DNA of 64,000 bases from Asaccharospora irregularis DSM 2635 (lineage in GTDB: Bacteria; Bacillota; Clostridia; Peptostreptococcales; Peptostreptococcaceae), in NCBI RefSeq assembly GCF_900129815.1, contig NZ_FQWX01000011.1:1-64000 (forward strand). Direction: 5' to 3'. Shown one piece after another: positions 1-64,000 of this stretch. Position 1 is the first letter of the stretch. Each line of letters opens with the position of its first letter. A model generated the notes under the pieces. The model had not been told where the DNA came from. It ran no database searches and saw only the letters and a program-made list of their open reading frames with translations. The position numbers and the translations under genes are program-made.

Positions 1-100
1 TATACAAATTTAAAAATTAAGAAAAGTTGTTAATGTTCGTTAGATTATTAGAAAGTTTTCTATCAAATGTTACAACTACATTATACAAGGGGGAAATATA

Positions 101-841
101 ATGATAATGATGGTACTTAACAAAACTAAACTAAAGAAAATTATTATAATAGTAGTATGTATTATACTAGCTTTAACTGGAGGCATAATTTTTTTGAGTA
201 GGGATAAGAGTAAACCTACATTTAATTTTTTTGAAAGGGTAGAACTGCCACATACCCAAGGAACAAAGACTGACAGCGGCTACGTTGCATTAACTTGCAA
301 CGTAGACTTAGGTTGGGAAACAGAATATATTGAATCTATATTAGAAACATTAAAAGAGGAAAATGTAAAAATAACTTTTAATGTTACAGGTAAATGGGCT
401 GAGAAAAACAAAGAAGAGCTACTAAAGATTAAAAGAGAGGGTCACGAGATAGGAAATCATGGACACAAACATCTAGACTATTCAAAATTGTCTTATGAGG
501 AAAATTTAGAACAAATAAAGACCTCTAAAAAAATAATAGAAGACATAATAAAAAAGGATACAAAGTTTTTCCAAGCTCCTGCAGGATCGTTTGGGGAGGA
601 AACTGTCAAGGCGGCAAAGGATTTGGGGTATACATCTATAAAGTGGGATGTAGATACAATAGATTGGAAGTATAGAGAACAACCAGAGGTAATAATAGAT
701 AGAATTAAAAATAAGGACGTAAAGGATGGCAGTATAATTCTTATGCATCCTACAAATGCAACAACTGAGTGTCTAGATGATATTATAAAAATAATAAGAG
801 ATAAAAAATTAGAACCAGGAAAACTTAGCGATGTATTTTAA
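101..841 (+). CDS. YlxY/PdaB-like polysaccharide deacetylase, membrane anchored
   Basis: NodB-fold carbohydrate esterase family 4 protein (246 aa). Residues about 8-33 form one N-terminal membrane anchor and the catalytic domain would lie outside the cell. Motif 2 is intact (HxxxH, H120 and H124), motif 4 is WDVDT-DW and motif 5 is LMHP. Motif 1, normally TFDD or TFD, reads TCNVDLG at about residues 66-72, so the usual catalytic Asp position is Asn; motif 3 has Q instead of the usual Arg (QAPAGS). Activity is therefore doubtful. The SD AAGGGGG (87-93) supports this ATG. The position before the M16 peptidase, PRC-barrel and aspartokinase genes matches Bacillus ylxY. Confidence 0.85.
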   Translation: MIMMVLNKTKLKKIIIIVVCIILALTGGIIFLSRDKSKPTFNFFERVELPHTQGTKTDSGYVALTCNVDLGWETEYIESILETLKEENVKITFNVTGKWAEKNKEELLKIKREGHEIGNHGHKHLDYSKLSYEENLEQIKTSKKIIEDIIKKDTKFFQAPAGSFGEETVKAAKDLGYTSIKWDVDTIDWKYREQPEVIIDRIKNKDVKDGSIILMHPTNATTECLDDIIKIIRDKKLEPGKLSDVF

Positions 842-1006
842 TTAATCATTTTGTACAGCTAAGTTGTAGTTGAATAAATCAACTTACTAATCTATAATTT
901 AATACATATATAATTTAAAATAAGTCATGCTTTACATATATGTGACAAAACAATTAATAAATAGTAATTTATAAACAATAAATAGAGGATTTAGAGGGAG
1001 AAGTGT

Positions 1007-2248
1007 ATGTATAAGGCAAGAACATTAAAAAATGGACTCACGATAATAGGTGAAGAGATACCGTACTTAAAGTCTATTACATTAGGAGTATGGATAAATG
1101 CTGGATCTAGGATTGAAAGTCCGAATATAAGTGGAGTATCCCATTTTATAGAGCATATGTTATTTAAAGGTACTGAAAACAGAACCTCAAAGGATATAGC
1201 CAGTGAAATTGATAATTTGGGTGGACAGATAAATGCTTTTACTAGCAAAGAGTGTACATGTTATTATGTAAAATTAATAGATGAACATATAGATACTGGT
1301 ATTGATATACTTAGTGATATGATACTAAATTCTAAATTAGACAAGGATGAAATGGATAAAGAGCGTCTGGTGATACTTGAAGAGTTGAAAATGTATGAGG
1401 ATTCGCCTGAAGATTTAGTATATGATTTATTAGTGGAGAATATATACTCGTGCGATCCTTTAGGGATGAATATAATAGGAACATATGAATCTTTATACAA
1501 TATAGATCAAGATACAATAAAATTATATTTTAACAGATATTATGTACCCAACAATGCAGTTATATCTATCTCGGGTAACTTTAATTTTGATGAGATGGTG
1601 GAAAAATTAGAAAGTGCATTTGAAAATTGGGAAAAAAGAGATGTTATTATAGATATAAACAAAGCCAAGTTTAATCCTTGTTTTATAGCTAAAAATAAAG
1701 ATACAGAGCAAGTAAACTTAGCTATTTGCTTAAATGCGGTTGCTGAGGAAAATATAGAAGAGGTTTATGCATTAGCCGTTATAAATAATATATTTGGAGG
1801 AAGCATAAGTTCAAGGTTATTCCAAAAAATACGAGAAGAAAAAGGATTAGTGTATTCTATATATTCCTCTCCTAGCTTGTACAGGAAATGTGGAGAATTA
1901 GGTATATTTGCTAGTATGAGTAATGAAAATTTATTGGAAGTCTATGAATTAATAAAAAAAGAAATAGAGGATTTAAGAAAAAATCATCTAACAGAAGATG
2001 AAATAAATTGTAGCAAAGAACAATTGAAAGGAAGCTATATGCTAGGTATGGAAAGTACTAGTAGTAGGATGATGGAAATTGGAAAGTCGATGCTTTTATC
2101 TAAAAAAGTAAAAACTACAGATGAGATACTTGAATACATAAACAATGTAAATATAGAGACAGTAAATAGAGTTATAGACAAAGTATTTGATATAAACACC
2201 ATAGGAACATGTATTGTAGGTAGAGGGGTTGAAGATATTAAATTATAA
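1007..2248 (+). CDS. M16 family zinc peptidase (MlpA/YmxG type)
   Basis: Insulinase/processing-peptidase family protein of 413 aa. The inverted zinc motif HFIEH is at residues 46-50, with the downstream E-x6-E-type region (ERLVILEELKMYED) supplying the third metal ligand. The length fits the single-chain bacterial form with two tandem M16 halves; the C-terminal half carries the FGGSISSRLFQKIREEKGLVYS signature in two pieces. No signal peptide is visible, so it should be cytosolic. The SD AGAGGGAG at 993-1000 fixes the start. It is followed 21 bp later by the PRC-barrel gene, as in the Bacillus mlpA-ymxH order. Confidence 0.93.
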   Translation: MYKARTLKNGLTIIGEEIPYLKSITLGVWINAGSRIESPNISGVSHFIEHMLFKGTENRTSKDIASEIDNLGGQINAFTSKECTCYYVKLIDEHIDTGIDILSDMILNSKLDKDEMDKERLVILEELKMYEDSPEDLVYDLLVENIYSCDPLGMNIIGTYESLYNIDQDTIKLYFNRYYVPNNAVISISGNFNFDEMVEKLESAFENWEKRDVIIDINKAKFNPCFIAKNKDTEQVNLAICLNAVAEENIEEVYALAVINNIFGGSISSRLFQKIREEKGLVYSIYSSPSLYRKCGELGIFASMSNENLLEVYELIKKEIEDLRKNHLTEDEINCSKEQLKGSYMLGMESTSSRMMEIGKSMLLSKKVKTTDEILEYINNVNIETVNRVIDKVFDINTIGTCIVGRGVEDIKL

Positions 2249-2269
2249 GTAAACTTTGGAGGTATAGGT

Positions 2270-2515
2270 ATGAATTTATCTGAAATAGCAGGTAAAGAAA
2301 TAGTAAACTTAGTAACAGGAGAAAGACTAGGTGTTATTGGAGAATGTGACCTTATACTAGATGAGACTACAGGCGATATACTGGCACTTTTAATTCCAAA
2401 AGAAAAAGGATTTTTTGGCATAAAAAAAGATAAGTCAGTTTTAGAAGTTCCATGGAGGAATATAAAAAAGATAGGAAATGACATGATAATTATAGAACAT
2501 GAAGGGATATACTAG
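2270..2515 (+). CDS. YlmC/YmxH family PRC-barrel protein
   Basis: A small protein (81 aa) made of one PRC-barrel domain, of the family annotated as YlmC/YmxH sporulation proteins. It begins MNLSEIAGKEIVNL and has the typical G-E-x-LG and DET-G-I-LALLIP elements. The biochemical role is unknown. The SD GGAGGT is about 6 bp upstream of the ATG. The last bases overlap the SD of the aspartokinase gene, so the two are probably translationally coupled. Confidence 0.9.
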   Translation: MNLSEIAGKEIVNLVTGERLGVIGECDLILDETTGDILALLIPKEKGFFGIKKDKSVLEVPWRNIKKIGNDMIIIEHEGIY

Positions 2516-2524
2516 GAGGAAATT

Positions 2525-3739
2525 ATGAGCATATTAGTACAAAAATTTGGAGGTACTTCAGTAGCATCATATGAAAAAATGAATGAAGTATGTAAAATAG
2601 TAGAAAGATACAAAGAAAAAAATTTAGATTTAGTTCTTGTAGTATCGGCAATGGGAAGAAAAGGAGCACCATATGCTACAGATACTTTGATAGACTTATG
2701 TAGTGCAATAAACGATAAGCCGTCAAAAAGAGAAAATGATTTAATAATGTCTTGTGGAGAGATAATATCAGGAACAATTCTGGTAAATATGCTTAAATCA
2801 AAAGGGATAGAAGCAATATTTTTAACAGGTCAACAGGCGGGTATACTTACTAGCGACGAGTTTTCAAATGCCAGAATAAAATATATAAATCCAAAGAGAA
2901 TTCAAGAAGAAGTAAAACAAGGCAAGGTAGTAGTAATAGCAGGTTTCCAAGGGGCAACAGAGGATGGAGAAATAACTACTCTTGGTAGAGGAGGAAGTGA
3001 CACATCTGCAGTTGCAATAGGCAAGGCATTAGGGTCTGAAACTGTAGAGATATATACGGATGTAGATGGTATAATGACGGCAGATCCTAGGGTAGAACCG
3101 AGAGCTAAGGTACTGGACTTTATAAGTTATGAGGAAGTATTCCAAATGGCAGATAAGGGGGCTAAAGTTATACATCCAAGAGCTGTACAATTAGCCAAAG
3201 ATGGTAATATAACTTTAGTTATAAAAAACACATTAAATCCAACTTATGAAGGAACTAAGATAGGATCATCATCTGGATATAAAAATATAGATTCAGAGTA
3301 CGAAGGACAGGATGATTTTATAGCAGCTGTTGCCAATAAAGATAAAGTAGTACAAGTGAAGATAAAGTCAGAAGAAGATATATTTACAGAAGTATTAAAT
3401 GAAATAGAAAATAGAAATATAAGCATAGACATGATAAATTTCTTTATATCAGAAAAAGCATTTGTTACAGACGAGGCAGACATAGAAGAGTTAGAAGAAA
3501 TTTTAAATAAGTTTGATTTAGAGTATAAAATAAACGGAAAATGTGCAAAGGTTACGTTAATAGGTTCAAAGATAACAGGTGTTTCAGGTGTTATGGCTAA
3601 AATAGTTAGAGGTCTATCAAAAGCAGGAATATCATTACTTCAAACATCAGATTCAAATATGACAATATCTTGTTTAGTACATGAAAAAGACATGCAAAAA
3701 GCAGTTAATGCAATACATGGGGAATTTTATAAAAAGTAG
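2525..3739 (+). CDS. dapG: aspartate kinase (DapG-like)
   Basis: Phosphorylates L-aspartate, the first step to lysine, threonine, methionine and diaminopimelate. The N-terminal amino-acid-kinase domain starts VQKFGGTSVA and contains GRGGSDTSAVAIG at about residues 158-170. Two ACT regulatory domains follow from about residue 265. The length (404 aa) matches single-chain Bacillus DapG, and the synteny (YlxY, M16, YmxH) supports DapG rather than LysC or ThrD. The SD AGGAGG lies at the stop of the preceding gene. The operon ends at the strong terminator immediately downstream. Which amino acid gives feedback inhibition cannot be read from the sequence. Confidence 0.93.
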   Translation: MSILVQKFGGTSVASYEKMNEVCKIVERYKEKNLDLVLVVSAMGRKGAPYATDTLIDLCSAINDKPSKRENDLIMSCGEIISGTILVNMLKSKGIEAIFLTGQQAGILTSDEFSNARIKYINPKRIQEEVKQGKVVVIAGFQGATEDGEITTLGRGGSDTSAVAIGKALGSETVEIYTDVDGIMTADPRVEPRAKVLDFISYEEVFQMADKGAKVIHPRAVQLAKDGNITLVIKNTLNPTYEGTKIGSSSGYKNIDSEYEGQDDFIAAVANKDKVVQVKIKSEEDIFTEVLNEIENRNISIDMINFFISEKAFVTDEADIEELEEILNKFDLEYKINGKCAKVTLIGSKITGVSGVMAKIVRGLSKAGISLLQTSDSNMTISCLVHEKDMQKAVNAIHGEFYKK

Positions 3740-3758
3740 AATATTGATAAGATAGAAA

Positions 3759-3803
3759 GCTTGGCTGTATATGATTATTAGTTATATACAGTCAGGCTTT
3801 TTG
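3759..3803 (+). terminator. intrinsic terminator after dapG
   Basis: A 14-bp stem (3759-3772 with 3784-3797, two G-U pairs) with an 11-nt loop is followed by TTTTTGCGTTTT. It ends the ylxY-M16-ymxH-dapG unit. Confidence 0.85.
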
Positions 3804-3938
3804 CGTTTTAAAATATAAGTTTATTTATGTAGATATAACTTCAATTATTTTTATAATTACTTAATATGAATTTTTTTGTATTGCATAGGAAATTATAACT
3901 ATATTAAACAAAAAATATATATTGAGAGGAGTTTAAGA

Positions 3939-4688
3939 ATGTATAATAGAGAGAATGATAACAAACCTAAAAAAAATAATCCTAGAAATAATAGGGATGT
4001 AGATGATAAAGATAAAGAAACTCAGATAGAAGAAATAGAAAGCATAAAACAGATGGGTGCACCAAACATGCCGGTAAACTCATCTAAAGAAATTCAATGC
4101 ATAACTATAATAGGGGAGATTGAGGGTCACTTTGTAGGAAATCCTCAAAAAAAATCGACTAAATATGAACATATAATACCTATGCTTTACTCAGTAGAAG
4201 AAAATCCAGAGATTAAGGGTGTATTAGTAATACTTAACACAGTAGGAGGAGATGTAGAGGCAGGTCTTGCAATGGCAGAGCTTTTAAATAGTATTTCTAA
4301 AAAAGTTGTTACGTTAGTTTTAGGAGGAAGTCATAGTATAGGGGTTCCGTTAGCAACAGCTGGTGATTATTCCTTTATAGCGCCTACAGCTACAATGGTA
4401 GTCCATCCTATCAGGACTAATGGTCTAGTAATAGGTGTAAATGAGACGTTTGAATACTTTAAAAAGATGCAAGAAAGAATAACACAGTTTATAATCAGAA
4501 CATCTAATATAGAAAGAGGTAAATTAGAAAAGTTAATGAACTCTAGAGATGAGCTTGTAAGTGATGTGGGAAGTGTTTTAATAGGTAAAGAAGCAGTACA
4601 ATGTGGCCTTATAGATGAAGTCGGGGGACTTAAAGAAGCTCTAAGTAAACTAAAACTGTTAATTAAAGAGGATGAAAACAAAGAATAA
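3939..4688 (+). CDS. ClpP-class serine protease homologue, TepA-like
   Basis: Member of the ClpP/crotonase fold, close to Bacillus TepA (249 aa from this start). The N-terminal 45 residues are charged and low complexity. The catalytic Ser sits in GGSHSIGVP and the His in MVVHPIR, at ClpP spacing. The reading frame is open back to 3876, but the SD GAGAGGAG (3923-3930) fits the ATG at 3939, giving the usual TepA length. There is no signal peptide. The neighbour is ftsK/spoIIIE, as in Bacillus. The proposed role in protein export or spore function is family knowledge and is not proven here. Confidence 0.88.
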   Translation: MYNRENDNKPKKNNPRNNRDVDDKDKETQIEEIESIKQMGAPNMPVNSSKEIQCITIIGEIEGHFVGNPQKKSTKYEHIIPMLYSVEENPEIKGVLVILNTVGGDVEAGLAMAELLNSISKKVVTLVLGGSHSIGVPLATAGDYSFIAPTATMVVHPIRTNGLVIGVNETFEYFKKMQERITQFIIRTSNIERGKLEKLMNSRDELVSDVGSVLIGKEAVQCGLIDEVGGLKEALSKLKLLIKEDENKE

Positions 4689-4755
4689 TTTTTGACTAAA
4701 ATAATAATTATTTTTGAAAGATAAATAAGATTTGTTCAAATAATATGTTGTATGT

Positions 4756-4808
4756 TATAATTAAACAATGTAGGCGGAAGTGTTAGTGTGAAGGCATTAG
4801 CACTTTTT
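4756..4808 (+). promoter_or_regulatory. promoter-like box and leader terminator ahead of ftsK
   Basis: A TATAAT (4756-4761) with TTGTTC 18 bp upstream is followed by an 11-bp hairpin (4778-4788 with 4795-4805) and a T5 run at 4804-4808. The hairpin could end the tepA transcript. No promoter is visible between it and the ftsK start 43 bp later, so it may also act as an attenuator. Confidence 0.5.
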
Positions 4809-4850
4809 GCTATGAATGGGCAAACTTATGAAAATTAAGAGGTGAGATTG

Positions 4851-7220
4851 ATGGCTAAAAAGAAGGGAAAAAGTAAGAAAGGTAGTTCTTTGGGATTCAA
4901 TGCTGAGTATTATAACTTAATAACGATATTCATAGGTATATTTTTATTATATAGTTTAAATTCAAATTCTATGGGTCTGCTGCCAATAGTGATGCAGAAT
5001 ATATTTAAGGGATTGTTTGGGGGACTTTCAACAGTAATTCCGTTTCTGGTTATTGCTACTGGTATACTTGGATTTTTTGATGGCAATGAGTATGTATATA
5101 GATTGAAGCACACAAAGATTTATTATGTTGTTATATTGTTTATATTTGTATTTTATGGATTATTAAATGCTAGAAATCTTCCTGTGGATAGTCCCTTGAG
5201 CAGTGGGATGTTTAAGGATGTAATAGAGTTAGGAGTAAGTGGCAAAGGTTGCGGGTTGGTGGCAACAACTATTACATATTACATAAGCAAGGTATTTGGA
5301 ATATTTGGTGGATGGCTTATAAGTATATTTGCACTTATAATGACAATTATATTTACGTTCAATATATCAATAAAAGATATGATACTAAATACAAAACATA
5401 AAGCTGAAGGTGTAAAAAGCGGTAATATAAATCTAAAAGATAAAGTTTCTAATATTAAAAAGTCTGCAATAGACATGATTACCGATGAAGTTGATGAAAA
5501 AACAGAGGTAAAAAAGGATGGATTCTTTAAAAAGTTTATGTCAAAATCAGATGACAAGCAAGAAATCAATGAGCCAGATGATAGTGTTGATGATAAGACT
5601 ATAAAAATAGTTGGGTTCAATAAGGCAGAGGATGAGTACTTAGAAATACTAGAAGGAACTCAGAGTATGCCAGAATTAGAAGTTTTAAAAGAACTTCAAA
5701 ATGTCAATAAAGACGATAAAGAGTCACGTCCGAATCTAAACAAGGCTGTTAACAACAGTATAGAAAAAACACAGCCTCTTAATATTAATTCTAACTCAAA
5801 TTATGATAATTATAAAAAACCTAGTACTGAACTTTTAAATAAAATAGACAAAAAAGCTAATGATAATGGTAAGAAAAGAGTTTTACAAAATGCAACTTTA
5901 TTAGAAAAAACATTATCGGACTTTGGAGTTGAGGCTAAGGTAAACCAGGTCACAGTAGGCCCTACTATAACTAGATATGAAATACAGCCAAGTCCAGGAG
6001 TTAAGGTTAGCAAAATAGTAAATTTAACTGATGATATAGCCTTAAGCCTAGCAGCAAAAAGTATTAGGATAGAAGCTCCAATACCAGGTAAGAGTGCAAT
6101 AGGAATAGAAGTTCCAAATGAAGAACCTCAAATGGTTTCTGTAAGAGAGGTTTTAGAGAGTGAAGAGTTTAAAAGCTTTAACTCACCTCTTGCAATGGGA
6201 TTAGGTAAAGATGTAAGTGGGAAGACGATAATAGGAGATATATCTAAAATGCCACACTTACTTATAGCAGGATCTACTGGTTCAGGTAAAAGTGTTTGTG
6301 TAAATACATTGATAAGTAGTATATTATACAAGGCTAGCCCTGATGAAGTTAAGCTTTTACTTATAGACCCTAAGGTTGTTGAACTTGCAAACTACAATGG
6401 GATACCTCATTTATTAATACCAGTTGTTACAGATCCTAAAAAAGCTGCTAATGCTTTGAATTGGGCAGTGGTTGAAATGAATAGAAGGTATAAATTGTTT
6501 GCAGACAATCAGGTTAAGGATATTACAAGTTACAATGAAAAAGTAGAAGAAAAACTATGTAAAATAGTAATAATAATCGATGAGCTTGCAGACCTAATGA
6601 TGGTCAGTGCAAATGATGTTGAGGATTATATATGTAGACTTGCGCAAATGGCCAGAGCTGCTGGAATGCATTTAATAGTTGCAACACAAAGACCATCTGT
6701 TGATGTAATAACAGGAGTTATAAAGGCGAATATACCTTCGAGAATAGCCTTTGCTGTTTCATCCCAAACAGACTCAAGAACAATACTAGATATGGGTGGA
6801 GCAGAGAAACTATTAGGCAAAGGAGATATGTTATTCTATCCTCTTGGAGCTGCAAAACCGGTTAGATTACAAGGTGCATTTATATCAGAAGGAGAGTCTG
6901 AAAGAGTAATAGAGTATGTTAAGAGTCAAGTAAAAGAAGAAGTAAAATATGAAGACTGTATAATGGAAACTATATCTAATATATCTACAGCTAAATCAAA
7001 TGATGAAGATGAGCTTTTAAGTGAGGCTATAGAATTTATTGTAGAGAGTGGTCAGGCTTCAGCATCTATGCTTCAAAGAAAGTTTAAAATAGGATTTAAC
7101 AGGGCTGCAAGGTTAATAGATTCTATGGAAGAAAGAGGCATAGTAGGAAAGAGTGAAGGTAGCAAACCAAGAAAGGTACTTATCAGTAAACAAGATTTGC
7201 AGAATTTAGAGGGTGAATAA
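4851..7220 (+). CDS. ftsK: DNA translocase FtsK/SpoIIIE
   Basis: Hexameric ATP-driven DNA pump that moves chromosome DNA through the division or sporulation septum. There are about four membrane helices in residues 20-165, then a charged linker to about residue 320. The motor domain has Walker A GSTGSGKS near residue 475 and Walker B IIIDELADLM near 576. The C-terminal winged-helix gamma domain (about residues 715-785) would read DNA orientation sequences. The ATG at 4851 fits the SD AGAGGTGAG; a GTG at 4842 overlaps that SD. The length (789 aa) fits SpoIIIE. It heads a tight operon with mnmH, rimO and pgsA (gaps of 2 and 0 bp, then a 17-bp overlap). Confidence 0.95.
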   Translation: MAKKKGKSKKGSSLGFNAEYYNLITIFIGIFLLYSLNSNSMGLLPIVMQNIFKGLFGGLSTVIPFLVIATGILGFFDGNEYVYRLKHTKIYYVVILFIFVFYGLLNARNLPVDSPLSSGMFKDVIELGVSGKGCGLVATTITYYISKVFGIFGGWLISIFALIMTIIFTFNISIKDMILNTKHKAEGVKSGNINLKDKVSNIKKSAIDMITDEVDEKTEVKKDGFFKKFMSKSDDKQEINEPDDSVDDKTIKIVGFNKAEDEYLEILEGTQSMPELEVLKELQNVNKDDKESRPNLNKAVNNSIEKTQPLNINSNSNYDNYKKPSTELLNKIDKKANDNGKKRVLQNATLLEKTLSDFGVEAKVNQVTVGPTITRYEIQPSPGVKVSKIVNLTDDIALSLAAKSIRIEAPIPGKSAIGIEVPNEEPQMVSVREVLESEEFKSFNSPLAMGLGKDVSGKTIIGDISKMPHLLIAGSTGSGKSVCVNTLISSILYKASPDEVKLLLIDPKVVELANYNGIPHLLIPVVTDPKKAANALNWAVVEMNRRYKLFADNQVKDITSYNEKVEEKLCKIVIIIDELADLMMVSANDVEDYICRLAQMARAAGMHLIVATQRPSVDVITGVIKANIPSRIAFAVSSQTDSRTILDMGGAEKLLGKGDMLFYPLGAAKPVRLQGAFISEGESERVIEYVKSQVKEEVKYEDCIMETISNISTAKSNDEDELLSEAIEFIVESGQASASMLQRKFKIGFNRAARLIDSMEERGIVGKSEGSKPRKVLISKQDLQNLEGE

Positions 7221-7222
7221 AA

Positions 7223-8275
7223 TTGAAGACAGTAAAAATAGAGAACGCCTTAAGACTTAATAAAGTAAAATTTATAGATGTTAGGACGGAAAAAGAATAC
7301 AACGAGGATAATATATTAGATGCTTTAAATATACCTCTGTTTAACGATGATGAATATCATAAAATAGGTACAATATACAAGAAAAAAGGAAAGCACGAGG
7401 CTATAGAAAAAGGGTTTGACTATATATCTTATAAATTAAAAGATATGTATCTTAAGATAACAGATATAATTAATGAATATGACAATGTAGTTATTTATTG
7501 TTCTAGAGGAGGTATGAGAAGTGGAAGTTTGGTTAGCTTACTATCTTCTCTAGGACTCGATATATACCAACTTGAAGGAGGATACAAGGCCTATAGAAAT
7601 TTTGTATTAGATTATTTCAAAGTTGTTATGGACACAAAAAAATTTATATCGGTTCATGGATTGACTGGTGTAGGAAAGACAGATTTATTAAAGAAATTAG
7701 AAAAAAGAGATATAGATATATTAGATTTAGAGGGAGCTGCGAAAAACAGCGGATCTACCTTTGGATTTATAACATTTGATGAAAAACCACCGACTCAAAA
7801 AAGTTTTGAGACAAAAATATTTGAAAGTTTATTTTTTTCAAATACAAATTATATTTTTGTAGAAAGCGAAAGTAGGAGAGTAGGGCATGTTTTAGTGCCG
7901 ATTGAGATTTATGAATCTATGACAACGGAAGGATATCGCATAATATTAGAAAGTAGTTTAAAATCTAGAATAGATAGACTTTGTAGAGACTATATATACA
8001 CAAAAGGATCAGAAAACATAGAAGTATTAAAAGACTGTATAAATAAATTTAGAAAAAGATTGGGAAATAAAACTGTAGATGAGTATATTGATTTACTGGA
8101 ATTGGGAAAATATGAAGAACTTGTAGAAAGGTATTTGGTAGATTACTACGATCCTTTATATATGTATTCTGTGGAAAAATACAAATACGATAAGCATATA
8201 AGTTCTGATGATATAGATAAAATAGTAGAGGAAGTTATAAAATTCCAAAAAGCAGCAGTGGAAGGAGCTATATAA
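7223..8275 (+). CDS. mnmH: tRNA 2-selenouridine synthase
   Basis: Replaces the sulfur of 2-thiouridine at the wobble position of tRNAs with selenium from selenophosphate. The N-terminal rhodanese domain has the active-site Cys in YCSRGGMRS (C93). The C-terminal P-loop domain has GLTGVGKT at about residues 146-153, the usual SelU/YbbB architecture (350 aa). The start is TTG, 2 bp after the ftsK stop, so translation is probably coupled to ftsK. The gene implies that the cell makes selenophosphate (SelD), which fits Stickland-fermenting Peptostreptococcaceae; selD itself is not in the window. Confidence 0.93.
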   Translation: MKTVKIENALRLNKVKFIDVRTEKEYNEDNILDALNIPLFNDDEYHKIGTIYKKKGKHEAIEKGFDYISYKLKDMYLKITDIINEYDNVVIYCSRGGMRSGSLVSLLSSLGLDIYQLEGGYKAYRNFVLDYFKVVMDTKKFISVHGLTGVGKTDLLKKLEKRDIDILDLEGAAKNSGSTFGFITFDEKPPTQKSFETKIFESLFFSNTNYIFVESESRRVGHVLVPIEIYESMTTEGYRIILESSLKSRIDRLCRDYIYTKGSENIEVLKDCINKFRKRLGNKTVDEYIDLLELGKYEELVERYLVDYYDPLYMYSVEKYKYDKHISSDDIDKIVEEVIKFQKAAVEGAI

Positions 8276-9613
8276 ATGTTAAAAATAGCATTAGAATCAT
8301 TAGGATGTTCTAAAAACCTAGTAGATGCAGAAATAATGATGGGAATACTAAACAAAAAAGGATACAAATTAATCGGAAATTTTGAAGAAGCAGATATAAT
8401 AATAGTAAACACTTGTGGGTTTATAGAGTCTGCAAAACAAGAGTCTATAGAAACTATACTTGAATTTGCTGCTTTAAAGGAAACTGGGAATCTAAAACTA
8501 TTAGTAGTTACAGGGTGCCTAGCTCAGAGATATTCAGATGAGTTAAAAACAGAGATACCAGAAATAGATGCAATAGTGGGAACAGGAAGTTACCAAAATA
8601 TAGATGAAATAATGGATAACTTACAAAAAGAAAATAAAGTTGTTAGCCTTAATGATATAGAAGTTGTATATAATGAAGAACTTCCAAGATATGTATCGAC
8701 ACCTACTTACATGGCATATTTAAAGATTGGCGAGGGTTGTGATAATCACTGTACGTACTGTATAATACCTAAACTTAGAGGAAAATACAAAAGTAGAAAG
8801 ATGGAAGATATCATAAAAGAAGCGAAAAACTTAGCTTCTAGAGGAGTTAAAGAGTTAGTAGTTATAGCTCAAGATACTACCAAATATGGCTGTGATTTAT
8901 ACGGAGAAGAGAAGTTACCAGAACTATTAAAGGAGCTTTCTAATATAGAAGGATTAAAGTGGATTAGGATAATGTACTCATATCCAGAATCAATAACTGA
9001 GGAGTTAGTTCAGGTTATAAAAGAACATGATAATATTTGTAATTACTTTGATATGCCTATACAGCATGCAAGTAATCGAATATTAAAATTAATGAATAGA
9101 AACACAACCAAAGAGGATATACTATCTAAAATTGAAATGATAAGAAAAAATATTCCAGATGCAACACTGAGAACAACAATAATAACAGGATTTCCTGGAG
9201 AAACAGAAGATGATTTCAAAGAACTTATAGAGTTTGCTAAGACTGTTGAATTCGATAGATTAGGTGCATTTGCATATTCTAGAGAAGAAAATACAGCAGC
9301 TGATAAATTACCTGATCATATAGAAGATAGTGTAAAAGTTCAAAGAAGAGACGCACTTATGATGGTTCAGCAAGAAATATCTCAAAAGCTTAATAACAAA
9401 AAAATAGGAAATATATACGAAGTATTAATAGAGGAACAAATAGAAGACAGTGTTTATATAGGAAGGACCAAAGGTGATGCAGAGGAAATAGATAGTATAG
9501 TCTATGTTAAGTCTCTGGATGAACTTAAAGTCGGTGATTTTGTAGAGGTAAAAATAAATAGCGCACTAGAGTATGATTTAATGGGAGATGTTGTAGATGA
9601 ATTTACCAAATAA
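8276..9613 (+). CDS. rimO: ribosomal protein uS12 methylthiotransferase RimO
   Basis: Radical SAM enzyme that methylthiolates the conserved Asp of ribosomal protein S12. The N-terminal UPF0004 domain starts with the LGCSKN motif and has further cysteines (NTCGF, TGCLAQ) for the second iron-sulfur cluster. The radical SAM CxxxCxxC is at C155, C159 and C162. The C-terminal TRAM domain is acidic and basic mixed. The length (445 aa) is typical, and the SLGCSKNLVD start distinguishes RimO from MiaB. The ATG follows the mnmH stop without a gap, and the SD GGAAGGAGC lies inside mnmH. Confidence 0.96.
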   Translation: MLKIALESLGCSKNLVDAEIMMGILNKKGYKLIGNFEEADIIIVNTCGFIESAKQESIETILEFAALKETGNLKLLVVTGCLAQRYSDELKTEIPEIDAIVGTGSYQNIDEIMDNLQKENKVVSLNDIEVVYNEELPRYVSTPTYMAYLKIGEGCDNHCTYCIIPKLRGKYKSRKMEDIIKEAKNLASRGVKELVVIAQDTTKYGCDLYGEEKLPELLKELSNIEGLKWIRIMYSYPESITEELVQVIKEHDNICNYFDMPIQHASNRILKLMNRNTTKEDILSKIEMIRKNIPDATLRTTIITGFPGETEDDFKELIEFAKTVEFDRLGAFAYSREENTAADKLPDHIEDSVKVQRRDALMMVQQEISQKLNNKKIGNIYEVLIEEQIEDSVYIGRTKGDAEEIDSIVYVKSLDELKVGDFVEVKINSALEYDLMGDVVDEFTK

Positions 9614-10139
9614 GTTAACTTTGTTTAGAATATTTTTAATACCGGTATTTATACTAGTAATGTTATTTGATATACCAAATAAATTTTTAATAGCCTGCTT
9701 AATATTTATATTTGCATCTATTACAGATGCACTAGATGGGAAAATAGCTAGGAAGTATAACTTGGTTACAGATTTCGGTAAGTTTATGGATCCCTTAGCA
9801 GATAAGTTATTGGTTATATCAGCTCTTACATGTATGATAGAAGTGGGTCTTGTATCAAGTTGGATGGTTATAATAATAGTATCTAGAGAGCTTTCTGTGA
9901 GTATCCTAAGAGCTATTGCAGCTGCAGAGGGTAAGGTTATAGCAGCAAGCAGTGGAGGAAAGTTAAAGACGACAACTCAAATGATATCTGTTGTAGTTTT
10001 ACTTCTAGGAGCTCAATACCAAAATCAACTAATATTAAATATAGGAAATATTTTTATATTAATAGCTACTCTAATTACGTTATATTCTGGAGGAGAGTAC
10101 TTATATAAAAATAAGAACTTATTTATGGATAGTAAATAA
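9597..10139 (+). CDS. pgsA: CDP-diacylglycerol-glycerol-3-phosphate 3-phosphatidyltransferase
   Basis: Makes phosphatidylglycerophosphate, the precursor of phosphatidylglycerol and cardiolipin, in the membrane. The CDP-alcohol phosphatidyltransferase signature D-x2-DG-x2-AR-x8-G-x3-D-x3-D is complete, from DALDGKIARK to FMDPLADK. About four to five hydrophobic helices make up the 180-aa protein. It overlaps the end of rimO by 17 bp, so translation is coupled. In Bacillus, pgsA is followed by cinA and recA; here a broken chemotaxis gene intervenes and cinA is at 53.3 kb. Confidence 0.95.
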   Translation: MNLPNKLTLFRIFLIPVFILVMLFDIPNKFLIACLIFIFASITDALDGKIARKYNLVTDFGKFMDPLADKLLVISALTCMIEVGLVSSWMVIIIVSRELSVSILRAIAAAEGKVIAASSGGKLKTTTQMISVVVLLLGAQYQNQLILNIGNIFILIATLITLYSGGEYLYKNKNLFMDSK

Positions 10140-10154
10140 TTAAATAAATTATAT

Positions 10155-10205
10155 TGGCATACTGACTATTCTGTATAAGTGGAATTAGCAGTATGCCATT
10201 TTAAC
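10155..10205 (+). terminator. terminator after pgsA
   Basis: A perfect 10-bp stem (10155-10164 with 10189-10198) with a 24-nt loop is followed by TTTTAACTTT. It closes the ftsK-mnmH-rimO-pgsA operon. Confidence 0.7.
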
Positions 10206-10370
10206 TTTAAATAGTATCAAAAGTATGATGATTAATAACCTAGGCAAGGCTTCAAAGTTAAGAAAATTTAACTTTGTAAAATTGTAGTAAACTTTATAAG
10301 ATTACTATTTTTTATATGTTATAAATATACCTATAAACTATAAGATGTTTACAATTATGGAGGAATAGGT

Positions 10371-11264
10371 ATGAAAAAAATAAAAAGTATAAACTTGAAG
10401 TTAAGAAAATTATGTTCTATAAGATTAAGATTTAAGTTAGAAAAGTTAAGGCTAAATATTAGAGACTTAAATATTGGCAAAAATTGGGTTTAGCGTTTTT
10501 AACTATGATAATCATCTCTATGATTGGACAATTTTATACATTGAGTAGTTTAAAACAGACTGGAGATATAAGTCAAAAGTTATTCTTAGGTCCTTATGAG
10601 TTAACAAATAAAGCTATTGGAATCCGTAGGGACATATTGTCTGTTGGAAATAATATAACTAATGCAATTCTTTCTAGAAATTTCACAGAATATGAAAATT
10701 CTATTCTTGAGGATCTAGACAATATAGATAAAAAGATCGATGATTTAAAAAACAACCCTACTACAGATGAAGAACTAATTTCAAACTAATATATTGGCAT
10801 TGAATGCTGAGGTAGAAGCTAGTAGGGCAGGTGATTCTGGAAAGGGATTTGCTGTTGTAGCTGAGGAAGTTAGGAGATTAGCTAATAAATCTGCCGAGGC
10901 TGCAAAAAAGACTGATATACTTATAGAAAACTCAATAACAGCAGTTAACAAGGGTACTAAAGTAGTTGATAATGCAGCACAATCCCTTGGAAAAATAGTG
11001 AATACTACTAATAGGACAATCTTATTGGTAGATGAAATGGCTAAATCTTCAGAAGAGCAAGCCAGTGCTGTAACTGAAATTACACATGGAATAAAAGAAA
11101 TTTCAAAAATAGTTCAAAAAAATTTAAATATAGCAGAAGATGGTACAACTGCAAGCAAGGATTTAAGCGGGCAAGCTAGAATATTAAAATTGCTTATTAA
11201 TAGATTCCAATTAAATAGTAATATCAAAAATAAAAATAATAGTATATCTAATATTAAAATTTGA
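10371..11264 (+). pseudogene. methyl-accepting chemotaxis protein remnant
   Basis: A good SD (GGAGG) and ATG at 10371 open a 40-codon frame that ends at 10493. The frame from 10484 continues the protein as LGLAFLTMIIISMIG, so one A has been lost from the A-run at 10479-10483. The four-helix-bundle sensor region then runs to a stop near 10789. The hallmark receptor tip [17 protein letters not shown] resumes in another frame from about 10782 and continues to 11264. Transmembrane helix 2, the HAMP domain and roughly half of the signalling domain are missing. Flanking 7-bp repeats AACTAAT (10773-10779 and 10784-10790) lie at the junction. A functional receptor is not possible from this copy. Confidence 0.88.
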
Positions 11265-11438
11265 ATTTTATAGTATAAATAAAGGAAATGAAACTACATA
11301 TTAAAAGGAATTTTTATCAATGACATATATATTTGTTATTTTTGTATAAAAACATAGAGAAAGGTTTATAAATACAGACAGTATGGTAAAATTTTACTAA
11401 GTGATATTTTAAGTGGTTAAAATTAAATATTTTTTAAA

Positions 11439-11493
11439 TTGACGATAGAATATTTATAGGATATAATCAATATATGACATAGAACAAGTGTTT
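11439..11493 (+). promoter_or_regulatory. recA promoter and LexA-box candidate
   Basis: TTGACG (11439-11444), a 17-bp spacer and TATAAT (11462-11467) form a near-consensus sigma-A promoter. GAACAAGTGTTT (11482-11493) sits just after the expected transcription start and matches the Gram-positive LexA pattern GAAC-N4-GTT(C/T). This predicts SOS control of recA. Confidence 0.75.
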
Positions 11494-11533
11494 GATTTTA
11501 ATATATATATTTTTTGAGAGGATGGATATAATA

Positions 11534-12583
11534 ATGAGTATAGACCAAGAAAAATTAAAAGTGCTTAATGAAGCCTTAGGAAAAATAGAAAAAGAATTTG
11601 GTAAAGGTTCAGTAATGAAATTAGGAGAGACTACTTCTTTGATAGTTGATTCAATACCAACTGGTTCAATAGGATTAGATATAGCTGTAGGTATAGGTGG
11701 TTTACCAAAGGGAAGAATAGTAGAAATATATGGACCAGAATCTTCGGGTAAAACAACTGTTGCACTACATTCTGTAGCAGAAGCACAAAAACAAGGTGGA
11801 ATAGCAGCATTTATAGATGCAGAGCATGCCTTAGACCCTGTATACGCAAAAGCGTTAGGAGTAGATGTAGATAATTTAATAATATCTCAACCAGATACAG
11901 GAGAACAAGCATTAGAAATTACAGAAGCTTTAATTAGAAGTGGAGCAGTAGACATAATAGTAATAGACTCAGTTGCAGCACTTGTACCAAAAGCTGAGAT
12001 AGAGGGAGATATGGGGGATTCTCATGTGGGTCTTCAGGCAAGACTTATGTCACAGGCTCTAAGAAAATTAACAGGTTCAATAAAAAAATCAAATTGTGTA
12101 GCAATATTTATAAACCAATTAAGAGAAAAAGTAGGTATAATGTTTGGTAACCCAGAGACTACAACGGGTGGTCGTGCCCTTAAGTTCTACTCATCAGTAA
12201 GACTTGATGTTAGAAAAATAGACACTATAAAACAAGGCGATAAGGTAATCGGAAGTAGAACAAGGGTGAAGGTTGTCAAGAACAAAGTTGCTCCTCCGTT
12301 TAAACAAGCAGAGTTCGATATAATGTATGGTGAGGGTATATCTAAAATAGGTGATTTATTAGATATAGCAGCAGATGTAGACATAGTTAAAAAATCTGGA
12401 GCATGGTATAGTTACAATGAAACAAAATTAGGTCAAGGTAGAGAAAATGTTAAAAAATTCCTACTAGATAATATTGACCTAGCAGATGAAATTGAAAAAA
12501 AGGTAAGAGATTACTATGAATTAGATAAAAAGGATGGACAAACATCAGAAAAAGAAAAAAATGAACAAGAAAATAAAGAATAG
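11534..12583 (+). CDS. recA: recombinase A
   Basis: ATP-dependent strand-exchange protein and SOS co-protease (349 aa). Walker [10 protein letters not shown] is near residue 66, and the L2 region and [17 protein letters not shown] segment are typical. The frame is open to 11492, but the SD GAGAGGATGG (11515-11524) and the family N terminus support the ATG at 11534 (MSIDQEKL). The acidic and lysine-rich C-terminal tail ends within a tandem repeat that duplicates the stop codon. The gene is probably monocistronic from its own promoter. Confidence 0.97.
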
Positions 12584-12614
12584 AAAAATAAAGAATAGAA
12601 AAATAAAGAATAAT
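12570..12614 (+). repeat. three-copy 15-bp tandem repeat across the recA stop
   Basis: Unit AAAATAAAGAATAGA repeated about three times, the last copy changed to ...AATAATAA. The first copy holds the recA stop TAG at 12581-12583. The period is a multiple of three, so later copies repeat the same stop in frame. Confidence 0.85.
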
Positions 12615-12844
12615 AAACTTTTTACACACCTCCTATTAACTTGACACAGGTTAGAAAAAATTATAAAATTAAATGAGGATATAATATCTAAATTTAGTTT
12701 TACAATAATCATCTTTGAGAATATTATTGAATAATAAAATTTGTTTAAATTACTGGGAAGATTATGTTTAGATACATATGGTTATAAAATCATAATTCAG
12801 CTGTAATTGTACAAACGTATTTTGAAATTGAGAATGATGACATT

Positions 12845-14407
12845 TTGAGATTATTAACAAAGGAGGTGGATGTCATAGAGACGATAGCAATAGTTGTTGT
12901 AGGTGCAGCGATTGGCACAATAGTTGGATATTTTATAAGAAAAAATATATCTGAAGCGAAAATTGGTCAAGCAGAGAGCTTAGCCAAAGAAATCATAGAT
13001 AAGGCACATAGAGATTCTGAAACTGTACAAAAAGAAAAGCTATTGGAAGCTAAAGAAGAGATCCATAAGTGGAGAACAGAGGCAGAGAGAGAAAACAAAG
13101 AAAGAAGAGTAGAAGTACAAAGGTACGAGAGAAGGGTACTACAAAAAGAAGAGGTTCTAGATAGAAAACTACAAAATCTAGAGTCTAAAGAAAATGACTT
13201 AAATGAGAAACTAAAGACAGTAGGGAAAAAAGAAGAAGAAATAGAAAATATAAAGTCACAACAGTTAGAAAAGTTAGAAAGTATATCAGGAATAACTTCT
13301 GAAAAGGCTAGAGGAATAATTTTAAGTAATGCAGAAAGAGATGTAAGACGTGAGATGTCTATAATGATAAAAGATATAGAAACTCATGCAAAAGAAGAGG
13401 CTGATAAAAAATCTAGAGAAATTATAGGATATGCTATTCAAAAATGTGCAGCAGATCATGTTGCAGAAACTACTGTAACAGTAGTAGATTTACCTAATGA
13501 TGAAATGAAGGGTAGAATAATAGGTAGAGAAGGTAGAAATATAAGAACTCTTGAAACTCTTACTGGAATAGATCTTATAATTGATGATACTCCAGAGGCA
13601 GTAATTTTATCAGGGTTTGACCCTATAAGAAGAGAAGTAGCTAGAATTGCTCTTGAAAAATTAATATCAGACGGAAGAATACATCCTGCCAGAATAGAAG
13701 AAATGGTTGAAAAGGCAAGAAAAGAAGTTGATAATATAATAAAAGAGTATGGAGAACAAGCAACATTCGAGACAGGTGTTCATACAATACATCCAGAATT
13801 ACTAAGATTATTAGGAAGACTTAATTATAGAACTAGTTATGGACAAAATGTTCTTAAACACTCTATAGAAGTTGCTCATATAGCTGGAATTATGGCTGCT
13901 GAGATAGGGGCAGATATAAAATTAGCTAAAAGGGCTGGATTACTTCATGATATTGGTAAGGCTGTGGACCACGAGATGGAAGGTACACATGTAGAGATAG
14001 GTATGGATTTACTTAGAAGATACAAAGAGTCTAAAGAAGTAATACATGCTATGAGTACTCACCATGGAGATTATGAACCTCAAACTATAGAGGCTGTTTT
14101 AGTAACTGCAGCAGATGCTATATCAGCTGCTAGACCAGGTGCTAGAAGGGAAACCTTAGAGGCCTACATCAAGAGATTAGAAAAATTAGAAGAAATAGCT
14201 AATTCATATGAAGGTGTAGAGAAATCATTTGCAATACAAGCAGGTAGAGAAGTTAGAATAATGGTAAAACCAGAATCTGTAAGTGATGAAGATATACATT
14301 TATTAGCAAGGGATATGACTAAGAAAATAGAGGACGAACTTGAATATCCTGGGCAAATAAAAGTAAGTATAATAAGAGAAACTAGAGCAATTGAATATGC
14401 TAAATAA
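12845..14407 (+). CDS. rny: ribonuclease Y
   Basis: Membrane-anchored endoribonuclease that starts mRNA decay. One N-terminal helix ([17 protein letters not shown]) is followed by a long coiled coil to about residue 190, a KH domain ([11 protein letters not shown] at about 228-238) and an HD domain with GLLHDIGKA near residue 370. The start is unclear. A strong SD (AGGAGG, 12861-12866) is 8 nt from an in-frame ATA at 12875 where ATG would be expected; the nearest legal starts are GTG 12866, which overlaps the SD, and TTG 12845, which has only a weak SD. The boundary given uses TTG (520 aa); from ATA it would be 510 aa. Confidence 0.93.
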
Positions 14408-14482
14408 AGCAATCGTATTAAAAATAAATTCATATAAATAAATATTTTAGATTTATTATTTTTTAGTATTGAGCTTGCAACA

Positions 14483-14526
14483 GGTTCCTTGATTAATGAT
14501 TTAACTCATTGATTAAGGGGCCTTTT
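14483..14526 (+). terminator. terminator after rny
   Basis: A 17-bp stem with several G-U pairs (14483-14499 with 14506-14522) and a 6-nt loop is followed by TTTT. Confidence 0.8.
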
Positions 14527-14586
14527 CAAATTGCGGCAAAATTACTATTAAAAAACATATATAAAAAATATATATAAAAGTGATAT

Positions 14587-14642
14587 TATAATCACCACTA
14601 ATGGAAACAATATATATAAAAGTACAAAAAGAGGTGATTATA
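14587..14642 (+). promoter_or_regulatory. inverted repeat masking an RBS
   Basis: TATAATCACC (14587-14596) is exactly complementary to GGTGATTATA (14633-14642), which contains the SD and the first base of the start codon of the 94-aa gene. If transcribed, the hairpin would hide the ribosome binding site. The left arm also contains a TATAAT, so it could instead be a -10 box. Confidence 0.45.
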
Positions 14643-14926
14643 TGTTAAGTAAGTTAGCTAAAAATCAATATGTAAAGCTTGTAAAAGAAGATGAGAATAA
14701 AGGCAAGGAAGTTGAATACGGTGTAGTACTTCATGAACACGATAATAAGTATGATATAATGAGTATTGGGTTTGAAAATAAAAACGGAGTATTCCTAGGA
14801 TATCCGACAGAGGTAAATAATTTAGTTCAAACCTATACTACAGAAGATGCTATGTTTTATGAAGTAAAAGAAGACGAAGTAAGAAGAAAAATGAATATAT
14901 GGCTAGAAAAGAATTGTGGCAAATAG
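14642..14926 (+). CDS. small protein of unknown function (94 aa)
   Basis: I do not recognise a family. The protein is charged and soluble with no membrane segment or Cys pair motif; it starts MLSKLAKNQYVKLVKED and reads like a compact beta-rich domain (YGVVLHEHDNKYDIMSIGFEN) with a helical, basic C terminus. The SD AGAGGTGAT is 4-5 bp before the ATG. It stands alone between the rny terminator and the helicase gene. Coding quality is good, so it is a real gene; the 5-prime inverted repeat suggests controlled translation. Confidence 0.75.
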   Translation: MLSKLAKNQYVKLVKEDENKGKEVEYGVVLHEHDNKYDIMSIGFENKNGVFLGYPTEVNNLVQTYTTEDAMFYEVKEDEVRRKMNIWLEKNCGK

Positions 14927-14963
14927 ATTATAATATAAAATAAATAGAAACATAAATAGGGAA

Positions 14964-15026
14964 GATATTGAGTATTTTAAGTTTTTCATATTTATATTTT
15001 ATAGGAGAATTTAAATACTCAGTATC
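14964..15026. repeat. 14-bp inverted repeat, 35-nt loop
   Basis: Arms 14964-14977 and 15013-15026 pair over 14 bp with one G-U pair. No T-run follows, so it is a weak terminator candidate or an operator upstream of the helicase gene. Confidence 0.5.
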
Positions 15027-15122
15027 ATACCAGATCAATGTATCACCCTAGAATATAACATAAACTGATATAGAAAAAAAATGGTCAAAATGTTATAATG
15101 ATTATAAAATAAGGGGGAATGT

Positions 15123-16904
15123 ATGTTGAGCCAGTACACAAATATTAACTCTCAGTTAGATGCCCTAAGAATGAAAGACATAGAGAAAATATTTTATAAA
15201 AATATGGATAAAGATGTCAAAGTAATTCCGAAAGTGACTCCTTTCAAGGGGATAAGTACAGATATGTTGTATATCAAAGATGATAGAATTTTGTTTTTGA
15301 AATTTATGGATACAACAGAAGATTTGTTTCTTATATTAGAAGAAGAGTTACTTGAGGTTATGAATGAAGAATATGAGCTTTTAAGACTAAAAATGAGCCA
15401 AAATAATAAGAATATAAGTTATAACTATGTTTTTGTAATGCCTTATGTTGAAATAGGTGACAAATATGGATTTGATGATTTTGTTGATAAAAATATAATA
15501 GATAGAAAAACTCTTAAAGATATTATAGAAGATTATACATTGATAGATAAGTATTTAAGAGAAGAGAATAATGAAATAGAGTTGAACCTATTTTTGTTAA
15601 GCATATGCTCGGAATACTATTTATTTAATAATAGACTTCATTTAGAAAAAGATTTCAAAAAGATTTCATATTTAAATGACGATTATAGTTATACAGCGAC
15701 TATGTTAGAAAAAAGTCAAATAAAGGATGTGTTATCTATAAATTATGGAAATACTTTATTTAATGGAGGTTCTGCTACAGGTAAGACAACTATTATGCTA
15801 TCCAGGGCTATAAAACTATCTAAAATATATCCTCACCATAAATTTTTAGTATTCACACATACAAAGCAACTTTGTAATGAATTAAGGGAGCATATAAAGT
15901 TGCTATACAAAGAAAATAATAATTTAGAAATACATACATTTAGCTCATTTGTATTTAAATTAGCCAGAAAATATAATTTGGTTGTGGATTACAATATGTT
16001 AAAAAATGATTATGAAAAGGCATTTGCAAATATTCTAAAACAGGCTGACAATGTAATTAAAACGAAAAATATGTTTAAAGGTATATTTATTGATGAAGCG
16101 GAGAGTTTCCTAGATTATGAAATTGAATTTATAAGGGAATTCTTATATAAGACTAAGTTTGTATTTAATATATATTCATGCCACGCATTAGATATATCAA
16201 ATAATTTGAATATATTTAAACCATTGTTCAAAGAAATTGAATTTGATGAAATTATAACTTTAGACAAAAACTATAGGCAATCAGAGGGATTAGTAGAATT
16301 TATAAATAGATTTGCAAGTAATTCAAATAAATACATAAAAAATTTAAGACCGGTAATAAATAATGATGTATTTTTAAAGACGAGGTCTATAAGAGAAGGT
16401 ACAAATGTAGTAAATATGATAAAGGTAAGCGATCTTGAGGACCAGATAAGCTCAGTTATTTGGGAACTGAGATATTTAATGAATGAAAAGGGAATAGATA
16501 GCTCGGAGATTGCTATAGTATACCCTTATAACAAAAAGAGATTAAAGAGTGGAAAGACGATTTACTTTCAATATATGCTGAGAAAGGCTTTAGATGAGGC
16601 TAATATAGCATATATATGTGCTGAAGAAAACCTAACCAATATCAGCAAAAAAACAGGAACTACCATATCAAACATATATACAATAAAAAACTTAGAGTAT
16701 AAAGCTGTGATAGTTTGTGAGTTAGAAATGCTTTATAATCATAGTATAAATAATAAGGAACAGGATTATCAGGTAAATGATTTTGTAGGAGATTTAAACA
16801 AGGTATACTTGGCTATAAATAGAGCTACAGATTACTTAAGTATAATAACTACATTTAATGAGGATGCAAGTGATATAATAAGAATACTTAAGGAATCAAA
16901 ATAA
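15123..16904 (+). CDS. UvrD/Rep-like superfamily 1 helicase, divergent
   Basis: 593 aa. Superfamily 1 motifs appear in order: Walker A GGSATGKTT near residue 217, motif Ia VFTHTKQLC, Walker B FIDEAES near 322, motif IV NYRQSEG near 383, motif V TIKNLEYKAVIV near 520 and motif VI YLAINRATDYL near 562. The N-terminal 200 residues carry no recognisable motif; the order beta strand-D-hydrophobic-K (DMLYIKDDRILFLKF) faintly recalls a NERD or PD-(D/E)XK nuclease domain but lacks clear catalytic residues. It is followed by its own terminator and then a Xer-like gene. A role in DNA repair or RNA unwinding is inferred from motifs only. Confidence 0.82.
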   Translation: MLSQYTNINSQLDALRMKDIEKIFYKNMDKDVKVIPKVTPFKGISTDMLYIKDDRILFLKFMDTTEDLFLILEEELLEVMNEEYELLRLKMSQNNKNISYNYVFVMPYVEIGDKYGFDDFVDKNIIDRKTLKDIIEDYTLIDKYLREENNEIELNLFLLSICSEYYLFNNRLHLEKDFKKISYLNDDYSYTATMLEKSQIKDVLSINYGNTLFNGGSATGKTTIMLSRAIKLSKIYPHHKFLVFTHTKQLCNELREHIKLLYKENNNLEIHTFSSFVFKLARKYNLVVDYNMLKNDYEKAFANILKQADNVIKTKNMFKGIFIDEAESFLDYEIEFIREFLYKTKFVFNIYSCHALDISNNLNIFKPLFKEIEFDEIITLDKNYRQSEGLVEFINRFASNSNKYIKNLRPVINNDVFLKTRSIREGTNVVNMIKVSDLEDQISSVIWELRYLMNEKGIDSSEIAIVYPYNKKRLKSGKTIYFQYMLRKALDEANIAYICAEENLTNISKKTGTTISNIYTIKNLEYKAVIVCELEMLYNHSINNKEQDYQVNDFVGDLNKVYLAINRATDYLSIITTFNEDASDIIRILKESK

Positions 16905-16913
16905 TTTAAATAT

Positions 16914-17000
16914 AAAAGAGCTTATCAAAATATAAATCTTTGAAATAATCTAATTAACTCTGAGATTATAATAAGCCTGATTTTGATATAGCTCTTTTTT
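16914..17000 (+). terminator. terminator after helicase gene
   Basis: Arms 16914-16931 and 16980-16998 pair through AAAAGAGCT and ATCAAAAT segments with a long loop, followed by TTTTTT. Confidence 0.6.
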
Positions 17001-17043
17001 AAATTCAATAATTATAGGTTATATTTTAAGGAAAGGAGATACC

Positions 17044-18009
17044 ATGGTTAATAATGACAAGAAGGATAATCATTTAGATGACTATGAATATGAGTTGTTT
17101 AATCTGTTTTCTAGAAGACAAAGCCCAGCTACAAAATTGGATTATCTGTCTAAGATAACTTTATTTAAATCATTTATTGATTCTAAAGAACTTATATATG
17201 CAAATAAAGAGGATTGCTCAAAATTTATAGAAGCTATTAGAAGTAATTATGCAAAATCAACTTGCGAAAAAATATATAGCTACTTACACAGTTTTTATAA
17301 TTTCTTAAAAAAAGAAGAGTATATAGAAATAAATCCGTTTATCTTTGTTGAGAAACCAGTTGTTACAAGAATAAAAAATAAAGATGATGTATTGAGTATA
17401 CAAGAGATAAATCAATTAGTGAGCATTTTTCCTAAGCTAACTATAAGGGATAGATCTATAATAGTATGTCTAATAACCACAGGTTGCCTACTAAGCGAGC
17501 TAGTAAGACTAAGATGGAAGGACATTATTATAAACTCAAATGATATAGCTTATATACGATTAGGGAAGGGTAAAAAGGAGAGAGAAATTAAGCTACACCC
17601 ATACTTACTAAAACTTTTGATGGAGTATAGGAATTATTCTGGACTTCCTAGTGAAATAGATCAAACGCATGACTTTATTTTTACTACTCAAAAGAGTGAT
17701 TTTATTACGGATAGGAATGTTAGACTAATAGTAAAGAGAGCTTTAGATTTAGCAGGATTGTCCCAATACTCTGCTAGAGATTTTAGGCATTCGTTCGCAG
17801 CAATAAACTTAAGTCTTGGCATGGAGAAAGAGGATGTAAAAGATAAGCTTGGATGGAGTGATAAAAGTTATGCAGTTAGATACAAATATGTAATAAACTT
17901 TGTAGATGAAGATATTCTATATAATAGCCAAGAGAGATGTTTAGATGAGGAAAATCATACAATAAGCGAGAAAAATTTATATAAAATAGACTACGAGTCT
18001 AAAGAATAA
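17044..18009 (+). CDS. tyrosine recombinase-like protein with altered active site
   Basis: XerC/XerD-type protein of 321 aa with an N-terminal SAM-like DNA-binding domain (to about residue 110) and a C-terminal catalytic fold. Aligned by eye with XerD: Arg I is Leu (TGCLLSELVRLRW), the beta-hairpin Lys is kept (GKGKKER), His II is Arg (RDFRHSFA), Arg II is kept, His III is Trp (LGWSDKS) and the nucleophile Tyr is kept (VRYKY). Two of six catalytic positions are therefore lost. The SD AAAGGAGA supports the ATG. Flanks are housekeeping genes without attachment sites, so it is not an obvious phage integrase. It may bind DNA without recombining it. Confidence 0.85.
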   Translation: MVNNDKKDNHLDDYEYELFNLFSRRQSPATKLDYLSKITLFKSFIDSKELIYANKEDCSKFIEAIRSNYAKSTCEKIYSYLHSFYNFLKKEEYIEINPFIFVEKPVVTRIKNKDDVLSIQEINQLVSIFPKLTIRDRSIIVCLITTGCLLSELVRLRWKDIIINSNDIAYIRLGKGKKEREIKLHPYLLKLLMEYRNYSGLPSEIDQTHDFIFTTQKSDFITDRNVRLIVKRALDLAGLSQYSARDFRHSFAAINLSLGMEKEDVKDKLGWSDKSYAVRYKYVINFVDEDILYNSQERCLDEENHTISEKNLYKIDYESKE

Positions 18010-18093
18010 TGAACAAAAAATAAAAATGACTTGTTATAGTTCGTAATATTTTATATAATTAATATATAAAACTAGTTAAGGAAGGTGCAAATA

Positions 18094-19536
18094 ATGATAG
18101 ATAATAAATACAGTACATATACAAATCCTCTGACGGATAGATATTGTAGTAAGGATATGAGTTATATATTTTCCCCTCAGTTTAAGTTTTCAACTTGGAG
18201 AAGACTTTGGGTCGCTCTTGCAGAAGGAGAGCAAGAGTTAGGAATAAATATAACTGATGAACAATTGGATGAATTGAGATCTAATATAGATAACATAAAC
18301 TTTGACGAAGCTAGAAAAATAGAAAAAGAGGTAAGACACGATGTTATGTCTCACGTAAAGGCATATGGACTACAATGTGACAAAGCTAAGGGAATAATTC
18401 ATTTAGGTGCAACATCAGCTTATGTTGGGGACAACACAGATGTTATACAAATGACAGAGGCTTTAAGATTACTTAGAATAAAGCTTGTAAATTTGATAAA
18501 TAATCTAAAAGATTTTGCTATTAAGTACAAAGATATGCCAGCCCTAGGATTTACTCATTTTCAGGCTGCTCAGCTTACTACAGTTGGAAAGAGAGCTTGT
18601 TTGTGGGCTCAAGATTTAATAATTGATTTAGAAGATTTAAATTATAGAATAGATAATATGAAATTAAGAGGTGTAAAAGGTACTACAGGTACTCAAGCCA
18701 GTTTCTTAAGTTTATTTGAAGGAGATCACGAAAAGGTAAAACAATTAGATAAGTTAGTATGTGAAAAAATGGGATACTCATCATCATATGCAGTAAGTGG
18801 ACAAACATACACTAGAAAATTAGACTATCAGGTTATAAGTATATTATCAGGGATAGCACAGAGTATGCATAAAATGACTAATGACATAAGACTTTTACAA
18901 AGTTTAAAAGAATTAGAAGAGCCATTTGAAAAAAATCAAATAGGATCATCTGCTATGGCATACAAAAGAAACCCTATGAGAAGCGAAAGAATAGCTTCAC
19001 TATCAAAATATATAATATCTGAGTCTCTAAGTCCTGCATTGGTTGAGGCAACTCAGTGGCTAGAGAGAACTTTAGATGATTCAGCTAATAAGAGATTAGC
19101 TATTCCGCAGGCATTTATGGCAGCGGATGCTATACTTGAAATAGGAATAAATGTTACTGATGGATTAGTAGTTTATGAAAATATGATAAATAAACGTATA
19201 AATGAGGAACTACCTTTTATGGCTACGGAAACAATATTAATGGAGGCTGTAAAAAGAGGTGGAGATAGACAGGAATTACATGAAATTATAAGAGAGTACT
19301 CTATGAAGGCTGCATATAGAGTGAAGCATGAAGGAAAGGATAATAACTTAATTGAGTTAATCTTAAATGATCCTTCATTTAAGATGAGTAAGGAAGAAAT
19401 ATTAGCCATAATGGATCCTAAGAACTTTATAGGTAGAGCTCCTGAACAAGTTACAGAATTTGTTGAAGGGGTCGTAGAACCGGCTATAAAGGACTATAAG
19501 GCTACTATTGGTCTAAAAGTAGACTTACATGTATAA
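18094..19536 (+). CDS. purB: adenylosuccinate lyase
   Basis: Cleaves SAICAR and adenylosuccinate in purine synthesis; cytosolic homotetramer. The fumarase-superfamily signature SSAMAYKRNP is near residue 286 and the GATSAYVGDNTD segment near 108 carries active-site residues. It is 480 aa from the ATG at 18094, for which the SD AAGGAAGG (18078-18085) is ideally spaced; a GTG at 18085 overlaps that SD. The gene stands alone, not in a pur operon, with its own terminator. Confidence 0.96.
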   Translation: MIDNKYSTYTNPLTDRYCSKDMSYIFSPQFKFSTWRRLWVALAEGEQELGINITDEQLDELRSNIDNINFDEARKIEKEVRHDVMSHVKAYGLQCDKAKGIIHLGATSAYVGDNTDVIQMTEALRLLRIKLVNLINNLKDFAIKYKDMPALGFTHFQAAQLTTVGKRACLWAQDLIIDLEDLNYRIDNMKLRGVKGTTGTQASFLSLFEGDHEKVKQLDKLVCEKMGYSSSYAVSGQTYTRKLDYQVISILSGIAQSMHKMTNDIRLLQSLKELEEPFEKNQIGSSAMAYKRNPMRSERIASLSKYIISESLSPALVEATQWLERTLDDSANKRLAIPQAFMAADAILEIGINVTDGLVVYENMINKRINEELPFMATETILMEAVKRGGDRQELHEIIREYSMKAAYRVKHEGKDNNLIELILNDPSFKMSKEEILAIMDPKNFIGRAPEQVTEFVEGVVEPAIKDYKATIGLKVDLHV

Positions 19537-19572
19537 AGAAGAGATATAATTGAGAAATGTATTATTATAGGG

Positions 19573-19612
19573 GGCTGATTCTGGTGATTTACCAGCATCG
19601 GCTCTTTAAAAT
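19573..19612 (+). terminator. terminator after purB
   Basis: A 13-bp stem (19573-19585 with 19591-19603, one mismatch, G-U pairs) with a 5-nt loop is followed by CTTTAAAATTTTT. Confidence 0.75.
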
Positions 19613-19794
19613 TTTTAGCAAAATAACTAGGTTAAATCCATATTTTCTTTGTTTAGTTGAGAAAACATATTATATAGTTTTGATTTAAAATATATTAGAT
19701 AAAATTGATGAAAAAGTATTGTTATTGGTCTGTTTTTAATGTAAACTATAGTGTGAGTTATCAATTAGTAAAATCAAACATCTGGGGTGATATA

Positions 19795-20247
19795 ATGGAA
19801 TGTATAGTAAATGATACAATCAACTTTTTGTCTAAGACTTTTCCTAAAATTTATTCAAGTTTATATTTAAACTATCTAAAAAAGTATTCCGCAAACTACG
19901 ACGTAAATAAAACACAATTAAGAGCTTTAATGTTTATAAAGAATAATGGATCTATAAGTATGACCGATTTATGTTCAAAATTAAACATAGAAAAGGGAAG
20001 TCTAACCAGTATGGTGGATGATCTTACTGAAAAAGGATATGTTGTTAGAGAACGCGACTTAGGGGATAGAAGAAAATATTTAATAAATATCACAGAAAGT
20101 GGAGTAAAAATAGCATCTGATTTTATTGAAAAATTAAATGTTGAATTAGAGGAAAAGCTTTTCAGTTTAGACGAAGAAGATCAAGGAAAATATACTCAAG
20201 CAATAAATACTCTTCAGTATATTTTAAGCAAAGAACAATTTAATTAG
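19795..20247 (+). CDS. MarR family transcriptional regulator
   Basis: 150-aa winged-helix regulator. The HTH runs from ISMTDLCSKLNIEKGSLTSMV to the wing with the MarR-typical D-x-GDRRKYLI (ERDLGDRRKYLINIT). The open frame extends to 19705, but the SD GGGGTGA (19784-19790) and family length support the ATG at 19795. It is convergent with the aminotransferase and has no obvious co-transcribed target. The ligand is unknown. Confidence 0.9.
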   Translation: MECIVNDTINFLSKTFPKIYSSLYLNYLKKYSANYDVNKTQLRALMFIKNNGSISMTDLCSKLNIEKGSLTSMVDDLTEKGYVVRERDLGDRRKYLINITESGVKIASDFIEKLNVELEEKLFSLDEEDQGKYTQAINTLQYILSKEQFN

Positions 20248-20285
20248 ATTTAAAAATATAAGTCGATATTTTTATTTTATAATAA

Positions 20286-20313
20286 AAAAGCTACCTTTTA
20301 AAAGGTAGCTTTT
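20286..20313. terminator. bidirectional terminator between marR and aminotransferase
   Basis: A perfect 28-bp palindrome with A-run and T-run edges serves both convergent genes. Confidence 0.85.
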
Positions 20314-20324
20314 CTTTATATTTA

Positions 20325-21524
20325 TTAAGCTTTAGGTAAAGCTAAGTATTGTTCTAAACCTTCTTTTAATAATACGGCAGCTTTGTGAAGATCTTTTTCG
20401 TTTAATATATAAGCAAGTCTTACTTCGTCACGTCCTAAGCCTGGAGTAGCGTAGAATCCTTCAGCTGGTGTAACCATAACAGTTTCGTTATCTTTGCTGA
20501 ATTCTTTTAACATCCATATAACGAAATCTTCAGCATTTTCAACTGGTAATTTAGCAACTATATAGAATGCACCAGTTGGTTTTTCACATATAACTCCTTC
20601 AACTTTCATTAATTCATTGTATAAAACATCTCTTCTATGTCTGTATTCTTCATTAACTTCTTTGAAGTAAGAAGCTGGAGTTTTGTATAATGCAACTGCA
20701 CCTATTTGTTCTAGTGTAGGAACACAAAGTCTTCCTTGACATAATTTAAGTATTTCAGCTATAAGTCCTTTGTTTTTAGAAGCTATAGAACCTATTCTAG
20801 CTCCACAAGCACTGTATCTCTTAGAAACACTGTCTATTATTATAACTCTGTCTTCTACTTCTTTTATGTTACCAAAGCTTGTATACTCAAGTCCATCATA
20901 AACGAACTCTCTATAAACTTCGTCAGAAACTATCCATAAATCGTTTTCCTTAGCTATTTCAGCGATCATATGAAGCTCTTCAGTAGTATATATAGCTCCA
21001 GTTGGGTTTCCTGGATTAGAAAGTAATATAGCTCTAGTTTTATCATTTATTCTAGAAACGATTTCCTCTTTAGAAGGTAAATGGAATCCGTTTTCTGCTT
21101 TTGTAGTTATAGGATTAACTTCTATATTTACTGATTGACCAAATCCATTGTAGTTAGTGTAGAATGGTTCTGGAACTAATATGTTATCTCCTGGGTCACA
21201 AATAGCCATCATAGTGAATAATAAAGCTTCACTACCACCGTTAGTTACTAATAACTCATCTTTTCCAAAATGCATGTCATAAGTTTTGTAGTAGTCTTGA
21301 AGAGCTGATATTAACTCTGGAATACCTTGAGATACTGCATACTCTAATACTTCACTATCGAAATTTTTAACTGCATCAAAGAAACCTTTTGGAGTCTTTA
21401 TGTCAGGTTGACCGATATTTAAGTGATATACTTTTATACCTTTGTCTTTAGCTTCTTGTGCAATAGGAACTAATTTTCTTATTGGAGAAGCTTGCATAGA
21501 ACTTACTCTGTTTGAATATTTCAT
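20325..21524 (-). CDS. pyridoxal-phosphate aminotransferase, class I/II (aspartate type)
   Basis: 399-aa fold-type I aminotransferase. NPGNPTGAIY and SDEVYREFVYDG are the substrate and cofactor region motifs, and the PLP Lys is in SVSKRYSACGARIG near residue 236; the C-terminal Arg is in DEVRLAY. The Lys context (SKRYSACGARIG) and length resemble the aspartate aminotransferases of clostridia. The SD AGGGGG lies just upstream on the minus strand (21534-21539). The exact amino donor is not determined. Confidence 0.9.
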   Translation of the reverse strand: MKYSNRVSSMQASPIRKLVPIAQEAKDKGIKVYHLNIGQPDIKTPKGFFDAVKNFDSEVLEYAVSQGIPELISALQDYYKTYDMHFGKDELLVTNGGSEALLFTMMAICDPGDNILVPEPFYTNYNGFGQSVNIEVNPITTKAENGFHLPSKEEIVSRINDKTRAILLSNPGNPTGAIYTTEELHMIAEIAKENDLWIVSDEVYREFVYDGLEYTSFGNIKEVEDRVIIIDSVSKRYSACGARIGSIASKNKGLIAEILKLCQGRLCVPTLEQIGAVALYKTPASYFKEVNEEYRHRRDVLYNELMKVEGVICEKPTGAFYIVAKLPVENAEDFVIWMLKEFSKDNETVMVTPAEGFYATPGLGRDEVRLAYILNEKDLHKAAVLLKEGLEQYLALPKA

Positions 21525-21889
21525 TTTAAAATACCCCCTAAATTAATCAAAATTAATAAATATTTAAAGGCGATAAACCCTTGTCCATGAATATAATAAC
21601 ACAATTGCTAGTAAAAATCAGCAAAAAATAAAAATATAACCGTATAATATATTTTTAACAAATTAAAACAAAAAGATTGCAAAAACTACAAAAAAAGGCC
21701 TTAATTTGATATTAAAGTACACTATAAAATTGCTAATTAAAGAAAATTTTTAAAATTATGATCATTATATGTATCATGTTTGCCAATAGATTGAAAAGAA
21801 ACAGGATTTACTATATGCTATAAAATAATATATAAAATTTATAGTATAATTATATTAATAAAAATCTACTAAGTTAAGAGGTGTTATAA
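21525..21889. other. 365-bp AT-rich divergent intergenic region
   Basis: Holds the promoters of the divergent aminotransferase and GalT-like genes. I see no coding frame, RNA gene or clear repeat; TATAAA- and TATAAT-like boxes are too many in this AT-rich stretch to choose one. Confidence 0.5.
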
Positions 21890-22837
21890 GTGAAAGAAAT
21901 GAGAGTAGACGCTCTTACTAATGATATGGTCATATTTGCTGAGGATAGAACAAAAAGACCTATAGATAAAGTTAATACAAATGATGAAGAGGAAATTGTT
22001 AGTGAGTATGAAAAAGATTGTCCATTTTGTAAGGGTAATGAAAAATATATACCAGAAGAAACATTTAAAATAGAGGATGAAAATGGATGGGTTTGTAAAT
22101 CTATATACAATAAATTTCCTATAATAGACCAGGATTCAGAGAATATAAAGGGGGTTCATGAGGTTATTATAGAAACTAGTAAACACAACAAGACCTTTTA
22201 CAATATGAACGTAAGTGAATTTGAAAATTTATTTACTGTTTATAAAAATAGGTATGAGTCTTTAAGTAATTATAAAGATACTGAGTATATTAGTATATTT
22301 AAAAATTTCCTGAGAAAGGCAGGAGCATCTTTGCAACATCCACATTCTCAGATAGTATCGCTACCTATAATACCCCCAGAGGTTAACAATGAAATAGAAA
22401 TTGCGAAAAATTACTATGATACAAACAACAGAAGTTTATATGAGGATATTATAAAGGAAGAAATAAGTTATGGAAAGAGGGTTATCCATAATAGTGAGAA
22501 TTTTTTAGTTATAGTTCCATATGCTACCAAATATAATGGTGAAGTTAGAATTATATTTAAACAAAATATAAAACTTAATCAATTAAAAATAGATAGTATA
22601 AATGAAATCTCCAATATATTTGTGAAGTTATTTGAAAATTTATATAATGAGAGAGGGTATATGCCATTTAATTTGTTTATTCACACTCATCCTGTAAAAG
22701 GAGGAACTGAAAAATATTATAATACTCATATTCACATAGTTCCAAGAAGGTATAGTTTTGGAGGGTTTGAACTAAGTATGGGCGTTTATGTGGCATCTAC
22801 AAATCCAGAACAATTAGCCCAAAGATTAAAGTTTTAG
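21890..22837 (+). CDS. GalT-like HIT-superfamily nucleotidyltransferase
   Basis: 315 aa. N-terminal CPFCKG looks like a zinc site, as in galactose-1-phosphate uridylyltransferase, and the active-site motif is HPHSQI near residue 150; a second pair of histidines is in NTHIHIVPRR near 285. GalT proper has HPHGQ, while Ser in this position is found in diadenosine-polyphosphate phosphorylases and other relatives, so the substrate is open. The start is GTG with SD AGAGGTG 6 bp away; an in-frame ATG at 21899 is farther from the SD. No other galactose genes are near. Confidence 0.8.
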   Translation: MKEMRVDALTNDMVIFAEDRTKRPIDKVNTNDEEEIVSEYEKDCPFCKGNEKYIPEETFKIEDENGWVCKSIYNKFPIIDQDSENIKGVHEVIIETSKHNKTFYNMNVSEFENLFTVYKNRYESLSNYKDTEYISIFKNFLRKAGASLQHPHSQIVSLPIIPPEVNNEIEIAKNYYDTNNRSLYEDIIKEEISYGKRVIHNSENFLVIVPYATKYNGEVRIIFKQNIKLNQLKIDSINEISNIFVKLFENLYNERGYMPFNLFIHTHPVKGGTEKYYNTHIHIVPRRYSFGGFELSMGVYVASTNPEQLAQRLKF

Positions 22838-22863
22838 CTAAGTTTCAGAATAAAATAAATGTA

Positions 22864-22902
22864 TTTACAATGGTAAACATATTTAAAAGTGGGTAATATA
22901 AT
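22864..22902 (+). promoter_or_regulatory. exonuclease III gene promoter with small dyad
   Basis: TAAACA (22874-22879), 17 bp, TATAAT (22897-22902). The dyad TTTAC-AATG-GTAAA (22864-22877) overlaps the -35 box and could be an operator. Confidence 0.45.
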
Positions 22903-22936
22903 AAATATGAAAATTAACTAGGCAAAGGAGAAAGGT

Positions 22937-23692
22937 ATGAAATTTATATCATGGAACGTAAATGGATTAAGAGCCTGTGTAGGCAAGGGGTTTTTAGATT
23001 TTTTTAAAGAGGTCGATGCAGATATATTCTGTTTGCAGGAAACAAAACTACAGGAAGGCCAAATAGATTTAGACTTAGAAGGATATCACCAATATTGGAA
23101 TTATGCTGAGAAAAAGGGATATTCAGGTACTGCGATATTCACAAAAGAAAAACCGTTAAACATAATATATGGTATTGATATAGAGGAACATGATAAAGAA
23201 GGAAGAGTTATAACTTTAGAATTCGATAAGTTTTATTTTGTAACGGTATACACTCCAAACTCTCAAAGTGAATTAAAGAGGCTAGAGTATAGGATGAAGT
23301 GGGAGGACGATTTTAGAGACTATCTATTGAAATTAGATAATAAAAAACCGGTTATAGTATGTGGGGATTTAAATGTGGCCCACAAGGAAATAGATTTAAA
23401 AAATCCAAAAACAAATAGAAAAAATGCAGGTTTTAGTGACGAGGAGAGAGAAAAGTTTACAGAACTTTTAAATAGTGGTTTTATAGATACTTATAGATAT
23501 TTCTATCCTGATGCCGAAGGAGTGTACTCTTGGTGGTCATATAGATTTAATGCAAGAAAGAATAATGCAGGATGGAGAATTGATTATTTTGTAGCATCTA
23601 AAAAACTAGAAGACAATTTATTAGATGCAAAAATACATACAGATATCTTAGGATCAGATCATTGTCCTGTAGAACTACAGATAAAATATTAA
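22937..23692 (+). CDS. xth: exodeoxyribonuclease III
   Basis: AP endonuclease and 3-prime exonuclease of base-excision repair (251 aa). Endonuclease/exonuclease/phosphatase fold: WNVNGLRA at the N terminus, the metal-binding Glu in LQETKL, GDLNVAH near residue 144 and the C-terminal GSDHCPVEL with the catalytic His. The SD AAAGGAGAAAGG precedes the ATG. It resembles Bacillus ExoA in length. Confidence 0.95.
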   Translation: MKFISWNVNGLRACVGKGFLDFFKEVDADIFCLQETKLQEGQIDLDLEGYHQYWNYAEKKGYSGTAIFTKEKPLNIIYGIDIEEHDKEGRVITLEFDKFYFVTVYTPNSQSELKRLEYRMKWEDDFRDYLLKLDNKKPVIVCGDLNVAHKEIDLKNPKTNRKNAGFSDEEREKFTELLNSGFIDTYRYFYPDAEGVYSWWSYRFNARKNNAGWRIDYFVASKKLEDNLLDAKIHTDILGSDHCPVELQIKY

Positions 23693-23777
23693 AAATTAGT
23701 CATATGCTCCCAAAAGTATTAATAAAATAATATAGATTAAAACTTATATTATAAATGATGCTAAAAGGAGGAAGAAG

Positions 23778-24104
23778 ATGGATTTATTAACTCTTAAGAA
23801 CAAACTAGAAAAAGGAAGATATTTAGGTGGAAAAGAGATATATATAAAATCTGGGGATGTAATATGTGGAATAGAATCTATATACAAAGATAAAGATAAT
23901 AAATACATAGCTCTGCTTAAGTCAAAGGAAGAGACAATATTAGTAGATGATTTTCTAGAAATAATAGAACAAATCAATAATGAAATAGGAAATGTAGATG
24001 TGTTTATATCTGATAGTGAATATAATAGAGAAGAAAAAAATGAAGTTGAATCAATAGAATTTGCTCAGTACGAAACTATGAAGGTTCTATTTATAAATAT
24101 TTAA
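23778..24104 (+). CDS. hypothetical protein (108 aa)
   Basis: Unrecognised. The protein is charged with no signal peptide or membrane segment. The first 60 residues have short beta-strand-like stretches (GGKEIYIKSGDVICGIESIYK) with a conserved-looking glycine pattern; the rest is acidic. A strong SD (AAAGGAGGAAG) precedes the ATG and a terminator follows, so it is a real single-gene unit. Confidence 0.7.
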   Translation: MDLLTLKNKLEKGRYLGGKEIYIKSGDVICGIESIYKDKDNKYIALLKSKEETILVDDFLEIIEQINNEIGNVDVFISDSEYNREEKNEVESIEFAQYETMKVLFINI

Positions 24105-24114
24105 TAATCTAAAT

Positions 24115-24163
24115 AAAAATACTCTGATTTAAATTAATTTATAATTTAGATCGGAGTATTTTT
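24115..24163. terminator. bidirectional terminator
   Basis: Arms 24115-24127 and 24151-24163 (AAAAATACTCTGA with TCGGAGTATTTTT) pair between convergent genes. Confidence 0.75.
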
Positions 24164-24181
24164 AGATTAAGTTATTTTTTG

Positions 24182-24961
24182 TTATTTTAATCTATCTTTT
24201 TTTAGAGGAATATCATATAAGAATTGATTTGTTTTACCCATCTTATAAGATAATTCTATTATCATTTCTTCTTCTTTGGTTAAGTTCCGTCCGAGGATTT
24301 TTTTAAATTCTTCAAATAGTTTATTATAGTCAACTTTTTTCTTTTCAGTACGCCTAATAGATTTAGGTACGATTGGTGTATAGGTATATATACTTGGAAC
24401 CATACTTGGATTATATATTTTCATAAATACTTTAGCTGTATAATATGCATCATTCAAAGCATTATGATAAGACTTTTCTTCATCTAAATTTAACATGGAA
24501 ATAGCATTTTGTAGTCCAACACTTTTTCCAGAAGGATTATTAAAATAAACAGATGCGTGGTGTTGGATATTAATATACAACTTAGGTAAGTTTTTAGTTT
24601 TCAAATTGTGATAGTTTATATTTCTATATAATTCTTTTAAATCACCAGTTCCCCATACACATAAGATAGAGTCGTTAGAATTTATAAATTTCTTGAATTC
24701 CTTATATACATAAGGAAATGTTTTTGAATCCTTTATATCTGACATTTTAATCCCAGTCATCTGTCCTATAAAGGGATGAATGGCTTTATATATAGTAGGT
24801 TTAATATAACTATTAAAAGTATCTATTATATGAAAGTGAGAGTCTAATTTGATAGCGCCTATTTGAATGATTTCAAAAGGACATTTTTCATTAGAGATAG
24901 TTTTATTTAGAGTCTTATCAAAACCCTGGTTAAACTCTAAATCAAAAATTATGTATTCCAT
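24182..24961 (-). CDS. DEDDh 3-prime exonuclease (KapD/epsilon-like)
   Basis: 259-aa RNase T/DNA polymerase III epsilon-type exonuclease. The first acid pair is in IIFDLEFNQG (D7, E9), the third near VWGTGDLKEL and the Exo III motif H-x4-D is YHNALNDAYYTA near residue 160-170. It is similar in size and N terminus to KapD-type proteins. The C-terminal 60 residues are basic and could contact nucleic acid. The substrate (RNA or DNA) is not determined. Confidence 0.85.
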   Translation of the reverse strand: MEYIIFDLEFNQGFDKTLNKTISNEKCPFEIIQIGAIKLDSHFHIIDTFNSYIKPTIYKAIHPFIGQMTGIKMSDIKDSKTFPYVYKEFKKFINSNDSILCVWGTGDLKELYRNINYHNLKTKNLPKLYINIQHHASVYFNNPSGKSVGLQNAISMLNLDEEKSYHNALNDAYYTAKVFMKIYNPSMVPSIYTYTPIVPKSIRRTEKKKVDYNKLFEEFKKILGRNLTKEEEMIIELSYKMGKTNQFLYDIPLKKDRLK

Positions 24962-25392
24962 ATTGCCTGTCTCCTAAATTTTTATTTTATGTATTTAAGT
25001 TTATAAAAAATAGTTCTTTGTTTAGTATACCCTATATTTATAAAAATGTTAAATTAATATATCTAAAAATATTATAATAATATTTAAGGTAAAAGCTAGA
25101 TAATTTAAAAAATTGGAAATTTATATTACTATGTTGTAATATAAAATAAAATGATTAAAAAAAACAAAAAATATTGCGAACTTTCATGCTGTAATATATA
25201 ATAATATAAACAGAAATACGAATAAAAAAAATATATAACAAATTAAAGTACATATTATATGCAAGATTATTTATTTTGTAATATAACATTATGATTTTTT
25301 AGAATAGTATGTCTTATTAAAAGATATTATAGCATACTGTATATAGTTTAATTTAGAAAGTTTGAAGCATAGCTTATTAAGGGAGTGAAAAG
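24962..25392. other. 431-bp divergent intergenic region upstream of glnA
   Basis: Very AT-rich with no coding frame. It holds three copies of TGTAATATA (25135, 25190, 25277) and a stem-loop AGTATG/CATACT (25306-25311 with 25333-25338) within 90 bp of the glutamine synthetase start. I cannot assign either to a known regulator. Confidence 0.4.
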
Positions 25393-27291
25393 ATGAACCA
25401 CCTATTGTATGTAATTGAAAAGGATAAACATAATGAGAAAGACCTAAAGGAGATATTAAGCCAGCATAAGAATATAAGATTTGTTTCTCTAATGGGTGTA
25501 GACTTAGGAGGAAATGCAACAGATGAGAAAATACCTATAGAAATATTTTTAGAGGATATAGATGGATTTTTGAAGTCTGCTGTACAGACTGATGGCTCAA
25601 GTGTTGAGCTTTACAATATAGCTACATTAAATAATGCAAAAGTTGATATAATGCCTGATAAGGATTGCAAATGGTATGTAGATTACAATATGGAACATAT
25701 AGATGATGAAGTTAATTTACCTGTTGGAACCCTTAAGATACCGGCATTTTTAATACATTGTAACAAAAAGGTATGCTCAAGAGGTATACTACAAAAAGCG
25801 GATAGATATTTTAAGGAATCTATGTTTGATCTATTTGAAAAGTATCCTCATTTAATAAAAAATATAGGGATAGATTCAAAAGATGAAATAGAAGATATAG
25901 TTTTAACTGCGGCTACAGAATTAGAGTTTTGGGTAAACACGCCAGAGGATAAGGCTGATTTAGAAAAACTTTATGTATCACAGAGTTTAAAAGAGCAATA
26001 TTGGAAGAGAACTCACGGTATAATAAGAACTTGTTTAGAACAAAGTTTGATAGTTCTTCAGAGATTGGGAATAGAACCAGAAATGGCTCATAAAGAAGTA
26101 GGAGGTATAAACAGCTCTATAAGTATAGAGGGGAAAACTAATCATGCTATGGAACAATTAGAGGTTTCGTGGAAGTTCTCATCCCCACTACAAGCTGCTG
26201 ACAATGAGTTATTAGTAAGGGATGTTATAGAGGATGTATTTACATCACATGGTTTAGAAGTAACATTTAAAGCAAAGCCTATACACGGTGTTGCAGGAAG
26301 TGGAGGCCATACACATGTGGGTGTTGCAGCCAAACTAACAAACGGTTCAATCAAAAATTTATTTGCACCAAGAGATATGAAGGAAGATTATCTAAGTGAA
26401 ATTGGATATGGTGCGCTTATGGGAATGCTTTATAATTATGAGGTATTGAACCCAATTGTAACAGCATCAAATGACGGATTTAATAGATTGGTTCCCGGGT
26501 TTGAAGCTCCTGTTTGTATAGTTACTTCTTTAGGTCATTCATATAGTGTGCCTTCAAGAAATAGATCGGTTTTAGTAGGTCTTATAAGAGATATGAAAAA
26601 CCCCAAAACGGTAAGACTTGAGTTAAGATCTCCAAATCCATTGTCAAACACTTACTTAGTCATAGCAGGTTGTTACCAAACTATGCTAGATGGCATAAAG
26701 GCTGCAGCTGAAAGTAAACTTACTACAAAAGAGCTAGAAAAAGAATTATCTAAGGATGTAGGTCAAGAAAGTTTTTATTTAGAAAAAGATAGGGCGTATA
26801 GGGATGAAAATGATGTATTTGAGTATTATAGTTTAGAGGAAAGGAACTCAAGATTTTCAGTTCCACCAGAAACTGTTTATGAAAATATGAAAAACCTAGA
26901 AATATATTCTTTTAAACTGAAATCATTAAAACAAGGAAATGTTTTTACAGATGAGATAATTGAATCATTTAAAGTAGGAGCTATAGATAAGTGGCAAAAG
27001 AAACTAATAAATAGAATTATCGAAAATAATATGAAGGTAATAAGAAGTTTTGTCAAGCTACATGACAAGGAAAATATGGATGCCTTAGATGAGGTTGCAT
27101 GGAATACTATTTCAGATATGAAATTTAAGATAATGAAAGATACTCTAACTAGAAAGTCTTTGTTTACTCAGATAAAAGAGGCTGTAGAGAATAAGGATTA
27201 TGAGACGGCCTCAAATCTTCAAATAGAACTAAAGCATAATATGGAAGATATACAACAATTATATATGAAATACAAAAAGAATATATACTAA
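25393..27291 (+). CDS. glnA: glutamine synthetase, long clostridial form
   Basis: Makes glutamine from glutamate and ammonia. The catalytic beta-barrel motifs are present: TELEFW (metal Glu), GSGGHTHVGV near residue 300 in place of the usual GSGMHxH, and VPSRNRSV and RLELRSPNP in the ATP/glutamate region. At 632 aa it is longer than the ~445-470 aa GSI type and shorter than the ~700-aa GSIII; the last 150 residues are a helical extension (coiled-coil-like, rich in Lys/Glu). The SD AGGGAGTG precedes the ATG. The stop codon lies in a 16-bp imperfect tandem repeat. Confidence 0.9.
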   Translation: MNHLLYVIEKDKHNEKDLKEILSQHKNIRFVSLMGVDLGGNATDEKIPIEIFLEDIDGFLKSAVQTDGSSVELYNIATLNNAKVDIMPDKDCKWYVDYNMEHIDDEVNLPVGTLKIPAFLIHCNKKVCSRGILQKADRYFKESMFDLFEKYPHLIKNIGIDSKDEIEDIVLTAATELEFWVNTPEDKADLEKLYVSQSLKEQYWKRTHGIIRTCLEQSLIVLQRLGIEPEMAHKEVGGINSSISIEGKTNHAMEQLEVSWKFSSPLQAADNELLVRDVIEDVFTSHGLEVTFKAKPIHGVAGSGGHTHVGVAAKLTNGSIKNLFAPRDMKEDYLSEIGYGALMGMLYNYEVLNPIVTASNDGFNRLVPGFEAPVCIVTSLGHSYSVPSRNRSVLVGLIRDMKNPKTVRLELRSPNPLSNTYLVIAGCYQTMLDGIKAAAESKLTTKELEKELSKDVGQESFYLEKDRAYRDENDVFEYYSLEERNSRFSVPPETVYENMKNLEIYSFKLKSLKQGNVFTDEIIESFKVGAIDKWQKKLINRIIENNMKVIRSFVKLHDKENMDALDEVAWNTISDMKFKIMKDTLTRKSLFTQIKEAVENKDYETASNLQIELKHNMEDIQQLYMKYKKNIY

Positions 27292-27312
27292 GAAAGATAT
27301 ATACTAAAAAAG
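27281..27312 (+). repeat. 16-bp tandem repeat across the glnA stop
   Basis: ATATATACTAAGAAAG (27281-27296) is followed by ATATATACTAAAAAAG (27297-27312). The first copy contains the stop TAA at 27289-27291. Confidence 0.7.
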
Positions 27313-27348
27313 AGTCGATCTATAGAAATCTATAGGTTGACTCTTTTT
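27306..27348. terminator. bidirectional terminator after glnA
   Basis: An 18-bp imperfect stem (27306-27323 with 27331-27348) has A-run and T-run edges and serves convergent glnA and the parvulin gene. Confidence 0.8.
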
Positions 27349-27357
27349 ATTTAAATA

Positions 27358-28113
27358 TTAATCGTTAAATTTTACAGCTTCTTGGTATTTAGATTTAAGA
27401 TTGTTTATTTTGTTTGTATAAACTTCATTTTGTTTTTGGTACATTAAAGTTTTTTCTATTTCAGCTTCAACTTCCTCGTATGTAGATTCTCCACCTTTTT
27501 GAAGATCATCTAGTTTTATTATATGGTATCCAAATTGAGTTTTAACAGGACCTCTTAATTCTCCTTTGTTCATAGAGAATACAGCCTCTTCAAATTCAGG
27601 AACCATTTGACCTTTAGAGAAGTTTCCTAAATCACCACCAGCATCTTTAGATGGGCAACTAGAGTGTTGAGCTGCAGCATCTTCAAAAGATACTTCACCT
27701 GAATTTATTTTAGCAAGTATATCGTTAGCTTTTTCTTCATCATCTACTAATATATGTTTAGCAGAAGCTGTTTCTGGTTTATTGAAGCTAGCTTTATTAG
27801 CTTCGAAAAATGCTTTTTTATCTTCTTCAGTTAATGATACGCTAGATAAAACTTTATTTATAGCGTATTGCTTTAACACATTTTCTTCTATTTTTTTCAT
27901 TTCTGCCTTGAATCTCTCATCAGAATCTAAATTTTCTTCTTTAGCTTCTATAAAGAATAATTCTTGGTTAACTAGGTCTTGTAACAATTGTTTTTTTCCT
28001 TCTTCGTTATTGAAATGCATTGCTTGGTATGGATCCAATGTTTTTAATGCATTTTCAATGTCTAGGTTAGTGATTTCCTTTTCTCCAACTGTAGCTAAAA
28101 CTTTTTTTTCCAT
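27358..28113 (-). CDS. parvulin-type peptidyl-prolyl isomerase without signal peptide
   Basis: 251 aa. An N-terminal SurA/PrsA-like helical domain (to about residue 110) is followed by a PpiC domain: SAKHILVDDEEKA, GGDLGNFSKGQMVPEFE and the closing FGYHIIKLDD. Unlike PrsA it begins MEKKVLATVGEKEIT with no signal peptide or lipobox, so it should act in the cytoplasm. The SD is AAGGAGT. It catalyses proline isomerisation or chaperones folding; clients are unknown. Confidence 0.88.
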   Translation of the reverse strand: MEKKVLATVGEKEITNLDIENALKTLDPYQAMHFNNEEGKKQLLQDLVNQELFFIEAKEENLDSDERFKAEMKKIEENVLKQYAINKVLSSVSLTEEDKKAFFEANKASFNKPETASAKHILVDDEEKANDILAKINSGEVSFEDAAAQHSSCPSKDAGGDLGNFSKGQMVPEFEEAVFSMNKGELRGPVKTQFGYHIIKLDDLQKGGESTYEEVEAEIEKTLMYQKQNEVYTNKINNLKSKYQEAVKFND

Positions 28114-28348
28114 TATTGTTTACTCCTTCATAATAATATTTAATAATTCTTTTATAATGCATAGGAAATTATATTCATTTTTAAATAATTTTTAACTATA
28201 ATTTATGTACATGCATTTCAAAAAAGTTAACCTATAAAATATTTAAGGAAAACTTTTTTATTATTAATATTAACCTTTATTTTTAATAATATCAGAAAAA
28301 TAGATTCATGTCTAATATTTACATAAAAACAATTATAAGTTATTTATA

Positions 28349-28768
28349 TTAATAAAATATAGTTATGACCGCTATTAGTATAGACCCAATAATACCTACT
28401 ACACCTTCATCTATTTTGTATTTAGCAACCTTTATGCATGAAAAATAGAAGTATATAGATATAAATATTAGTTTCAAGAAAAGAAACGTAAGGTTTTTAG
28501 GATATAGCAAAAAACTAAAAAGTGTAAATATAAAGGCTAAAATAGTGCTTAATCTATAGTAGATAACTATTTTTGTATAATTATGTGATTTTTTTAAGAA
28601 GAAATATAAAAATGATAATACATAAATAATGGATAGTATAAAGTATATTAAGCACAGACTGATTTCTATAGATAAATTTGATATAGCAACCCATTTATAC
28701 CAAATTATTGGCCAGAATATAAGTGATAAAAGTTTAAAGTAATTATCGAAAAATCTCTCGCTATTCAT
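28349..28768 (-). CDS. hypothetical membrane protein (139 aa, four helices)
   Basis: Not recognised. Four hydrophobic helices (LLSLIFWPIIWYKWVAI, ICLIYFILSIIYVLSFLY, STILAFIFTLFSFLLY, GIIGSILIAVITIFY) in a basic protein. The frame opens at GTG 28774, but the SD AGAGGA is only 3 nt from it, while ATG 28768 is at 9 nt; I chose the ATG. It has no partner gene: it is divergent from the TSCPD gene. Confidence 0.6.
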   Translation of the reverse strand: MNSERFFDNYFKLLSLIFWPIIWYKWVAISNLSIEISLCLIYFILSIIYVLSFLYFFLKKSHNYTKIVIYYRLSTILAFIFTLFSFLLYPKNLTFLFLKLIFISIYFYFSCIKVAKYKIDEGVVGIIGSILIAVITIFY

Positions 28769-28966
28769 TATCACACATCCTCTTCTAAAAAATATATTGA
28801 TTTTAAAAAATACACCTGCAAATAATTAAAATCATATCATATATATATATCAAATACCACAATTATTATACGTATATATCAAAAAAGATTAATAAATCAT
28901 GATGTTGAAATTTAGATGCATTAAAGTATTAAAAATGACATAAAACATTTAATAGGGGGTGTTTTT

Positions 28967-29218
28967 ATGTATAGGTATTATACTAGAGGAGTTTGTGCAA
29001 AATCAATACTTATTGACATAGAAGATGATGTTTTATTGGATGTTGTATTTGAAGGTGGATGTACTGGAAATTTGATAGCGATAAAGGGTTTGGTCGAAGG
29101 GAAAAACATTGACGATATAATAGATGCATTAGAAGATATACCTTGTAGGGGAAGAAGTACGTCCTGTCCAGATCAGTTGGCAAATGCACTTAAAATTTAT
29201 AAAAAATATGCAAAGTAA
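28967..29218 (+). CDS. TSCPD domain protein, TIGR03905 type
   Basis: 83-aa protein with the signature STSCPDQLANAL near its C terminus and three other cysteines (GVCAKS, GGCTGN, IPCRG). The TSCPD domain is shared with the C-terminal part of some vitamin B12-dependent ribonucleotide reductases, where it probably binds metal or nucleic acid. The function of the stand-alone form is unknown. The SD TAGGGGGTG precedes the ATG. Confidence 0.88.
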   Translation: MYRYYTRGVCAKSILIDIEDDVLLDVVFEGGCTGNLIAIKGLVEGKNIDDIIDALEDIPCRGRSTSCPDQLANALKIYKKYAK

Positions 29219-29233
29219 AGCTATGTTTTACAT

Positions 29234-29276
29234 AAAAAATTAGGTGCTAACTAAATAAGTTAGTACCTAATTTTTT
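29234..29276. terminator. bidirectional terminator
   Basis: A 19-bp stem (29234-29252 with 29258-29276) with A6 and T7 edges lies between convergent genes. Confidence 0.85.
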
Positions 29277-29290
29277 TGTATACATTTTCA

Positions 29291-29746
29291 CTATTGTTTA
29301 TTAACCAATATAGCCAGTTTTATCTCTGGGTTATAGCTAATTTGAATTAATTGATTTTTCTTTATGTTTTCTAAATCTTCTCCACCGTAAGCTATTTGTA
29401 GTTTAACAGGCAATTTTCCCTGTTTTATTATAGCTACGTACTCTTTCTTGTTCTTTTTCTCTAAGCTAATTAGATTTCCTACATAAGGTTTAAAGTTTTG
29501 GTAATTTTTACTAGTGTTTTTTATGTAGAAGAAAGTTGCAACAGCTATAACTAAGTTTATACCAAGAGTAAGCCAGTTATTTAATTTTAGTGAAGCACCA
29601 CCTATTGTTATTATAAGCATTAAAATAACAGGTATTACAGTCTTCTTAAGAAGTAATCTCCCCATTATTTCATTAGCCTTCTTTTCAGGTTCACTCATAG
29701 TTTTTGATCTGGCAAATGATTCCGCAAATTTGTCCTTAAAGCTCAT
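29291..29746 (-). CDS. hypothetical membrane protein (151 aa)
   Basis: Unrecognised. The charged N terminus (SFKDKFAESFARSK) is followed by two helices at about residues 35-75 (VIPVILMLIITIGG and TLGINLVIAVATFFY) and a soluble C-terminal beta-rich half that ends in ALVNKQ. The SD AGGAGG precedes the ATG. No partner gene is visible. Confidence 0.65.
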   Translation of the reverse strand: MSFKDKFAESFARSKTMSEPEKKANEIMGRLLLKKTVIPVILMLIITIGGASLKLNNWLTLGINLVIAVATFFYIKNTSKNYQNFKPYVGNLISLEKKNKKEYVAIIKQGKLPVKLQIAYGGEDLENIKKNQLIQISYNPEIKLAILVNKQ

Positions 29747-29947
29747 ATTAATCCTCCTAATCTAAATAAATATTTAGTTATGATAACGATAATTTGTTTA
29801 AAACTAAAGATTTACTATATTTATATTATGTTCATCTTTTGCATTAAAAATTATATATAGCAAAGTAAAATATATTAATTATTCTATCATAAAACATTAG
29901 AAAAGAAAATAAATGAAATTATAAAATTTGTAGAGTTTATAGAGTGA

Positions 29948-30007
29948 GCATAGATATTTTATAACAAAATTTAATTTTATATTTAATTTGTTATAAAATA
30001 TCTATGC
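29948..30007. repeat. perfect 21-bp inverted repeat
   Basis: Arms 29948-29968 and 29987-30007 are exact reverse complements separated by 18 AT-only bases. No T-run or coding frame is attached. Confidence 0.9.
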
Positions 30008-30137
30008 AAATTAATATAGAAAAAAACTATATATATAGTTTTTGTATAGAAAAAATGTATTAGACTAAAAAATAAAATATTTTTATAATTAACATAGATA
30101 TAACAATTTAGTACATATTGTAAAAGAATTATAGTTT

Positions 30138-30204
30138 TTGAAAAAAATTAGGAAAGAACGTCTATATATACGTATATATAAACGTCTATATATACGTATA
30201 TATA
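30138..30204 (+). promoter_or_regulatory. promoter region with two 24-bp tandem repeats
   Basis: TTGAAA (30138-30143) and a TCTATA/TATATA box about 17-19 bp later may be the promoter. Two identical 24-bp units (30157-30180 and 30181-30204) each contain the 18-bp palindrome TATATATACGTATATATA. They end 52 bp before the rhodanese lipoprotein start and look like a double operator. Confidence 0.55.
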
Positions 30205-30256
30205 AATGTACGTATAAACTAAATTTTAAAAAGCTATAAAATATGGAGGTATTGAA

Positions 30257-31021
30257 ATGAAGTTAAACAAAAAATTTAAAGTATTATCAATTGGAGCTCT
30301 TCTAGTGTTATCATTAGCAAGTATGGTGGGATGTAGTTCTAAAGAGGAAGCATCTAAGGAAGAATCAAAACAAGAGCAAACTACTCAAGAAGAATCAAAA
30401 GAAGTAGCAGAGGTAAAAGAAATAAAAGGTGATGAAGCTTTAAAAATAATGGAAAAAGATAAAGAAGCTTTGTTTATAGATGTTAGATCACCAGAAGAAT
30501 ATTCTGCAGGGCATATACCTAATGCAGTTAATATGTTTATTGATGAGTTTGAATCTAACTTAGATAAATTAAAAGGACATGAGGAAAAAGCAATAGTTCT
30601 TTACTGCAACTCTGGAAAGAAAAGTGGAGATGCAGCTAAGATATTAGTTGAAAACGGATTTAAAGACGTTTCAAATGCAGAGGGTGTAAAAAAATACGAA
30701 TATGATTTAGTAAAATACAAAGATATAACAGCAGAAGATATGTTAGCTTTATTAGAAGAAAATAAAGATGCTGTTTTAGTAGATGTAAGACCAGAAAAAG
30801 ACTTTAAAAAAGGTCATATAGAGAATGCTATAAATGTACCATTTGACCAAGTAGAAAGCAGATTAGCCGAATTAGATAAAACTAAGGACATAGTATTATA
30901 CTGCAATACAGGTAACAAAAGTTCAAGTGTTGCTAAACAACTTCAAGAAAAAGGATATGAAAAAGTATATAATGCTATAGATGGTGTTAAAGAGTACGAA
31001 TTTAAATTAGTGACAGAATAA
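30257..31021 (+). CDS. lipoprotein with two rhodanese domains
   Basis: 254 aa. Signal peptide with lipobox SMVGC (lipidated Cys 26), then a Ser/Glu/Lys-rich linker to about residue 55. Two rhodanese domains follow, both with the active-site Cys: LYCNSGKKSG near residue 118 and LYCNTGNKSS near 216. It would sit on the outer face of the membrane and transfer sulfane sulfur or bind related anions such as selenium or arsenic oxyanions. The two domains are recognisably duplicated (VRSPEEYSAGHIPNA and VRPEKDFKKGHIENA). It is a single gene with its own terminator. Confidence 0.9.
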   Translation: MKLNKKFKVLSIGALLVLSLASMVGCSSKEEASKEESKQEQTTQEESKEVAEVKEIKGDEALKIMEKDKEALFIDVRSPEEYSAGHIPNAVNMFIDEFESNLDKLKGHEEKAIVLYCNSGKKSGDAAKILVENGFKDVSNAEGVKKYEYDLVKYKDITAEDMLALLEENKDAVLVDVRPEKDFKKGHIENAINVPFDQVESRLAELDKTKDIVLYCNTGNKSSSVAKQLQEKGYEKVYNAIDGVKEYEFKLVTE

Positions 31022-31045
31022 TTTATAAAAATAGAAAACCGACAG

Positions 31046-31104
31046 ATACGCCACCTTTTATTCATATATGAGATATACTCTACTGAAAAAAGGTGGCGTA
31101 TTTT
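31046..31104 (+). terminator. terminator after rhodanese lipoprotein
   Basis: A perfect 14-bp GC-containing stem (31046-31059 with 31088-31101) is followed by TTT. Confidence 0.75.
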
Positions 31105-31249
31105 ATGTGTAAATACTCATAGAATTTTATAAAAACGGGAAATAATACAATAAAATATAAAAAGATATAACTGAATATTGAAATACTTAATGGTAGGGAG
31201 ACTAATAATTTCATTATAAGTTGTATATCATGGAAAGTCGGGGGAAGAA

Positions 31250-34132
31250 ATGAATTCTATTATTAAGTCTAAGCCACAAAAAATGATTTCTACATTTTTA
31301 TCTACTGTGATGGTAGCATCTATGCTATTTGGACTACCGCTAGATGTAGATGCATTAGAAGTATGGACACCAAATGATTTTACATACAGTGAAACTGATA
31401 GTACAGTTATAACAGGTTTCTCTGAAAGTGGAAGTTTAAAACTTGAAACTAATAAAGATTTGGTATTGCCTTCAAATAATATAGAAGGAAATCAGATAAC
31501 AGCTATTGCAGATAAAGTATTTTCAAAGAAAGGATTAACAAGCGTAGTTATTCCGGAAGGGATACAAAAAATTGGAACACAATCATTTGCATCAAATGAA
31601 TTAACTACTGTAGAGTTTCCATCTACTGTTAAATACTTAGGTAGTGGATGCTTTTTAAACAATAAAATATCCTCTGTAGGTATTTCAAAGGATGCAGAAG
31701 ATATTGAAATTGTAGGTATGTCCTTTGCTTTAAATAAAATAAAATCAGTAGATTTACCTTATAGTGTAAAAAATTTGGCTTCTAATGCTTTTTCAAAAAA
31801 TCCTGGTATGGATGATGAAGCAGGCGTAGTTTATATGTACACTACAAACCCTTTACATTTTAATAATTCTAGTATAGCTGAGTCAGTTTCCCAAAAGTTA
31901 AAAATAATCGGATGGGAACCAACACACTTTACATATGAGGGGAGCACTGTTACTGGATTTTCTGAGAGCGGGGAGGAAAAGCTTTCTAGAGATAAAAATT
32001 TAATAATACCTAAAACCAATACTGATGGTCAAAAAATAACAGCGATTGCACCGAGTGCATTTGCTCAAAAAGGACTAACTAGTGTAGAATTCCCAAAAGG
32101 TCTAGATTCTCTAATTATTGGAGGATCATCATTTATTAAAAATGAAATATCAAAGGTAGTTATTCCTGAGGGTGTAACAAAAATAGATGCATACGCATTT
32201 ATAGATAATAAATTAAAAGAAGTAGAAATTCCGTCTACTGTATTTATGTTAGGGAACTCATCATTTAAGGATAATCAAATATCTTCTGTAAATATATCTG
32301 AAAAAGTAAACAAAATACAGATAGATGCAAATGTTTTTGCATCAAATAATATGAAATCACTCCAAATACCTATAAGTATTGAAAAACTTACAAAAAGCGC
32401 ATTTCTGGGTAATCCAGGTATGGACGAGGATCCAGGTATAGTATATATGTATACTACAAATCCTAAACACTTTGAGAACAGTAGAATTCACCATATAGAT
32501 AGTAATATAGATGCAAATAAATCTACTTGTCAAAGAATGGTACTAAAAGAAGAATCAGATGTAAGAGCTGTATTTGCTGATAAGATTTTAAATAAGTTTG
32601 TTGATTATAATACAACAAAAGACATATTAAATTTGCCTGAAAAAGTATCACTAAATTTAAGCAACGGTGAAAAGTCTGAAGTTTTAGTAAAATGGGTAAA
32701 TGATGAATATGATGGAACAAAACCTGGAGACTATGTATTTTGGGGTGAGTATAATTTACCGAGCGGTGTAGTTGGCGAAAAACCAGAAGTGAAAATTAAA
32801 GTTACTGTAAAAGATGAAGGTATAAATCAGGAAGAGGTTGAAGATTGGAAAGCTGAAGATTTTACATATTTAGATGATTGTATAACAGGTTTATCTAACT
32901 CTGGAAATACTAAGGCTTTATTAAACAAAAAATTAGTTCTTCCAGATAAAACTTTGGATGGAAAAACTATAACAAAAATAGGAAGCAATGCGTTTAATGC
33001 ACAAATTATATTTGGAGATGTAACTTTTTCAAAGGAAGATGTAAATTCTCCAAGTGGGTTTACAAGTGTTAGATTACCTAGTGGACTTGAAGTAATAGGT
33101 GAATCTGCATTTAAGCATAATAACCTAAACAAATTAGATTTTCCAGAGGGCGTAAAGAAAATAGAAGAATTTGCATTCAATGGTAATAAATTAAATACAT
33201 TAGAAATTCCGGATAGTGTGACAGAATTAGGAACCAGCGTATTTGGAGTAAATCCAATTAGTTCATTGAAGCTATCAAAACAGTTAAAAGAGATACCAAA
33301 TGGTGCATTCACAAGAAATACAAAATTGACTTCTGTTGAAATACCAAATGGGGTTACGAGAATAGGTGAATTCGCATTTAGTGGCTGTCCTTTGACTAAT
33401 TTAATTATATCAAAATCAGTTGAAAGAATTGAACGTTCAGCATTCAACTATCATAAAATGGAGTCTATTGATATTCCAGGTAATGTCAAATATATAGGAG
33501 AGTCGTCTTTTTCGGGTACATCAAAATGTGTTACTCTTAAAAATTTAAATCTTGGAAATGGTATAGAAGAGATAGCTAAAAATGCGTTTGAAATAGGATT
33601 TTTAAAACAGGTAAATATACCAAATAGTATCAGGGTAATTGACAAAGAGGCATTTAAGAAAAATACAGGATCTGAACCTTGTGATAATACAGGAGGAGTG
33701 GTTTATCTTTATACATCCAATAAAGCTCATCTAAAGCTAGAAGAGTCTAAATATCATAAGTTTATATATAAAGAGTCTAGTTTTAAATTAACAATTAAAG
33801 ATTTTATATCTTTAATTGGTCCAAATAGATATGACGTAGCTGTTAAGGCAAGTCAGCAAAGATGGGATAGTTGTGATGATGTTATTCTGTTAAATAATTA
33901 CAACATAATAGATACTGTTAGAGCAGTCAAAATATCTAAAACTAAGGATATACCTATCTTATTGACTTCATCCAAAAATATAGACTTAAAAACCATGGGT
34001 GAAATAAAAAGACTTAAAGTTAAGAATATCTATATTGTTGGGGGTAAATTTTCTGTAAGCCATAAGGTAGAAAAATCTTTGCAAAAAAGTGGATATAATG
34101 TAACTAGAGTATCAGGCATTTGTATAAAATAA
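31250..34132 (+). CDS. BspA-like leucine-rich-repeat surface protein with one CWB2 repeat
   Basis: 960 aa. The signal peptide ends near A35 (VDA). Two similar LRR_5 blocks start with DFTY or HFTY and an ITGFSESG-type segment (from about residues 42 and 223) and end in VYMYTTNP-HF. A Big-4-like domain (NLPEKVSLNLSNGE to VKIKVTVKDE, about 460-525) precedes a third, longer LRR block from about 535. The C terminus has one CWB2 repeat (GPNRYDVAVKAS to VTRVSG, about 865-955). CWB2 anchors in C. difficile normally have three repeats, so this copy looks shortened. It should bind cell wall polymer and host or partner surfaces. Confidence 0.88.
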   Translation: MNSIIKSKPQKMISTFLSTVMVASMLFGLPLDVDALEVWTPNDFTYSETDSTVITGFSESGSLKLETNKDLVLPSNNIEGNQITAIADKVFSKKGLTSVVIPEGIQKIGTQSFASNELTTVEFPSTVKYLGSGCFLNNKISSVGISKDAEDIEIVGMSFALNKIKSVDLPYSVKNLASNAFSKNPGMDDEAGVVYMYTTNPLHFNNSSIAESVSQKLKIIGWEPTHFTYEGSTVTGFSESGEEKLSRDKNLIIPKTNTDGQKITAIAPSAFAQKGLTSVEFPKGLDSLIIGGSSFIKNEISKVVIPEGVTKIDAYAFIDNKLKEVEIPSTVFMLGNSSFKDNQISSVNISEKVNKIQIDANVFASNNMKSLQIPISIEKLTKSAFLGNPGMDEDPGIVYMYTTNPKHFENSRIHHIDSNIDANKSTCQRMVLKEESDVRAVFADKILNKFVDYNTTKDILNLPEKVSLNLSNGEKSEVLVKWVNDEYDGTKPGDYVFWGEYNLPSGVVGEKPEVKIKVTVKDEGINQEEVEDWKAEDFTYLDDCITGLSNSGNTKALLNKKLVLPDKTLDGKTITKIGSNAFNAQIIFGDVTFSKEDVNSPSGFTSVRLPSGLEVIGESAFKHNNLNKLDFPEGVKKIEEFAFNGNKLNTLEIPDSVTELGTSVFGVNPISSLKLSKQLKEIPNGAFTRNTKLTSVEIPNGVTRIGEFAFSGCPLTNLIISKSVERIERSAFNYHKMESIDIPGNVKYIGESSFSGTSKCVTLKNLNLGNGIEEIAKNAFEIGFLKQVNIPNSIRVIDKEAFKKNTGSEPCDNTGGVVYLYTSNKAHLKLEESKYHKFIYKESSFKLTIKDFISLIGPNRYDVAVKASQQRWDSCDDVILLNNYNIIDTVRAVKISKTKDIPILLTSSKNIDLKTMGEIKRLKVKNIYIVGGKFSVSHKVEKSLQKSGYNVTRVSGICIK

Positions 34133-34171
34133 ATTAATATAATAGAGATAACTAGTTTATTACTAGATATC

Positions 34172-34210
34172 AAAATAGAGTCGTCTATAACTATAGGCGA
34201 CTCTATTTTT
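34172..34210 (+). terminator. terminator after surface protein gene
   Basis: An 18-bp stem with a short loop (34172-34189 with 34192-34209) is followed by TTTTT. Confidence 0.8.
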
Positions 34211-34240
34211 GACAAAAAGACACAATAAATTTCTTAGAAT

Positions 34241-34281
34241 ATATGAATTTTATTCATATGAAAAGTGTTAAGTAGTATAAT
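34241..34281 (+). promoter_or_regulatory. glpK promoter with dyad over the -35
   Basis: TTCATA (34253-34258), 17 bp, TATAAT (34276-34281). The dyad ATATGAAT-TTT-ATTCATAT (34241-34259) covers the -35 box and could be a repressor site. Confidence 0.45.
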
Positions 34282-34300
34282 AACAATATAATAAAACTAA

Positions 34301-35833
<1,533 letters not shown>

Positions 35834-35836
35834 AAA

Positions 35837-35872
35837 AAAGAGTTAACTTAAAATATTTTAAGTTAACTCTTT
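35837..35872. terminator. bidirectional terminator after glpK
   Basis: A perfect 36-bp palindrome is followed on the plus strand by CGGTTTTT; it lies between convergent glpK and ridA-like genes. Confidence 0.8.
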
Positions 35873-35896
35873 CGGTTTTTACTATATAGAAAAGAA

Positions 35897-36244
35897 CTAC
35901 TCTATAGTTGCCGCAATTACACTCATTTCTACCAATAGGTTTTCTCTAGCAAGTCTAGCCTCAACACAAGCTCTTGCTGGTTCAAATCCACTCTCAACCC
36001 ATTCATCCCAAACAGAGTTCATATCTTGGAAATCCTTCATATCTCTTAAGTAAATAGTTACAGATAAAATATTCTCTTTACTAGAGCCATACTTATTTAA
36101 TAACTCTTCTATTTTTCCTAATATTTCAGATGTTTGCTTTTTTACATCTCCTTCACCGTGAGTTTGGCCACATAAATAAACAGTATTATTATGTACAACA
36201 GCTCTACTCATTCTTCCATTTCCCTCATATCTTTTTATTTCCAT
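35897..36244 (-). CDS. RidA/YjgF family protein
   Basis: 115-aa Rid-superfamily protein, probably trimeric. The family Arg that binds the carboxylate of imine substrates is in PARACVEAR, and the closing LVEMSVIAA segment is typical. Archetypal RidA deaminates reactive enamines and imines made by PLP enzymes; the GQTHGEGDV start is closer to the Rid1-7 subgroups than to RidA proper, so the substrate is open. The SD GGAGGT precedes the ATG. Confidence 0.9.
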   Translation of the reverse strand: MEIKRYEGNGRMSRAVVHNNTVYLCGQTHGEGDVKKQTSEILGKIEELLNKYGSSKENILSVTIYLRDMKDFQDMNSVWDEWVESGFEPARACVEARLARENLLVEMSVIAATIE

Positions 36245-36440
36245 AATTGTAAACCTCCAGGTGTATTAATCTTTTTAAATTATATTATAAAATTAAATAA
36301 TAATCTATAAAATTGGGCAAAAATAAATTTATAAAATAAACAATTACCTTTGGTATATTCTTGAAATTATAATTGTATGAAAATTTAGAAAAATATAATA
36401 TAATTAAATTGTCATATATATTATAAAAGGGGGAAGTAAT

Positions 36441-37715
36441 ATGGGAAAGGTAAAAATAGCTATAATAGGAGCGGGCAAAAGAGGAATGTACACATACGCA
36501 CCTTGTATATTAAAAAGTAGTAATCTATGTGAAATTGTTGCAGTGGTAGAACCCAAAAAGGGAAGACGAGACTTATTTGTACAAAAATATAATATAGAAG
36601 ATAGATATATATTTGAAGATGCAGTTGAGTTTTTTGAATATGAAAAAGTAGCAGATGCAGTAATAATATGTACAAATGATTACAAACATTATGAAATAGC
36701 AAAGATTGCCTTGGAGAAAGGGTATCATGTTCTATTAGAAAAACCTATGTCAAATAGATTAGATGGACTAATACATTTAAGAGATTTATACAGTAGATAT
36801 CAAAATAGAGTTTTTATGATTTGTAATACTTTGAGATACGCTCCTTTTTTCAAAGAATTAAAGCATATAATAGACGAAAAAAGATTAGGCGAATTAATTA
36901 GTATTGGCTATGATGACAATATAAGTTATTGGGACTTTGCTCATAGTTTTGTTAGGGGAAGTTGGAGAAATAGTAGCGATACAAGCCAGCTATCTTTATC
37001 AAAAGGATGCAGTGATATTGATATAATTTTATATCTTGCACACAGTAACTGTAAAAAAATCACATCATTTGCAAGTTTAAAACATTTTAGTAAAGAAAAC
37101 TTTAAAGATGAAATGGCTGAGAACTGCTTAGACTGCAAAGTAGAGCCAGGATGTCCTTATTCAGCAAAAAAAATATATTTAGAAAAAAATCTTGATATAA
37201 ATAATGCTGTTCACCTAAACCCTACTAAGGAAAATTTATTAGACATACTTAGGAAAGGACCATATGGAAAATGTGTCTATAAATGTGACAATGATGTCTA
37301 TGACAATATGAATTCTATTTTGTATTTTGAAAATGGAGTAACGTCTACACTAAATATAAATGGCTTTAACAAGAATAATAATATACTTGTAAAACTTAAG
37401 TTTAGCCAAGGAGAACTTATAGGAAGTTTTAATGAAAATAAAATAATAACTAGAGAGTTTGTATCTGAAAAAGAGACAATTATAAATCCATCTACAGCAG
37501 AAGATGTAGTTAAAGAGGCTAACAAAAATATTATAGATGAGTTTATAAAAAACATACTAAATAATAAATACCCTGAATTAGCAAACTCTATAGAAAGCCA
37601 TATCATAGCTTTTGCAGCAGAGTACTCAATAGTAAGTGATGAATCTATATACATAGATGATTTTTTGAAATCATCTATAGAAATAACGAAGGAAATAGAC
37701 AAACTAATAAGATAG
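36441..37715 (+). CDS. Gfo/Idh/MocA family oxidoreductase
   Basis: 424-aa NAD(P)-dependent dehydrogenase. N-terminal Rossmann fold with IIGAGKRG; the EKPMSN segment carries the conserved Lys near residue 108. The C-terminal domain has a Cys-containing insertion (CLDCKVEPGCPYSAK and YGKCVYKCDND), also seen in other members of this family and possibly metal binding. The substrate is probably a sugar or inositol derivative but cannot be named. It stands alone. The SD AAAGGGGGAAG precedes the ATG. Confidence 0.85.
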   Translation: MGKVKIAIIGAGKRGMYTYAPCILKSSNLCEIVAVVEPKKGRRDLFVQKYNIEDRYIFEDAVEFFEYEKVADAVIICTNDYKHYEIAKIALEKGYHVLLEKPMSNRLDGLIHLRDLYSRYQNRVFMICNTLRYAPFFKELKHIIDEKRLGELISIGYDDNISYWDFAHSFVRGSWRNSSDTSQLSLSKGCSDIDIILYLAHSNCKKITSFASLKHFSKENFKDEMAENCLDCKVEPGCPYSAKKIYLEKNLDINNAVHLNPTKENLLDILRKGPYGKCVYKCDNDVYDNMNSILYFENGVTSTLNINGFNKNNNILVKLKFSQGELIGSFNENKIITREFVSEKETIINPSTAEDVVKEANKNIIDEFIKNILNNKYPELANSIESHIIAFAAEYSIVSDESIYIDDFLKSSIEITKEIDKLIR

Positions 37716-37744
37716 AAAAGAGTATCTAATAGTTTAGCCTATAA

Positions 37745-37780
37745 AAGGCTGAAAATAATAAATAAAATATTTTCAGCCTT
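37745..37780. terminator. hairpin between convergent genes
   Basis: A 13-bp stem (37745-37757 with 37768-37780) and 10-nt loop; the following bases are GGCGTTT, so the T-run is weak. Confidence 0.6.
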
Positions 37781-37802
37781 GGCGTTTAAATATAAATACT
37801 TA

Positions 37803-38255
37803 TTATCTGCTATAATTTTTACTATTATCTTTATTAAAGAAATCCATAGATTCTGACAATAGGTAAGATAGAATAGCAAACAGCACCTCTGTTCTAAGGG
37901 GAATATTTATCGATTTCATAAATACGTCTATTATACCCATAACTAGTACGGTAAGTATAAAGTCCAACATAAACTCAAAGAATTTATATGCTGGGTAAGG
38001 CAACCTATTTACGTATCTAGCCATATCTAAAATAGTAGTACATAGAAAATCGATTGGTCTAGTAACAAAAAAGTATATTAAAAAGAAAAAAATAACAGAA
38101 GAAACTGAATTATATTCAAATCCTAGGAATGACAAAAATCCTATTCCTACAACAGTAAATAGAAGAAAAGATATTAAAAAAAATACAGCAAAGAATAAAA
38201 ATATATAAACGAACTCAAAAAAAGGTAATTTCTTTTTATTCTTTATTTTAATCAC
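37803..38255 (-). CDS. hypothetical membrane protein (150 aa), possibly YrvL-like
   Basis: Four hydrophobic helices: about residues 12-40, 45-70, 88-112 and 118-135. The pattern GIGFLSFLGFEYNSV followed by FFLIYFFVTRP and a helix ending LRTEVLFAILSYLL resembles the YrvL regulatory membrane proteins of bacilli by eye; this is unverified. The SD AGGGAGT precedes the ATG on the minus strand. The gene is single. Confidence 0.55.
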   Translation of the reverse strand: MIKIKNKKKLPFFEFVYIFLFFAVFFLISFLLFTVVGIGFLSFLGFEYNSVSSVIFFFLIYFFVTRPIDFLCTTILDMARYVNRLPYPAYKFFEFMLDFILTVLVMGIIDVFMKSINIPLRTEVLFAILSYLLSESMDFFNKDNSKNYSR

Positions 38256-38448
38256 TCCCTAAAGATATCTATATATAGTATTTTACTATAACAATGGAAA
38301 AAATCTATCTAAAAATAAAAAAAATTCTATCTAAAACCTTTAAAGTATAATTTTTTTGAAATACATGTACGGAAATTCTATCAATTTCCTATTCACTATA
38401 AAAAAATAAATTTATTTTTTGGTATAAGTTAATAAATGGATATTAAAT

Positions 38449-39618
38449 CTAATTGAGTGATAAAATATTTTTAACATGGGATATAACTCCTATAACAAGA
38501 CAACTTTCATCTATATTAAATTCAGATGAATGAAGAGGAGCATCAAGTCCTTTTTTTTCGTTTGCACACCCTATATGGTAGAATACCCCTTCACAATGAC
38601 TCAAAAAAAATGAAAAATCTTCTGCACCCATTGAAGGGGAGTTTCTAATTATGACCTTTTCATCTCCAAATACATCGCATAAGTTATTTCTAACATAATT
38701 TACAAGGTTATTGCTGTTAATTAGTGCTGGATAACCGCTTTTTATTTCTAAAGAATAGCTAGCATCAAAGCTTTTTGATATAAATTTACATATTTCATTT
38801 ATTCTTTCTTTTACAAAGATTCTATTATTATTATCTAGTGTTCTTATTGTACCCCTTATATTGACTTTGTCACAGATAATATTCTCACTTATACCTCCAT
38901 CTATCATTCCCAAAGATATTACCACTCCGCTAGAAGGATCTGTATTTCTACTTACTATTGTTTGTAAAGCAGAGATTATATGAGAGGCAACTATTATGGC
39001 ATCGACTCCTTTATGAGGGTATGCCCCATGTGCTTTTGATCCCCTTATTGTGAGAAATATTGTATCGGTTGAAGCATTTAAGTTATTATATTTTAATTCT
39101 ATAGTTCCACTTTCAATATGAGGCATGACATGTATGCCAAAAATAAAATCTACCTTAGGATTTTCCATACATCCATCCTCAATCATAAGTCTAGCACCAC
39201 CAACAGTTTCTTCGGCAGGTTGAAAGAAAAATTTAACATTAACATTTAGTTGATCTTTTAGCTTAAAAAGTACTTTACAGGCACCGAGTAGCATTGCAGT
39301 ATGGGCATCGTGACCGCAAGCATGCATCCTACCCTTGTATATAGATTTAAACGGAAGATCTAAATTTTCATCTATTGGCAAGGCGTCTATATCAGCCCTA
39401 ATTGCCGCTGTTTTAGAATGCTTACCATTTATAAATGCAGTTACTCCTGTGTGATTTTTATATTCAATATAATCTACACCAATCTCTTTTAGGTATTTAA
39501 TTATTTTAGCTTTAGTTTCGAATTCCTCTAAGCCGAGTTCTGGAGTTTTGTGTAAGTCTCTTCGCACATTTATTAGCCAGTCATTTATTTCATAACAAGC
39601 ACTTTTTATATCAACCAT
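38449..39618 (-). CDS. M20 family amidohydrolase (hippurate/N-acyl-amino-acid type)
   Basis: 389-aa zinc or manganese amidohydrolase. Metal-binding MHACGHDAHTAMLLGA near residue 98, the catalytic Glu pair in PAEETVGGARLMIEDG near 135, GIHVMPH near 160 and the closing metal-site HSSEFNIDE. It splits N-acyl or related amide bonds of amino acids. There is no signal peptide. The SD GGAGGTAG lies upstream of the ATG. The exact substrate is unknown. Confidence 0.92.
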   Translation of the reverse strand: MVDIKSACYEINDWLINVRRDLHKTPELGLEEFETKAKIIKYLKEIGVDYIEYKNHTGVTAFINGKHSKTAAIRADIDALPIDENLDLPFKSIYKGRMHACGHDAHTAMLLGACKVLFKLKDQLNVNVKFFFQPAEETVGGARLMIEDGCMENPKVDFIFGIHVMPHIESGTIELKYNNLNASTDTIFLTIRGSKAHGAYPHKGVDAIIVASHIISALQTIVSRNTDPSSGVVISLGMIDGGISENIICDKVNIRGTIRTLDNNNRIFVKERINEICKFISKSFDASYSLEIKSGYPALINSNNLVNYVRNNLCDVFGDEKVIIRNSPSMGAEDFSFFLSHCEGVFYHIGCANEKKGLDAPLHSSEFNIDESCLVIGVISHVKNILSLN

Positions 39619-39751
39619 TTACTACCTCCAAAATCTATAATGTAGACATAAAAATCAGAATAAATACATGAGATTAGATGCCTCAAAATAGAATATAAAA
39701 TATTTATAAATATTAAGAATATATTATTATATATGAATAAGGAGTGATATT

Positions 39752-40849
39752 ATGCAAATATCTAGACCGACATGGGTTGAAATTAACTTAGAAAATCTTA
39801 AATATAATATAAATCAGATAAAAAAGGTTGTAGGTTATAATGTAGTACTGGGTGCAGTACTAAAGGCCAATGCATACGGACATGGTATTGTCGAGGTAGC
39901 AAAGGCTATTGAGGATACAGAGGTAGGATATATTTTTGTAGCTACTCTATCAGAGGCATTGGAATTGAGGGACAATAATATAAAAGTACCAATACTTGTT
40001 ATGGGCTATGTACAATATAAATTTATAGAAATAGCCATTAAAAATAATATAACATTAACCGTATTTGAAAATAACCAGGCAGAGAAAATCTCATGTATAG
40101 CATCAAAAATAGGTAAAGTTTGCAAAATACATTTAAAGATAGATACGGGATTTAATAGGATAGGATTTAAATTTAAAAAAGATAATAATGATATAAATAA
40201 TATTAATAAAATATTTAGCTTAGAAAATATACAAGTTGAAGGTATTTTTTCACACCTAGCACTTACGAATAAAGAAGAGGATTACAAACAATATAATAGA
40301 TTTATAGATATAGTAAAAAAGATAGAAAAGTATCGAGTAATTCCAATAAAACATATATGTGATAGTATAGCAATGTGTAGATATAAGCAGTTTCATATGG
40401 ATATGGTTAGGGTAGGGGCTGGTATATACGGATATACATCAATTGATTCTAATTTAATGCTTAAACAAGTTATGACTTTTAAATCCAAGATAATACAAGT
40501 AAAAGATATAGACATAGGGGAGGGTATAAGTTATGATTTTACATTTAGAGCAAATAGAAAGATGAAAATAGGTATAGTACCTTGTGGCTATGGAGATGGA
40601 ATACCAAGAGAATTGTCTAATAGGGGATATGTTATAATAAATGGTAAAAGAGCTGATATAATAGGAAAAATATGCATGGACTATTCTTTTATAGATTTGA
40701 CGAATTTAAGAGAAGATGACTACAATAAAGATATTATATTTTATGGAGAGAACGGTCCAGACTTATCTGATGTAGCAACTTTGGCAAATACAAATAAAAA
40801 TGAAATATTAAGCAGAGTATCAAAAAGAGTTTATAGGTTGTACTTATAA
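39752..40849 (+). CDS. alr: alanine racemase
   Basis: Makes D-alanine for peptidoglycan. 365 aa, fold-type III PLP barrel: the PLP Lys is in VLKANAYGHG (K39), the conserved RVGAGIYGY is near residue 216, and the catalytic Tyr is in GISYDFTF from the second subunit. CMDY replaces the common CMDM/Q motif near 309. It precedes the S66 carboxypeptidase gene by 73 bp on the same strand, so both wall enzymes may be co-transcribed. Confidence 0.94.
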   Translation: MQISRPTWVEINLENLKYNINQIKKVVGYNVVLGAVLKANAYGHGIVEVAKAIEDTEVGYIFVATLSEALELRDNNIKVPILVMGYVQYKFIEIAIKNNITLTVFENNQAEKISCIASKIGKVCKIHLKIDTGFNRIGFKFKKDNNDINNINKIFSLENIQVEGIFSHLALTNKEEDYKQYNRFIDIVKKIEKYRVIPIKHICDSIAMCRYKQFHMDMVRVGAGIYGYTSIDSNLMLKQVMTFKSKIIQVKDIDIGEGISYDFTFRANRKMKIGIVPCGYGDGIPRELSNRGYVIINGKRADIIGKICMDYSFIDLTNLREDDYNKDIIFYGENGPDLSDVATLANTNKNEILSRVSKRVYRLYL

Positions 40850-40922
40850 TAAAATAAAAAGAAGTTTTTTAGAGATATATTTATTAGAGAGATTACTATT
40901 TTGAAATCGTGGAGGCTTAAAG

Positions 40923-41855
40923 TTGAAAACAATAAAAAAATTAAAAGTAGGAGATACTATAGGTATAATAGCACCAGCAGGACCTTTAAAGGTCGGAAAC
41001 TTAGAGGAAATTAAATCTTGTATAGAGAGCTATGGTTACAATGTAAAAATGGGAAAAAGTTGCTATCTAAAATATAGAGGATATTTGGCTGGAGAAGATG
41101 AGTACAGAGCTAAAGATATAGAAAATATGTTTTTAGATAAAGAAGTAGATATTATAATGTGTCTAAGAGGTGGATATGGAACTACTAGAATTTTAGATAT
41201 AATAAATTATAAAGTAATAAAAGAAAATCCAAAGGTATTTATAGGTTTTTCTGATATAACAGGACTACATTTGGCATTTAATCAAAAATGTAATTTAGTT
41301 ACCTATCATGGAATAATGGCGGCAAGTTCTCCTAGGTGGGATGAATTTACATATAAGTCATTGTTAGATGTCTTAAGTTTTGAAGAAAGGTTAAGTATAG
41401 AAAATCCAAAGGATGAAGAACTATATACATTGAGAGAAGGTAGTGCGAGTGGAATATTAGTAGGTGGAAATTTATCTTTAATAGTATCTACTCTTGGGAC
41501 TGAGTATGAGATAGATACAAAGGACAAAATTTTTTTTATAGAAGAAATAGGTGAATATATATACAGAGTGGACAGGATGCTTACACAGCTCGATTTAGCA
41601 GGGAAATTTGATGAATGTAGTGGTATAATATTCGGGGACTTTAAGGATTGCAGGAAAAGTAATGAAAATGAGTGTGAGTTAATAGAATTATTAGAAGAGG
41701 TTGCTATAAGGTCTAATAAACCAACTTTATTTAACTTACAATCAGGTCATTGTATGCCTATGATAAGTATACCAATAGGTGAAGAGTGTATACTAGATGC
41801 TAGTGAGAAAAAAATAGAATTTATAAGAAAAAATAGAATTTATAAGAAAAAATAG
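40923..41855 (+). CDS. S66 family LD-carboxypeptidase (LdcA/MccF type)
   Basis: 310-aa serine peptidase that trims the terminal D-alanine of muropeptides or related amide bonds. The nucleophile Ser is in GFSDITGLH near residue 107, the Glu in FIEEIGEYIYRVDRM near 205 and the His in SGHCMPM near 275. No signal peptide, as for cytoplasmic recycling enzymes. The start is TTG with SD GGAGG. The C terminus (RKNRIYKKK) is encoded by a 19-bp tandem repeat that includes the stop, so the tail was probably changed by slippage. Confidence 0.9.
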   Translation: MKTIKKLKVGDTIGIIAPAGPLKVGNLEEIKSCIESYGYNVKMGKSCYLKYRGYLAGEDEYRAKDIENMFLDKEVDIIMCLRGGYGTTRILDIINYKVIKENPKVFIGFSDITGLHLAFNQKCNLVTYHGIMAASSPRWDEFTYKSLLDVLSFEERLSIENPKDEELYTLREGSASGILVGGNLSLIVSTLGTEYEIDTKDKIFFIEEIGEYIYRVDRMLTQLDLAGKFDECSGIIFGDFKDCRKSNENECELIELLEEVAIRSNKPTLFNLQSGHCMPMISIPIGEECILDASEKKIEFIRKNRIYKKK

Positions 41856-41876
41856 AATTCATAAGAAAAAATAAAT
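41809..41876 (+). repeat. 19-bp tandem repeat across the carboxypeptidase stop
   Basis: Unit AAAAAATAGAATTTATAAG at 41809-41827, 41828-41846 and 41847-41865 (one T to C), plus a partial fourth. The stop TAG (41853-41855) is in the third copy. The period is not a multiple of three, so each copy is read in a different frame. Confidence 0.9.
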
Positions 41877-41910
41877 TTATGAAGTTTTGTATATTTACTT
41901 TTAGATACAG

Positions 41911-41943
41911 ATTAATAAGGATATTTTAAATATCCTTATTAAT
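41911..41943. terminator. 33-bp palindrome, terminator candidate
   Basis: 16-bp perfect arms (41911-41926 and 41928-41943) around one base. No T-run follows on the plus strand, so it is a structural or weak terminator after the carboxypeptidase gene. The rest of 41856-42153 shows no gene. Confidence 0.55.
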
Positions 41944-42153
41944 CATAAGAAGGGTTGACAAGAAACAACAGTATAGAAAATACTATTAATAATCTAAGAT
42001 ACAAAATTTAAAGTTTCACCCCTATCTAAACTATAATTTACCTTTATATATTTATAATAGAAGTATATTTTATAAATTAAATTCTATTACAACAACTAGT
42101 TTTAAATATGTTATAATTCTACTTATAAACAACTTTGGATAGGAGGAACATAT

Positions 42154-42714
42154 ATGTCTGATGATAGAATAATCGATTTCAATGAATTAAAGAACAAAGT
42201 TAAAGATACTGATGTAGATAAGTTTGAACAATATATATATAACTTATACTTCTCTGTTATGGATGGAAGTATGACGATGGCTGAATTCTCAAGAAAAATT
42301 ATTGAGTATATGAAAGATAACAATATATCTCAGGAAAAATTTATGAAGATACAACAAAAATTTATGGAGAGATATGGTGTAGATACTAAAGAAGTAGAAA
42401 AACAACTTAAGGGCTTTGGAATTGACCCCAAGACAGTTGGGGTGGGAGATGTGGAAAAGCTATCTAAAAGTACTGAGTTTTATGAAAAGTATGGATCTAA
42501 AATACAGCCTAAAAACTGTATACAAACATTTATAAAAAATGAATCTAATGATATAAAAATAATAATTGATGAGGACAAGGTAATTCTTTGCAGTGATAAG
42601 AAGATAAACCTTATGGACTCGGAGTTAAATGAATTTTTACTAGCATACAAGAATATGTTTGACAAAAAAATAAAAGTAGAAATGTGTGAAACATTTACAA
42701 AGTATGAATATTAA
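42154..42714 (+). CDS. DUF3867-like protein (186 aa)
   Basis: I match the N terminus (DDRIIDFNELKNKV and YIYNLYFSVMDG) to the DUF3867 clostridial family from memory; function unknown. The first 110 residues are helical and charged (EFSRKIIEYMKDNNISQEKF), and a small C-terminal alpha/beta part (KIIIDEDKVILCSDKKINLM) follows. No signal peptide. The SD AGGAGGA precedes the ATG; a clear terminator follows, so it is monocistronic. Confidence 0.7.
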   Translation: MSDDRIIDFNELKNKVKDTDVDKFEQYIYNLYFSVMDGSMTMAEFSRKIIEYMKDNNISQEKFMKIQQKFMERYGVDTKEVEKQLKGFGIDPKTVGVGDVEKLSKSTEFYEKYGSKIQPKNCIQTFIKNESNDIKIIIDEDKVILCSDKKINLMDSELNEFLLAYKNMFDKKIKVEMCETFTKYEY

Positions 42715-42730
42715 CTTTGATTTAGAATAG

Positions 42731-42785
42731 AAATCACCTACTGATCTATAAGTTTTTAATAAACAATAATTTCAGTAGGTGATTT
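42731..42785. terminator. bidirectional terminator
   Basis: A 14-bp stem (42731-42744 with 42772-42785) is followed by TTT and lies between convergent genes. Confidence 0.75.
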
Positions 42786-42798
42786 TTAAATTTAAAAT

Positions 42799-44193
42799 TT
42801 ACTTAAAAATTAGTTTAGCAATTATAGTTATAATAGGTAGTGCTATTATAGTACGAGTTAAAAAGATTAAGAATAAATCTTTTAAGTTAAGTGGTATATC
42901 GGATTTTAATATAACAGCACCTGTCTCAGTTAAATAAAGTAATTGAGTTATAGATAAAACACCTATTATAAACTTAGTCACTTCGCTTATGTTATTACCT
43001 GAGACCATTATTGATGGCAAGAACATATCTGTAAATCCAACAAGTACAGCTGGTGCAGCCTCAGCTGCGTTTGGTATATTCAAAATGTTTAATAAAAATA
43101 CAACTGGTATAGATATTATATCAAAGAACGGAGTAAATTCTGCAACTATCAGAGCTAAAGTACCCCAGGCCATAACTAAAGGTAAAAGTCCTAAATACAT
43201 ATCTACTACGGTTTTACATCCGTTTATAATTATTTCTTTTATAGATGGAGCAGTGCTAGCTCTATCAATAGCTCTGTTTAGACCGAATTTAAAAATATTA
43301 ACTCCATCGGGTACAATTTCTTCTTTTAAATGCTCTACATCATTGTAAGTATTATCTTTAAATTTTTTTAGAGGATAGATACGTGGCATTATTAATGCGC
43401 AAGCAAGAGAAGCTATGCACACTGTAGCGTAAAAAGGAACAAACATAGGCATAAAGCCAAGTTGATCTGCTATAACAGTTGAAAATGGTAAAGATACTAA
43501 CGAGAAGCAAACAGATATAATAGAAGCTTCTTTGGCTGTATAAAATCCTTGTTTATACTGAGTGTTAGTAATCATAATTCCAAGAGTTCCATCACCTAAC
43601 CAAGAGGTAACTGCATCTATTGCAGAACGTCCAGGTACTTTAAATAATTTATACATAGATTTAGAAACAAGGGTCCCGAATAAATCCATAAGTCCGAAAT
43701 CTGTAATAAATGGAAGTAAAAAACCTGAAACTAAAAATATTGCAAGTAAACTAGGTAAAATAGACAACATAGTCTGACCAGTTATATCAGATATTATAAA
43801 TTGTGGTCCAATTTGTAGTACAGTCATAACTATAAACACTGCACCTAAAATTCTAAAGCATAACCAAAATAGTGAAACGTTTAATAAATTGTTTAAGAAT
43901 TCATTTTTCACCTTTACAACCTTGCTAAATACAGACAATATAGCTGATAGTGAAATAACTACTAGTGCTATATTATTGAGTTGGTTTTTACCTACTACCT
44001 TAACTAGCTCAGCTAAAAATCCTATACCTATATTAAAAGGAGATAGCCCCTCTAGGTTAATTAATTTTCCATAAGGTAGAGGAATGATAAATAAAATTAG
44101 TCCTAATATTGATGGTATCAAGAATTTAAATAAGTTTTTGTTATCTTTTTTTGGTTCGTTTGTTTTAATATCGTATATGACATTAGTTTGCAT
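42799..44193 (-). CDS. YjiH-family membrane protein, probable amino acid transporter
   Basis: 464 aa with about ten to eleven hydrophobic helices and a nucleoside-recognition (Gate) type domain, the YjiH family arrangement. The C-terminal part has YLTETGAVILKSDIPLN, typical of this family. Its substrate is not established. A T-box leader directly upstream, with a basic amino acid specifier, implies import or exchange of lysine or arginine. The SD AGGAGG precedes the ATG. It is the only gene of the T-box transcript, ending at the terminator at 42731-42785. Confidence 0.85.
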   Translation of the reverse strand: MQTNVIYDIKTNEPKKDNKNLFKFLIPSILGLILFIIPLPYGKLINLEGLSPFNIGIGFLAELVKVVGKNQLNNIALVVISLSAILSVFSKVVKVKNEFLNNLLNVSLFWLCFRILGAVFIVMTVLQIGPQFIISDITGQTMLSILPSLLAIFLVSGFLLPFITDFGLMDLFGTLVSKSMYKLFKVPGRSAIDAVTSWLGDGTLGIMITNTQYKQGFYTAKEASIISVCFSLVSLPFSTVIADQLGFMPMFVPFYATVCIASLACALIMPRIYPLKKFKDNTYNDVEHLKEEIVPDGVNIFKFGLNRAIDRASTAPSIKEIIINGCKTVVDMYLGLLPLVMAWGTLALIVAEFTPFFDIISIPVVFLLNILNIPNAAEAAPAVLVGFTDMFLPSIMVSGNNISEVTKFIIGVLSITQLLYLTETGAVILKSDIPLNLKDLFLIFLTRTIIALPIITIIAKLIFK

Positions 44194-44315
44194 GATATAA
44201 TCCTCCTAATAAATTTTTAAAAAATAAAATAAAGTCGAAATTTTCAAATTATTATAATTGCAAGATTAGCCTAATTTAGATATAATCTATTAATAGATTT
44301 TTTTTCCAGACAATT

Positions 44316-44541
44316 AAAAAAGTCCCTTGGTCTAATAAGACCAAGAGACGAAAAATCCGCGTTACCACTCTAGTTGATAGGAAAAACCTATCCTCTCAAA
44401 CCCTTAAGGCGGGAAACCTATTGCCATACTTAGTTTCAAGCAACATTCTCAAAAGCTCTTTTCGATTAAATTTCATTGCCAAGCTTCCACCGTCCTTGGC
44501 TCTCTATAAACTACATTTAACTTACTCTCTTCGTCAAAGAA
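44316..44541 (-). ncRNA. T-box leader of the YjiH-family gene
   Basis: Minus-strand leader. Stem I begins near 44541 with the AGAGAGUA element and a distal loop GGUGGAAG. The specifier loop reads CGAAAAGAGC (44464-44455). Compared with glyQS, the codon is AAG (44460-44458, Lys) or AGA (44459-44457, Arg). The T-box sequence AGAGUGGUAACGCGG is at 44371-44357. A terminator stem (44322-44349) with U6 follows and is mutually exclusive with the antiterminator. Uncharged tRNA pairing with UGGU would allow readthrough into the transporter gene. Confidence 0.9.
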
Positions 44542-44549
44542 TTTAAAAT

Positions 44550-44555
44550 ATTATA
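44550..44555 (-). promoter_or_regulatory. -10 box of the T-box transcript
   Basis: TATAAT on the minus strand, 8 nt before the likely start of the T-box stem and inside the gap after the GDPD stop codon. A TTAAAT 17 bp upstream is a weak -35. Confidence 0.45.
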
Positions 44556-44574
44556 TTGTAAATATAATATTAAT

Positions 44575-45315
44575 TTAATTTTCATAAAAAGTCAATATAT
44601 TTTTTAAAACATTACAAGCTATATCAGGGTAATTTGTAAAAATCCCATCAACTCCGAGTTCTATATTTTTATATATATCCTCGACATCATCAACTGTATA
44701 AACGTTTATATACATGTTTTCTTTGTGACACAAATCCACCAATTCTTTGTCTAGTAAATGTAGTGGAGGATGAAGGGAAGAAGCATTTAGAGATTTAGCA
44801 AAATTAACCACTTGATCTAAATTATAGTAATACAGTAGACCTGTTTTTATGCAACTATCTATATTATTACAGTGCAGAATACTATTTGAATTAAAACTAG
44901 ATAGTATTACTCTATCAGAAATGTTATATTTATTTATTATATTAATGACATCTTGTTCAATATTTTCATAACTTACTTTATCATTTTTTATCTCTATATT
45001 TAAAACAAAATTAGAGTCTAAAAATATCTCAATTACTTCTTCTAGGGTAGGTATTTTACATTCTGGGTTGTCTTTAAATCCATCTAGTCTACAATTAAAA
45101 GATTTAAGTTCATTTAGAGTTAAGTCTTTTACAAACCCTGAGCCATCAAAGGTTCTATCAACACTTTCATCGTGTATTACAACTATTTTATTATCTTTAG
45201 TTTTGTGGACATCAAGTTCAACTCCGTATATATCAAAATCGAGACTTTTTTTAAATGCTAGCAAAGTATTTTCAGGATATCTTGAGCTAAATCCTCTATG
45301 TGCAAAAACTTTCAT
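44575..45315 (-). CDS. glycerophosphodiester phosphodiesterase
   Basis: 246-aa GDPD TIM-barrel enzyme that hydrolyses glycerophosphodiesters to glycerol-3-phosphate and an alcohol. AHRGFSSRYPENT at the N terminus (catalytic His), the metal acids in VELDVHKTKD and the second His in VIHDESVDRTFDGSG. No signal peptide, so cytoplasmic. The SD GGAGGT precedes the ATG. Its stop is 20 bp from the -10 box of the next leader. Confidence 0.95.
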   Translation of the reverse strand: MKVFAHRGFSSRYPENTLLAFKKSLDFDIYGVELDVHKTKDNKIVVIHDESVDRTFDGSGFVKDLTLNELKSFNCRLDGFKDNPECKIPTLEEVIEIFLDSNFVLNIEIKNDKVSYENIEQDVINIINKYNISDRVILSSFNSNSILHCNNIDSCIKTGLLYYYNLDQVVNFAKSLNASSLHPPLHLLDKELVDLCHKENMYINVYTVDDVEDIYKNIELGVDGIFTNYPDIACNVLKNILTFYEN

Positions 45316-45450
45316 AAAAAACCTCCAACATTAAATTAGAATAATTCTGGCTAATATATATATTACCATATATTTGATAAGGAACATAAATTAAATATAA
45401 CAATAAGATATAGTATAGAAGAATATGAAATATAGTTTGGGGGAGAAACT

Positions 45451-46272
45451 ATGGCTATTAATGATATATTTAGAGAGATGTTTAAAGAACAAAAAAGACT
45501 CAAGGAACTAGAGTTTCAAAAGGAAATAATAAAAAAAACACTAGAAAGCAAGGGGAGTATGCTAAGTGATTTTGAGGAAGGAATGAGTTTACTTGAGGAC
45601 GAGAGATACTTAGAGGCATCAGAGTATTTATTTAGATGTGCACATGAGAATAATTCACAGGCTCAATATGAGATTGGAAGGCTCTTAAAAGATGGTTTAG
45701 GATTGCAAAAAGATATAAAAGAAGCTAAAAAATACTTAATGAAATCTTATAAAAATGGTTTTAAAAAATCGGGAGCTCTTCTGAGAGAGATAAGATATAA
45801 TCAAAATAAAGAAATAAAAAAACAAGTTAATGTAGATTTTGAAACGGTAAATAGTGATTTGGGATACACTATAGATATGCCTAAAGACTGGGTAAGGTTA
45901 GACCCCAAAAATAAAAATTGTTTTGATACAGTAGCAATAGATAATTTCGATGGAGATGTTATATTTAATATAAAAATGCAGGTTTTTTTAATTGAGGTAC
46001 CAGATAGCATGACTAGCTGTGTTTCTTTAGATAGAGTGGCCAACCATATGGGGTGCATAGAGTCTGTAGATTTTAACAATGGCCATTGTGATGGAAAACT
46101 CATTTGTGGAGAGGGTTTAGATGGAACTTGTAATTATATTTTTATGACCAAAGGAAAGAGAGGAGTCTACGATTTGAGAGTAATCGTGGATAAATATCTA
46201 GAGCCTATATACGAGGATATAATAGATCATATTATATATAGTTTTGATTTGTCAGAAGACAATAAGCTTTAA
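45451..46272 (+). CDS. Sel1-like repeat protein (273 aa)
   Basis: Residues about 40-110 form two Sel1/TPR-like repeats (A-x-Y-x-IG-x-LLKDGLG and AKKYLMKSYKNGF). The C-terminal 150 residues begin near LGYTIDMPKDWVRLD and form a separate beta-rich domain, like the cell-surface or stress proteins that use a PsbP-type fold, which I cannot verify. No signal peptide. A single gene with SD GGGGGAG. Confidence 0.75.
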   Translation: MAINDIFREMFKEQKRLKELEFQKEIIKKTLESKGSMLSDFEEGMSLLEDERYLEASEYLFRCAHENNSQAQYEIGRLLKDGLGLQKDIKEAKKYLMKSYKNGFKKSGALLREIRYNQNKEIKKQVNVDFETVNSDLGYTIDMPKDWVRLDPKNKNCFDTVAIDNFDGDVIFNIKMQVFLIEVPDSMTSCVSLDRVANHMGCIESVDFNNGHCDGKLICGEGLDGTCNYIFMTKGKRGVYDLRVIVDKYLEPIYEDIIDHIIYSFDLSEDNKL

Positions 46273-46304
46273 ATCAATATATATAGAGTGTGCTATATGT
46301 AAAC

Positions 46305-46360
46305 AAGAAAGTATTATTGCAAAGGGAATTTAATTTATTTTGCGATAATACTTTCTTAAA
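46305..46360. terminator. bidirectional terminator
   Basis: A 19-bp stem (46305-46323 with 46339-46357) lies between the Sel1 gene and the convergent ABC-F gene. Confidence 0.75.
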
Positions 46361-46367
46361 ATTAATA

Positions 46368-48281
46368 TTATTTATTGTTGGCTATTTCATCGGCCAGATT
46401 GTTTAGATATTCCCATCTTTCATATTTGTGTTCAAGCTCTTTTTCAAGACTTGCTTTTTCATCAAGAATTTCTTGGAGCTTAGTGAAATCTGTAGCATAT
46501 TTAGAAGTACTTTCCTCAAGGGATTCTATACTTTGTTCTAATTTTTCAATATCACTATCTATAGTTTCAAATTCCCTTTGTTCATTGTAGGTAAATTTAA
46601 GTTTTTTCTCGCTTTTAGGTTTTTCTTTTTTTATAGTTTTATTTTCGCTTTTAGATTCAATTTCAGTATTTTCAAATTCTATTCCTTGTACTTCTCTATA
46701 TATAAGGTAGTTTGTATAATTTCCAGTATATACATGTATTTTACCATTTCCTTCATAAGCAAATATCTTATTGCAAATTCTATCCAAGAAATATCTATCA
46801 TGTGATACTGTAATTACTACACCACTAAATTCATCAAGGTAATCTTCGAGTATATTAAGTGTTTGTATATCTAAATCATTTGTAGGCTCATCAAGTAAAA
46901 GTACATTTGGAGCGGACATAAGAGTTCTTAATAGATGAAGTCTACGTCTTTCTCCTCCAGATAGTCTACCTATCAGAGTGTACTGCATAGTTCCATTAAA
47001 TAAAAACCTCTCACACATTTGTGATGCTGTAATTTTAGTACCATCAGATGTTTCTATATAATCACTATCTTCTTTTACATAGTCAATTGCCCTCATATCT
47101 GGATCCATATGTGCATCATCTTGTGAAAAACAACCTAATTTTACTGTTTCGCCTATAGAGACATATCCCTTATCTGGATCTAACTTGCCGTTTATTATGT
47201 TAATAAGCGTAGATTTACCCATTCCATTTTTTCCTATTATACCTATTCTATCGTTACGGGCAACAGTATAATCTAAATTATCTATTATATTCTTATTTCC
47301 AAAGCTTTTTGATACATTATGAATTTCAATAATTTTATTACCAAGCCTACTTGAACCTACAGAGATTTCAATATTTTCATCTGAATTAAGGTTATCTTGA
47401 CTTACCAATTCATCAAATCTTTGTAAACGAGCTTTTTGTTTTGTACTACGGGCCCTAGCACCACGTCTAACCCATGCTAGTTCTTTTCTGATTAGGTTTT
47501 GCCTTTTATCTTCTAGGCTAGCTTCTAAGGATAGTCTTTCTGATTTTCTTTCTAGAAAAGTAGAGTAGTTACCTTCATAACTAAATAATCTTCCTTTATC
47601 TAATTCAATAATCCTATTAGTAACACGGTCTAGAAAATATCTATCATGAGTTATCATTAGTAAAGAACCTTTTCTAGCATTTATGTATTCTTCTAACCAA
47701 TCTATAGTATCATTATCTAGGTGATTGGTAGGCTCATCTAAAATCAACAATTCACAAGGAGTAATAAGAGCAGATGCCAAAGAAACCCTTTTTCTTTGTC
47801 CTCCTGAAAGTTCTCCTATTTTTTTATTGAAATCATTTATTCCTAGTTTTGTAAGAATAGATTTAGCTTCACTTTCTAAATCCCAAAGATTAAGTGTATC
47901 TATTTTTTCCTGTAAAGATAGTAGTTTTCTGTTAAGTTCATCACTGTAGTTAGAGTTCACTTCTTCTAGAACTTTTTGATACTGACTAATCAACTTCAAT
48001 TCTTCAGAAGTACCGTTGAATACTTGGTCAAGTACTGTATCATCTTCGTTATATTCTGGATTTTGAGGAAGGTATTCAATTCTTATACCGTTAGTTTTTA
48101 TAATATTGCCAGAGTCGTATTCTTCAACACCAGCTATAATTTTAAGAAGAGTAGATTTACCAGTTCCATTTACACCGATAAGGCCAATTTTTTCGCCATC
48201 GTTTATACCAAGAGATATATTTTCTATTAATTTTTTTTCTGAATAGCTTTTACTTATGTTTTCTAAAGTTAATAAATTCAT
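46368..48281 (-). CDS. ABC-F family ATPase, Uup-like
   Basis: 637 aa with two ABC domains and no membrane helices: Walker A GVNGTGKST near residue 40 and GKNGMGKST near 350; signatures LSGGQRKR near 160 and LSGGERRR near 442; the linker between domains is the arm that enters the ribosome or junction. The C-terminal coiled coil (about 555-630, DIEKLEQSIESLEEST) is typical of Uup. Uup proteins bind ribosomes or DNA junctions; a resistance role is not indicated. The SD AGGTGAT precedes the ATG. Confidence 0.9.
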   Translation of the reverse strand: MNLLTLENISKSYSEKKLIENISLGINDGEKIGLIGVNGTGKSTLLKIIAGVEEYDSGNIIKTNGIRIEYLPQNPEYNEDDTVLDQVFNGTSEELKLISQYQKVLEEVNSNYSDELNRKLLSLQEKIDTLNLWDLESEAKSILTKLGINDFNKKIGELSGGQRKRVSLASALITPCELLILDEPTNHLDNDTIDWLEEYINARKGSLLMITHDRYFLDRVTNRIIELDKGRLFSYEGNYSTFLERKSERLSLEASLEDKRQNLIRKELAWVRRGARARSTKQKARLQRFDELVSQDNLNSDENIEISVGSSRLGNKIIEIHNVSKSFGNKNIIDNLDYTVARNDRIGIIGKNGMGKSTLINIINGKLDPDKGYVSIGETVKLGCFSQDDAHMDPDMRAIDYVKEDSDYIETSDGTKITASQMCERFLFNGTMQYTLIGRLSGGERRRLHLLRTLMSAPNVLLLDEPTNDLDIQTLNILEDYLDEFSGVVITVSHDRYFLDRICNKIFAYEGNGKIHVYTGNYTNYLIYREVQGIEFENTEIESKSENKTIKKEKPKSEKKLKFTYNEQREFETIDSDIEKLEQSIESLEESTSKYATDFTKLQEILDEKASLEKELEHKYERWEYLNNLADEIANNK

Positions 48282-48328
48282 ATAATAATCACCTTTTACT
48301 TTAAATTATTTATTTTAAATTACATATT

Positions 48329-49045
48329 CTATTTTTCAAAGTGTTGATAGTCTGGGTTTTTCCAATGACCGCCCCAGCTCCAACCTCTTTTTATAAATGC
48401 ATTGTAGCAAGCATCTCCTTCTATGACCATTCCACTTTCGTTGAGATTTCTATTTGCATATATAGAACCCTCAGTTGGATTTACGGTATTTCCAACAACA
48501 TGAGGGTTTTGCAGAGGATTTATATCAACAGCACGTCCTTTACCATGATTTGATATTTTATTAGTTCCTGCAATAGTTCTATAACAAAAAGCTGAAGAAT
48601 TGTTATCTGCCATAGAATCTTCATCAACTGCATTATACTCATCTATAAGTTTTATTTTTTCAATTGGATATTTATTTTCATATAACTCTCTAAAAATTTC
48701 AAGTAAATCACTAGAAACATTTTTATCTACTACAAGTTCGCCTACATGGGATTTTTTATCAAAACCAAAATAAGTTACTTTTAAATATTCTAGAGAATCA
48801 AAACTTATAGGTTCATTATAGGGCATTGAATTTCCTAACATTTTATTTTTTATCTCTTCTGGTATAGGAGAAGATATAAATATTGGTTCGCTAGTTTTAG
48901 TTTCATTAGCTTGATTTTCAAATTTTGTATCGTTTTTGCTGACCTCAGGTTCATTTTTATTAAAATTATTTAAGATTATATTGTACACAAAGTAGATTAA
49001 AACTACAGATAAAGTTATTGATGTGATTTTTTTCAATCTAGTCAT
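48329..49045 (-). CDS. M15 family D-Ala-D-Ala carboxypeptidase-like protein
   Basis: 238 aa. One N-terminal membrane anchor (SITLSVVLIYFVYNII), a linker rich in Asn/Thr/Lys/Glu, then an M15 zinc peptidase domain: HGKGRAVDINP near residue 175 (H-x6-D) and the closing DYQHFE (third ligand). It would trim D-alanine from peptide stems outside the cell or act as an endolysin-like L-Ala-D-Glu peptidase. The SD is AAGGGGGG. Confidence 0.9.
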   Translation of the reverse strand: MTRLKKITSITLSVVLIYFVYNIILNNFNKNEPEVSKNDTKFENQANETKTSEPIFISSPIPEEIKNKMLGNSMPYNEPISFDSLEYLKVTYFGFDKKSHVGELVVDKNVSSDLLEIFRELYENKYPIEKIKLIDEYNAVDEDSMADNNSSAFCYRTIAGTNKISNHGKGRAVDINPLQNPHVVGNTVNPTEGSIYANRNLNESGMVIEGDACYNAFIKRGWSWGGHWKNPDYQHFEK

Positions 49046-49303
49046 ATTACCCCCCCTTAAACAGAAAAATTATAACTATTTTTAGAAATTATAACAAACC
49101 ATATACAATTTAATATCTATTATAAAAAACTATATATATTATAACCTAAAAAATGATCTAATTACTAACACTATTTAAAAGATAAAATTATAGTATGGAA
49201 ATATATTACTTAAGTTGATGTGATAAAATATTAAGGATTAGACACAGTCTTTAAACTCTAGTAAAATAATTATTATATTAATTATTAGGGGAGTTGGAGC
49301 TTT

Positions 49304-50236
49304 ATGGGTGTAAAGATTGATATTATCTCTGGATTTTTAGGAGTGGGGAAAACAACTTTTTTAAATAAGATATTATCTACTCAAACAGAAAAAACAGTAG
49401 TAATAGAAAATGAATTTGGAGATGTTGGAATTGACGCAAATGTACTACAGGGGGAAGTACCTGTTAGGGAAATTGCTTCAGGATGTATATGCTGCGGGCT
49501 TGTGGGAGAATTTCAAGACGCTATTGAGTCTATAGTAGAAAGCTTTAAACCGGAGTCGATTATAATAGAGCCATCAGGTATAGGTAGGCCGGGAGATATC
49601 ATGAAAGTATGTGAAGTTTTGTCAAAAGACAAGAATATAGACCTAGAAGTGAGAAGAATAATTACAATAGTAGACGTATTAGGATTTGAAGATAGTATAG
49701 ATAGTTTTGGATTTTTCTATAGAGAACAAATACAGAGTGCAAATATAATATTTTTAAGCTATTTAAGAGAAGTAGATAAACTTGAAAAAGATAGAATTAT
49801 AAATATGATAAAAAAGGAAAATTCTAATGCAGTAATTATAGAAGATGACTGGTATGATTTTGATGGCAGACATCTAAAGGATATATTAGAACTAACAAAT
49901 ACTATAGATACTAAATGTTTAGAGAAAAAGAAGAGTTTAGATGTATTTTCAACAAATTATATATTTACATCTTTGTCATTGACTTACATAAATAGTATTG
50001 AAGAAAATAGATTAAAAGAGATTGTAAAGCAGTTAGATAGAGAAGAATTTGGTAAGGTATTAAGAGCTAAGGGAATTATAAAAATTTCTGATGGAGATTA
50101 CATACATTTCAACTATACACCATATCATTTTGAATACCAAAAAACACTAGAAAAAGACTCGAAGGCAGTATTTATTGGGTGTAATTTAAATAAAGAAGAG
50201 CTTAAAAAAGCCTTTTCAAAAGGTATGTATAATTAA
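49304..50236 (+). CDS. COG0523 (CobW/P47K) GTPase, metal chaperone type
   Basis: 310-aa G3E-family GTPase. P-loop GFLGVGKTT at residues 8-16, ENEFGDVGID switch region, the metal-binding CICC motif (SGCICCGLVGE near 62) and the SGIG-RP element. The short C-terminal CobW_C domain ends near 300. The family loads zinc or cobalt, or nickel, into enzymes; the metal is not shown here and no Zur site is visible. The SD GGGGAG precedes the ATG. Confidence 0.88.
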   Translation: MGVKIDIISGFLGVGKTTFLNKILSTQTEKTVVIENEFGDVGIDANVLQGEVPVREIASGCICCGLVGEFQDAIESIVESFKPESIIIEPSGIGRPGDIMKVCEVLSKDKNIDLEVRRIITIVDVLGFEDSIDSFGFFYREQIQSANIIFLSYLREVDKLEKDRIINMIKKENSNAVIIEDDWYDFDGRHLKDILELTNTIDTKCLEKKKSLDVFSTNYIFTSLSLTYINSIEENRLKEIVKQLDREEFGKVLRAKGIIKISDGDYIHFNYTPYHFEYQKTLEKDSKAVFIGCNLNKEELKKAFSKGMYN

Positions 50237-50329
50237 ATAGATAGATAATATTTATTATAATTATCAATAATTGATCTATGGAAATAATGTATAGCTTTAT
50301 AATCTGTTGCAGGGGGAGTTGGGAGTAAA

Positions 50330-50513
50330 ATGTGTGAGAGGGGAAAAAGAGTAATTGATGACTTAAAGATAGAATACAAAGGTAGATTAATTAAGGGAAA
50401 TAGAGACCTAGTATATAGATGGCATAAAAAGTATTGAAGACTTGGAAAACAAAGTAATTGTAGATTCATATGAAAATTATAAATCTGAAATTGAACTTGG
50501 CGAAGAAGAATAG
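50330..50513 (+). pseudogene. decayed small gene
   Basis: After a possible SD (GGGGGAG), ATG 50330 opens a 35-codon frame (MCERGKRVIDDLKIEY...) that stops at a TGA. A second frame, carrying IKSIEDLENKVIVD and ending at a TAG (50511-50513), continues coding-like sequence; a TAG lies just upstream in that frame. At least one frameshift is needed to join them. I do not recognise the family. It could also be chance in AT-rich DNA. Confidence 0.35.
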
Positions 50514-50525
50514 ATTCAGTAAAAT

Positions 50526-50575
50526 AAAGGCTGAGAAATATAGTACTAAATATACTATATATCCCAGCCTTTTAA
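50526..50575. terminator. bidirectional terminator
   Basis: A long stem (AAGGCTG ... CAGCCTTTT, 50526-50575) with TATAGTA core precedes the convergent MocR gene stop. Confidence 0.65.
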
Positions 50576-50589
50576 AATTAGTATTAAAT

Positions 50590-52044
50590 TTAGATATCTT
50601 CCATTTGTTTTATAACAGAGCCTATTATATTTATTCCATTTTCGATAGATTCAGTTGATAGTCTAGAAAATCCTAATCTTAGAGTATCATAACCGCTTTC
50701 ATCTACAAAAAATATATCTCCGGGCATGAATATAACACCTTTTTTATAACATTTTCTCAATAGTTCTCTAGAATCTATATTTTTTAGTTTTATAAAAATA
50801 TGTAGCCCGCCATCGCCAAGTATATATTTATTGGGGATATATTTTTTTACACATTCATGGGCAAAATTAAATTTGTCTCCGTAGAACTTCCTGATTTTTT
50901 TTACATACTTATCGAAACCACCGTTACTTAGGTAATCATAAAGGATCCCTTGATCTAAAAATGATGAGTGTATATTTTTACATCTCTTAACGCTTTCTAA
51001 TTTGTTTATTACATTTTTATCGGCAAGAATCCACCCTATCCTAATTCCAGGGAATAATATTTTAGAAAAGCTCCCTATATACAGTACACCATTATTTAAA
51101 TTATCTAAAGAACAAATGGGAAATATATGAGAACTAGAGTAGAGAAGTTCTTCATTAAATCCATCTTCTATTACAGCAATATTGTTTTCTTTCATAAGAT
51201 TATAAAATTTATATCTATCATCAGGGTCCATCACAATACCTGTAGGATTATGATAAGAGGGTGTTATATAAGAAAATTTTATTTTATTTTTATATAAATC
51301 TAATTTTTTCTTTAACATATTAAAATCTAATCCGTTTTCATTTATATCTACCCCTATAATGTTTATACCTTTAGCTCTCATTATTTTTATAGCAGTGTTG
51401 TGGGTTGGGTTTTCGCAGATAATATAATCACCTGGATTAATAAAAGATGACAATATAAGGTCAAACCCCTCAGTAAATCCGTTGGTAATTAGGATATCTT
51501 TATTACAAGTGTCTACACCCTTTTTATTCATATAGTTAAGCAGGTAGTCAATAAGGGGTTTGTATCCTTTTGCATATCCATAATTAAGGAGCTTATGACC
51601 TTCAATAGAAATCCTATTTAAAAATGATTTTTTTAGTTCATCTATATCAAAGAGTTCTCCATCAGGAGAAATACTTTTAAATGATATCACATCAGAACTC
51701 CATGGAATTTCATTTTTTACTATATCTAGTTTATTTGCAATTTTAGAGTAATTGTTTTCTGTACCGTCCCAATCAATATGCCATGGTGTAGATGAAATAG
51801 ATTTTTTAGAGTTTACAAATGTACCTTTTCCGTTTACTGAATATATTAATCCATCTGATTTTAACTCTTCGTAGGCGAGTACTACCGAATTTCTACTGAT
51901 GTTCAAAATGCGGCTAAGCTCCCTTGTAGAAGGGAGCTTGCTGTTATTTGGGACCAATCCTCTTGAAATCATGTCGCTTATATATTGTTTGATTTGTATA
52001 TAAATGGGCTTACTTTTATCTAGCTCTATATTTGAAAATATCAA
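50590..52044 (-). CDS. MocR/PdxR-type regulator (GntR HTH plus aminotransferase domain)
   Basis: 484 aa. N-terminal GntR winged helix (LPSTRELSRILNISRNSVVLAYEEL at about 37-61 in two helices) and a fold-type I aminotransferase-like effector domain with NPTHNTAI, SYHNPTG and the PLP Lys in SFSKILFPGIRIG. It lies 24 bp downstream of ddl on the same strand, so the two form an operon. A MocR regulator of ddl (DdlR) is known in Brevibacillus; by position this is a likely counterpart. The ligand would be PLP with D-alanine or a related amino acid. Confidence 0.88.
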   Translation of the reverse strand: MIFSNIELDKSKPIYIQIKQYISDMISRGLVPNNSKLPSTRELSRILNISRNSVVLAYEELKSDGLIYSVNGKGTFVNSKKSISSTPWHIDWDGTENNYSKIANKLDIVKNEIPWSSDVISFKSISPDGELFDIDELKKSFLNRISIEGHKLLNYGYAKGYKPLIDYLLNYMNKKGVDTCNKDILITNGFTEGFDLILSSFINPGDYIICENPTHNTAIKIMRAKGINIIGVDINENGLDFNMLKKKLDLYKNKIKFSYITPSYHNPTGIVMDPDDRYKFYNLMKENNIAVIEDGFNEELLYSSSHIFPICSLDNLNNGVLYIGSFSKILFPGIRIGWILADKNVINKLESVKRCKNIHSSFLDQGILYDYLSNGGFDKYVKKIRKFYGDKFNFAHECVKKYIPNKYILGDGGLHIFIKLKNIDSRELLRKCYKKGVIFMPGDIFFVDESGYDTLRLGFSRLSTESIENGINIIGSVIKQMEDI

Positions 52045-52068
52045 TTTATCACCTCATATTTATAAATG

Positions 52069-52968
52069 TTAATTTAGTGAGTATTCTATTATTTTGTCTA
52101 TTAGTTCGCTAAATTCCATTTTTTTTGCTAAAGCACTTCTTGGGATTAAGCTTGTTTGTGTCATACCTGGAAGTGTATTAAGTTCTAATACATAAGGAGT
52201 ATTATTACTTATAATAATATCAATTCTTACATAAGCTTTGCAATTAAAAATATCCCAACATGTTTTAGATATTTGATTTATTTTATCTTGAAGTTCTTTT
52301 TCTAAATATACTACTTCTTCTATAGCTCCGTTAGTAGTTGAATATTTAGAGGTAAAATCAAAAAAATCTGAGTTTGATTTTATTGAGATAGTAGGGAAGA
52401 CCTCTCCATTTAATACAAATGAAGTATATTCGCCTCCCGGTATATATTTTTCTATCATAGCAAACTCATCGACTTTTAAAACTTCACTAACCGCATTTTT
52501 TACTTCTTCTTTAGAGGATATAAGAAATGTTGCAACACTTGACCCGCCAGAGTTTGGTTTTATAAATACTGGATATCCTATATCATCGATTTTTTTATAG
52601 TTTATTTGATCTATAGATTTTACTACTGTCCAATCTGCGGTTGGTATGTTAGAGTCTCTTAGAAGTTTTTTAGTGATATTTTTATCCATGCACATACCAC
52701 TTGAAAGTGGGCCACAACCAGAGTAAGGAATATCCATGGCTTCTAGTATTGATTGCACGCATCCATCTTCTCCAAATTTGCCGTGTAATGCAAGAAAGGC
52801 AAAATCTATATCTGGTGTTAGTTTTTTAAATATATCTTTTTTATCGTCAATAATCACTTTTACTACATCGTACTTTTCTTTATCTATAGAGCTGTATATT
52901 CCTTCTCCAGATTTTAGGGATATTTCTCTTTCAGATGAAATTCCACCCATCAAAATCGCTATCTTCAT
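52069..52968 (-). CDS. ddl: D-alanine-D-alanine ligase
   Basis: 299-aa ATP-grasp ligase making D-Ala-D-Ala for peptidoglycan. MGGISSEREISLKSG at the N terminus, HGKFGEDGCVQ near 60, the ATP-binding region PVFIKPNSGGSSVA near 133, EKYIPGGEYT and the closing LNTLPGMTQTSLIP. Tyr or Phe at the D-Ala-D-Lac selectivity position was not assigned. It is the first gene of the ddl-mocR operon; the leader holds a long foldable element (53026-53124). Confidence 0.96.
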   Translation of the reverse strand: MKIAILMGGISSEREISLKSGEGIYSSIDKEKYDVVKVIIDDKKDIFKKLTPDIDFAFLALHGKFGEDGCVQSILEAMDIPYSGCGPLSSGMCMDKNITKKLLRDSNIPTADWTVVKSIDQINYKKIDDIGYPVFIKPNSGGSSVATFLISSKEEVKNAVSEVLKVDEFAMIEKYIPGGEYTSFVLNGEVFPTISIKSNSDFFDFTSKYSTTNGAIEEVVYLEKELQDKINQISKTCWDIFNCKAYVRIDIIISNNTPYVLELNTLPGMTQTSLIPRSALAKKMEFSELIDKIIEYSLN

Positions 52969-53297
52969 ATTATCACTCCTATTTTTAAATTGTATATTTA
53001 AACAAGATTTATGTTTTAAAGTTTTATTGGCTGGATTTTTGATAATACTAAGGAGACAAAGGTTTAAAAACTTAGTAGTAATTAAAATCCTGATTAAATG
53101 GAGTACTATAAAAAGTCAGCCAATTTGAAGTATTTAAGGGAACTTCTATACTAACAATTATATTAATCATAAGAATTAATATAAAGTACCACTAATGCCC
53201 TAGTTTAAGTCAACAGTGGTTTTTTATATTAATAATTACAAAAATATTATATTAAATTCGATAAATGGTTTAAAATGGTATATAGAGGAGTGATAGA
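52969..53297. other. 329-bp divergent region between ddl and cinA
   Basis: No gene seen. A plus-strand hairpin with T-run (53188-53193 with 53215-53220, then TTTTT) lies ahead of cinA. The element at 53026-53124 is listed separately. On the minus strand TATAAT and TTGACT boxes near 53150-53215 are candidate ddl promoter elements. Confidence 0.5.
53026..53124. promoter_or_regulatory. nested inverted repeats in the ddl leader
   Basis: Outer arms ATTGGCTG (53026-53033) and CAGCCAAT (53117-53124); middle GGATTTT (53033-53039) and AAAATCC (53084-53090); inner TACTAAG (53046-53052) and CTTAGTA (53071-53077). The three stems nest without crossing. In the ddl mRNA they would form a long bulged hairpin about 60-155 nt upstream of the start. 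Confidence 0.5.
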
Positions 53298-54533
53298 ATG
53301 AGAGCAGAAATAATAACAGTAGGAACAGAAATATTACTAGGAGATATAGTAAACACAAATTCTAGATATTTAGCAAGAGAGTTAGCATTACTAGGTATAG
53401 AAGTTTACTACCAGGGTAGCGTTGGAGATAACGAAGACAGGCTTTTAGAGGCGTTTGGTGAGAGTTTAAAGAGAAGTGATTTAGTGATTACTACAGGAGG
53501 GCTAGGTCCCACTCTTGATGATATAACTAAAGAAGTTGCAGCAAAGTACTTTGGACAAAAAATGGAGCTCAATCAAAAATCATGGGATGAAATAAGAGAA
53601 TTTATGAGTAAGTTGGATAAATCTCCAACTGAAAATAATAAAAGACAAGCATATTTCCCAAAAGAGGCCACTATACTTAAAAATAACAATGGAACAGCGC
53701 CTGGTGCAATTTTTAAAAAGGATAACAAGACTATAATAGTTTTACCTGGACCACCTAGAGAGATGGTCGCTATGTTTGAAGAAAGTGTAAGACCATACTT
53801 AGAAAATTTAACAGAAGATATTTTAGTATCAAAAACTTTGAGATTATATGGAATAGGCGAATCTAAATTGGAGACAGAGCTATTGGACGTAATAAAAGGG
53901 CAAACCAACCCAACTGTTGCGCCATACGCAAGTGATATGGAAGTAACACTTAGGATAACTGCAAAGGCGAAGAGTAGTGAAGAAGCTACAAAATTAATAG
54001 GGCCGATGGAAGAATCTATAAGAACTAGGGTAGGTAAGTATATATATGGAGAAGGAGATACTTCTTTAGATGAAGTCGTTTCAAAAATTCTCGTAGAAAA
54101 AAATTTAAAAATAGCAGTAGCTGAATCTTGTACTGGAGGGATGGTGTCAGCATCACTTATAAATTATCCAGGAATATCATCTGTATTTATGGAAGGGCTG
54201 ATAACGTATTCAAATGAGGCTAAGATGGAAAGACTAGGAGTAAAAAAGGAAACCCTAGACAAATTTGGTGCAGTAAGTGAAGAAACAGCAATAGAGATGG
54301 CACAAGGAGTTTGTAAAAAATTTAATACCAATGTAGGTGTGTCTACAACAGGGGTAGCAGGACCTGGAGGAGGAACTGATGAAAAACCTGTTGGACTTGT
54401 ATATATAGGAGTATGCATAAATGGAAAAACTAAGGTAAAAAAACTTAATCTGAGTGGAAATAGATTTAAAGTTAGACAGAGGGCAGCTAAGGAAGCGCTT
54501 AATGAGCTTAGAATACTCTTATTAGAATTATAG
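53298..54533 (+). CDS. cinA: CinA family nicotinamide-nucleotide amidohydrolase
   Basis: 411 aa. The N-terminal COG1058 (MoeA-like, molybdopterin-binding fold) domain has VGTEILLGDIVNTN, TTGGLGPTLDD and VLPGPPREM; the C-terminal PncC deamidase domain (about 250-405) has ESCTGGM with the catalytic Ser/Thr region, VAGPGGG and the KPVGLVYIG motif. It recycles NMN to nicotinate mononucleotide. In Bacillus it lies between pgsA and recA; here it is 43 kb away. The SD GAGGAG precedes the ATG. Confidence 0.95.
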   Translation: MRAEIITVGTEILLGDIVNTNSRYLARELALLGIEVYYQGSVGDNEDRLLEAFGESLKRSDLVITTGGLGPTLDDITKEVAAKYFGQKMELNQKSWDEIREFMSKLDKSPTENNKRQAYFPKEATILKNNNGTAPGAIFKKDNKTIIVLPGPPREMVAMFEESVRPYLENLTEDILVSKTLRLYGIGESKLETELLDVIKGQTNPTVAPYASDMEVTLRITAKAKSSEEATKLIGPMEESIRTRVGKYIYGEGDTSLDEVVSKILVEKNLKIAVAESCTGGMVSASLINYPGISSVFMEGLITYSNEAKMERLGVKKETLDKFGAVSEETAIEMAQGVCKKFNTNVGVSTTGVAGPGGGTDEKPVGLVYIGVCINGKTKVKKLNLSGNRFKVRQRAAKEALNELRILLLEL

Positions 54534-54548
54534 ATAGGGGGTAAATTT

Positions 54549-55331
54549 ATGATAAAACATATATTTTGTGATTTAGATGGAACTTTGTATGAAAATGGTA
54601 TAAAAAAAGAAGATATTTTAGCTATTGAAAGAATAGAAAAACAAGATATTGTATTCCACGTTGCTACAGGTAGAGTATTTAAACAGGCTAATAATATTAT
54701 AAAAAATAATCTAGATATGAACGGCTATTATATATGTGAAAATGGATCTTTTGTATATGATAAAGATGGAAATATGATTTTTAAGGAGACAATTTCCGAT
54801 AACTTAGCAAAAAAAATTATAGCAAGATTTGAGTCTGATGATGCTAAAATTTACTTTAAACACGATGGAAAAATAATTTTATTAGATGATAAAAACAACC
54901 CATTTGTAAAATTTACTAAAGATTTTTTAGTGGATCCTGATTTTATAAAAAGAGAAAGTTTCGATAACTTAATAGGAAATATAGGTATTGCCTGTGAAAG
55001 TGAAGAAGAGTTAATTAGGATAGAATTATATTTAAAGAGCGAATTTAATGAGGTTGTAGATATATATTTTTCTAGTTCTACTACTTTAAATATAGTTCCA
55101 AAAGGAGCATCGAAAATAAATGCAATAAAGTTTGTATGCGATAGACTAGGAGCCAATTTAGAAGAAATAGCCACTATGGGAGATTCTCCTAATGATATAT
55201 GTATGTTAGAAGGAGTAAAACACAGCTTTGCTATGTCAACAGCTAGGGAAGATGTTAGAGGTAGTGCAAACTACTTAGTGGACAATGTGAGTAGTGCTAT
55301 AGATATAATAGAAAAAATAAACTGTAAGTAA
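54549..55331 (+). CDS. HAD-superfamily phosphatase, Cof type
   Basis: 260-aa class IIB HAD hydrolase. FCDLDGTLYE (nucleophile Asp), ATGRVFKQ (motif II Thr), GASKINAIKF (motif III Lys) and GDSPNDICML (metal site) are all present. The cap domain lies between about residues 80 and 180. Cof-type enzymes dephosphorylate sugar phosphates, pyridoxal phosphate or FMN; the substrate is not predictable. It is 15 bp after cinA, so likely co-transcribed. The start has SD ATAGGGGG. Confidence 0.9.
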   Translation: MIKHIFCDLDGTLYENGIKKEDILAIERIEKQDIVFHVATGRVFKQANNIIKNNLDMNGYYICENGSFVYDKDGNMIFKETISDNLAKKIIARFESDDAKIYFKHDGKIILLDDKNNPFVKFTKDFLVDPDFIKRESFDNLIGNIGIACESEEELIRIELYLKSEFNEVVDIYFSSSTTLNIVPKGASKINAIKFVCDRLGANLEEIATMGDSPNDICMLEGVKHSFAMSTAREDVRGSANYLVDNVSSAIDIIEKINCK

Positions 55332-55390
55332 CATTAGAGATAAATTTAAAAATAGAATGACACTAAAAGTTTAATAGAAAAAGCAACAAT

Positions 55391-55434
55391 AAAGGTATAG
55401 ACAAAGAGGTTTAACTCTTAATCTATACCTTTTG
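55391..55434. terminator. bidirectional terminator
   Basis: AAAGGTATAGA (55391-55401) pairs with TCTATACCTTTT (55422-55433), with an inner AGAG/CTCT stem. It lies between convergent genes. Confidence 0.75.
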
Positions 55435-55443
55435 ATTTTAGTA

Positions 55444-56028
55444 TTAAAAGCAGGCTGCGATCTTGTATGAGGCAACGGTATTAGACAGTATATTGTCTAG
55501 TATATAATTTGTGATGCTATTACATATATAAGTAGAAAATAGTAAATCGTTTTTGCAACTTAGCTCTTTTGTGTATTCATCAAACATATCCTTGAAAAAT
55601 TTTTCTAGGCTAGTTCCTATATAATCACCTTTGAACTTATATAATTTTTCTTCTTTTGCAGCTGAGGCTAATTCACGTTCATAGATTACATGTTTACCCA
55701 TGCTGTGTTTGAATTCCCAACGCTGGCTGTGCGCTACGCAGAAAAAATCGCACAAAAAATGACATATTACACCTAATTCCTGACTTAATTTGCTTATTGA
55801 AAAATATTTAGAAACATAGTCTAAAGTAAGACTACATAAATATTTTATTTTGTCTAAAATCATATCGAAAGATTCTTTCATATAATGTTTTTTTAGAACA
55901 TACTTTGATACCGCATCTGGCTTTATATTTCCATATATAAAATTTTTTTCACTAATAAAAAATGATTTATTGCTATCTATACTATCTACAACAGATTTAG
56001 CTATTATAAAGTGAGTACCCATTAACAT
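55444..56028 (-). CDS. zinc-dependent phospholipase C-like protein, no signal peptide
   Basis: 194 aa, mostly helical. It has the plc-type His/Asp pattern: GTHFIIAK near residue 4, GNIKPDA near 29, and LGVICHFLCDFFCVAHSQRW near 85-104 with H-x3-D and a further His. Unlike secreted clostridial alpha-toxin it is short and lacks a signal peptide or C2 domain. A cytoplasmic hydrolase is inferred; the lipid substrate is unknown. The SD GAGGTGC precedes the ATG. Confidence 0.8.
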   Translation of the reverse strand: MLMGTHFIIAKSVVDSIDSNKSFFISEKNFIYGNIKPDAVSKYVLKKHYMKESFDMILDKIKYLCSLTLDYVSKYFSISKLSQELGVICHFLCDFFCVAHSQRWEFKHSMGKHVIYERELASAAKEEKLYKFKGDYIGTSLEKFFKDMFDEYTKELSCKNDLLFSTYICNSITNYILDNILSNTVASYKIAACF

Positions 56029-56148
56029 ATTTGCACCTCGTAAAATTTAGATTAAACCAAAGTTATATTGGATAATTTCCGAATATTTGGAAACTAAGTA
56101 TATATTATCAGTAAATATCTGGTTTTACAATATATAAATATTTACAAA

Positions 56149-57549
56149 TTATATATTTTTAGTATATTTTCTTATTAACCTGTTAGCTTTAGACTGTGAT
56201 ATGTTAAGGTCTTTGGCCACTTTATAAGAACTTTTGAGTTTATTATAAGAATTGATGATTATATTCTTTTCACATTCTTCAATCATACAATCAAAACTTT
56301 TTTTGGAGTCTTGATTGTTACAACTTGTACTATCTGAGTTGGAAAAATTATTTTTGCTAGATTTAAGTAAGAACTTGGGTAAACTGTCAACATCAATATA
56401 GTTATTGTTGCAAGTAAGTATAATGTTTTGTATGATATTTTGAAGTTCTCTTATATTTCCAGGAAATTTATATTTTGATATCACATCTATTGCCTCTTTA
56501 GATAATGTTTTGTGCTCATTAAAATTTATACAGTATCTTTTAAAATAATATTTTATAAGTTCCACTAAATTTTCTTTACGATCCCTAAGAGGTGGTAGGT
56601 TTAATTCGATTACATTTAATCTATAATAAAGATCTTCCCTAAATGCCCTACTATTAACTTTATCTAGTAGGTTTACATTAGTAGCTGAAATTATTCTTAT
56701 ATCAACCTTTTTTTCTTTGAGACTTCCTACAGGGATAAAAGTTTTATCCTGGATTAACTGTAAAAACTTAGCTTGTAAATCTTTTGGTATGTCTCCTATC
56801 TCATCTAAAAACAATGTGCCTCCATCAGCCAACTCTATAAGACCGACTTTACCTTTGGAATTTGCACCTGTAAAGGCTCCTGATGTATATCCAAAAAGTT
56901 CTGATTCAAGCAAATGAGGAGAAATTGTATTGCAGTTTATAGTTATAAAAGGTCCATTAGATCTTTTGCTATTATAGTGTATGTGTCTTGCTAAAGAACT
57001 TTTTCCTGTACCAGATTCACCGAGTATAAGTATACTTACATTTGTTTTAGATACATTTTTTACTATATCAATAATAGGCTTCATTGCACTACCATTCATA
57101 ATGACAGTATCTTCAATTTTTAAAGTTGTTCTATAAAGTGTTTCAACTTCAGATTTATATCTTTTGACCTGTTTTTTAGTGTCCTCTAGTGTATTTTTTA
57201 TATTATTCAACTCAGTTATATCCCTGCAGTTTTCTACTACATACTCTAGGTTTCCAGAGGAATCAAATGTAGGTGTTGCAGTTATTATGAGTTTTTTACC
57301 AGCTAAAGTATCTTGTTCTAAAGAAACCTTACACTTAGTTTTTATAACTTCTGGTATAGGGCTTTTAGTTGCATACCCAGAGTCCATAAGAAATGATACA
57401 TTTTTACCTATAATATCCTTTCTTTTAATACCGTAGTTTTGTTCAAATGATTTATTACAGTATATTATAGTGCCCTTATTGTCAGATACACAGATTTCAT
57501 CATGAGATGCCTCAGAGATTTTTTTATAAAAATCCAAATCTTTAACCAA
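56149..57549 (-). CDS. PAS-domain sigma-54-dependent transcriptional activator
   Basis: 466-aa enhancer-binding protein. An N-terminal PAS domain (about 5-115, with DNKGTIIYCNKSFEQNYG) is the sensor; no receiver domain is present. The AAA+ domain has Walker A GESGTGKSS near 181, the sigma-54 contact loop GAFTGA near 228 and Walker B TLFLDEIGD near 248; the R-finger region RLNVIELNLPPLRDR follows. A C-terminal helix-turn-helix (SYKVAKDLNISQSKANRLIRKY, about 440-462) binds DNA. The start is TTG with SD GGGGGGGAG. The gene is divergent from the EamA gene, its probable target. Confidence 0.92.
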   Translation of the reverse strand: MVKDLDFYKKISEASHDEICVSDNKGTIIYCNKSFEQNYGIKRKDIIGKNVSFLMDSGYATKSPIPEVIKTKCKVSLEQDTLAGKKLIITATPTFDSSGNLEYVVENCRDITELNNIKNTLEDTKKQVKRYKSEVETLYRTTLKIEDTVIMNGSAMKPIIDIVKNVSKTNVSILILGESGTGKSSLARHIHYNSKRSNGPFITINCNTISPHLLESELFGYTSGAFTGANSKGKVGLIELADGGTLFLDEIGDIPKDLQAKFLQLIQDKTFIPVGSLKEKKVDIRIISATNVNLLDKVNSRAFREDLYYRLNVIELNLPPLRDRKENLVELIKYYFKRYCINFNEHKTLSKEAIDVISKYKFPGNIRELQNIIQNIILTCNNNYIDVDSLPKFLLKSSKNNFSNSDSTSCNNQDSKKSFDCMIEECEKNIIINSYNKLKSSYKVAKDLNISQSKANRLIRKYTKNI

Positions 57550-57640
57550 TCAGACTCCCCCCCTTGTTTAATATGTAAATTCTTAAAAGTAAATATAAAT
57601 AGAGTATTTAATTATAAATAATGATTGTACAAATAATTAT

Positions 57641-57763
57641 GAGTTATTTATGACTCGGGAAATTAGTAAAACCATATTAAATATCTTATAAGTTAAGATA
57701 AAACTATATAATAAGTCATTTATAACTTATTATATAGTGAGTATAAGTCTAATTCAACTTATA
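57641..57763. promoter_or_regulatory. three dyads, candidate enhancer sites for the sigma-54 activator
   Basis: All have the form (A/G)AGT-N8-ACT(T/C). Site A 57641-57656 (4-bp arms); site B 57704-57737 (13-bp perfect arms, 8-bp spacer); site C 57742-57763 (7-bp arms, 8-bp spacer). Centres are 72 and 32 bp apart, close to seven and three helical turns. Confidence 0.6.
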
Positions 57764-57875
57764 ATATTTATAATTAATTTAAGTCTTAGAAAATGTATTT
57801 ATATTTATTGATAGATATATTGGAATTTCAATGACTATATACAAAATGAAGTCAGCATTTTAATTATTAAAAATC

Positions 57876-57890
57876 TGGCATGGTAATTGC
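57876..57890 (+). promoter_or_regulatory. sigma-54 (-24/-12) promoter of the EamA gene
   Basis: TGGCAT-GGTAA-TTGC followed by TTT matches the consensus TGGCAC-N5-TTGC(A/T). GG (57877-57878) and GC (57889-57890) are separated by exactly 10 bp. Predicted start of transcription is near 57902, about 52 bp before the gene. Confidence 0.88.
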
Positions 57891-57953
57891 TTTACTTAAA
57901 TATGGAAATTATATTATAAAAATATGAAATTTGCATAAGAGGGGTAATATATT

Positions 57954-58889
57954 ATGGAAAAGAAAAAAGGTTATATTTTCATTTGCATTGCAGGATTATT
58001 GTGGAGTACTTTAGGACTATTTGGAAATGTTTTGATGGGGTATAATCTTACACCAGAACAAGTAGCTTTTACAAGATTGTTTTTAGGTTTTTTGGTACTG
58101 ACTATATACAGTATTGTTAAGAACCCAAGTGCACTTAAAATAAGTAAAAAGGGAATTATTTACTCTATTATGATTGGTATTGTATGCCAAGGACTTTTTA
58201 ATTTATGTTATTTCAAGGCTATTAATAGCGTTGGGGTATGCATATCAGCAGTGCTACTATATACATCACCACTATTTTTGACTGTATTTTCAAAAGTATT
58301 TTACAAAGAAAATATAAATATTCAAAAAATAGTATCTTTAGGATTTTGCTTTTTAGGAGCTGTGTTGGCAGTTACAGGTGGAAAACTAGATGTAGATAAA
58401 TTGAATGGATTAGGTCTAATATTAGGTATTTCTGCTGCTATTACATATGCGCTTATGCCTATAATAAGTAAAAATATTTTGAAAGAGTGTTCAAGTATAA
58501 CAATTTTAATATATGGTTTTTTATTTGGTTCAATATTTATGTTGCCATTAGCAAAGCCTTTAGAAATGTTAAAATACTCTCTAAACCCTAAAATATTAGT
58601 TTGGATGTTAGTGCTGGGAATTGTACCCGCAGCACTAGCTTATATATTCTATGTTGAAGGAGTGGCAAAAGGCGTAGAATTATCTATAGCTGGTGTTATT
58701 GCATCAGTAGAATTAATATCATCAGTATTAATTGGGTGGACAGTACTAGGAGAAAATTTTTCAATTGTCAAGCTAATTGGTTTAGGATTTATGGTGGTAT
58801 CAGCACTTATAGCTGTAAAGGCTTCTAAACAAGAAGAACCATTACTAAGTGAGGATATAGAACAAAATACACTACACGAAGCGCTATAA
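57954..58889 (+). CDS. EamA/DMT family transporter, sigma-54 controlled
   Basis: 311 aa with ten hydrophobic helices in two EamA repeats (the second begins near LGLILGISAAITYAL). The DMT family moves amino acids, nucleotides and other metabolites, often outward; the substrate is not known. Expression should depend on sigma-54 and on the divergent PAS activator, because a -24/-12 promoter and three dyads lie between them. A terminator follows, so it is a one-gene transcript. Confidence 0.92.
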   Translation: MEKKKGYIFICIAGLLWSTLGLFGNVLMGYNLTPEQVAFTRLFLGFLVLTIYSIVKNPSALKISKKGIIYSIMIGIVCQGLFNLCYFKAINSVGVCISAVLLYTSPLFLTVFSKVFYKENINIQKIVSLGFCFLGAVLAVTGGKLDVDKLNGLGLILGISAAITYALMPIISKNILKECSSITILIYGFLFGSIFMLPLAKPLEMLKYSLNPKILVWMLVLGIVPAALAYIFYVEGVAKGVELSIAGVIASVELISSVLIGWTVLGENFSIVKLIGLGFMVVSALIAVKASKQEEPLLSEDIEQNTLHEAL

Positions 58890-58948
58890 TCAATTTAATA
58901 TTTAATAAATTTTTCAAAACTCTCCCCTATGTTTAATTACATAGAAAT

Positions 58949-58990
58949 AAGAGCCTATCTCAAAGTATAAATTACTCAAGATAGGCTCTT
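58949..58990. terminator. bidirectional terminator
   Basis: A 12-bp stem (58949-58960 with 58979-58990) lies between the EamA gene and the convergent radical SAM gene. Confidence 0.8.
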
Positions 58991-59007
58991 ATTATAGTTC
59001 AAAAAGA

Positions 59008-59955
59008 TTATAGCTCAAATTTACAACCCTGATAAGAATTTCGAGCCTTTAGAGTATCATCAATCTGATTGAGAACTTCCCACTTTTTTAGGCTCCAAAG
59101 AGGTCCTACTAATTCATCTCTTTTTCCATCACCGGTTAACCTATGGACTATCATATTTTCAGGAAGAATTTCTAATTGATCACAAACTAAATTTACGTAC
59201 TCATCTTGTGTCATTAGTTTCATCATCCCTTTTTCTAACATTTTTTCCATAGGAGTACCTTTTATTACATGGAGTAGATGTATTTTTATGCCGTCGACAT
59301 CCATTTTAGCTACGGCTCTAGCAGTTTCCATCATCATCTCATAGTCTTCTCCAGGAAGACCGTTTATTATGTGAACAACAGTCTTGATATTTTTTGATTT
59401 TAATTTTTCCAAACCTTCAAGAAAAGTATTATAATCATGACCTCTATTTATTATCTTAGATGTAGAATCATGTATGGTTTGAAGACCAAGTTCTACCCAT
59501 AGGTTTGTTCTTTTGTTTAGCTGTCCCAGATACTCAACTACATCGTCTTCAAGACAGTCAGGTCTTGTAGATATAGAAAGGCCTATAACATCATCAAGTT
59601 CTAAGATAGTTTCATACTTTTCCTTAAGAACTTCAAGAGGAGCATAAGTATTTGTATAGGCTTGAAAATATCCTATGTATTTTGCATTTTGCCATTTTTT
59701 ATGCATCATTTCTTTTATATCATAAAACTGTTTTACTAAATTATCTTTAGGATTTCCAGCAAAATCGCCAGAGCCCTCTTTACTGCAATAAGTACATCCA
59801 CCAGAAGTTATTGTTCCATCTATATTGGGGCAGGTGAATCCTGCATTTATGGACACTTTAAATACCTTTTCACCGAATGTATTTCTTAGATAGTAATTCC
59901 AAGTATGGTATCTTTTATTATCAAATGAATATTTAAATTTTGTCAAAGTTATCAC
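59008..59955 (-). CDS. radical SAM protein, TIGR01212/YhcC type
   Basis: 315-aa Elp3-like radical SAM protein. The iron-sulfur site is spread as C in FTCPNIDGT and C-x2-C in GGCTYCSKEG (about residues 41-58), the typical C-x9-12-C-x2-C spacing of this family. GLSISTRPDCL, LWVELGLQT and VVHIINGLPGED are SAM-binding strands. The function of YhcC-type proteins is unknown. The SD AGGTGATA precedes the ATG. Confidence 0.88.
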   Translation of the reverse strand: MITLTKFKYSFDNKRYHTWNYYLRNTFGEKVFKVSINAGFTCPNIDGTITSGGCTYCSKEGSGDFAGNPKDNLVKQFYDIKEMMHKKWQNAKYIGYFQAYTNTYAPLEVLKEKYETILELDDVIGLSISTRPDCLEDDVVEYLGQLNKRTNLWVELGLQTIHDSTSKIINRGHDYNTFLEGLEKLKSKNIKTVVHIINGLPGEDYEMMMETARAVAKMDVDGIKIHLLHVIKGTPMEKMLEKGMMKLMTQDEYVNLVCDQLEILPENMIVHRLTGDGKRDELVGPLWSLKKWEVLNQIDDTLKARNSYQGCKFEL

Positions 59956-60148
59956 CTATTTTCAATAATATTATTTAGTCGATTTGCTATTAAAATATAT
60001 TACCATAAATCAGTTGTATTAACAAATCAATCTGATTGATAAATTCTTAGACTTATATGTATTACAATACTGTCACCTATTTAGTTGAATATATATTTAT
60101 TTAAATTAATAAGATTTATTGACTAAAAGAAAGTAAGGTGGAGATATA

Positions 60149-61417
60149 ATGGACGAAGATATAGACTTAGATGTGGATGTAGATTCAGATGTAGAATTGG
60201 ACTCTAGCAAAAGAAAAGTAAAACTTTTGGCAGCAATTGTGGCTTTGATGTTTTTATTTATGGTTATGTTTTTAACTATATTAAAATACAGAGGCCTAGT
60301 ATATCCAAATATATCATTTTATAATCAGAGTGTAGCAAAATTAAATGAAAAAGAGTTGTATAAATTTCTTGATGATGCTGAAAGTAAAATAAAGGATAAA
60401 AAAATATGTGTAGAAGCAGGGGGTGAGAATTACTATATAACTGTAGGAAATTTATTGGAAAAAAGTAATAAAAAAGACTTATGTAAGCAACTTACTACGC
60501 ATAGTGGAAATATTTTAAAAGAATTTGGAATAATTTTGTTAGATGTAAAGACAGATTATAAGCTAGAGTTACATCTAAACAATGATAATCTAAATAAAGA
60601 AGTAAAATATATAGCAACTAAAACCAATAATAAAAGTACTGAGCCAAAAGTTAAGATAGATGGTAGTAGTATAAAGCTTATAGAAGGGAAGGATGGCATA
60701 GCTTTAAATGAAAAACAGTTAATATTAGGTATTAAGGATATTTTAGAAAATATTGATTTTGATAATAATAATTTAAAGGTTGTTGCAGATTACTCTAAAA
60801 CCTCACCTAATATAGATATTGAAGATTTAAAATGTATAGACACAAAAATATCTAGTTATTTTACAGGTTATGGTACAGGAGGGGCACGTGGTAGTAACAT
60901 ACAAAATGCATCAAGTAAGTTAGATAACTTATTGATAATGCCTGGAGAGGAATTTTCATATGAAGATACTATAGGACCAACTACAGCGGAGAATGGATAT
61001 AGAAGTGCACCAGTTATAGTAAACGGTCAATTAAAGAGTGGACTGGGTGGAGGTGTTTGTCAGGTTTCTTCAACTATGTACAATGCACAATTAAAAGCAG
61101 GTATACTTCCTTCAGAGAGAAGCAACCATTCAAAACCAGTCAGCTATGTACCAAGAGGATTAGATGCTACTTTAGCAAGTGGAAGCATTGATTATAAGTT
61201 TATAAATACCTATGATTATCCATTAGTAATAAATGCGTATACATCATCAGGAAGGTTATATATTGAATTTTGGTCAAATAAGAATGCAACAAAAGGGATA
61301 ACTTATGAGGCTAAAAGTTATGTTAGTGGTAGAGTTGCAAATGCATATTTGCTAGGGTATGATAAAAATGGAAAACAGGTTTATAAAAGACATATAGATA
61401 CTAGTGTATATAGATAG
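60149..61417 (+). CDS. VanW family protein, membrane anchored
   Basis: 422 aa. An acidic N-terminal tail (DEDIDLDVDVDSDV) lies inside, one helix (ALMFLFMVMFLTILK) spans the membrane, and the extracellular part has a YoaR-like peptidoglycan-binding region (about 60-215). The VanW domain (about 245-390) starts at GTGGARGSNIQNAS and contains MPGEEFSYEDTIGP, GLGGGVCQVSSTMYNA and the R-GLDATLA element. VanW occurs with vancomycin genes but is common in firmicutes; here no van genes are near. The SD AAGGTGGAG precedes the ATG. Confidence 0.88.
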   Translation: MDEDIDLDVDVDSDVELDSSKRKVKLLAAIVALMFLFMVMFLTILKYRGLVYPNISFYNQSVAKLNEKELYKFLDDAESKIKDKKICVEAGGENYYITVGNLLEKSNKKDLCKQLTTHSGNILKEFGIILLDVKTDYKLELHLNNDNLNKEVKYIATKTNNKSTEPKVKIDGSSIKLIEGKDGIALNEKQLILGIKDILENIDFDNNNLKVVADYSKTSPNIDIEDLKCIDTKISSYFTGYGTGGARGSNIQNASSKLDNLLIMPGEEFSYEDTIGPTTAENGYRSAPVIVNGQLKSGLGGGVCQVSSTMYNAQLKAGILPSERSNHSKPVSYVPRGLDATLASGSIDYKFINTYDYPLVINAYTSSGRLYIEFWSNKNATKGITYEAKSYVSGRVANAYLLGYDKNGKQVYKRHIDTSVYR

Positions 61418-61438
61418 ATAAGTGTATATAGATAGATA
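61403..61438 (+). repeat. 18-bp perfect tandem repeat across the vanW stop
   Basis: AGTGTATATAGATAGATA at 61403-61420 and 61421-61438. The stop TAG (61415-61417) is repeated in frame in the second copy. Confidence 0.92.
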
Positions 61439-61451
61439 AAATTATATATAC

Positions 61452-61500
61452 AAAAAGCCCCTTACATTATGGTTTTAAATCATTTGTTTAGGGGCTTTTA
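61452..61500 (+). terminator. terminator after vanW gene
   Basis: AAAAGCCCCT (61453-61462) pairs with AGGGGCTTTT (61490-61499), loop about 27 nt. Confidence 0.75.
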
Positions 61501-61568
61501 ATTTATTATAGGTAATTAATAAAGGGGTTGTATCATAGTCTTTATTAATGAGTATTGGAGGTGTGTTT

Positions 61569-61997
61569 GTGTCAAAGTTAATGAGTGTTGTTTTTGCGCT
61601 GTTAGCAGGAGGGTCAACTGCTCTAGAAGCATTTATAAATGGTGAATTAGGTAAGAATACAACTCCTATGATTACAACCTTTATAAGCTTGGTTATAGGA
61701 GCTATATTTTTTTTGATGAGCATACTATTGATTGGGGACTTCAATGATTTATTATCATTAAAAGATATAAGCCCCAAGCTATTATTGGGTGGAATATTTG
61801 GAGGTTGTATAATATACTTTACAGTAAAGGCAATCCCTAATTTAGGGGTATCAAATACACTTACATTGATAGTTGTTTCACAAATTTTGGTGGGATTTTT
61901 AATTGATGCCCTGTTTACAAGCCAAATTCAGATGCATTTGTATAAGTACATAGGAGTTATACTTTTAGTTATAGGGACTTTTTTTATAGTTAATTAG
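61569..61997 (+). CDS. YdcZ-family DMT transporter, small
   Basis: About 142 aa with four to five helices; LAGGSTALEAFINGELGK is typical of YdcZ/DUF606. GTG 61569 fits SD TTGGAGGTG (61555-61563) with 6-bp spacing; the frame is open to ATG 61548, which lies upstream of the SD. Such half-size proteins act as dimers. The substrate is unknown. It is followed by the Dph6-like gene after 39 bp. Confidence 0.82.
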   Translation: MSKLMSVVFALLAGGSTALEAFINGELGKNTTPMITTFISLVIGAIFFLMSILLIGDFNDLLSLKDISPKLLLGGIFGGCIIYFTVKAIPNLGVSNTLTLIVVSQILVGFLIDALFTSQIQMHLYKYIGVILLVIGTFFIVN

Positions 61998-62036
61998 GCA
62001 AGTACATAATAACAAAAGAAGAGAGGAGTACAGAAT

Positions 62037-62687
62037 TTGATAAATGAAAAATTTGTTATGTCTTTTAGTGGAGGTAAAGACAGTATTTTAGCTTTATATA
62101 GAATGATAAAGTTAGGTTATATTCCAGTGGCGCTTTTGACTACAATAAAGAAAGAAGAAGATAAGTCTTGGACGCATGGTCTTACAAAAGGATTGCTGTT
62201 AAAAGTGAGCGAGAGTTTAAGTATACCGTTAATAACTGTGGAATGTAATGTAAGTGAGTATGAGACGAAATTTGAAGAGGCATTGCACAAAGCAAAAGAA
62301 CTAGGAGCTACTATATGCGCTTATGGAGATATAGATATACAAGAGCATATGAACTGGGACATAGATAGATGTACTTCAGTAGGTATAAAAGCTAAATTTC
62401 CTCTTTGGAAAGAAAATAGGGAAAAATTAGTATATGAATTTATAGACACAGGATTTACAACTGTAATAAAAACTGTAAATTTAAAATATCTAGATCACAA
62501 ATTTTTAGGCAAAAAACTTACTGAAGAACTTGTTTTAAAAATAAAAGAAACAGATGCGGATATATGTGGTGAAAATGGAGAATATCACACATTTGTAATA
62601 AATGGACCTATATTTAAAAGCCCTATAACATTTACTGAGAAAGGTAAGGTTGTAGACAATGGATATGCTCATTTAATAATAGAGTAA
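62037..62687 (+). CDS. Dph6-like ATP pyrophosphatase (adenine nucleotide alpha-hydrolase fold)
   Basis: 216 aa. PP-loop SFSGGKDS at about residues 9-16 adenylates a substrate, and the GENGEYHTFV motif near 185 is the diphthine-amide-synthase family hallmark. Bacteria lack diphthamide, so the real substrate is another carboxylate or tRNA-like target. The start is TTG with SD GAGAGGAG. It is 39 bp after the YdcZ gene, so co-transcription is likely and the pair may act on one metabolite. Confidence 0.85.
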   Translation: MINEKFVMSFSGGKDSILALYRMIKLGYIPVALLTTIKKEEDKSWTHGLTKGLLLKVSESLSIPLITVECNVSEYETKFEEALHKAKELGATICAYGDIDIQEHMNWDIDRCTSVGIKAKFPLWKENREKLVYEFIDTGFTTVIKTVNLKYLDHKFLGKKLTEELVLKIKETDADICGENGEYHTFVINGPIFKSPITFTEKGKVVDNGYAHLIIE

Positions 62688-62688
62688 T

Positions 62689-62730
62689 CTAAAAAATAAT
62701 GTAGTCAAATTTGACTACATTATTTTTTAG
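62689..62730. terminator. bidirectional terminator, perfect 42-bp palindrome
   Basis: Positions 62689-62730 read the same on both strands, with A6 and T6 edges; it separates the convergent Dph6-like and MATE genes. Confidence 0.85.
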
Positions 62731-62765
62731 ATTTATTAATTAAATCTATTTATTTGGTGTTAATA

Positions 62766-64000
62766 TTAATTATTTAAGGCTTGAAGTTTTTCATTATTAG
62801 ATTCATTATTAGATTTATTACTAGATTTAACATGGAGAGGATTAGATTTTAAAAATACAAGAGATATGAATATACATATAAATTCAGAAACTCCTGTACT
62901 TATCCAGATACCTTCTCCTCCGAATATAAAAATCATAGCAAATAAGCTAATAGATATAACCACTAATCCTCTTGATAAAGATATTATAGTAGATAGTATT
63001 GGTTTTTCTATTGAAGCGAAAAAACCAGATATTATTACATTGTATCCTAAAAATAAAAACGATACAGAGAATAATCTAAAAACGTGTAGTGAGTATTTAA
63101 ATAGCTCTGTTTCCATAGGGTTTATGAAAAGAAAAACTATAGGTTTAGTGAATACCATACAAATTATAAATGTTAAAATTGAAGCAAATGTTACGGCTTT
63201 TAGACCCATTTTTAGCAATTTTTTTACATTATATAGATTCTCTCGTCCATAATAAAAACTAGAAAGAGGTTGCATTCCCTGAGTTATACCTATCATAGTC
63301 ATAAGGACTAGTGTATTTATATAGCATATAACACTATATGAGATTATAGCACTTTCCCCAATGTGTTTTAAAAGACTTTGGTTGAAAAGCATAATTACTA
63401 TTCCTCCGCTTAATTCTGTTATAGAATCTGGGAATCCTATACATATAATTCTTTTTAAATCTTTAAAATTAATTTTGAATTTTGAAAAATTAAGCGTAGA
63501 ATTTTTTTTGAAAAAATGTACTAAGAAAAAAATAGTAGAAAATACTTGAGATAATCCCGTTGCTATAGCTGCACCTTTAACGCCCCAACCAAACACAATT
63601 ACGAAAAAGTAGTCTAAAGCTATATTAGCCAATGCAGATATTATGACACCAATAGTTGCAAGGAATGGGAACCCATCTGTTTTTACAATTACCTCTAGAG
63701 AATAAGACACCATAAAGAAACCGTTGAATAATATAATTATACTCAGATAATCCTTAATCATTTCAAATGTAGAGTCTGTAGCCCCTAGGAAAATAGCTAT
63801 TTTATCAAGGTTTAAAAGCGAAAACAATGCTATTAAAACTGACAAAATAGTTATAGTAGCTATATTTAAAGAAAAAGCTTCATTTGCTGATTTTATATCT
63901 TTTTTTCCTAAGTAAATTGCTATTATAGTTGATGCACCTGTTGAAAATAATAATGATGTAGCAAAGACAAAGTTAATAAAGGGCATAGATATATTAACTG
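62766..64000 (-). CDS. MATE family efflux transporter, 5-prime end cut by window
   Basis: At least 411 codons remain open to the window edge; the ATG at 63986 is internal because the frame continues upstream (V-N-I-S-M) with no stop. The remaining part aligns with MATE from about residue 50 (ASTIIAIYLGKKD) and contains about ten of twelve helices, including GVKGAAIATGLSQ. The family exports cationic drugs or metabolites with Na+ or H+. The tail has a short Ser/Asn/Glu repeat (SNNESNNEK). The substrate is not known. Confidence 0.9.
   Translation of the reverse strand, partial: VNISMPFINFVFATSLLFSTGASTIIAIYLGKKDIKSANEAFSLNIATITILSVLIALFSLLNLDKIAIFLGATDSTFEMIKDYLSIIILFNGFFMVSYSLEVIVKTDGFPFLATIGVIISALANIALDYFFVIVFGWGVKGAAIATGLSQVFSTIFFLVHFFKKNSTLNFSKFKINFKDLKRIICIGFPDSITELSGGIVIMLFNQSLLKHIGESAIISYSVICYINTLVLMTMIGITQGMQPLSSFYYGRENLYNVKKLLKMGLKAVTFASILTFIICMVFTKPIVFLFINPMETELFKYSLHVFRLFSVSFLFLGYNVIISGFFASIEKPILSTIISLSRGLVVISISLFAMIFIFGGEGIWISTGVSEFICIFISLVFLKSNPLHVKSSNKSNNESNNEKLQALNN

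Follow-up and report, generated by a model that had tools for sequence, protein, structure and literature searches.

A probable sigma-54 activation switch between a PAS activator gene and a divergent EamA transporter gene in Asaccharospora irregularis, orthologous to XhaQ-rhaT of Clostridioides difficile

In the 64,000-nucleotide stretch of the A. irregularis DSM 2635 genome analyzed here (the window), genes for a PAS-type sigma-54 activator and for an EamA transporter are divergently oriented on either side of a 404-bp intergenic region. This arrangement raises the question of whether the activator controls its neighbor and, if so, through which sites and for what kind of transport. Our results strongly favor a local sigma-54 activation switch in which the activator drives the divergent EamA gene, because the divergent pair, a -24/-12 promoter and a set of dyads are kept together while relatives of the transporter that are not flanked by an activator lack both dyads and promoter. 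The system has already been described in C. difficile, and the A. irregularis locus is its orthologue.

Anatomy of the divergent locus

The activator gene starts with a TTG codon that is preceded by a ribosome-binding site (GGGGGGGAG). Its product matches the Pfam families PAS_9, Sigma54_activat (8e-66) and AAA_lid_14, with HTH_50 matched below its cut-off; the translated reading frame contains GAFTGA and has the AAA+ domain, lid, HTH and sensor domain of a bacterial enhancer-binding protein. Identity to the Clostridioides orthologues is 72-75%. Among named activator models PrdR scored best (NCBIfam NF041552), but its 406 bits fall well short of the cut-off, 795. The transporter matches the EamA domain (PF00892, 2.9e-40) in two stretches and reaches 46.8 bits with the NCBIfam YddG model, for which the cut-off is 300. 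As both models fall far under their cut-offs, neither name applies to these proteins. The activator gene is followed by a PF00882 (Zn-dependent phospholipase C-like) gene (window 55444-56028, minus strand), and genes of similar size occur near the pair in other genera; as a clue to the substrate, this gene may be bystander synteny.

Table 1. Features of the activator-transporter locus (positions in the window)
Feature	Position	Strand	Basis or remark
PAS-AAA+ (GAFTGA)-HTH sigma-54 activator, 466 aa, orthologue of C. difficile CD1412/XhaQ	56149..57549	-	Pfam and identity
Dyad 1, GAGTTATTTATGACTC, presumed activator site (UAS)	57641-57656	.	Motif match
Dyad 2, AAGTCATTTATAACTT, presumed UAS, 14-bp perfect arms when extended, adjoins activator -10	57713-57728	.	
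SigA-like promoter of activator: TTGAAT (57757-57752), N17, TATAAT (57734-57729)	57729..57757	-	10/12 consensus positions
Dyad 3, AAGTCTAATTCAACTT, presumed UAS, contains activator -35	57745-57760	.	
Sigma-54 -24/-12 promoter, TGGCATggtaaTTGCT	57876-57891	+	TGGCAT-N5-TTGCT; core invariant in orthologues; C. difficile start mapped (PMC7438776)
EamA/DMT ten-helix transporter, 311 aa, orthologue of C. difficile CD1413/rhaT	57954..58889	+	Pfam and predicted structure

A reading made earlier from the sequence only had placed a TGGCAT-N5-TTGC promoter, with GG and GC 10 bp apart, 64 bp before the EamA gene, and this promoter was found exactly there (Table 1). The GG (57877-57878) and GC (57889-57890) are separated by 10 bases and fit the consensus TGGCAY-N5-TTGCW, the GC element lies 64 bp from the ATG at 57954, and the transporter transcript would be expected to start near 57902. 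The same genome carries a sigma-54 gene (PF04552, 6.7e-61, G000:C17). Over the whole genome (2.62 Mb) the -24/-12 pattern has 7 matches, compared with 1 for a reversed control, and strict RAGTY dyads occur within 400 bp upstream of only one of these 7, the EamA site.

Upstream of this promoter the same reading had proposed three dyads with centers 72 and 32 bp apart, and motif matching agreed: all three fit RAGTY-N6-RACTY, with centers at 57648.5, 57720.5 and 57752.5. One dyad had been credited with perfect arms of 13 bp, a figure that needs correction to 14 bp for the middle dyad. Dinucleotide shuffles of the intergenic region gave a mean of 0.01 dyads, and none of 300 shuffles reached the three observed. 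The single dyad motif is without enrichment in the 2.62-Mb genome (51 matches versus 71 for a reversed-pattern control), and among the matches listed genome-wide no other two dyads lie within 250 bp of one another. A wider regulon in A. irregularis was rejected on this ground and because the other six -24/-12 sites have no strict RAGTY dyads upstream.

Conservation and natural variants in the family

We searched 71 genomes of the same family for relatives of the transporter. In 18 genomes from six genera, A. irregularis counted, the closest transporter relatives stand beside a divergent orthologue of the activator (60-78% identity over the compared part). All 18 carry TGGCAT-N5-TTGCT at a distance of 53-78 bp from the transporter start, and no genus that was compared shows internal variation in the -24/-12 core. 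In 17 of the 18 the strict dyads number two or three; the remaining locus (L022) has one strict dyad and two with a single mismatch. The two dyads closest to the transporter are spaced 32 or 33 bp apart in five of the six genera, the exception being genus g10. The fraction of invariant columns was higher for half-sites than for the rest of the intergenic region in g9 (0.70 versus 0.31) and g3 (0.90 versus 0.65), while in g23 the half-sites (0.90) and the flanking intergenic sequence (0.79) were nearly equally conserved. Alignment of the intergenic region with its orthologues had been suggested as a check of the sequence-only reading, and both the dyads and the -24/-12 promoter proved to be conserved. 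This conservation supports the claim that a PAS activator with a GAFTGA motif acts on the divergent EamA gene via the dyads. One argument of that reading, that the 72-bp spacing reflects whole helical turns, was discarded as unsupported, since in other genera this spacing is 49-52 or 61 bp, or a strict third dyad is absent.

Neither a dyad nor a -24/-12 promoter was detected in the 450 bp upstream of the transporter relatives without an adjacent activator (17 loci, some species being represented twice); a TGGTAA-type match occurs at -509 in two of these loci (L025/L042). In a protein tree three activator-less lineages (g5, one g23 genome, and g18 with g20) are nested among the activator-linked EamA proteins. 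Activator, dyads and promoter thus show co-loss.

Within Clostridioides, Nie et al. 2019 predicted XhaQ with the target rhaT (PMC6615313, Table 1) and, in their text, grouped the XhaQ UAS motif with those of SarR, YglR, XptB, AguQ and DhaR. A 2020 start-site study mapped the transcription start of C. difficile CD1413/rhaT at the promoter ATGGCATAGTTTTTGCTTA, found its expression in a sigL::erm mutant to be 0.31 (0.19 by qRT-PCR) and named CD1412/XhaQ as the regulator (PMC7438776, Table 4). This promoter is present letter for letter in L011/L097 (L097 is the wider locus of the L011 genome), where the activator is 73% identical to that of A. irregularis. The start site and the sigma-54 dependence proposed from sequence are therefore borne out in the C. 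difficile orthologue by the work of others. The published fold changes speak for SigL, not for XhaQ itself being required. With orthologous divergent activator and EamA genes, a -24/-12 promoter and upstream sites, the A. irregularis locus belongs to the XhaQ-rhaT regulon and has the same layout as the C. difficile pair. It differs in genus, in an additional (third) strict dyad located 72 bp farther upstream and in a transporter about 62-66% identical, and the system is known here from sequence. A review lists "CD1412" as a putative c-di-GMP phosphodiesterase (PMC8428550); we have set this aside, as it conflicts with the XhaQ identity in PMC7438776. A literature search found no further studies of the CD1412/CD1413 pair. 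Three details are absent from the main text of the published accounts and are modest additions: the overlap with the activator promoter, a re-specified duplicate in one Clostridioides genome (G005) and a separated pair in another genome (G032).

These natural variants separate parts of the locus from one another. Genome G010 has kept an intact activator gene together with two dyads, while the EamA gene has decayed to a remnant and the -24 element reads TGGCG (L088 4480-5000). In G032 the activator orthologue and the transporter are on different contigs; upstream of the transporter, two strict dyads persist together with a -24/-12 promoter. The moved activator (L089 3253, minus strand; 3303-3378) is accompanied by three dyads and by an orphan -24/-12 promoter behind which no gene is apparent; this promoter may be a relict or belong to a small RNA. 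The moved gene sits between TauE-like genes, near a proline-racemase-like gene. G005 has a second pair (L087, G005:C157), with an activator 59% and a transporter 54-56% identical and with a sigma-54 promoter. Its three dyads are RATTC-N6-GAATT in exact 32-bp steps, at -210, -178 and -146 from the expected start, and the half-site is AATTC where others have AAGTC. The recognition helix of this second activator is ISQPKAYRLIKKY, while others have ISQSKASRLIRKY or close variants; the joint change of half-site and helix favors the view that the dyads are recognized by the activator next to them. A c-di-GMP-II riboswitch lies near this second pair (L087 303-388, minus strand). In genus g13 (L093 4613-5003, L094 4761-5152), a more distant activator (43%) is accompanied by AAGTC dyads, and a -24/-12 promoter precedes a DUF1097 gene and a gene for a CoA-transferase III.

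Role of the dyads and the promoter of the activator

In the mechanism that we infer, from the ligand and binding to the dyads through autorepression to the substrate and direction of transport, the PAS activator (the XhaQ orthologue) would sense a small molecule and bind to the RAGTY-N6-RACTY dyads, which lie about 150-250 bp upstream of the expected transporter start. Its AAA+ domain would then open the sigma-54 RNA polymerase poised at TGGCAT-N5-TTGCT, so that the EamA transporter would be synthesized in the presence of its substrate or of a related signal. Occupancy of dyad 3 would cover the -35 of the activator and that of dyad 2 would lie beside its -10, so that activator synthesis would probably be held down.

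It is conceivable that the dyads are operators of the activator promoter only, with the sigma-54 promoter activated from solution or via other sites. That the activator -35 sits within a dyad, with an identical register across five genera, would fit this explanation, as would the persistence of the G010 dyads despite decay of the EamA gene and its -24. However, the EamA gene of G032 keeps its two strict dyads upstream of the -24/-12 promoter with the activator gone from its side, and the dyads lie at the distance usual for clostridial sigma-54 activator sites, 100-250 bp upstream (PMC6615313). Hence, we regard a purely operator function as unlikely. Even less probable, and to be given very little weight, is that the dyads bind another regulator and not the adjacent PAS activator. 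Such a regulator might be suspected from the sub-threshold HTH_50 match, but the dyads track the activator gene, EamA relatives that lack it having none upstream, half-site and recognition helix are both altered in the second G005 pair, and more distant activators with similar HTHs also have RAGTY dyads nearby. Our preferred reading remains that the adjacent activator recognizes the dyads and activates the EamA gene.

The same dyads may also act on the activator itself. In g3, g9, g15 and g23 the best SigA-like match whose -35 falls in a dyad agrees in offset (3) and spacing (17), and this embedded register is common to five genera; g10 differs. Taken one by one, the cases are weak, with P values of 0.06-0.48 when the shuffles leave the half-sites in place and individual values for the embedded -35 spanning 0.06-0.57, and no comparable SigA-like register with the dyads was seen on the transporter strand. 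The shared register across genera is suggestive of a real overlap between -35 and dyad. From this geometry, we lean slightly toward autorepression, in which bound activator limits its own synthesis. Evenly balanced, in our view, is the fuller proposal that the dyads have a double role, as an enhancer of the sigma-54 transporter promoter on one strand and an operator of the SigA-type activator promoter on the other, with the 32/33-bp spacing tied to the -35/-10 geometry, and that the G005 duplicate has rewired its specificity from AAGTC to AATTC together with the helix. If this is true, the G005 duplicate would represent natural insulation between two sister switches.

Binding sites for XylR overlap XylR's own promoter. 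XylR is known to limit its own synthesis, which here is a prediction for the A. irregularis activator. In systems of the HbpR (PMC3040749) and XylR type, the activator gene is divergent from its target with the sites in between, as it is here, whereas sensor domain and hosts differ and the overlap with the activator promoter is a predicted one in A. irregularis. GabR of B. thuringiensis (PMC4279683) and PrdR of clostridia are likewise PAS-AAA+-HTH activators of -24/-12 promoters, but their targets are catabolic enzymes.

Fold and direction of the transporter

The predicted structure of the transporter (mean pLDDT of 86.5) has the ten-helix DMT fold, and a sequence search found no solved relatives up to E = 1. 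Structure comparison gave TM scores by target of 0.85 for the choline importer LicB (7paf) and 0.81 for the exporter YddG (5i20). Both share the ten-helix fold with the EamA transporter, but at an identity of only 15-18%, at which neither direction nor substrate is transferable. As the predicted fold is about equally like an exporter and an importer, it decides neither direction nor substrate. The sequence-only reading had the PAS sensor activating export; activation of the divergent EamA gene stands, but the term "exporter" is not established given these fold matches and the literature name RhaT. Import, for example of an amine or another nutrient, is compatible with the switch and is a serious competitor to export; we assign import a chance a little short of even. 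It would accord with the LicB match, which is as good as that of YddG, and with clostridial sigma-54 regulons serving mainly nutrient use (PMC6615313). More distant activator relatives adjoin BCCT carriers, a CoA-transferase III gene and others, neighbors that are at most a loose hint at amines. Conversely, the sequence models matching the transporter include two that stay below cut-off, one for the aromatic amino acid exporter YddG and one for carboxylate/amino acid/amine transporters. No riboswitch or T-box that might name the substrate was found near the activator-less EamA genes.

In summary, for a conserved transporter in the SigL network of C. difficile our analysis supplies a testable binding motif, RAGTY-N6-RACTY, and the natural variants, with a moved activator, a decayed target and a re-specified duplicate, allow tests of recognition and of activator feedback. 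Comparative genomics indicates that the XhaQ-rhaT switch predicted in C. difficile is old within its bacterial family and forms a self-contained module.
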